A DNA stretch of 24,553 bases from a virus. The position numbers and the translations under genes were made by a program. Shown one piece after another: positions 1-24,553 of this stretch. Where the stretch lies: positions 1 through 24,553 of the IMG/VR virus record IMGVR_UViG_3300031565_000352; one strand, given 5' to 3'. Every line of letters begins with the position of its first letter. Position 1 is the first letter of the stretch. The notes beneath the pieces were generated by a model that made no database searches, was not told the DNA's origin, and saw only the letters and a list, made by a program, of their open reading frames with translations.

Positions 1-240
1 CAAAAAAACTTTTTACCTACTGAATTTATCAAAGATGGATTGTTTCGATACCTTGAAAAATTAAATTCTACTATAGAAAGAATGTCATCTGTTTATATAA
101 AAGAAGTCGGTCAACGTATTCTGGCGGAGGGGGAGGTCAGACCAGCCCACATAGAAGATTTTCAAATTAAAATATTAAGATCGATCGACGACACTAAAGA
201 AAACATAATTAAAGAAATTGACAAACATGAACCAAATTAA
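1..240 (+). CDS. Partial gene in the small-terminase position (C-terminal end only)
   Basis: The reading frame is open from the first base, so the gene begins upstream and only about 79 C-terminal residues are visible. A TTG at 40 could serve as a start, but the frame continues upstream of it without a stop. The visible part is charged and predicted mostly helical, ending in a Lys/Glu/Asp-rich segment. It overlaps the terminase large subunit start by 14 bases. By position directly upstream of a GpA-type terminase it could be the C-terminus of a small terminase subunit, whose C-terminal part usually contacts the large subunit. No DNA-binding motif is in view, so this rests on gene order only. 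Confidence 0.5.
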   Translation, partial: QKNFLPTEFIKDGLFRYLEKLNSTIERMSSVYIKEVGQRILAEGEVRPAHIEDFQIKILRSIDDTKENIIKEIDKHEPN

Positions 241-2197
241 AAATTTGCCAGGATATTTTTTAAAAAGATTATTTGAAAAACAGCTACCGACTCGTAGGCA
301 TAACTCAAATATTGTAGAATACGCAGAAACAACAATTGTTCCTGCCGGACCGTACAAGGGTTTACAATACGAGCACAGCAGGGCGCCCCAGCTTAGAGAA
401 CCGCTTGAACTTCTTTCGCCTGACTCTCCATATCAAGAAATTTACATGATGTTTCCGGCACAGTCCGGAAAAACTACCATTGCCGAAATTGTTACAACGT
501 ATTACATAACCGAAGTCCCCAGCGAAATATTATATGCGTCAAGTAATGAGACCGCCGCTATAAAATGGATGCAACGGCGAATTGTACCGAGGGCGGCGGC
601 GGCTGGGATTGAATTCAGATCGGAAATTGAGTCGAGAACGTCCAGGCAAACCGGTAATACTACTTATTCAAAACTTTTCCCGGGCGGGAATATTGATATA
701 GCGTCGACTTTGTCGGCGGCTCAAATGGCGTCAGAAACAAAAAGAATTGAACTTTGGGACGAGATGGACCGCTGGCGGCGGGTTTTGGGAGACGAAGGGT
801 CAGTCACATCACAGCTTAAGGCCCGGACTCAGGCATGGGGAACTCAGTCTAAAATTTTGGGTTTTTCGACACCTACGACAGAAGATTCCAGCCTAATTTT
901 AGAATATTTTTTGATGGGAGACCAGCGCCTATATTTTGTTGCCTGCCCTTTTTGTGGTTACATGCAACTTATGGACTTTAGCGAGGGTAAATCTTTTGGT
1001 TTAAGTTGGGAATATAAAAGTGGCAAGATATTAAAAAAATCTATAGTGCTTGTCTGTGAGTCTCCTTCATGTTCAAGGGAAATTTCAGAGCCCTTTAAAA
1101 ATAAAATGCTCAATTCTGGGGAGTGGCGGAAACAAGCCATTGCAGAGTATGACTTTATTGCTAGTTTTCACATAAATGGATTATACTCTCCGATGATGAC
1201 TTGGTACGAAATGGCCATTAGTTACGATGATAGCAAAAAAGGTGATTTACAGAAACAGGCTCACGACAATCTAAAAATGGGTAGACCACACAAACAGACC
1301 GGCACCAGGCCAAAAGTTGAAAAAATTATAGAGAATAGGGGTCAATATAAATCTTTAGAAGTACCGGAAGGGGTGCTATATTTGACAGCGGGAATAGATG
1401 TTCAGGAAGGATCAGAAACAAACGAACATAATCCGGCCCGGTTGGAGCTTGAAATTCTAGGAATTGGCGCCGGTTATCGTACCTGGTCAATTTGCTATGA
1501 AGTTTTTTATGGAGAAACTGACGATCCGTTTTCTGGCGCTTGGGAAAAATTAAACGAATGGGCAATTGAAAATAATTTTAGTTTTTACAGAAAAGACGGT
1601 TTCCGGTTTCCGGTCTCTCTAACTTTTATAGATTCGAGCTCAGGAAAACGGCACAGTCAGGTTTATCAATTTTCACAGCGGTGGCGAAATTGTTTTCCGA
1701 TCAAAGGATTTTCGGCGCTCAAAACGCAGAAAAAGGAAAAAAGGGATTTAGAGGGGGATAAAATATCAGAAAGTAATTTTAGGAGATTTAGGGCAAAAAA
1801 AATTGACGAAGACATTACACTATATGAGATTTCAACTAATTATTATAAAAATCAAATATATCATAATTTAAAAATCGCCCGGGAAGGGAACGGGTTACAA
1901 AAAGCCGGGTTTTGTGATTTTCCCAGGGATTATGATGAACGCTATTTTGATATGTTGACGGCAGAAGAGCGCCGCCGGGATGGGAGTTTTCATAATCCGA
2001 CAGGGCGCCGAAATGAAAGCCTTGATTGTCGGGTCTATGCTTTATGTGGTGGTGACGTATTTTTAGAGTCGGAGGTATTAAGGTTTAAGTCGTTAGCGCA
2101 AGATAAAAAATGGAGACCTGACCAGGTGCAACAAATAAATAAATCGTATGTTTTAAAAACCATGTCCAAAAAAACAGCTAAGAAGAAAATTAAATAA
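227..2197 (+). CDS. Terminase large subunit, lambda GpA type
   Basis: ATPase-nuclease motor that cuts concatemeric DNA and pumps it through the portal into the procapsid. The 656-residue length is close to lambda gpA. Visible motifs: a variant Walker A, PAQSGKTT, at residues 77-84; a Walker B-like WDEMDRW with acidic residues at 178-179; and a probable zinc ribbon with CPFC at 240-243 and a second Cys pair at 277 and 282. The C-terminal nuclease domain shows GIDVQ (Asp391), FIDSSSG (Asp469) and ESLDCRVYA (Asp600), the typical acidic cluster of GpA nucleases. I prefer ATG 227 over an in-frame TTG at 218. The Shine-Dalgarno is weak, and the gene overlaps the preceding gene, so coupling is likely. 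The C-terminus is Lys-rich. Confidence 0.95.
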   Translation: MNQIKNLPGYFLKRLFEKQLPTRRHNSNIVEYAETTIVPAGPYKGLQYEHSRAPQLREPLELLSPDSPYQEIYMMFPAQSGKTTIAEIVTTYYITEVPSEILYASSNETAAIKWMQRRIVPRAAAAGIEFRSEIESRTSRQTGNTTYSKLFPGGNIDIASTLSAAQMASETKRIELWDEMDRWRRVLGDEGSVTSQLKARTQAWGTQSKILGFSTPTTEDSSLILEYFLMGDQRLYFVACPFCGYMQLMDFSEGKSFGLSWEYKSGKILKKSIVLVCESPSCSREISEPFKNKMLNSGEWRKQAIAEYDFIASFHINGLYSPMMTWYEMAISYDDSKKGDLQKQAHDNLKMGRPHKQTGTRPKVEKIIENRGQYKSLEVPEGVLYLTAGIDVQEGSETNEHNPARLELEILGIGAGYRTWSICYEVFYGETDDPFSGAWEKLNEWAIENNFSFYRKDGFRFPVSLTFIDSSSGKRHSQVYQFSQRWRNCFPIKGFSALKTQKKEKRDLEGDKISESNFRRFRAKKIDEDITLYEISTNYYKNQIYHNLKIAREGNGLQKAGFCDFPRDYDERYFDMLTAEERRRDGSFHNPTGRRNESLDCRVYALCGGDVFLESEVLRFKSLAQDKKWRPDQVQQINKSYVLKTMSKKTAKKKIK

Positions 2198-2201
2198 AAA
2201 A

Positions 2202-2227
2202 TACTTGACATTTTTATACCTATATAT
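2202..2227 (+). promoter_or_regulatory. Promoter-like motif, copy A
   Basis: The 43-base gap after the terminase contains ACTTGACATTTT followed by CTATATAT. TTGACA lies at 2205-2210 and TATATAT at 2221-2227, ten bases apart. The same arrangement, with the same ten-base spacing, occurs before the head protease (8501-8525). TTGACA matches a sigma-70 -35 box, but no good -10 box sits 16-18 bases away, so a standard promoter is not demonstrated. It may be a phage-specific promoter or operator. Confidence 0.4.
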
Positions 2228-2240
2228 GTTGACTTGAGTC

Positions 2241-2516
2241 ATGTCATATGTTACAGCCAGAAAAGCACGTCTTAACGATCAATTAGTAAAAGTCCAGGCG
2301 GCTCTTGCTGCTCTATATGATAATGTAACAGAACAGGCCAGTCAATCCGTAGAATCCTATCAATTTGAATCTGGGGAGGGAATGCAAAAAGCAAAACGGC
2401 GTGACCTCACAAAATTATTGAGAGAAATAGAAATATTACAGGCAACCGAAAGTCATTTAATAAACGAACTCGCGCGAATGGGAATAATGAGTATCCGACT
2501 GAGGAGAAAAATATAA
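2241..2516 (+). CDS. Small gpW/DUF6148-like head-tail joining candidate
   Basis: A 91-residue, mostly helical protein between terminase and portal, the usual place for gpW-like or DUF6148-like proteins in lambda-type head modules. The pattern SYQFESGEGMQKAKRRDLT followed by a long helix (LLREIEILQATESHLINELAR) matches the family pattern of a Tyr-x-x-x-(D/S)GEG segment, an R-(R/D)-L turn and a closing helix. gpW homologues join the portal ring to the tail after packaging. The ATG follows the promoter-like gap, with no strong Shine-Dalgarno visible. The stop lies one base before the portal start, so the two are probably translated together. The family assignment rests on pattern and position and is moderate. 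Confidence 0.6.
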   Translation: MSYVTARKARLNDQLVKVQAALAALYDNVTEQASQSVESYQFESGEGMQKAKRRDLTKLLREIEILQATESHLINELARMGIMSIRLRRKI

Positions 2517-2517
2517 A

Positions 2518-4155
2518 ATGATTCCAATTTTTAATACTATAATAAATAAATATAAAGCGGTTTTTAGTCCGACACTGGAACCGGCCAGCACAGCTCAAAA
2601 ACGTAAAACTTCAATAAAAAATTTTTCCAGATATGGCTCCCCTGATAAATTCCCGGGCGGCGTCAGTAAACGGAGAACCTCCGAAATCATACATGATCAT
2701 TTAACATTACGGCAACAGTCTCGAGATGCAATGTTTGACTCGACCGTGGCTAAATCAATGGTTGATAGGTTTGCTGATACGGTAGTTGATACCGGCTTAA
2801 AAGTAAAGCCGACGCCGATGACAAATATTATCGGGATAACACCGGAAGAAGGCGAAAAATGGGCCGAAAATGTTGCCGAATTATATCATCTGTGGTCTAA
2901 ATCTAAAAAATCACATACGTCAAGAGTAAATAATAATTATCAAAATCAACGATTATATGGAATTTTTCAGCAGCGAGATAATGATGTCTTTGTTCAATTA
3001 AATTACAGCCGGGAAAAAGATCAAATAAATCCATTATCGTACGAGTTTGTAGAGCCTAACCAGGTCCGAGGGAATGCGATAACTTCTTCTTACGCACAAA
3101 TCCCAGGTGATGACGGTATTGTACGTGATAGCAAAAATAGAGAAATTGGGTATAAAATTTGGGAATGGGTAGAAGGAAAATATAAAGAGCGAGAAATTCC
3201 CGCTCGTGGGGAAAAATCAGGCCGTATTTTTATGTTGCATGGTTTTAATCCTGAATATGCCAACCAGGGGCGAGGATTTCCACGCTTAACTCATGCGTTG
3301 CAAGAATTTGAACAACTTACAGATTTCAAGCAGTCCGTTATCAAAAAAGCAATTTCGCAATCTTCAATTTCTATGGTAATGGAGAACGAACAACAGGACG
3401 CTTCAAATCCGTTAGAGGGTGTTGGCTCAGGCCCAAGGTCAAAATATGGAGATTTTGACGAAGGGACCGAAAATTTACACAGTAGCGCTTTAGATGAGCC
3501 TATTGTTAATTATAATTTATTGCCGGAAGCAACTTTTCACGATCCGGGCTCAATAGGAATTTTTAACGCAAGAAGAGGGGACAAATTAAAACCATTTCAA
3601 GACACCTCTCCCTCTGAAAGTTTTGCTACTTTTGTTGATTCTTTTTGTTCGCATTTAAGCGCTTCGACCGGAATGCCGCTTGAAGTTTTACTCATGAAAT
3701 TCAATGCTAATTATTCAGCTTCCAGGGCGGCTTTAATTCTTTTTTGGCGAGTGGCTCAAATTTGGCGGAACGAAATGGCGGCAGATTATCTTGATCCGAT
3801 CTATGAAATGTGGTTATCTGAGGAGATAGCACTTGGTCGGGTTAAATGTCCAGGTTGGCAAAATCCAATAATCAGAGAAGCATGGCTTTGCAAAGATTGG
3901 TCGGGCGCTCCGATGCCTAATATTGATCCACTGAAAACAATGGCAGCCGATAGGGGTTATATTGAGATGGGAAGTCAAACTCTTGACGATGCCGCATTAA
4001 ATTATAATGGATCGTCAGGCAAGGCCAACAGAATAAAAAACGCAAGACAATTTAAAGAAGTTCCTCAACCTCCCTGGCCGTGGCCGATAGTTACCGAAAA
4101 AGAAGACTCAAAAGATAAAGAAGACAAAGAAGACAAAGAAGAGGAGAACGAATAA
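2518..4155 (+). CDS. Portal protein, lambda gpB family
   Basis: Dodecameric ring at the unique capsid vertex, through which DNA enters and to which the tail attaches. The 545-residue length is close to lambda gpB. Family-like features are the early segment RYGSPDKFPGG with SEIIHDHLTLRQQSRDAMFD, the region around residues 155-195 ending in EFVEPNQVRG, the GRGFPRLTHALQEFEQLTDFK stretch and the late STGMPLEVLLMKF...SASRAAL block. These correspond to the wing and clip/stem core of the phage_portal_2 family. The last 20 or so residues are a low-complexity Asp/Lys/Glu run (repeated KED), which looks like a flexible acidic tail. A GAGGAG lies before the ATG. It directly follows the gpW-like gene and is followed by an accessory block rather than by the head protease. 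Confidence 0.93.
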   Translation: MIPIFNTIINKYKAVFSPTLEPASTAQKRKTSIKNFSRYGSPDKFPGGVSKRRTSEIIHDHLTLRQQSRDAMFDSTVAKSMVDRFADTVVDTGLKVKPTPMTNIIGITPEEGEKWAENVAELYHLWSKSKKSHTSRVNNNYQNQRLYGIFQQRDNDVFVQLNYSREKDQINPLSYEFVEPNQVRGNAITSSYAQIPGDDGIVRDSKNREIGYKIWEWVEGKYKEREIPARGEKSGRIFMLHGFNPEYANQGRGFPRLTHALQEFEQLTDFKQSVIKKAISQSSISMVMENEQQDASNPLEGVGSGPRSKYGDFDEGTENLHSSALDEPIVNYNLLPEATFHDPGSIGIFNARRGDKLKPFQDTSPSESFATFVDSFCSHLSASTGMPLEVLLMKFNANYSASRAALILFWRVAQIWRNEMAADYLDPIYEMWLSEEIALGRVKCPGWQNPIIREAWLCKDWSGAPMPNIDPLKTMAADRGYIEMGSQTLDDAALNYNGSSGKANRIKNARQFKEVPQPPWPWPIVTEKEDSKDKEDKEDKEEENE

Positions 4156-4157
4156 AA

Positions 4158-4436
4158 ATGGCAAATCCATTAAACGTATCATGTCCGGCCAATGTTTGGA
4201 CAAAAGTATTAACGAATGTTACAGAGGGGCAAATAAAAAAACGCTTAACAACTCCAAATGTTTATTTATCGACTTACAGAATGGTTACAATACCGGCACA
4301 GCCAGCGCCAACATTGCGAAGCCAGGGGACGCCGATTTTTATTGAATCTAATTCCGAAAAAGTTGAAAATGTCGCTGCAATAAATGTTTATATTTATCCA
4401 GTTGGCGCGGCTGGCTCTGTCGTAGTTGAGGTTTAA
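4158..4436 (+). CDS. Small beta-rich phage protein of unknown function
   Basis: I do not recognise a named family. The 92-residue product has alternating polar and hydrophobic stretches suggesting a beta sandwich. Its C-terminal part resembles the small phage proteins that carry a VYIYPVGAAGSVVVEV-like strand pair and sit near fibre or decoration genes. There is no signal peptide and no membrane segment. It begins two bases after the portal stop with GAGGAG upstream, and the coiled-coil protein gene starts two bases after its stop. As the first gene of the accessory block it is most likely a virion surface component, but no direct sequence evidence shows this. Confidence 0.6.
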   Translation: MANPLNVSCPANVWTKVLTNVTEGQIKKRLTTPNVYLSTYRMVTIPAQPAPTLRSQGTPIFIESNSEKVENVAAINVYIYPVGAAGSVVVEV

Positions 4437-4438
4437 AA

Positions 4439-5077
4439 ATGATAGGAAGCGGTTTGTTTAAAAAGATTGTAGACAGCATATCAGAAGCCGACACAAAGAT
4501 CGATGCTAATACAGACGCGATCAATCAGGCGATTTCTGATATATCAGGACTTGACACAAAAATTGATCAGTCTATTTCTGATATATCAGATATTGATGCA
4601 AACATCGGCTTAAAAGGTGACTATTTAAATATCCCTTTTGTTTCTGCTGAGAGCTCGATTTTAGCTTATTTAAATACTGGTTATTATCATATACATGGCG
4701 AGGCTTTTGTCTATCCTAAATATGCCGCGCCGGTTCAATTGTTATCAGGGTCAGGAGCTTGGAACCTAACCGGAAATATCATTGAAATAATACCAGCAAA
4801 TATTTTATTGAAACCATTTGATTTACATTGGATAAGTATATCAAATATTTCAGGCAATAGTGATTTTATTATTGATATATATTCAGGAGCGATTGGAGAA
4901 GAAATTTTAATTTCGTCGGTTGAGGGATTTAGAAATAGTAATTTTATCCAGGAAGGGGCTCGGCGAATTCAGACTCCCAGGCAACTAGCAAATACAAGAA
5001 TTTCTTGCAAATTATCAGATTCTACCGCGGGGACTTTAACCTGTACGATTAAATTTAACGGCCATTATTACGGCTAA
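4439..5077 (+). CDS. Fibre-like protein: N-terminal coiled coil plus beta-rich domain
   Basis: A 212-residue protein. Residues about 10-60 form a heptad-like region with a repeated 14-residue unit (ISDISGLDTKID then ISDISDIDANIG), typical of the trimeric coiled coils that anchor phage fibres and head spikes. Residues from about 62 onward are beta-rich, ending in a strand-like TCTIKFNGHYYG, and could be a receptor-binding or decoration domain. There is no signal peptide. It follows the 92-residue gene by two bases and precedes another small virion-type protein. Head fibre, tail fibre or tailspike are all possible; the position next to the portal slightly favours a head- or neck-attached fibre. 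Target unknown. Confidence 0.6.
   Translation: MIGSGLFKKIVDSISEADTKIDANTDAINQAISDISGLDTKIDQSISDISDIDANIGLKGDYLNIPFVSAESSILAYLNTGYYHIHGEAFVYPKYAAPVQLLSGSGAWNLTGNIIEIIPANILLKPFDLHWISISNISGNSDFIIDIYSGAIGEEILISSVEGFRNSNFIQEGARRIQTPRQLANTRISCKLSDSTAGTLTCTIKFNGHYYG
4532..4589 (+). repeat. Direct repeat carrying a 12-bp palindrome
   Basis: ATTTCTGATATATCAG occurs at 4532-4547 and again at 4574-4589, a 42-base (14-codon) period. Each copy contains the perfect palindrome CTGATATATCAG. The repeat encodes the coiled-coil unit of the surrounding gene, which explains the period. A binding role for the palindromes is possible but unproven. Confidence 0.8.
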
Positions 5078-5095
5078 ATTAAGGAGACAAATTAA

Positions 5096-5509
5096 ATGCC
5101 AAGTTTTAATAAATTTTATGAAGAATTGGTCGTCGCCGGTATCGATTGGGTGGCGGATGACATCAACATTGCACTTTTAACAGATTCCTGGACGCCTTCC
5201 AGAACGTTGGATTTTTACAGTGAATTGACAAACGAACTCGCAAGCGGTGACGGATATACCACCGGCGGCCTTGCGTTAACAATAAAAGCAATTTCAACAG
5301 CCGCAAATATTATTTATTTGGAAGCAGACAACCCTGAGTGGATTTTTTTCGCTTCGAAATCTTTTCGTTACGCTGCAATCTACAAAGACACCGGCGTTGC
5401 TGCAACATCACCGTTACTCTGGTATATTGATTTGGTAAACACAACACTTTCAGGCACTTATACGATTAGATTAAACGCACTTGGTTTAATCAGTTTGTCT
5501 GATGTGTAA
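5096..5509 (+). CDS. Conserved phage virion-type protein (about 135-residue family)
   Basis: The 137-residue protein matches a pattern common among tailed phages: an N-terminal FNKFYEELV helix, DINIALLTD, a Y-S-E-LTNE-(L)ASGDGYTTGG segment, then FRYAAIYKDT and a final TYTIRLNALGLISL strand. Such proteins are usually annotated as hypothetical and lie in structural gene modules. They are predicted beta-rich and have no signal peptide. A good AAGGAG lies about ten bases before the ATG. With the neighbouring 119-residue protein it forms a pair I associate with fibre or decoration regions. Function is unknown; a surface-exposed virion component is an inference from the company it keeps. Confidence 0.7.
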   Translation: MPSFNKFYEELVVAGIDWVADDINIALLTDSWTPSRTLDFYSELTNELASGDGYTTGGLALTIKAISTAANIIYLEADNPEWIFFASKSFRYAAIYKDTGVAATSPLLWYIDLVNTTLSGTYTIRLNALGLISLSDV

Positions 5510-5543
5510 ATATTATTTTATAAATACAAGGAAGGTGTAAATC

Positions 5544-5903
5544 ATGTCGTGGGGATCAAAAACGCAAATAATGACCGGTGCGGCGGTAACAGGAGCCGAG
5601 ATTTTTTCCTCGGCTGTCACTCTAACGCCAAAAAATACAATAGACATCGAAGTACAGGGCAACAGCAGCGGAACAACAGACGATTTAATTGTTAATGTTT
5701 ATTCTACGTTGGACGATTCCTTGGAAAGCTGGGATACTGTGCCCTTAATGAGTTTTATTCTGGATTGTACGTCAGGCGGTGACAATAAGATCAGTTTTAT
5801 AATAAAAGATTTTTACAAATTCAGAATCGGGGTAATAAGGAAAGGTACAACAGACACGATTGCAACAGATATATGGTACAGAAGCGATGGGGTTGACTTG
5901 TAG
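5544..5903 (+). CDS. Conserved beta-sandwich phage protein
   Basis: A 119-residue protein that begins SWGSKTQIMTGAAVTGAEI and continues with IDIEVQGNSSGTTDDLIVNVYSTLDD, a W-D-T-V-PL-M-SF core, and KISFIIKDFYKFRIGVIRKGTTDTI. This layout is known from many uncharacterised phage structural-region proteins and reads as a single jelly-roll-like domain. A strong AAGGAAGG precedes the ATG. A 34-base AT-rich gap separates it from the upstream gene, and its TAG stop overlaps the GTG start of the LamG protein by one base, so the two are probably coupled. No enzymatic motif is visible. Confidence 0.65.
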   Translation: MSWGSKTQIMTGAAVTGAEIFSSAVTLTPKNTIDIEVQGNSSGTTDDLIVNVYSTLDDSLESWDTVPLMSFILDCTSGGDNKISFIIKDFYKFRIGVIRKGTTDTIATDIWYRSDGVDL

Positions 5904-6988
5904 TGAAACTGCCTATTCGAAAACCACATAGAGGGACAAGGTTAAATCATTCTCATAATTTAGTGAGAAATTTATTGACCTGCCTTGTTTTAGTCGAGCA
6001 CACGGGAAGTATTGCCGGTAATAATGTCCTGGGAAAATCTAGCGGCGAAATTTCAGGAGCTACCTGGCGAGCTGGAGAACAAGGGTCAGAGCTTGATTTT
6101 TCCAATTCCACTAGTGATGTGGTTGATTTAGGCGTTCCCTTTCTGGGGTCGGAACAAACCGAACTGTCAATTGAATGTATTTTAAGGATAAATACTCTTT
6201 TTACTCTACAAATTATTGCTGAAAACGGGTCAAGTGTTGATTCCTTTTTTTTAGCTAAAGATAACGCTAATCTTTTTTCTTTTCTGGTCTCAGGGGCAGG
6301 TACTTCGGGCCGCAAGTCAACAAATGTAGTCACACCGGGAGTTTATTATCATGTCATAGGGACGTGGACGCCCGGAAGTTATCCAGATTTGTACGTTGAC
6401 GGTCAACTTGATAATGGCGCAACGTCTGGCGTTGTTCTAAATGCTTTGGTTGACGGAGATTCAAACCTGGAATTGGGAAAACGTCCAGGTTCTACAGCTA
6501 TTTCTTTCAACGGCGGCATTTCGTTATTTAGAATATACAATAAGGCATTAAGCGCCAACGAGGTTACACAACTATATAGAGATCCTTTCGAAATGTTTTT
6601 TAGTTGGGATTATAGATTTTTAGCAGGTACAATAAAACAAATTGATTTGCAGCAAACAAATTTTACTTTATTGAACTATACTTTATCAACTTTATTTTCC
6701 TTGCTTTTGCAATCTGGCCAGGCGGCATTGTTGGATTTTGCAATACAAATAATAGAAGAAATAATATTACAGGAAACAAAATTTACATTTTTGGATCACA
6801 CTTCGTTGATCTTGGTTTCTGTTTTACTGCAATCCGGCCAGGCGGCATTGTTGGATTTTGCAATAAAAACAACAGCAGAAATAATATTGCAAGAAATTGG
6901 TTTTACTTTTTATTCCTTCGAGCCTGTTGATATTGATTTTTTAAATGCAATTATTAACACAGTTGTAAGGAAGGGTTTTTCTCAATGA
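5903..6988 (+). CDS. LamG/concanavalin A-like lectin-domain protein with 40-residue C-terminal repeats
   Basis: A 361-residue protein starting at GTG overlapping the previous stop. The N-terminal segment, KPHRGTRLNHSHNLVRNLLTCLVL, matches the lead-in seen before LamG domains in phage proteins. Residues about 25-230 fit a Laminin_G_3-type jelly roll: an SGATWRAGEQGSELDF strand, ELSIECILR, VYYHVIGTWTPG, DLYVDGQLDNGA, and ISLFRIYNKALSANEVTQLY near the end. The last third is unusual: two tandem 40-residue units (residues about 249-328) plus half a third, rich in Leu, Ile and Phe, with SGQAALLDFAI conserved in both. LamG domains bind glycans, so a role in host-surface or polysaccharide contact is plausible. 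No catalytic residues are visible. Its stop overlaps the next start (ATGA). Confidence 0.8.
   Translation: MKLPIRKPHRGTRLNHSHNLVRNLLTCLVLVEHTGSIAGNNVLGKSSGEISGATWRAGEQGSELDFSNSTSDVVDLGVPFLGSEQTELSIECILRINTLFTLQIIAENGSSVDSFFLAKDNANLFSFLVSGAGTSGRKSTNVVTPGVYYHVIGTWTPGSYPDLYVDGQLDNGATSGVVLNALVDGDSNLELGKRPGSTAISFNGGISLFRIYNKALSANEVTQLYRDPFEMFFSWDYRFLAGTIKQIDLQQTNFTLLNYTLSTLFSLLLQSGQAALLDFAIQIIEEIILQETKFTFLDHTSLILVSVLLQSGQAALLDFAIKTTAEIILQEIGFTFYSFEPVDIDFLNAIINTVVRKGFSQ
6647..6943 (+). repeat. Tandem 120-bp repeats (two full units and a half)
   Basis: Units at 6647-6766 and 6767-6886 are in frame and encode 40 residues each; a partial third runs from 6887 to about 6943. The stretch around 6715-6745 recurs almost unchanged at 6835-6865, whereas the rest of the unit has diverged. 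Selection or gene conversion on the SGQAALLDFAI core is one reading. Confidence 0.85.
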
Positions 6989-7293
6989 GCGTAAACCCTC
7001 AACCAATCGCAATCTATTATAAAAATCAAGGTGAATATGGCTACAAAATAGGCGTTGCGATAGTAGACGAAAGAGGTTCCCCCGTCATTATTCCAGACGG
7101 CAGCATTGTTAATTTTATTTATTATGATACTCTGGGGGTAAAACACACTGTTGGGTGTAATAAATTTGAAAATATTGCTTATTACAATGTTAAATCAGTA
7201 GATTTTTTAGAAACGGGCTCGTACCGTTATTGGCTGGAGTGTTTTACAAGGGACATTTACGGCCCGTTTGAATTAAAAATATTAAAAGTATAA
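6985..7293 (+). CDS. Small beta-rich phage protein, possible fibre accessory
   Basis: A 102-residue protein starting at an ATGA overlap with the LamG gene, which implies coupled translation. It has no signal peptide or membrane helix. It appears to be one immunoglobulin-like or BppU N-terminal-like beta sandwich, with strands such as YGYKIGVAIVDERGSPV, SIVNFIYYDT and a closing YRYWLECFTRDIYGPFELKI. Domains of this type often provide an attachment or linker module next to receptor-binding proteins. I cannot assign a family with confidence. Its tight linkage to the LamG gene suggests that the two act together. Confidence 0.55.
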   Translation: MSVNPQPIAIYYKNQGEYGYKIGVAIVDERGSPVIIPDGSIVNFIYYDTLGVKHTVGCNKFENIAYYNVKSVDFLETGSYRYWLECFTRDIYGPFELKILKV

Positions 7294-7330
7294 AATAGGG
7301 AAAAAAAATGAATAGGAGAAAAAAAAATAA

Positions 7331-7537
7331 ATGTTACAACCACCCCAAACCGAGAACCTTGTTAAAATTATTATCATTCTTTCCGGTATTTTGGTTAGTA
7401 GTTGGGTCGTTTTTGGTTTTTTTGTTATTCGTCTTATTAAAGGATACGACGATCAAATCAGAGATGTTTACCAAAAAATCACAGATATACCAGCAATCAA
7501 AACAGATATAAACTGGTTAAAGGATAAAAAGAAATGA
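7331..7537 (+). CDS. Small membrane protein, candidate holin
   Basis: A 68-residue protein with a single hydrophobic segment at residues about 11-35 and a charged amphipathic C-terminal helix ending KTDINWLKDKKK, a tail reminiscent of XhlA/holin-type small phage proteins. An AGGAG lies 12 bases before the ATG. Its TGA overlaps the peptidase start (ATGA), and a candidate holin directly before a lytic-enzyme candidate is a classical lysis arrangement. A different-frame ORF at 7308-7511 also has a start, a Shine-Dalgarno-like AGGG and a hydrophobic stretch; I prefer 7331 because of the coupled junction and the cleaner topology. The holin role is inferred from size, topology and position. Confidence 0.6.
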   Translation: MLQPPQTENLVKIIIILSGILVSSWVVFGFFVIRLIKGYDDQIRDVYQKITDIPAIKTDINWLKDKKK

Positions 7538-8082
7538 TAAAAAAAATAAATCAAACAAAAAAATATTACAATCAATATTTTGATATTGATGACATTTTAA
7601 AAACAGAGCAAAATGAAAAAAATATAACTTGCAATGTCACTTGTATATCAATGATAACCGGCGAAAATCCCAACATGGTTTTATGTAAATTTTTAGAACG
7701 ATATGGCCAAAATAAAAAATATCAATGGGAAGAAAATTTAATTTCTTATTTAAAAGAAAATGGTTTTTCTTGTAAACCTATTACGGAATTGGCATGGCCA
7801 AAATCAAAAGTTATTACTGAAAATGATTTGGAAAAAATGAGATCGGCAATTGATAAAGGCAAAATTATTTATTATCATGAGTCTGGCCATTATAGTTTAA
7901 TGGTAGGCTATGAAAAATGTAAAAATGATGAAATTTTATATATATTTAATGATCCGGCTGGAGATCGAAAAATCAGATATGTCGGAAAAAGAACTCTTGA
8001 GTCAGGCTTAAATGTAAGATATAAAAAATCATTTCTGGAATTTAGGCCGCTTTTTGGCAGATGTTGGGCGGTGACAATATGA
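7534..8082 (+). CDS. C39-like (papain-fold) cysteine peptidase, candidate lysis enzyme
   Basis: A 182-residue protein with the three hallmarks of the Peptidase_C39_2-like family in the right order. CNVTCISMI at residues 33-41 fits the C-x-(P/x)-(T/A)-S-x-x-M pattern, with Cys33 the likely nucleophile. GHYSLMVGY starts at 118, with His119 as base. FNDPAGD contains Asp140. There is no signal peptide, so release would need a holin, which the upstream gene could provide. The product overlaps both neighbours by four bases (ATGA). No muramidase, amidase or CHAP endolysin is present in the window, so this is the best endolysin candidate. Cleavage of peptidoglycan cross-links is inferred; a role in protein maturation or in tail-associated digestion is also possible. 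Confidence 0.65.
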   Translation: MIKKINQTKKYYNQYFDIDDILKTEQNEKNITCNVTCISMITGENPNMVLCKFLERYGQNKKYQWEENLISYLKENGFSCKPITELAWPKSKVITENDLEKMRSAIDKGKIIYYHESGHYSLMVGYEKCKNDEILYIFNDPAGDRKIRYVGKRTLESGLNVRYKKSFLEFRPLFGRCWAVTI

Positions 8083-8249
8083 CCTGGGCAAAAGATTTAA
8101 TTAAAAAAATTCCATCGTTTACCAGGGATCAAATAAAATGGATTCTAGTCGGGCTAGCTTTCTTTTTGCTTTTAGTTTTGCGAGACTGTAATATAAAAAC
8201 AAAATATTTTGATATAGAATCGAATTCAAAAATTGAGGTTAAAAAATGA
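8079..8249 (+). CDS. Small single-span membrane protein in the lysis cassette
   Basis: Starting at ATG 8079, which forms an ATGA overlap with the peptidase stop, gives 56 residues; an upstream in-frame ATG at 8061 would add six. One hydrophobic helix (WILVGLAFFLLLVL) lies near residues 22-36, preceded by a basic amphipathic stretch and followed by about 20 polar residues ending in Lys. The positive N-terminal flank predicts an N-in, C-out topology. The stop overlaps the lipoprotein start. It could be an antiholin, a second holin or the inner-membrane partner of the lipoprotein, although its periplasmic part is short for an i-spanin. No family recognised. Confidence 0.55.
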   Translation: MTWAKDLIKKIPSFTRDQIKWILVGLAFFLLLVLRDCNIKTKYFDIESNSKIEVKK

Positions 8250-8500
8250 AATTATTTATTGTTTTCTTCTTTATAACGTTTTTTTTGGGGTGTGTTAGCG
8301 CTCCAGATCGTAAAAATTTTTCAAACGAAGCGTCATATTTCGCGGCGTATTGTTTTTATATTACAAAAGATAATGCAAAATGTCAGAATTCGGAAATGGA
8401 AGCCAGGGCTTTTAACAAATATTTGTTTTGTCTTGACTCGAAAAATTGGCCAGAAAAAACAAATTTTGATAATTGTTGGAAAACTTTAAATCAAAAATAA
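8246..8500 (+). CDS. Small cysteine-rich lipoprotein, spanin-like position
   Basis: An 84-residue protein with a clear lipoprotein signal: a Lys, a hydrophobic core and FFLGC, which puts the lipidated Cys at residue 16. The mature part of about 69 residues has four further cysteines (in AAYCF, AKCQN, LFCLD and DNCWK), compatible with two disulphides in an oxidising compartment. It starts at an ATGA overlap with the membrane protein gene and is the last gene of the cassette, the place where outer-membrane spanin lipoproteins are often encoded. It lacks the Pro-rich character of classic Rz1. A surface-exclusion (superinfection immunity) lipoprotein is an alternative. Confidence 0.6.
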   Translation: MKLFIVFFFITFFLGCVSAPDRKNFSNEASYFAAYCFYITKDNAKCQNSEMEARAFNKYLFCLDSKNWPEKTNFDNCWKTLNQK

Positions 8501-8525
8501 CTTGACATTTTATTTACTATATAAT
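8501..8525 (+). promoter_or_regulatory. Promoter-like motif, copy B
   Basis: The gap between lipoprotein and head protease holds ACTTGACATTTT followed by CTATATAAT, closely matching the motif at 2202-2227, with TTGACA and TATATA again ten bases apart. TATAAT lies at 8520-8525, too near TTGACA (12 bases) for a standard sigma-70 pair. An 8-bp palindrome TTACGTAA follows at 8528-8535, then AAAGG before the ATG at 8553. It is probably the start of a transcription unit or a regulatory site. Confidence 0.45.
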
Positions 8526-8552
8526 AGTTACGTAAAAAAGGTATAAAAAAAA

Positions 8553-9704
8553 ATGGCTAAAATGAAAAAAATTATTATATCAGGCGAAATTGGATGGGAG
8601 GTTATGCCTGACGACATAAGACGTCAGCTTAATTTTGCTAACGGAGCCGATCTTGATATTGAAGTTTCTAGTCCAGGCGGCTCTGTTTTCGATGGAATAG
8701 AAATTTATAATATGATTCGTGATTATAAAAAAGATCATCCAAAAAGTCAAATAATGATGACAATAAAAGGGCTTGCCGCTTCGATGGCTTCTTATTTAGT
8801 TTCTAATCCGGCAATAGATTTAAGAGTTGCCGAGGATAACGCCGTTTTTATGATACATAATGCTTGGGGTTATAGTGTGGGCGATTATAGAGACATGCTA
8901 AAAGCGGCAGAAGTTTTTGGAGGTCTTACCGATCTAATCGGCCAGGCTTACGCAAAAATAACCGGGAAAGAATTGTCTGTAATTAGAACAATGATGGACA
9001 ATGAAAGTTGGTTTTTCGGTAAAGAAATTTATGAAAATGGTTTTGTTGATGAAATGGCAGCGCCAATTGGAAATGAAAAAGAAACGACTAAAGAAAAAGC
9101 AATATTAAAAGCAAAATCAGATTTCAATATATTCTCTAAAAAAGTTGAAGAAAAAAAAGAAAGAACAAATTTTGAACAAATAGCGGCAATGATTACAGGA
9201 GAAAAAGATGAATTTCTCCCTTTGATCATTCCTGAAAATAAAATTATAGAACCTGCGCTTGTCGCAGCAATTAAACCGGAGGTTATTATTATGGATTTAG
9301 AACAATTATTAAAAGAAAATCCCGCCGCAAAATTTAAATATGATGAAGATTTAAAAAATCAATTTAGTGCGGGCGTTTTGAGTGGAACAAATAAAATGCA
9401 AACTAAATTTGATGCAGTTTCAAAATATTTAGTCCCAAATTCTGAGTATGGCAAATCTGTAAAGTCGGCAGCAATTGACGTATTGACAGGAAACAAAGAA
9501 ATAGGCTACCTTGATATGCTTGCAACGGCTATGGATGCAATCAAAGAATCTACAAACTCCGTAGCAGCAATTGACGAGTCAACAGGCTTACCGGCAGTTT
9601 CGGGAACTGATCCTAAAATCACTCAGGACGGAATTATAAGAACAGAACAAGACTTCCAAGCCGAATGCGAACGTTTTAAAACTGTAAATGGGATGGGAGT
9701 ATAA
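8553..9704 (+). CDS. Head maturation protease (ClpP-like) with C-terminal scaffold region
   Basis: A 383-residue protein corresponding to lambda gpC. Residues 1-175 are a ClpP-fold serine protease: SSPGGSVFDG at 39-48, catalytic Ser77 in GLAASMASYL, and His102 in FMIHNAWG. The protease trims portal and scaffold inside the procapsid. After a charged linker (about 175-215), residues 247-383 form a scaffold-like region opening MDLEQLLKENPAAKFKYDED. This region has its own strong ribosome binding site (see 9291-9704), as lambda Nu3 does within gpC. An AAAGG lies 11 bases before the ATG, downstream of motif B. The decoration and capsid genes follow directly. The fusion of protease and scaffold in one frame is normal for this family. 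Confidence 0.92.
   Translation: MAKMKKIIISGEIGWEVMPDDIRRQLNFANGADLDIEVSSPGGSVFDGIEIYNMIRDYKKDHPKSQIMMTIKGLAASMASYLVSNPAIDLRVAEDNAVFMIHNAWGYSVGDYRDMLKAAEVFGGLTDLIGQAYAKITGKELSVIRTMMDNESWFFGKEIYENGFVDEMAAPIGNEKETTKEKAILKAKSDFNIFSKKVEEKKERTNFEQIAAMITGEKDEFLPLIIPENKIIEPALVAAIKPEVIIMDLEQLLKENPAAKFKYDEDLKNQFSAGVLSGTNKMQTKFDAVSKYLVPNSEYGKSVKSAAIDVLTGNKEIGYLDMLATAMDAIKESTNSVAAIDESTGLPAVSGTDPKITQDGIIRTEQDFQAECERFKTVNGMGV
9278..9282 (+). promoter_or_regulatory. Internal ribosome binding site for the nested scaffold
   Basis: GGAGG eight bases before the in-frame ATG at 9291. It is among the best Shine-Dalgarno sequences in the window although it lies inside a coding region, which supports internal initiation. 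Confidence 0.65.
9291..9704 (+). CDS. Nested capsid scaffold protein (Nu3-like), in-frame internal start
   Basis: Starts at Met247 of the protease frame and shares its stop, giving 137 residues. Support comes from the GGAGG eight bases upstream, from the boundary lying after a variable linker and before a compact helical region, and from the known lambda C/Nu3 arrangement. The product would be the abundant internal scaffold around which the gpE-type capsid protein assembles, and the protease would later digest it. The C-terminal part (DFQAECERFKTVNGMGV) may contact capsid subunits. Separate expression is inferred from sequence alone. Confidence 0.65.
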   Translation: MDLEQLLKENPAAKFKYDEDLKNQFSAGVLSGTNKMQTKFDAVSKYLVPNSEYGKSVKSAAIDVLTGNKEIGYLDMLATAMDAIKESTNSVAAIDESTGLPAVSGTDPKITQDGIIRTEQDFQAECERFKTVNGMGV

Positions 9705-9706
9705 TT

Positions 9707-10144
9707 ATGAGCGTACAAGAAAGGCGAGATATTTCAAATCAAAAACTGATATTAAGCGGTGAAAGTTTTGACCGAAATCAAATAATCGCACAGGATGCAG
9801 CCAGGACGGAACCGCTTTTAACAAACACTGTCATGGCTTTTGTTTATGCTACGTTGCTATGGGTGCCATTTACAGAGTTGGCAAATGTGGACGGGTCATC
9901 TCTTCCTATTGGGATTTATTTAGGTGACGACATTCCAGCAGCCGATTTAGTCGATGGAAATATTGAAGATTCTTCTATTCTAATCGGCGCAGGTTGCACA
10001 GTTGACGGGGAACGTGTTGTCTGGGATCAAGACCTACAGACTAAAGATTCCTTGATCGGTCTTATCAACGCAGAAATTTCTCTCAGAATGGTCGGAATTT
10101 ATTTAGAAAATACTGACGATTTTACAGTTTTTGAAAATGACTAA
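9707..10144 (+). CDS. Head decoration protein, gpD-like
   Basis: A 145-residue protein in the standard position between protease and major capsid protein. Family-like features are LLTNTVMAFVYATLLWVPF, the SLPIGIYLGDDIPAADLVDGNI segment, and LIGAGCTVDG followed by the closing LRMVGIYLENTDDFTVFEND. The family's trimers sit on the capsid surface at three-fold positions and reinforce the expanded shell against DNA pressure. It is longer than lambda gpD (110 residues). An ATG follows the protease stop after two bases. Abundant expression would be expected. Confidence 0.85.
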   Translation: MSVQERRDISNQKLILSGESFDRNQIIAQDAARTEPLLTNTVMAFVYATLLWVPFTELANVDGSSLPIGIYLGDDIPAADLVDGNIEDSSILIGAGCTVDGERVVWDQDLQTKDSLIGLINAEISLRMVGIYLENTDDFTVFEND

Positions 10145-10168
10145 TAAAAAAGGAAAAAGGTAAAAAAT

Positions 10169-11383
10169 ATGGGTGCACCACAACCAACCGACCAATTTAC
10201 AAGATTTATGGCTTCAATGTTTACGTATCCCGTAGGGATCACAACCTTATGGCAAAGTCTTTTTGGACGAAGGGAAACAATGTCAGAGACAATTTACAGT
10301 CCTGACGCAAATACAGTAGAAATTGAGATTCAACGACTAACTCAAAAAGTCGGGGCTTTAGTCCGCAGGGGGACAGACAGTCGAAATTTGGGCGGTAAAC
10401 AAAAAAACTTAACAGCAGAAAATTGGTCTGTATTTGCCAGGGAGTACCCGCTAGGCGAAGACATGAGCGATATACAAGCAAGCAAATTGCCAGAACGGAT
10501 TCCGGGAGAATCGCCTTTTTCTTCCAAAACTCGTTTTGACCGGGCCAGGTATTATGCGGTAAAATTTTATTTAGAACACACAAGAAAGTTTTTAAGACTC
10601 TTTGAAGTTTTAGCGGGTTCGGCAATTTTAACTGGCCAACATCCGGCGATTTTAGGAACGACAAACAGCGATTTAATATATGATTTTTTAAGAAACCCCG
10701 CCCATTTTATAACGGTGGCTAATCCATGGAATACCGTAGCGGCTGATATTTACGGAGATATAGACGAAGGCTGGGAATTGATCAGAAACAATGCTGGAGT
10801 TAGTGCTGATTATATAATTCTGGGCGGCGATGTTATAGATTCCATTCTTAAGGATGCTACAATTTTGGAATTCGGCAATAGTAGACGAATAAATATAATT
10901 GAAATAGGAGATAATATTAAAGTCCCTGCTCAATTTTCACATATGATTGCAGCCGGTGCGGTTTGTTGTGGCAAAATCAGGACTACAAAATTTAATGAAT
11001 TTTATCTTTTTACTTATACAGGCCGCTATCAAGATGATGCTCTTGATTTTCAAAAATTCATGCCTGACGATATGGCGTTAATGGGGTTTTCCGGTGCACG
11101 TTGTGATAGATATTTCGGCCCGCCGGAAATGTTACCACAAACTAGTGACAGAGCCCGTTGGTTTCAAGAAATGTTTGGTTTTAATATGATGGCTCCGCCA
11201 CAACCGCCAAATATAACTAATGCCAGTGCAATTTTGACACCGGGTATGTTTTATACAGACGCATACTCTTCAAAAGATTATAAAAAAGTAACGATAAGAA
11301 CTCAAACAGCTCCGATTTTTGCGACTACAATGACCGATGCTTTTGTAACTTTTAGCGGTCTAATAGAAGCCGAAGCGTCATAA
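10169..11383 (+). CDS. Major capsid protein, lambda gpE family
   Basis: A 404-residue HK97-fold shell protein of the phage_cap_E family, longer than lambda gpE (341). Family-like segments are an N-terminal region with LWQSLFGRRETMSETIYSPD, ENWSVFAREYPLGEDMSDIQ with F-S-SKTRFDRARYYAVKFYLE (E-loop and spine helix), the central EGWELIRNNAGVSADYIILGGDVI (A domain), and late MALMGFSGARCDRYFGPPEM with TAPIFATTMTDAFVTFSGLIEA. Unlike HK97 it is not expected to need a long N-terminal delta domain, since a separate scaffold is encoded upstream. AAAGG precedes the ATG. A 14-base gap separates it from the next gene. Confidence 0.93.
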   Translation: MGAPQPTDQFTRFMASMFTYPVGITTLWQSLFGRRETMSETIYSPDANTVEIEIQRLTQKVGALVRRGTDSRNLGGKQKNLTAENWSVFAREYPLGEDMSDIQASKLPERIPGESPFSSKTRFDRARYYAVKFYLEHTRKFLRLFEVLAGSAILTGQHPAILGTTNSDLIYDFLRNPAHFITVANPWNTVAADIYGDIDEGWELIRNNAGVSADYIILGGDVIDSILKDATILEFGNSRRINIIEIGDNIKVPAQFSHMIAAGAVCCGKIRTTKFNEFYLFTYTGRYQDDALDFQKFMPDDMALMGFSGARCDRYFGPPEMLPQTSDRARWFQEMFGFNMMAPPQPPNITNASAILTPGMFYTDAYSSKDYKKVTIRTQTAPIFATTMTDAFVTFSGLIEAEAS

Positions 11384-11397
11384 GGAGAACTTTTGAA

Positions 11398-11811
11398 ATG
11401 GTAAATAAATGGATAGATAAAAAAACTTCACTTAGGGCAGGGAAAAAGATTATTCTCAGGGGCGAAATCGTCCCTGACGGAGTTCTGTCCGAAAAAAGAC
11501 TCAAATTTTTTAAAAGTCGAAAAATGATAGAATCGGTTTTAGACAAAAGAGAAATGGAAATTATAAAAAAACAGGCTGAAAAAGAAGCTGAAAAAGAAGC
11601 ATTGATGGAAGCAGCAATCGAAGCAGCCAAAGAAAAAGCAGACAAAAAAGAAAAAATAGTTTCAAATTTTGAAAATAAAAAAATGTCTAAAAAAGAAAAA
11701 AGAGCTTTTGAAAAAATGCAGAGAGAAAAAACAGAAATAATTAAAAAGTCGTCTGACGACTTGATGTCGTCAGACGACTTCGAAACGGGGGCAGTCGATG
11801 AACTCGAATAA
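11398..11811 (+). CDS. Charged coiled-coil protein after the capsid gene
   Basis: A 137-residue protein with a short beta-type N-terminus (LRAGKKIILRGEIVPDGVLSE, residues about 12-32), then a very Lys/Glu/Ala-rich helix (about 50-115) that should form a coiled coil, and an acidic end with SSDD twice. The N-terminal part resembles that of the next gene. In lambda-type modules this position holds gpFI-like or connector-associated proteins, of which charged, Lys/Glu-rich ones assist packaging; that role is an inference. The 3' end carries a perfect 15-bp inverted repeat and overlaps the next gene by 14 bases. GGAG precedes the ATG. Confidence 0.6.
   Translation: MVNKWIDKKTSLRAGKKIILRGEIVPDGVLSEKRLKFFKSRKMIESVLDKREMEIIKKQAEKEAEKEALMEAAIEAAKEKADKKEKIVSNFENKKMSKKEKRAFEKMQREKTEIIKKSSDDLMSSDDFETGAVDELE
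11746..11780 (+). repeat. Perfect 15-bp inverted repeat with 5-base loop
   Basis: AAGTCGTCTGACGAC at 11746-11760 is the exact reverse complement of GTCGTCAGACGACTT at 11766-11780, with loop TTGAT. Each arm also contains a near-palindrome (TCGTC-T-GACGA). There is no following T-run, so it is not an ordinary terminator. It lies 17 bases before the next start codon and encodes the duplicated SSDD. Confidence 0.9.
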
Positions 11812-12031
11812 AGTTCCAGAAGGAAAAACGGTTTTTATCAAAGGTAGAAAATTTAAAGCGGGGGACGTTTTACCCGCCTGGGCACTTTTGGAAATTCCAG
11901 AAATTCCAGAAATTAAAAAGGAAGAAATTAAAGTTGAACCTGAAATTTCTTCAAAAGAACCTGAAATTATTGAAACTGAAAAAAAAGAAAATAATAATTT
12001 CAAGTATCAGAATAGAAAATATAAAAGATAA
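11798..12031 (+). CDS. Small charged protein, partial paralogue of its upstream neighbour
   Basis: A 77-residue protein with a 30-residue beta-type N-terminus (EGKTVFIKGRKFKAGDVLPAW) resembling that of the preceding gene in order and spacing of Gly, Lys and hydrophobic residues, then a low-complexity tail of Pro-Glu-Ile repeats (EIPEIPEIKKEE and on) and a basic end. Small domains with a G-x-x-F-x-x-G-D-x-L pattern are common near connector genes. The start overlaps the upstream gene and has GGGGG before it. Its TAA overlaps the next ATG by one base. Function is unknown; a small head-completion accessory is the likeliest context. Confidence 0.55.
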   Translation: MNSNKVPEGKTVFIKGRKFKAGDVLPAWALLEIPEIPEIKKEEIKVEPEISSKEPEIIETEKKENNNFKYQNRKYKR

Positions 12032-12453
12032 TGGAAAACTTGCGGCAAACAATGGAAGCTGATTTAAAAGATACTCTCGAAGGAGAATTTAAGGTCAATG
12101 TCGAGTTGACCTCTCCTGACGGAATAACTCAAAAATACAGTCTTAATGATCCCACTAAACTTTTAGGGGGCCAGGTGTTATATTTTTCAAAAAAAATTGA
12201 TCCGACAACCGGAGAAATGATTATTGTCAATAATTCCGTTGTTTCTCTCAGGATTTCTAGTTTAGTTCGTGTCCCGGTCGCCGGAGAAAAATGGTTTATT
12301 AAAATACCAATTTCATCGGTAGCAGGGGCAGAAATGATGCCGTTTTTTTTCGGTATGGACAAAAGTCTTGAAAATAATTCGGATATTGGATTTATAAAAA
12401 TTTATCCGCAAAGATTACAAGATGAATGTTCAGGCCCGGATGTTTTATTATGA
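12031..12453 (+). CDS. Head-tail connector candidate (gpFII-like position)
   Basis: A 140-residue protein with a beta-rich core: FKVNVELTSPDGI, GGQVLYFSKKIDPTTGEMIIVNNSVVSLRISSL, and VAGEKWFIKIPIS. The segment SLRISSLVRVP-x-x-GEKW-x-x-KIP resembles small phage proteins that close the head or bind the tail (lambda gpFII-like and related). It sits after the capsid genes and before the tail-completion candidate and sheath, where the head-closure protein is expected. Its start (TAATG) and end (ATGA) both overlap neighbours, so translation is probably coupled through it. Recognition is moderate. Confidence 0.55.
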   Translation: MENLRQTMEADLKDTLEGEFKVNVELTSPDGITQKYSLNDPTKLLGGQVLYFSKKIDPTTGEMIIVNNSVVSLRISSLVRVPVAGEKWFIKIPISSVAGAEMMPFFFGMDKSLENNSDIGFIKIYPQRLQDECSGPDVLL

Positions 12454-13088
12454 TGAATTTTAGAATTGTTAAGGATAAATTAGTTGAGATTTTAGGCGAT
12501 GCTGCACATGGGCGTTATAGAGTTTATGGCTATCAAAAACAAAATAAATCGTCAGATGAAATTTTAAATAATGATAGAAGCGTACAAGTTTATTTTAGTG
12601 AGGGTCTTTTTCCAAAAAATAAAGGTAGTTTTGTCGGTGAAAAATCTCATGAAATGACTTTTGAAATTGACTTGTCAGTTTCGGCTTCTTCAAGTGGAGA
12701 CTTGGAAATACTAGAAAGTGATTTGACAACAGCAAATCAAAAGTCAATTGCACTTTCAGGGATAAGAGAAGCATCTGAAATAGTAGACAAAAAACTTGAT
12801 GAACTAATTGAAATTGTTTTTCAGGTTTTATTGGATGCCAGAAAGACAGACCTTGATTTAGGCAACGGAATAATAGCTAGTAGATGGATTAATCATATAC
12901 AAAAAGATCCTGTTTTGAATAGTGGGGATTTAGTGGTTAAAACTGCAAATTTAAAATATACATGTTTAACAGTAGAACAGATAACAGGGGACACCGGGAA
13001 TGAACCTGACTCTGTTGTTTTCAACAATGAAATCGAAGTGAATGAGTCGGCTGGCGCTGGCGTATTAGTAGAAAATAATAACACATAA
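12450..13088 (+). CDS. Tail completion or tail terminator candidate
   Basis: A 212-residue protein when started at ATG 12450, which overlaps the previous stop (ATGA); an in-frame ATG at 12426 would add eight residues with no obvious support. The N-terminal helix MMNFRIVKDKLVEILGD and the long amphipathic helix around residues 115-145 (EIVDKKLDELIEIVFQVLLDA) flank beta strands including EMTFEIDLSVSA. This alternation and the site just before the sheath fit tail-terminator or neck proteins that cap the finished tail. I do not recognise a specific family. GGAGG lies after its stop and serves the sheath. Confidence 0.5.
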   Translation: MMNFRIVKDKLVEILGDAAHGRYRVYGYQKQNKSSDEILNNDRSVQVYFSEGLFPKNKGSFVGEKSHEMTFEIDLSVSASSSGDLEILESDLTTANQKSIALSGIREASEIVDKKLDELIEIVFQVLLDARKTDLDLGNGIIASRWINHIQKDPVLNSGDLVVKTANLKYTCLTVEQITGDTGNEPDSVVFNNEIEVNESAGAGVLVENNNT

Positions 13089-13103
13089 TGGAGGTTTAAA
13101 AAT

Positions 13104-14663
13104 ATGGGCTCAGTAACATCCAGTTCGTTAGCCGCTATAAATGCGGTAGGAATAGAAAATCAACAATTTGCAGTTTCGTCTCAAAATGTTGAACAAAAAA
13201 ATATAATTATAGGCACTTTTGATGAGTCATCATTCCCGCTTTTGACTCCTAACATTCCTATCAGGGTTTTATCTTCTCAGGATGTAGGTGCAAAAACCGG
13301 TTTTGGTTACATGCTTCATCGGCTTGCACTTTCAGCAGAAAAAGCCGGCAAAGTCCAAACGTGGATTATACCACAGGAAGAGGGCGGCAGCGATCCTGAC
13401 CAGGCAACCGGAGAAATTGACTTTTCGGCCAGTACTGGCGTTTTAGCTGGTACCGCTAATTTATACATTGCGGGCGCTCTTGTTTCTGTAGGGATTACCG
13501 CTGGCTTGACGCCGGAAGTAATAGGCGATTATTTCCAGGATGCTATAAACGATAATGATGATTTACCAATTACTGCTATTAACACTTTGGGAGTTTTGGC
13601 GATAACAAGCAAATCAGGCGGTCCGTGGGGTAATGATATAAGTCTTGTTTTTAATCTTGCCGAAAGTGATGAGTTACCAGACGGCATGGTGGCGGCAATT
13701 ACTGGTATGTCGGGTGGCGTTGGGACTCCTGATATTCAGGACGCTTTGGACGCGCTTGGAACTGGTGACGCGCAAAATGAAAAGAATTTTACAAACCTTA
13801 TACACGGTTACGGAAATGTAACGGCAGTCCTTGACGCAGTAAGTACATATAACGGACCGGGAAACGATCTTATTGGAAACTATACGGAAGAAGTAGCCCG
13901 CCCCTTACGGTCGATGGTTGGAAATACTGCTGTAGGAAGCGCAGGGTTTGCTGCTGCCTTGGTTTTTGCAGACTTACGAGGTGAGTCAGACCGAACAAAT
14001 GGTTATTTACAAGCGCCTGGCTCTCCAAACCATCCACAGGAAATAGCAGCTCAGGCTACTGGTATCGCAGCGGTTACAAACTCAAAAAGAGCGGCTGAGG
14101 GATATATTGACAAGGCTCTTTATGGAGTTTGGCCCGGCGACATGGCTGATAGATGGACAAATGATTATTCCAACAGAGATCAAGCTGTCAAAGGCGGGCT
14201 TGCTACAACGATGTCTAAAAATGGTGTTTTGCTTCTTCAAAATATCGATACTTTTTATCGTCCAACTTCCATTTCCGTTGAATCAAATGGCTATCGTAAA
14301 TGGCAAACTCTTTCTATAATTCAAAATGTTCTTTATAATTTTAAGGCTAATTTTGAAAGAGATTACTGGAAGGGTATAATAATTGTTGAAGATGCCGCAA
14401 AAATTTCTAGTTTGGTTGACCGTGAAAAAGTTAGAGATAGTGGAAATGTTCTTGACGATCTTTTTGCACTTGCAGACTCGTTTTATGGGAAAGGATGGGT
14501 TTATAATTCGTCTTACATCAAAGAAAATTGTGTTGTATCTTTAAGGGCGGGGCTCACTGGTTGGGATATAAAATTTCCTTTCATTCCATCTGGCGAAGGT
14601 GGAATAACAAATAGTTTAATAACTTTTGACACGTCAATAACCGTGTTGAGTGGAGGCGCTTAA
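13104..14663 (+). CDS. Contractile tail sheath protein (Mu gpL type)
   Basis: A 519-residue sheath subunit of the tail_sheath (gpFI-like) family, which contracts to drive the tube through the envelope. It proves a myovirus-type tail. Features include the N-terminal IENQQFAVSSQNVEQKNIIIGTFD, a beta-rich central insertion (about 100-200), the conserved block with GNDLIGNYTEEVARPLRSMVGN, and a C-terminal core with VLLLQNIDTFYRPTSIS, YRKWQTLSIIQNVLYNF and a closing VSLRAGLTGWDIKFPFIPSGE. The C-terminal arm passes strands between neighbouring subunits. GGAGG precedes the ATG. The tube gene follows after one base. Confidence 0.93.
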   Translation: MGSVTSSSLAAINAVGIENQQFAVSSQNVEQKNIIIGTFDESSFPLLTPNIPIRVLSSQDVGAKTGFGYMLHRLALSAEKAGKVQTWIIPQEEGGSDPDQATGEIDFSASTGVLAGTANLYIAGALVSVGITAGLTPEVIGDYFQDAINDNDDLPITAINTLGVLAITSKSGGPWGNDISLVFNLAESDELPDGMVAAITGMSGGVGTPDIQDALDALGTGDAQNEKNFTNLIHGYGNVTAVLDAVSTYNGPGNDLIGNYTEEVARPLRSMVGNTAVGSAGFAAALVFADLRGESDRTNGYLQAPGSPNHPQEIAAQATGIAAVTNSKRAAEGYIDKALYGVWPGDMADRWTNDYSNRDQAVKGGLATTMSKNGVLLLQNIDTFYRPTSISVESNGYRKWQTLSIIQNVLYNFKANFERDYWKGIIIVEDAAKISSLVDREKVRDSGNVLDDLFALADSFYGKGWVYNSSYIKENCVVSLRAGLTGWDIKFPFIPSGEGGITNSLITFDTSITVLSGGA

Positions 14664-14664
14664 T

Positions 14665-15042
14665 ATGATTGTAGGTACAGTTAAAAAAATAATTATCGGC
14701 GGGATTACTTACGCAGTCCCGGCAGATGTCAATTTGACAGTCAATTTGTCATCTTATGTAACGGAAGGGATGCCAACGTCAGGTGATACAGTTTTTAAAA
14801 AGACTAAAAGAGTTCCGACTATAGAAGGCGCTGACATAATAACAAGTTTCAAAGAGGCCGCAAGTTTGAAAACCGTTGCGGAATCGTTGGCGAATACGAC
14901 ATTAGCGGTAGTATTTGCAGACAATACGACTTATAGATCGACGGGTCAAATAAATTTTGAAAATTTTGAGTCAGAGACTGGAAGAAGCAAAGTTACTTTG
15001 ATACCTTCAACGTCAGTTGATCCGTGGACGGTCACACCATAA
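14665..15042 (+). CDS. Tail tube protein (Mu gpM type)
   Basis: A 125-residue protein with the family order: IVGTVKKIIIGGITYAVPADVNL, SSYVTEGMPTSGD, KRVPTIEGADI and a closing GRSKVTLIPS strand. It stacks as hexamers to form the inner tube inside the sheath, through which DNA passes. The ATG at 14665 is chosen over GTG 14650 because GGAGG (14652-14656) lies eight bases upstream. The length is close to Mu gpM. Its TAA overlaps the glycosyltransferase start by one base. Confidence 0.88.
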   Translation: MIVGTVKKIIIGGITYAVPADVNLTVNLSSYVTEGMPTSGDTVFKKTKRVPTIEGADIITSFKEAASLKTVAESLANTTLAVVFADNTTYRSTGQINFENFESETGRSKVTLIPSTSVDPWTVTP

Positions 15043-15854
15043 TGATTGATCCGGTTTATATATTGATCCGAACATCTGGACGGCCGTTGTTTTTCAAAAG
15101 AATGATGGAAACAATTAAAAATCAAACTTATAAAAATATTGTTACCATTATTCACAGCGACGATCCACGAGATCAATATATAAACGGGGATATTATTATA
15201 AAAGGTCATGTTTATGGCCCCGAATTTGGTGACGGAACTTATAATTTATATAATAATAGATTGTTAAGAACCATTCCGACAGGCCCTGGTTGGTATCATT
15301 TTATTGATGATGATGACGAATATAATTCTAATGATGTTATTGAAAAATTAGTTGAAAATTCAAAAAAAGAATGTGTAAATGTTGCAAAAGTTTCACGCTG
15401 GGATAAAACAATCTGGCCGAAAAACTGGGGAACTCAAAAAAGCTATCAAACAGAATGCTTTTTCTTGCACACTGACCATAAATTAAAAGCTCAGTGGTGG
15501 GGGAATCGTGGTGGCGATCATCATTATAGTAAGCAGCTAACAAAAATTTTACCAGTAAATTGGATAGAAAATTTATTGATCTGTAAAGCTCAAGAGGGAA
15601 AAGGGCATGGTTCGAAAAAAGACAAGGGCGGGAAACTTTTTGATTATAGTAAATCATTAAAACCTACTGATAAGATTCATGTTTTAGGTTTAAGCACAAA
15701 TAAAAAAGGCCCTCGCAAAAACTGGATAAAAAGAAGAGAAATAAAAGAAGTTGATTATTTTACAGCTTTAGAAATGGAAGAGAAAAAAATTGCAAAAATT
15801 ACGTTTAATGGAACGTATAAAAAAACAGTGGCTCGACCAATATATAAAACATAA
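15042..15854 (+). CDS. Glycosyltransferase, family 2-like (GT-A), inserted in the tail operon
   Basis: A 270-residue protein with a GT-A beginning: VYILIRTSGRPLFFKRMMET, an NQTYKN turn, then IIHSDDP near residues 36-42. A strong acidic metal-binding motif, HFIDDDDEY, has Asp at 89-92 and fits the DxD. Later segments include WGNRGGDHHYSKQL (about 150-163). The C-terminal part is Lys-rich. There is no signal peptide or membrane segment, so it should act in the cytoplasm on a nucleotide-sugar donor; the acceptor is unknown. The start (TAATG) overlaps the tube stop, so it is co-translated with virion genes. Virion protein glycosylation or a small late function is possible. Confidence 0.75.
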   Translation: MIDPVYILIRTSGRPLFFKRMMETIKNQTYKNIVTIIHSDDPRDQYINGDIIIKGHVYGPEFGDGTYNLYNNRLLRTIPTGPGWYHFIDDDDEYNSNDVIEKLVENSKKECVNVAKVSRWDKTIWPKNWGTQKSYQTECFFLHTDHKLKAQWWGNRGGDHHYSKQLTKILPVNWIENLLICKAQEGKGHGSKKDKGGKLFDYSKSLKPTDKIHVLGLSTNKKGPRKNWIKRREIKEVDYFTALEMEEKKIAKITFNGTYKKTVARPIYKT

Positions 15855-15866
15855 AAAGAGGAGAAA

Positions 15867-16334
15867 ATGAAAATTATGGAAATTGTAAACGATGTGAAAA
15901 ATTTAGTTTTACAAAAAGATGACGATGACGGTTATATTCTGGGAGAAAAAGCAGCAAAAGAGCAGCTTGAAAAAATGTTAAAATATTACAGAATTAAAGT
16001 TGATAAAATAGAAGATAAAATATTAAAAAATGCTATCAAGGGCGGAATTGGTAGGTTAATTGAATCTATAAGATACGGTGAACTTGAATTTAAATTTGAA
16101 GATGGTATCCAGACAATTCAACATTTAAAAAATGGCAAAGGTGAAATTAAATATAGAGAAATTGACGGACGTGCAAAAACTCAAATGGCAGGAAAAGAAC
16201 CTAACGATCATTACGGGAAATCTTACGCTTTGATGGGCGCTTTGTCTGAGTGGGGAGAAGATGCAATACAAAATTTAAAAGGAACTGACTTATCTCTAAC
16301 GGAGGTGCTTGGTCTGGTTTTTTTGTCAGTTTAG
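15867..16334 (+). CDS. Tail assembly chaperone, short (G-type) product
   Basis: A 155-residue protein immediately upstream of the tape measure, predicted to be mixed helical with a conserved-looking C-terminal third (YALMGALSEWGEDAIQNLKG). It occupies the place of Mu gp41 and lambda gpG, chaperones that bind the tape measure and control tube growth. A GAGGAG sits just before the ATG; an in-frame ATG at 15876 gives better spacing and would drop three residues. The product ends at TAG 16332-16334, just past a slippery site that allows a longer form. Confidence 0.75.
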   Translation: MKIMEIVNDVKNLVLQKDDDDGYILGEKAAKEQLEKMLKYYRIKVDKIEDKILKNAIKGGIGRLIESIRYGELEFKFEDGIQTIQHLKNGKGEIKYREIDGRAKTQMAGKEPNDHYGKSYALMGALSEWGEDAIQNLKGTDLSLTEVLGLVFLSV

Positions 16335-16489
16335 AACAGGTTTGGCAATGGTGTGGAAATTTATTTTCCCGGAACCAGCCTATTGATGTTATAAAAAATT
16401 TAAGATACTCCGAACTTAGAGAGTGGAATTTTTGGCATGAACAAATGTCAAAGGCAGAAAAAAAATCTTTTGAAGAGGCGACAAAATAA
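15867..16489 (+). CDS. Tail assembly chaperone, long (GT-type) product by -1 frameshift
   Basis: A slip of -1 at T TTT TTG (16319-16325) avoids the TAG at 16332 and leads into an open frame of 54 codons (16325-16486) ending at TAA 16487-16489, which overlaps the tape measure start by one base. The added segment begins VSLEQVWQWC and includes LRYSELREWNFWHEQMSKAE, a Trp-rich helical pattern typical of T domains. The long product would have about 207 residues. A comparable -1 shift is well known for lambda gpG/gpGT and for Mu-like gp41. No independent start codon with a ribosome binding site is seen in the extension. Confidence 0.8.
16319..16325 (+). promoter_or_regulatory. Programmed -1 frameshift slippery site
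   Basis: T TTT TTG in the X XXY YYZ arrangement, in phase with the upstream frame (codons GTT TTT TTG). It is followed three codons later by the in-frame TAG. No strong downstream hairpin was identified by eye. A purine-rich GGAGG at 16301-16305, 13 bases upstream, could act as the Shine-Dalgarno-like stimulator known from other frameshift sites. Confidence 0.8.
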
Positions 16490-18585
16490 TGCCAGACTTT
16501 GCAGTCAAGACAGCTTTCACCGCGTGGGATAGAATAAGTCCTGTTTTTAACAAGATGGGGAATTCTGCTGATAAATTTGGCGGCAAAGCTACGAGTGCGT
16601 TTGGCAGAGCATCGGCGGCGGCCTCTCGTTTTGCTACGAGGGCGAAACAGTTCGTCTCTCTCGGTTTGGGCGCGGGCGCTTTAATGATTGGGAAAGAATT
16701 TATTGACTTTGACCAGGCCATTATTTCGGCGTCTGCAAAATTTCCAGACCTTAACAGAAATACTAAAGAAGGTCAAAAAACGCTTGAACAACTAGGCGTA
16801 ACGGCCAGGAAAGTAGGCGCAGATACACAATTTTCAAGTTCGGACGCAGCCAAAGGATTAAATTTTTTGGCGATGGCGGGGTTTAACGCTCAACAGTCAA
16901 TGGCTTTACTCCCTGGCGTTGTTGATCTTGCAACGGTCGGAGAGATGGACTTATCAAGAGCGTCAGATATTGCCAGCGATGCAATAGGCGCTTTTGGTTT
17001 AATGACTTCAAACACAACAGACCTCTCTAAAAATTTTATTAGAGTTCAAGACGTTATGGCGAAAACTATAACGTCAACAAACACAAATATGGAAGATTTA
17101 TTTGAGTCAATAAAATTTGGAGCAGCTCCATTTACAGCGGCGGGTCAATCGATGGAAACTTTTTCGGCAATAGCTGGGAGAATGGCGGCGAACGGGATCA
17201 AAGGGAGTATGGCGGGAACTGCTTTGAGAAGTGCAATTTTAAGACTACAAAAACCAACTAGTGAGATTATGGGGGGGCTTGATGCTTTTGGTTTAACCGT
17301 TTCGGATTTGGCTGATCCTTCGACTGGTAAATTAAAGGATATGGTCGTCATTATGAAAATGATGGAAACCGGCGGAAAAAAACTAACAACAATTGAAAGA
17401 AACGCAGCATTGACAATGATAATGGGAAAAAATGCGGTAAGTGGTTGGGCGTCAGTAATGAACGAAGGTGTAGGAGTAACGGAAGAGTTAAAAAAATCTT
17501 TAGATGGTGCGGCGGGAACGTCTCAAAATATGGCGGCAATAATGAGAACATCATTATTGAACCAATTGAAAACACTACTGTCAACTATTATAGAAATTGG
17601 TTTTAAATTTATAGATGGATTTAAAGGTCAGGGAGCTGATGCGATTGGAACGTTAATTGATGTTGCTCGGGGGCTTGGCCCGGTTTTTGAGTTTGCAGGT
17701 GCGGCGATTTCTCAAATATTGTCTTTAATGCCGTTTTTAGTTACATGGTTTTTAGTTTATAAAGCGGCAGTATGGGGTTCTATAGTAGCACAAAAGGCAT
17801 ATGCTGCAATGGAATTTGTGCAAGTTTTAATGGCTACAGCAAAGGCACAGGGAATTTTGAACGCAGTAATGTTAATGAACCCAGTCGGGTTATTGATTAT
17901 TGGAATAGGTCTACTTATAGCGGCGATTTGGTTAGTTGTTGATGGGTGGGACACTTGGGGTTCGGCTTTGTCTCTTTTGTTCGGTCCAATAGGTATGATA
18001 ATAAATATGGTTAAATCAGTTTATGACAATTGGCAAGCCATAAAAGACGCTTTTAACGACGGGGGTATTTTATCCGGTCTAATGGCAATCGGCAAGGCAA
18101 TTTTATCTGGTCTTTTGGCTCCGATTGAACAGTTACTCGATTTACTATCAGCTCTTCCAGGGGTAGGAAAATATGCAGCGGCGGGAATGGCAAAAATTAA
18201 AGGATTTAGAGAAGAACTTTTCGCACCGCCGGAAGAGGTTAAAAATGTTAGATCAAACATTTTCAGTCCTGACAAATTTATTATTCCACAAAATCAGGGG
18301 AAAATATTAGAAACAGCAGAAAAACAAGAAAAATCAAATATATTCAATCCTAAAAATTTTATGATGCCGCAGCCGATGCAAGATATTAAAAAAACATCTA
18401 ATGTAAATAATATAAAAAACGAAAATAAATATCAAGCGCCAAATGAAAATTTATTAAGAGCGCAGCAGGTCAGGTTAAACGGAGAAATAAATTTTAATAA
18501 CGCTCCCGCCGGGACAACGGCAAAATCAAAAACAACCGGATCGCAAAGTTTAATTAAAATGAATATGGTGGGGGCTAATCCGTGA
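16489..18585 (+). CDS. Tape measure protein, TP901 type
   Basis: A 698-residue protein that sets tail length and exits ahead of the DNA. The N-terminal half, from KTAFTAWDRISPVFNKMGNSADKF through IDFDQAIISASAKFPDL, ARKVGADTQFSSSDAAKGLNFLAMAGFNAQQSM and ANGIKGSMAGTALRSAILRLQKP, is the TP901 core region found in Mu-like and other phages. Two hydrophobic regions, at about 405-430 and 460-510, could insert in the host membrane during injection. The C-terminus is polar and low in complexity. At roughly 0.15 nm per residue the predicted tail is near 100 nm, as in Mu. It starts at TAATG, overlapping the chaperone's frameshift product. Confidence 0.92.
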   Translation: MPDFAVKTAFTAWDRISPVFNKMGNSADKFGGKATSAFGRASAAASRFATRAKQFVSLGLGAGALMIGKEFIDFDQAIISASAKFPDLNRNTKEGQKTLEQLGVTARKVGADTQFSSSDAAKGLNFLAMAGFNAQQSMALLPGVVDLATVGEMDLSRASDIASDAIGAFGLMTSNTTDLSKNFIRVQDVMAKTITSTNTNMEDLFESIKFGAAPFTAAGQSMETFSAIAGRMAANGIKGSMAGTALRSAILRLQKPTSEIMGGLDAFGLTVSDLADPSTGKLKDMVVIMKMMETGGKKLTTIERNAALTMIMGKNAVSGWASVMNEGVGVTEELKKSLDGAAGTSQNMAAIMRTSLLNQLKTLLSTIIEIGFKFIDGFKGQGADAIGTLIDVARGLGPVFEFAGAAISQILSLMPFLVTWFLVYKAAVWGSIVAQKAYAAMEFVQVLMATAKAQGILNAVMLMNPVGLLIIGIGLLIAAIWLVVDGWDTWGSALSLLFGPIGMIINMVKSVYDNWQAIKDAFNDGGILSGLMAIGKAILSGLLAPIEQLLDLLSALPGVGKYAAAGMAKIKGFREELFAPPEEVKNVRSNIFSPDKFIIPQNQGKILETAEKQEKSNIFNPKNFMMPQPMQDIKKTSNVNNIKNENKYQAPNENLLRAQQVRLNGEINFNNAPAGTTAKSKTTGSQSLIKMNMVGANP

Positions 18586-19853
18586 CATGGTTAAACGAAT
18601 TAAAACCGATAATTAAATTTACCAGTCCAGAGGGTGTAATCTTTGAAGCGCTATGGCGACAAAACGAAAGATCTTTTGAGAAAAAATTAGGCATTTCTTC
18701 AATCCCTAATTTTTATGGTGATATAGTAGAAGATTTAAATAGTAAATCAACCATGTATCCGTTAACGGTTTATTTTCAAGGCCCGTTTCATCACAAAGAG
18801 GCTGATTCATTTTTTCTTGAATTGTCTAACTCAGTCGGTCAATGGGAAGTTGTTCATCCAACAAAAGGAGTTTTGTCGTTACAACTTATTTCAGCCAGGG
18901 AAATAATAAATCCAACCGAAAATGGAAATTATACAGAATTTGACACGAGTTGGATCGAACCGGCGAACAAAACAAATTTAATTTCTTTTGAAGAACTTGC
19001 GAGCTCTATAATATCAAGAGGTCTAAATTTAGTTGATGATTGCCAGGTATTATTAACGCAATTAAGAACTGATACTTATGCAGCTATTCAAGCAACTATA
19101 AAAACATTTAATAAAATTACTGGGTTTATGGATGCAACAATTAAACAGTTAGCAATAACAGACGCTTTGATTCAAGACTCATATTTGTCGGCGAAATCTG
19201 CCTTGTTAAATGCTGTAAATAATTACTCAATTGACAGTCCTGACATTGCACCGGTCGGCGCAGCCATGGCGGCACTTGCAGTTATTCCCGTTTCAGCGTC
19301 AACAGACTTTAACACACGTTTTTCATCGTATGATAATTTAACAACAAAAACATTAACACTTTCACCGTTAAACACGACAGAAGAAGATTATAACACGGTT
19401 TTAGTACAAGAGTTTGGTTTGACTATGGGACTTCTGGCCATAGGTTCTATTGTTTCAGACTCTGATTATCAGAGCAGGGACGAAATAATTTCTGCAATTG
19501 AAAAGATGACAACTATTTTTAATAGTTCAGTTGATGCGATGGATTTAGTTCAAGATAATTTTTCGACATTAACCGTTGACAAACAATATTATTCTCAATC
19601 AACAATTTACACTAGTTTAGCTGGCATATATTCAGACAGTATAAATTATTTATTATCTCAATTTTATAATTTAAAGTCTGAAAAAAGATTTACTCTGAAA
19701 AAAGCAAGGTCTCCAATTGAAATTACTGTCACAGAATATGGCGACTTGAATTTTGATTCAAATTATGCTTTATTTTTACAAAGTAATAATTTAAATGGCA
19801 ATGACATCTTATTGATTCCCGCCGGTCGTGAGGTTATTATTTATGTTGGATAG
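18582..19853 (+). CDS. Mu gp43-like DNA circularisation N-terminal domain protein
   Basis: A 423-residue protein after the tape measure, in the position of Mu gp43 (N). Residues about 1-130 match the DNA_circ_N pattern: an early GVIFEALWRQNERSFEKKLG, YPLTVYFQGPFHHKEADSFF and a VHPTKGVLSLQL segment followed by ENGNYTEFDTSWIEP. The rest is mostly helical and variable. Despite the family name, in Mu-type phages it is a tail or baseplate component. It starts at a GTG that overlaps the tape measure stop (GTGA), implying coupling. The next gene starts inside its 3' end. Confidence 0.85.
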   Translation: MTWLNELKPIIKFTSPEGVIFEALWRQNERSFEKKLGISSIPNFYGDIVEDLNSKSTMYPLTVYFQGPFHHKEADSFFLELSNSVGQWEVVHPTKGVLSLQLISAREIINPTENGNYTEFDTSWIEPANKTNLISFEELASSIISRGLNLVDDCQVLLTQLRTDTYAAIQATIKTFNKITGFMDATIKQLAITDALIQDSYLSAKSALLNAVNNYSIDSPDIAPVGAAMAALAVIPVSASTDFNTRFSSYDNLTTKTLTLSPLNTTEEDYNTVLVQEFGLTMGLLAIGSIVSDSDYQSRDEIISAIEKMTTIFNSSVDAMDLVQDNFSTLTVDKQYYSQSTIYTSLAGIYSDSINYLLSQFYNLKSEKRFTLKKARSPIEITVTEYGDLNFDSNYALFLQSNNLNGNDILLIPAGREVIIYVG

Positions 19854-20898
19854 ATTACCAGGTAAATCAAAAAATGAAATGACTTTGATAATAGAGGGAC
19901 AGGAAATTATTTTTTCAAAAGGTGAATTATTTTTATCGATTGACACTTGCGCTCATGCTTTTAGTTGTGTGGCTCCCTGGTTCCCGGGACTTGATCCAAA
20001 ATTTGATGAGATAACAAAACCGTTTTCATACAGCGAGTGTGGGGTTTATATCGGCGGCGCTCTACAAATGGAGGGTATTCTATATGATATTACAAACACC
20101 AGAAATAATTCAGGCACTACCAAAAAACTTGAGATATACAGTAAAACGGCTGATATTATCGACAGCTCTGTCCGGTCTCCATTCTCAGAAAGAAATGTAA
20201 CATTGCTTGACAGGTGCAAATCTCAGATGAAAGAATTTGAAATTGACGTTGAACTTGATTTAGGTGTCGATGTCGGCGGCAAATTTTCGAGGGTAGAGGT
20301 TGAACAAACAGACAATTGTTTTTCGGAGCTCGCAAAATTAGCCAGTCAAAGAGGTTTGCTTTTATCTTGCAATAAAAAAGGCGCTCTTTTGATAATAAAA
20401 CCTAATGTCAACGGGAAACCAGTTGGAACTATCCAGGAAGAAAATCCGCTTGCTGATACGTATACAGCAAGTTTCAAGGGGCGTGATCGGTTTAAACGTT
20501 ACGAGGCAATAGCTTCCTCTTCTAAATCAAGTAAAACAAAATTAAAACAACGTGCAGTTGATCCAGGAATTTCAAGGAATAGATTTCTTACTTTTACTGC
20601 TTCCGATAGTCTACCAGGTGAGGCAAAAAACGCAGCCGAATGGCGAAAAAATAAAAGTGCTGCCGATGCTCTGACTTTTAATTTTCCGGTCAATTCTGGT
20701 TATGCTCCAAACGATGATTTATGGAGTGTAAACACAACAGTTACCGTTAAATCAGAAATGATTGGAGCAAAAAAAGGCTTTACATTTTTAATCAGTCAAG
20801 TAAAATTTGGTTATGATAGCGGGGGGCTTGTCGCCGATCTTATGTTAAAACCGCCAAAATCATATACGACAGGAGAGGTCAATCAACCATGGGACTAG
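19843..20898 (+). CDS. Baseplate hub protein, Mu gp44 (gpP) type
   Basis: A 351-residue protein between the gp43-like and spike genes. Its analogue in Mu is the trimeric hub, T4 gp27-like, connecting tube and spike. Segments such as KLEIYSKTADIIDSSV, FSELAKLASQRGLLLSCNKKGALLI and a later YTASFKGRDRFKRYEAIAS follow the family's pattern. I chose ATG 19843, which has GAGG nine bases upstream, over an in-frame GTG at 19828. It overlaps the previous gene by 11 bases and the next by 10, consistent with a single baseplate operon. Confidence 0.88.
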   Translation: MLDRLPGKSKNEMTLIIEGQEIIFSKGELFLSIDTCAHAFSCVAPWFPGLDPKFDEITKPFSYSECGVYIGGALQMEGILYDITNTRNNSGTTKKLEIYSKTADIIDSSVRSPFSERNVTLLDRCKSQMKEFEIDVELDLGVDVGGKFSRVEVEQTDNCFSELAKLASQRGLLLSCNKKGALLIIKPNVNGKPVGTIQEENPLADTYTASFKGRDRFKRYEAIASSSKSSKTKLKQRAVDPGISRNRFLTFTASDSLPGEAKNAAEWRKNKSAADALTFNFPVNSGYAPNDDLWSVNTTVTVKSEMIGAKKGFTFLISQVKFGYDSGGLVADLMLKPPKSYTTGEVNQPWD

Positions 20899-21434
20899 GG
20901 ATTATAACAGGCCGTGAAATTGCAAAAAATGGCGACGGCGAAAAAGAAAGGTTAATCTTGCAAGTACAGTTTACAGCCGATGACGTTCGGCCCGTGGAAA
21001 TGGTTGCACAGGCTGGTGAGGACACAAATCCGGCAGATGGATGTCGGGTTATGGTTTTAGAAGCAGACAAATCATATAAAATTGTTGTGGCAGTTACTGA
21101 CGATCTATTGCCAGAATGCGAGCCCGGAGAAAAAGAAATATATAGCACAGACAGCCCAGCAACGGCAAAATTAGCCAGGATAAAATTAAATAAAAATAGC
21201 GAAATTGTAATAAATCAAGGTGAGGATTTCGCTGTCAGATTTTCAAAATTAAAAGAAGTTGTTGAAGAAATACAAGATATAATAACAGCTTTACAAGATG
21301 CGCTTTCGAATTGGATTCCAGTCCCACAGGACGGGGGAGCTTCTTTGACCGCAGTTGGTCTGGCTAGTTGGCTACTGAATTCTATTGAGAAAAATATTGA
21401 CGATTCAAAAGTTGAAGAGGTTAAACTTCCATGA
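20889..21434 (+). CDS. Baseplate spike protein, Mu gp45 (gpV) type
   Basis: A 181-residue protein with an OB-fold-like N-terminal region (GIITGREIAKNGDGEKERLILQVQ, then VRPVEMVAQAGEDTNPADGCRVMVL) as in the Mu gp45 family, and a helical C-terminal region that contains WIPVPQDGGASL. The trimer forms the central membrane-piercing tip beneath the hub. Unlike Mu gp45, no terminal HxH iron site is visible, so its apex may be built differently or the tip may be a separate protein. It overlaps both neighbours, by ten and four bases. Confidence 0.85.
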   Translation: MGLGIITGREIAKNGDGEKERLILQVQFTADDVRPVEMVAQAGEDTNPADGCRVMVLEADKSYKIVVAVTDDLLPECEPGEKEIYSTDSPATAKLARIKLNKNSEIVINQGEDFAVRFSKLKEVVEEIQDIITALQDALSNWIPVPQDGGASLTAVGLASWLLNSIEKNIDDSKVEEVKLP

Positions 21435-21889
21435 TTTACAACAGATTTCAAGGTGATCCTGCAGTCAGATTAAAAAACGGTGGGGCTTCTATGCAATTTA
21501 TTGATGGCCAACCGGTTATGGATCAAGGTCTAGAAAATGCCGTTCAAATTTCTTTGTTTACAAAAAAAGGTTGGTGGGGAAATGTTTTGTTCAAAAATGA
21601 AAGCCAAAAAATAGGGTCAGATTATCAGGAAATCAGAACGATTATTGACCTGCAAACTATAAACGATTATACCGATGCCGGGGAAAAAGCGCTCGAATGG
21701 ATGACAAAAACAAAACTTGCAAAAAAAATTGATGTTGTAGTTAATAATCCGCTAGGAAATCAAATACAAACTAAAATTTATATTGCACCGCCGGGAAATG
21801 ATGTCAACGAATTGCTTTTTACAAAAAACGGTTTGAATTGGTTATCTCAGGCAAACAGCCCGGCACATAAGAGGTTTTTAAATGGCTAA
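21431..21889 (+). CDS. Baseplate wedge-like protein, Mu gp46 type
   Basis: A 152-residue protein of the GP46 family, the T4 gp25-like sheath-initiator of Mu-type phages. The features are an N-terminal LKNGGASMQFIDGQPVMDQGLENAVQISLFTKKGWWGN, in which the strictly typical W-W-G-N follows the short beta part, and a helix ALEWMTKTKLAKKIDVVVNNP before the final strands. It starts at ATGA with the spike gene and overlaps the gp47-like gene by eight bases, the canonical Mu order. Confidence 0.88.
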   Translation: MIYNRFQGDPAVRLKNGGASMQFIDGQPVMDQGLENAVQISLFTKKGWWGNVLFKNESQKIGSDYQEIRTIIDLQTINDYTDAGEKALEWMTKTKLAKKIDVVVNNPLGNQIQTKIYIAPPGNDVNELLFTKNGLNWLSQANSPAHKRFLNG

Positions 21890-23057
21890 TAGAGTACCAA
21901 CACTTCAAGAATTATATGAGGCCCATTTATCAAGGATTGAAGGTAAGATTAATCAAACGTCACCTACGAATGATAAAGCGTTTAATAAAGTTTTAGCTGC
22001 AACTGAGGCGGGTTTAGACATAGGTTTATATAAATTTCAGGCAAACGCAGCAATCCAAAATTTAGCGCTCACAGCAACGGCGGACGGTCTGGACCGAATC
22101 GGAAATGATAACAGTACACCGAGAAAACAGGCTCAAGCTGCAATTTTGACGGCTGAAATTATCGCGATAACCGGAACCGTTATTTTACAGGGCACTAATT
22201 TTGTCGGCGATTCTAACGGGATAAGATACACAACCGAGGCAGACGCAACGGCGGCGGCTGGCGTTGCTACAATTTCTTTACGATGTACTGAGACCGGTAC
22301 AGAGGGAAATCTTGATAACGAAAATATCTTGTCTATCTCTTCTCAGGTTGCAGGAGCAGAAACTACTTGCGAGGTTACGGCTACAACTCAAGAAGGAATA
22401 AACAAAGAATCTGACGCAGATTACAGGCCGCGCGTTTTATTCGCACAGCGAGCGGTAACGGGAGGCGGTAACGCTTCCGATCATAAAATATGGGCCGAAG
22501 TCGTGACGGGAGTTAAACGGGTTTTTCCTTATTCTGGGCGGCCAGTTGCGGAAGGCGATTCTTTCCCGGGGGATCGACAAATTTATGTTGAAGCAAATAC
22601 AGACGTAAATCCGGATGGAATAGCGCCAGGCAGTATGATAGATGACGTACGGGATGCAATAAATATTGATCTAGACACCGGTTTATCAAGACCAACTTTA
22701 GGTTTGACAGATAACACTTTATTCATAGAGTCAATTATCAGAACTGAAATTTATATAACTATAAATAATTTAAATGTTTCAGCCGAAAATATAACTAATT
22801 GTAAAAATGATATTGAAACCGCAATTGAATTTTATTTATATTTAATAGCACCATATGTGGCGGGAATTGATTTAATCAGAGATAGAGTTGACACCATAAC
22901 GTCAACCAGTGTTTCGGAACCAATACAGGACGTTTTAAGGAGTTACGGAGCGTCATCAACATCAATTGCATTTGGTTTAGCCGCAGGAGTCCCGGAAATT
23001 AGTTACACGTTAGATATAAATGAGCTTGTTAAATTGGGGGCTATAGAATATGTCTAA
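21882..23057 (+). CDS. Baseplate J-like protein, Mu gp47 type
   Basis: A 391-residue protein of the baseplate_J family, which builds the wedge that triggers sheath contraction. Typical features: PTLQELYEAHLSRIEGKI at the N-terminus, NLALTATADGLDRIGNDN, TAGTEGNLDNENILSISSQV-like pattern around 130-150, then KESDADYRPRVLFAQRAVTGGGNASDHKIWAEVVTGVKRVFPY, and GSMIDDVRDAINIDLDTGLSRPT later. AAGAGG precedes the ATG. It overlaps its neighbours by eight bases on both sides. Confidence 0.92.
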   Translation: MANRVPTLQELYEAHLSRIEGKINQTSPTNDKAFNKVLAATEAGLDIGLYKFQANAAIQNLALTATADGLDRIGNDNSTPRKQAQAAILTAEIIAITGTVILQGTNFVGDSNGIRYTTEADATAAAGVATISLRCTETGTEGNLDNENILSISSQVAGAETTCEVTATTQEGINKESDADYRPRVLFAQRAVTGGGNASDHKIWAEVVTGVKRVFPYSGRPVAEGDSFPGDRQIYVEANTDVNPDGIAPGSMIDDVRDAINIDLDTGLSRPTLGLTDNTLFIESIIRTEIYITINNLNVSAENITNCKNDIETAIEFYLYLIAPYVAGIDLIRDRVDTITSTSVSEPIQDVLRSYGASSTSIAFGLAAGVPEISYTLDINELVKLGAIEYV

Positions 23058-23745
23058 ATCGATTGTTAACGCTTTACTACCCGAAGGCGACTTTTGGACT
23101 CCGGAAGAGTTAGACGACTATGATTTATTGCTTGAAGGGATTGGAGAGAATTCAAACGTTGTAAAAATAGAGTTAAATAAATCAAGGCATTTTAGGAATC
23201 CGGCCTTGACAACATTGCTAGAAGAACTTGAAAATGATTATGGTGTAACTCCCCCGGTCGGCGCAACCGAAGCAGAACGCCGGTTAACGCTTGCGGCTTC
23301 GATGTTTTTACAATCTACAACAGGGGCGGCGGATGCTCTTGAAACAAAATTACAGTTTGCAGGTTTAGACGTGCAAGTCCATGTAAACAGTCCGGCAGTT
23401 GATCCGGCATTATTTTTAAACTTTTTTTCAGCTCCCCAGGGACAATTGATCATAAACAACCCAGAATTGATTGAAGAGTTTACACTACCAATTGATGCTG
23501 GGTACTGGCCACAAATATTTTTTGTTGGTGGGGATGCAACCAGGGACATAAGCGGATATTTGACTAATATTGATCCAGCTAATATTGATCCAGACAAAAG
23601 ACGAATTTTAAAGGATATAATTTTAAAACATAAACCATTATTTGTGTGGTGTGCATATGTTGATGTTTATACAAAATATTTAGACGGTTTGCCAACATAC
23701 CTTGACGGTACATGGTATCTTGACGGCTACGGTGGGGAGGTTTAA
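23050..23745 (+). CDS. Mu gp48-like baseplate protein (DUF2313 / YmfQ)
   Basis: A 231-residue protein opening with ALLPEGDFWTPEE, the usual start of this family, followed by the helix RNPALTTLLEELENDYGVT and EAERRLTLAAS-x-x-QSTTGAADALE. It links baseplate wedge and fibre in Mu-like tails. The C-terminal end is a short Tyr-Leu-Asp-Gly repeat (YLDG three times within about 20 residues), of a kind often found at the end of phage fibre and baseplate proteins and probably unstructured or attaching to the fibre. It overlaps gp47 by eight bases; the fibre begins two bases after its stop. Confidence 0.88.
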   Translation: MSKSIVNALLPEGDFWTPEELDDYDLLLEGIGENSNVVKIELNKSRHFRNPALTTLLEELENDYGVTPPVGATEAERRLTLAASMFLQSTTGAADALETKLQFAGLDVQVHVNSPAVDPALFLNFFSAPQGQLIINNPELIEEFTLPIDAGYWPQIFFVGGDATRDISGYLTNIDPANIDPDKRRILKDIILKHKPLFVWCAYVDVYTKYLDGLPTYLDGTWYLDGYGGEV

Positions 23746-23747
23746 CA

Positions 23748-24553
23748 ATGGCTTTTAATTTTGCAAAAACTAGAACGTGGAAGGACGGAACAACTCCGGC
23801 GACGGGAACACCGTCGTTAGGTAGTTTATTTGACGCAGAATTTGACCAATTATACGAAAATGATAATTATATCAAGGATATAATCGACGCTTTTAACACT
23901 TACGAAGTTGCGGCAGGTGAGGACGTGACGGCGGGAAAAGTTGTTGAATTTATCAACGGATATATTCAGGATTTTAAAGGCGATGTCAAAGATTTAAATA
24001 ATGATCCCGTTGTTTTTGAATCCGCGACAACTACCTACATATCAGCGGTAGCGCTAACCTCAGATAAAGTTTTAGTCGCATATAGAGATGACGGAAATTC
24101 AAACTATGGAACGTCAATAATTTTATCAATTTCGGGTACTACTATCACAGCGGGAACCGCAGTTGTTTTTGAATCGGCTGCAACTATCTACATTTCAGCG
24201 GTAGCACTAACAGAGGGAAAAGTTTTAGTCGCATATCGGGATCAAGGAAATTCAAACTATGGAACGTCAATAATTTTATCAATTTCGGGTACTACTATCA
24301 CAGCGGGAACCGCAGTTGTTTTTGAATCGGCTGCAACATTATATTGTTCAGCCGTAGCGCTTACAGAAGACAAAGTTTTAGTCGCTTATCAGGATGGGGG
24401 TAATTCGAATTATGGCACGTCAATAATTTTGTCAATTTCAGGTACTACTATCACAGCGGGAACCGCAGTTGTTTTTGAATCGGCGTCATCTTCATATATT
24501 TCAGCCGTAGCGCTTACAGAAGACAAAGTTTTAGTCGCATACACAGACGTTGG
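23748..24553 (+). CDS. Tail fibre with 51-residue tandem repeats, partial
   Basis: ATG two bases after the gp48-like gene, GGGGAGG just upstream, and open to the window edge (268 codons visible). The N-terminal 85 residues (FNFAKTRTWKDGTTPATGTPSLGSLFDAEFDQLYEND, then a helical section) resemble fibre attachment regions. From residue about 88 come 51-residue units with a SAVALTEDKVLVAYRD core and GTSIILSISGTTIT-GT-VVFES, typical of phage repeat proteins that probably fold as beta-propeller blades or a beta-rich shaft. It stands in the position of the Mu fibre gene (gp49/S) and should contact the host receptor. The distal tip lies outside the window. Confidence 0.8.
   Translation, partial: MAFNFAKTRTWKDGTTPATGTPSLGSLFDAEFDQLYENDNYIKDIIDAFNTYEVAAGEDVTAGKVVEFINGYIQDFKGDVKDLNNDPVVFESATTTYISAVALTSDKVLVAYRDDGNSNYGTSIILSISGTTITAGTAVVFESAATIYISAVALTEGKVLVAYRDQGNSNYGTSIILSISGTTITAGTAVVFESAATLYCSAVALTEDKVLVAYQDGGNSNYGTSIILSISGTTITAGTAVVFESASSSYISAVALTEDKVLVAYTDV
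24009..24553 (+). repeat. 153-bp in-frame tandem repeats of the tail fibre
   Basis: GTTGTTTTTGAATC recurs at 24009, 24162, 24315 and 24468, a constant 153-base (51-codon) period, with three full units and the start of a fourth in view. The second half of each unit is nearly identical in DNA between copies, so the repeats are young or homogenised. Confidence 0.9.

Follow-up and report, generated by a model that had tools for sequence, protein, structure and literature searches.

Positions 7331–8500 of the window (the whole stretch of DNA analysed here, 24,553 nucleotides) are supported as a phage lysis cassette by sequence comparison, and the C39-like peptidase encoded there is probably the endolysin of the window phage. 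The cassette occupies the slot between the genes for the portal and the ClpP-like head maturation protease, which, judged from the sequences of related phages, is an endolysin position with exchangeable enzymes. In addition, the reading frames across the first gene of the cassette, gene B, suggest that two overlapping membrane proteins are encoded by the same DNA.

The phage and its lysis cassette

The window contains a lambda-like head module (terminase, portal, ClpP-like protease and capsid genes) together with Mu-like contractile-tail genes. Its portal has relatives in 44 viral loci and in four contigs that are binned as Zixibacteria, bacterium SM23_31 and Desulfobacteraceae; the host is probably a diderm, since portal relatives sit in these metagenome bins. 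We note that a gene between the tail tube and tape-measure genes (15024–15854) has a weak match, below the cut-off, to glycosyltransferase family 2, and is conserved in close relatives (56–70%).

Table 1. Positions of the cassette genes, their flanking landmarks and the overlapping +1 reading frames
Feature	Position	Strand	Remarks
Window	1–24,553		IMG/VR record IMGVR_UViG_3300031565_000352; whole record, classed as a linear fragment
Lambda-type portal	2518..4155	+	TIGR01539, E 1e-28, 100 bits, below its cut-off of 172.7; query for relatives
ORF A, 67 aa	7308..7511	+	one TM; lies across gene B in the +1 frame; may be a second protein made from this DNA; +1 frame open in 59/68 codons of gene B
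Gene B, 68 aa	7331..7537	+	one N-terminal TM, charged C-terminal tail; positional holin or releasin-like candidate
Peptidase_C39_2-like protein, 182 aa	7534..8082	+	no signal peptide; Cys33/His119/Asp140; candidate endolysin
One-TM protein, 56 aa	8079..8249	+	accessory lysis protein by position
Lipoprotein, 84 aa	8246..8500	+	lipobox-like FLGC; candidate outer-membrane lysis accessory or o-spanin
ClpP-like head maturation protease	8553..9704	+	phrog_94, E 3e-52; downstream border of the slot
+1 ORF, L010	10689–10898		+1 frame open in 66/67 codons
+1 ORF, L012	7442–7648		61/62 codons
+1 ORF, L066	3279–3500		61/62 codons
+1 ORF, L067	4007		57/65 codons; single coordinate
+1 ORF, L068	217		65/71 codons; single coordinate
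+1 ORF, L085	2135		62/76 codons; single coordinate
+1 ORF, L130	3963		72/73 codons; single coordinate

An earlier note on this DNA had described four small genes joined by three consecutive ATGA overlaps, and this description holds; the overlaps lie at 7534–7537, 8079–8082 and 8246–8249, and the start of the third gene must be the ATG at 8079 and not the mechanical ORF start at 8061. Overlaps of 4 nt occur at 6 of the 30 gene junctions in the window and so reflect tight packing, not by themselves a special cassette, and we rejected them as stand-alone evidence for one. A run of three linking four small genes is nevertheless notable.

Homologues of gene B are found in L067 (46% identity, E 1.6e-17), L068, L012, L010, L085 and L130. 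All eight homologues examined have few lysines and arginines before the TM segment and more after it (a charge count by a simple rule, not a topology predictor), suggesting by the positive-inside rule that gene B encodes a single-TM protein of N-out/C-in topology. The first gene had been called a holin in the earlier note; it is a real TM gene with a clear relative in L067, and the name holin is positional, gene B having no match to a holin family. The lysis genes of phage Mu encode a SAR endolysin (gp22), spanins (gp23/gp23.1) and a releasin of the DUF2730 family (gp25), the last with a single TM and N-out/C-in topology (PMC9239132). Lysis without a classical multi-TM holin is possible. The window phage has Mu-like contractile-tail genes, and by its charge counts gene B has the single N-terminal TM and N-out/C-in topology of the DUF2730 releasins. 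Unlike Mu, it gives no match to PF10805 (DUF2730), a family without matches in all 11 records searched, and the enzyme encoded next to it has no SAR or signal segment and belongs to another class.

The third and fourth genes are, as the note had it, a small membrane protein and a lipoprotein. The 56 aa TM protein is 32% identical over 56 aa to a protein of L010 (E 5e-5 to 9e-5); the TM protein of similar size that L068 has at this position is related to that of L010 (E 1.4e-5) and not measurably to that of the window. Homologues of the lipoprotein occupy the same place in L066, L067 and L068 (E 3e-7 to 1e-12), and L010 has none. As to the features of a two-component spanin, the lipobox is present in the lipoprotein, and its 56 aa partner has only about 20 residues after the TM. 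Because homologues of gene B, the lipoprotein and the small TM protein recur in relatives, several parts of the cassette, by these sequence matches, stay in place as the enzyme varies.

The slot between portal and protease genes in relatives

The gap between portal and protease genes was read in all portal relatives, and a second set of relatives was found through the protease. Directly upstream of the protease gene, Amidase_2 enzymes are encoded in L005, L012 and L066, an M15_3 enzyme in L026, and M15_4 enzymes in L032, L036 and L044; these slot hydrolases are usually preceded by a small one-TM protein. A C39_2 protein is present in the slot of the window, of L010 and of the more distant L077 (35.9 bits). 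The C39-like protein of the window thus stands in the lysis-cassette position of its relatives' known wall hydrolases, and the presence of Amidase_2, M15 or C39_2 proteins there is the basis for reading the slot as an endolysin position with exchangeable enzymes. If this is correct, one lysis slot accommodates wall hydrolases of no fewer than three unrelated types (amidase, M15 and C39), which interchange while the neighbouring membrane genes persist.

Lysis genes are not always found there. L014 and L025 have none in the slot; their Amidase_2 genes lie elsewhere, that of L025 alongside TM proteins behind the tail genes. In many relatives the gap is taken up by tail-fibre-like or unknown genes. 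The last observation would fit a collection of unrelated small genes (morons) between portal and protease, whose resemblance to a lysis cassette is accidental; this we regard as hardly probable at all, since several relatives repeat the combination of a TM protein and a wall hydrolase immediately before the protease, and different enzymes have homologues of gene B and the lipoprotein as neighbours. Chance small genes were rejected as an explanation of the cassette on the slot survey.

Several other proteins in this region deserve mention. At L077:3271–4785 the C39_2 protein is followed by a 3-TM protein, a TM/coil protein and an overlapping, out-of-frame lipoprotein, a spanin-like layout. In L073 a one-TM protein precedes a DUF261-like one (3343–3882; 24.0 bits, cut-off 26.1), which may be another enzyme type in the slot, and the slot proteins L072:5049–5507 (DUF5675) and L130:4196–4702 (phrog_1501) are possible unrecognised lysis enzymes. 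The 189 aa protein in the same position in L068 (430–999) was considered as a remote papain-like enzyme, and Pfam gives this no support. Very small ORFs beside the C39 gene of L054 (7856–8023) and the M15 gene of L026 (11202–11360) resemble anaerobic ribonucleotide reductase (NRDD) at its C-terminal end only.

The C39-like peptidase as candidate endolysin

The 182 aa protein matches PF13529 (Peptidase_C39_2) with 24.0 bits (E 6e-5), which is exactly the curated cut-off of 24. Its homologues in L010 and L077 score above this cut-off (28.1 and 35.9 bits) and that in L054 below it (20.9 bits). The L010 protein is 53% identical and occupies the corresponding position, its gene being two genes ahead of the protease-side landmark. 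The L054 protein, found by a search with that of L010, is 54% identical to the window peptidase; it is encoded on an unrelated 42.7 kb phage contig among early small genes, outside the late lysis slot though adjoining a TM protein. In the alignment of the three sequences Cys33, His119, Asp140 and Gln14 are invariant, and the Cys, His and Asp, the triad named in the earlier note, have the order of the Peptidase_C39_2 catalytic residues.

CHAP and NlpC/P60 had no match in the window, NLPC_P60 reaching only 12.9 bits (cut-off 23) on the C39 gene of L010. Homology searches of phage and plasmid records with the peptidase or its homologues found nothing significant. A profile search likewise found none among 297 genomes from the phylum to which the Desulfobacteraceae MAG belongs, nor among 132 from that of the Zixibacteria MAG. 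Sequence and fold searches of the PDB gave nothing usable (the papain-like protease Procerain-B at rank 6, with E 1.2, is not evidence). AlphaFold models from a single sequence and from three sequences were poor (pLDDT 37.5 and 48.8, pTM 0.32 and 0.50), too poor to separate C39 from CHAP or NlpC, and Foldseek found no significant fold match with them.

The bacteriocin-type Peptidase_C39 family (PF03412) was rejected: it matches the L010 and L054 proteins weakly (18.7 and 17.5 bits; cut-off 22) and is not listed for the window protein, and no ABC transporter domain is present. These weak similarities, and the coupling of genes for small membrane proteins to the peptidase gene, are what would be expected if the peptidase trimmed or activated its membrane neighbours, as the C39 domains of ABC transporters trim leader peptides. 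We consider such a role very improbable, because the PF03412 scores are below the cut-off, it would leave L010 and the window without an endolysin, and a task of this kind would not be carried out by the Amidase_2 or M15 enzymes that relatives have at this position.

In line with the note, which names no muramidase, amidase or transglycosylase as present in the window, no other peptidoglycan hydrolase was found among the proteins scanned in this 24.5 kb linear fragment or by family searches of the record, where Phage_lysozyme, M23, M15_4, NLPC_P60 and SLT had no hit. On the 41 kb contig of L010, which may be incomplete, the C39 protein is the only wall-hydrolase candidate by Pfam among the non-structural and baseplate ORFs, so that the conventional endolysin elsewhere in the genome, which the note had set against its own proposal, was not found in this near relative. 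The L054 contig is probably complete, as it has exact 114 bp terminal repeats, and no other hydrolase was seen among the ORFs read by eye or the best 25 of its 54 PHROG families. Searches with Amidase_2, Phage_lysozyme, M23, M15_4, NLPC_P60 and SLT likewise found no other hydrolase in the L010 or L054 contig. Because the family searches used a loose first look, which missed the real amidase of L012, they count as support but not as an exhaustive survey. The endolysin reading is supported by these scans, in which near-full-length relatives that carry the C39 gene showed no other wall hydrolase, and gains further support from the Amidase_2 and M15 enzymes that hold the same position in other relatives.

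C39 peptidases beside separate endolysins have been reported for Shewanella phage S0112 and Pantoea phage Nufs112. We also found, in a relative (record G450, L062:2491–4360), a protein with PG_binding_1 and Amidase_2 domains followed by a C39_2 protein with a lipobox-like signal, so a C39_2 protein can coexist with an endolysin, and C39_2 membership alone is no proof of endolysin function. These cases fit an alternative in which the C39-like protein is a cytoplasmic protease for host take-over, counter-defence or phage-protein processing and the true endolysin is encoded outside the window, as do the early-gene neighbours of the L054 copy and the fact that the window, a fragment, largely lacks the region behind the tail genes where L025 has its amidase. 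In L010, however, that region is present and showed no hydrolase in the scans, and relatives carry wall hydrolases in the slot itself; we therefore think this alternative unlikely. We note that a protein is encoded behind the tail genes of L010 at 28069–28584 in reversed coordinates of contig G001 (L055:12409–12921, minus strand), and that the L010 proteins scanned include one with a match to Acb2/Tad1_hairpin (PF24729, E 7e-20); the two are possibly the same, which would suggest a counter-defence gene.

Against an endolysin count the PF13529 score just at the cut-off (and below it in L054), the early-gene context of the L054 copy, the poor AlphaFold models, the fragmentary state of the window, and the phages S0112, Nufs112 and G450 in which C39 and a separate endolysin occur together; with these included, we still hold an endolysin to be the probable identity of the peptidase. 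In that case the enzyme, made without a signal peptide, would stay in the cytoplasm until the gene B protein, perhaps with the ORF A product, let it through or released it at the inner membrane. With Cys33, His119 and Asp140 it would then cleave peptidoglycan at a peptide bond of the stem or of the cross-bridge, doing the job of its relatives' Amidase_2 or M15 enzymes, and the small TM protein and the lipoprotein would help to breach the outer membrane. These roles, the activity, the bond cut and the order of the steps are inferred.

The earlier note had proposed an unusual endolysin type. The protein does sit in the endolysin position, but C39_2 endolysin domains are already in the literature: C39-like N5 domains occur in mycobacteriophage LysA proteins such as Bxz2 gp11 (PMC3314691), and PET-C39-2 is listed among endolysin domains (PMC5017753). 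Like the window protein these are papain-like Cys/His/Asp domains, there forming the catalytic part of the endolysin; the window protein differs in being a single 182 aa domain with neither a second catalytic nor a cell-wall-binding domain. One survey found Peptidase_C39_2 lysins to be exclusive to Gram-positive phages (PMC8223927), whereas the phages of the window group probably have diderm hosts. The "lysozyme" gp111 of Synechococcus phage S-CRES1 contains C39_2 (42 bits) with a Glucosaminidase domain, and C39_2 thus occurs in the lysin of a phage with a diderm host; there, unlike in the window, it is fused behind the Glucosaminidase domain and is not encoded in such a cassette. What is unusual is therefore that C39_2 would serve by itself in a phage whose host is probably a diderm, and if the endolysin reading is true, C39-type endolysins extend to single-domain enzymes of such phages.

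A second reading frame across gene B

A +1 ORF with a TM segment of its own crosses gene B in 8/8 homologues examined. The codon-permutation p value is 0.018 in the window and ranges from 0.0015 to 0.10 over the eight loci; Fisher's combination gives 1e-7, which overstates the evidence because the loci are related, though most pairs are strongly diverged, and the test was made after the pattern had been noticed. Among 601 control stretches from other window genes, 8 are equally open in the +1 frame, and none of 16 other small TM or lysis-region genes has a +1 p below 0.1. L022, a weak gene B match, has no open +1 frame, and in the partial L071 it is open in 57/64 codons (p 0.19). Synonymous-codon randomisation of one frame lowers the similarity in the other for several pairs and in both directions, in a score to which stops and shared ancestry contribute.

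From these patterns we give the translation of ORF A about an even chance. Slightly less probable is the full arrangement in which a single ribosome-binding site serves two close starts that differ in frame, and the same DNA yields two one-TM proteins, perhaps opposite in topology, that act as a holin/antiholin or releasin/holin pair and control exchangeable endolysins, among them the stand-alone C39-type. Should ORF A be translated, the pair of frames would form an out-of-frame parallel to the dual-start holin of lambda. A lysis gene that lies inside another in the +1 frame is familiar from lambda Rz/Rz1.

The paired start codons are exactly 5 nt apart (RTGRRNTG) in 6/8 loci, 2 nt apart (ATGTG) in L010 and 23 nt apart in the window. 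In E. coli, AUGUG has been demonstrated to allow initiation in overlapping frames, and among phages the known case is the in-frame dual start of lambda (PMC9841429). Like those of ORF A and gene B, the two starts of lambda S105/S107 lie a few bases apart; the lambda starts are in frame (AUGAAGAUG, PMC9841429), whereas here they are out of frame and would yield two different one-TM proteins from the same DNA.
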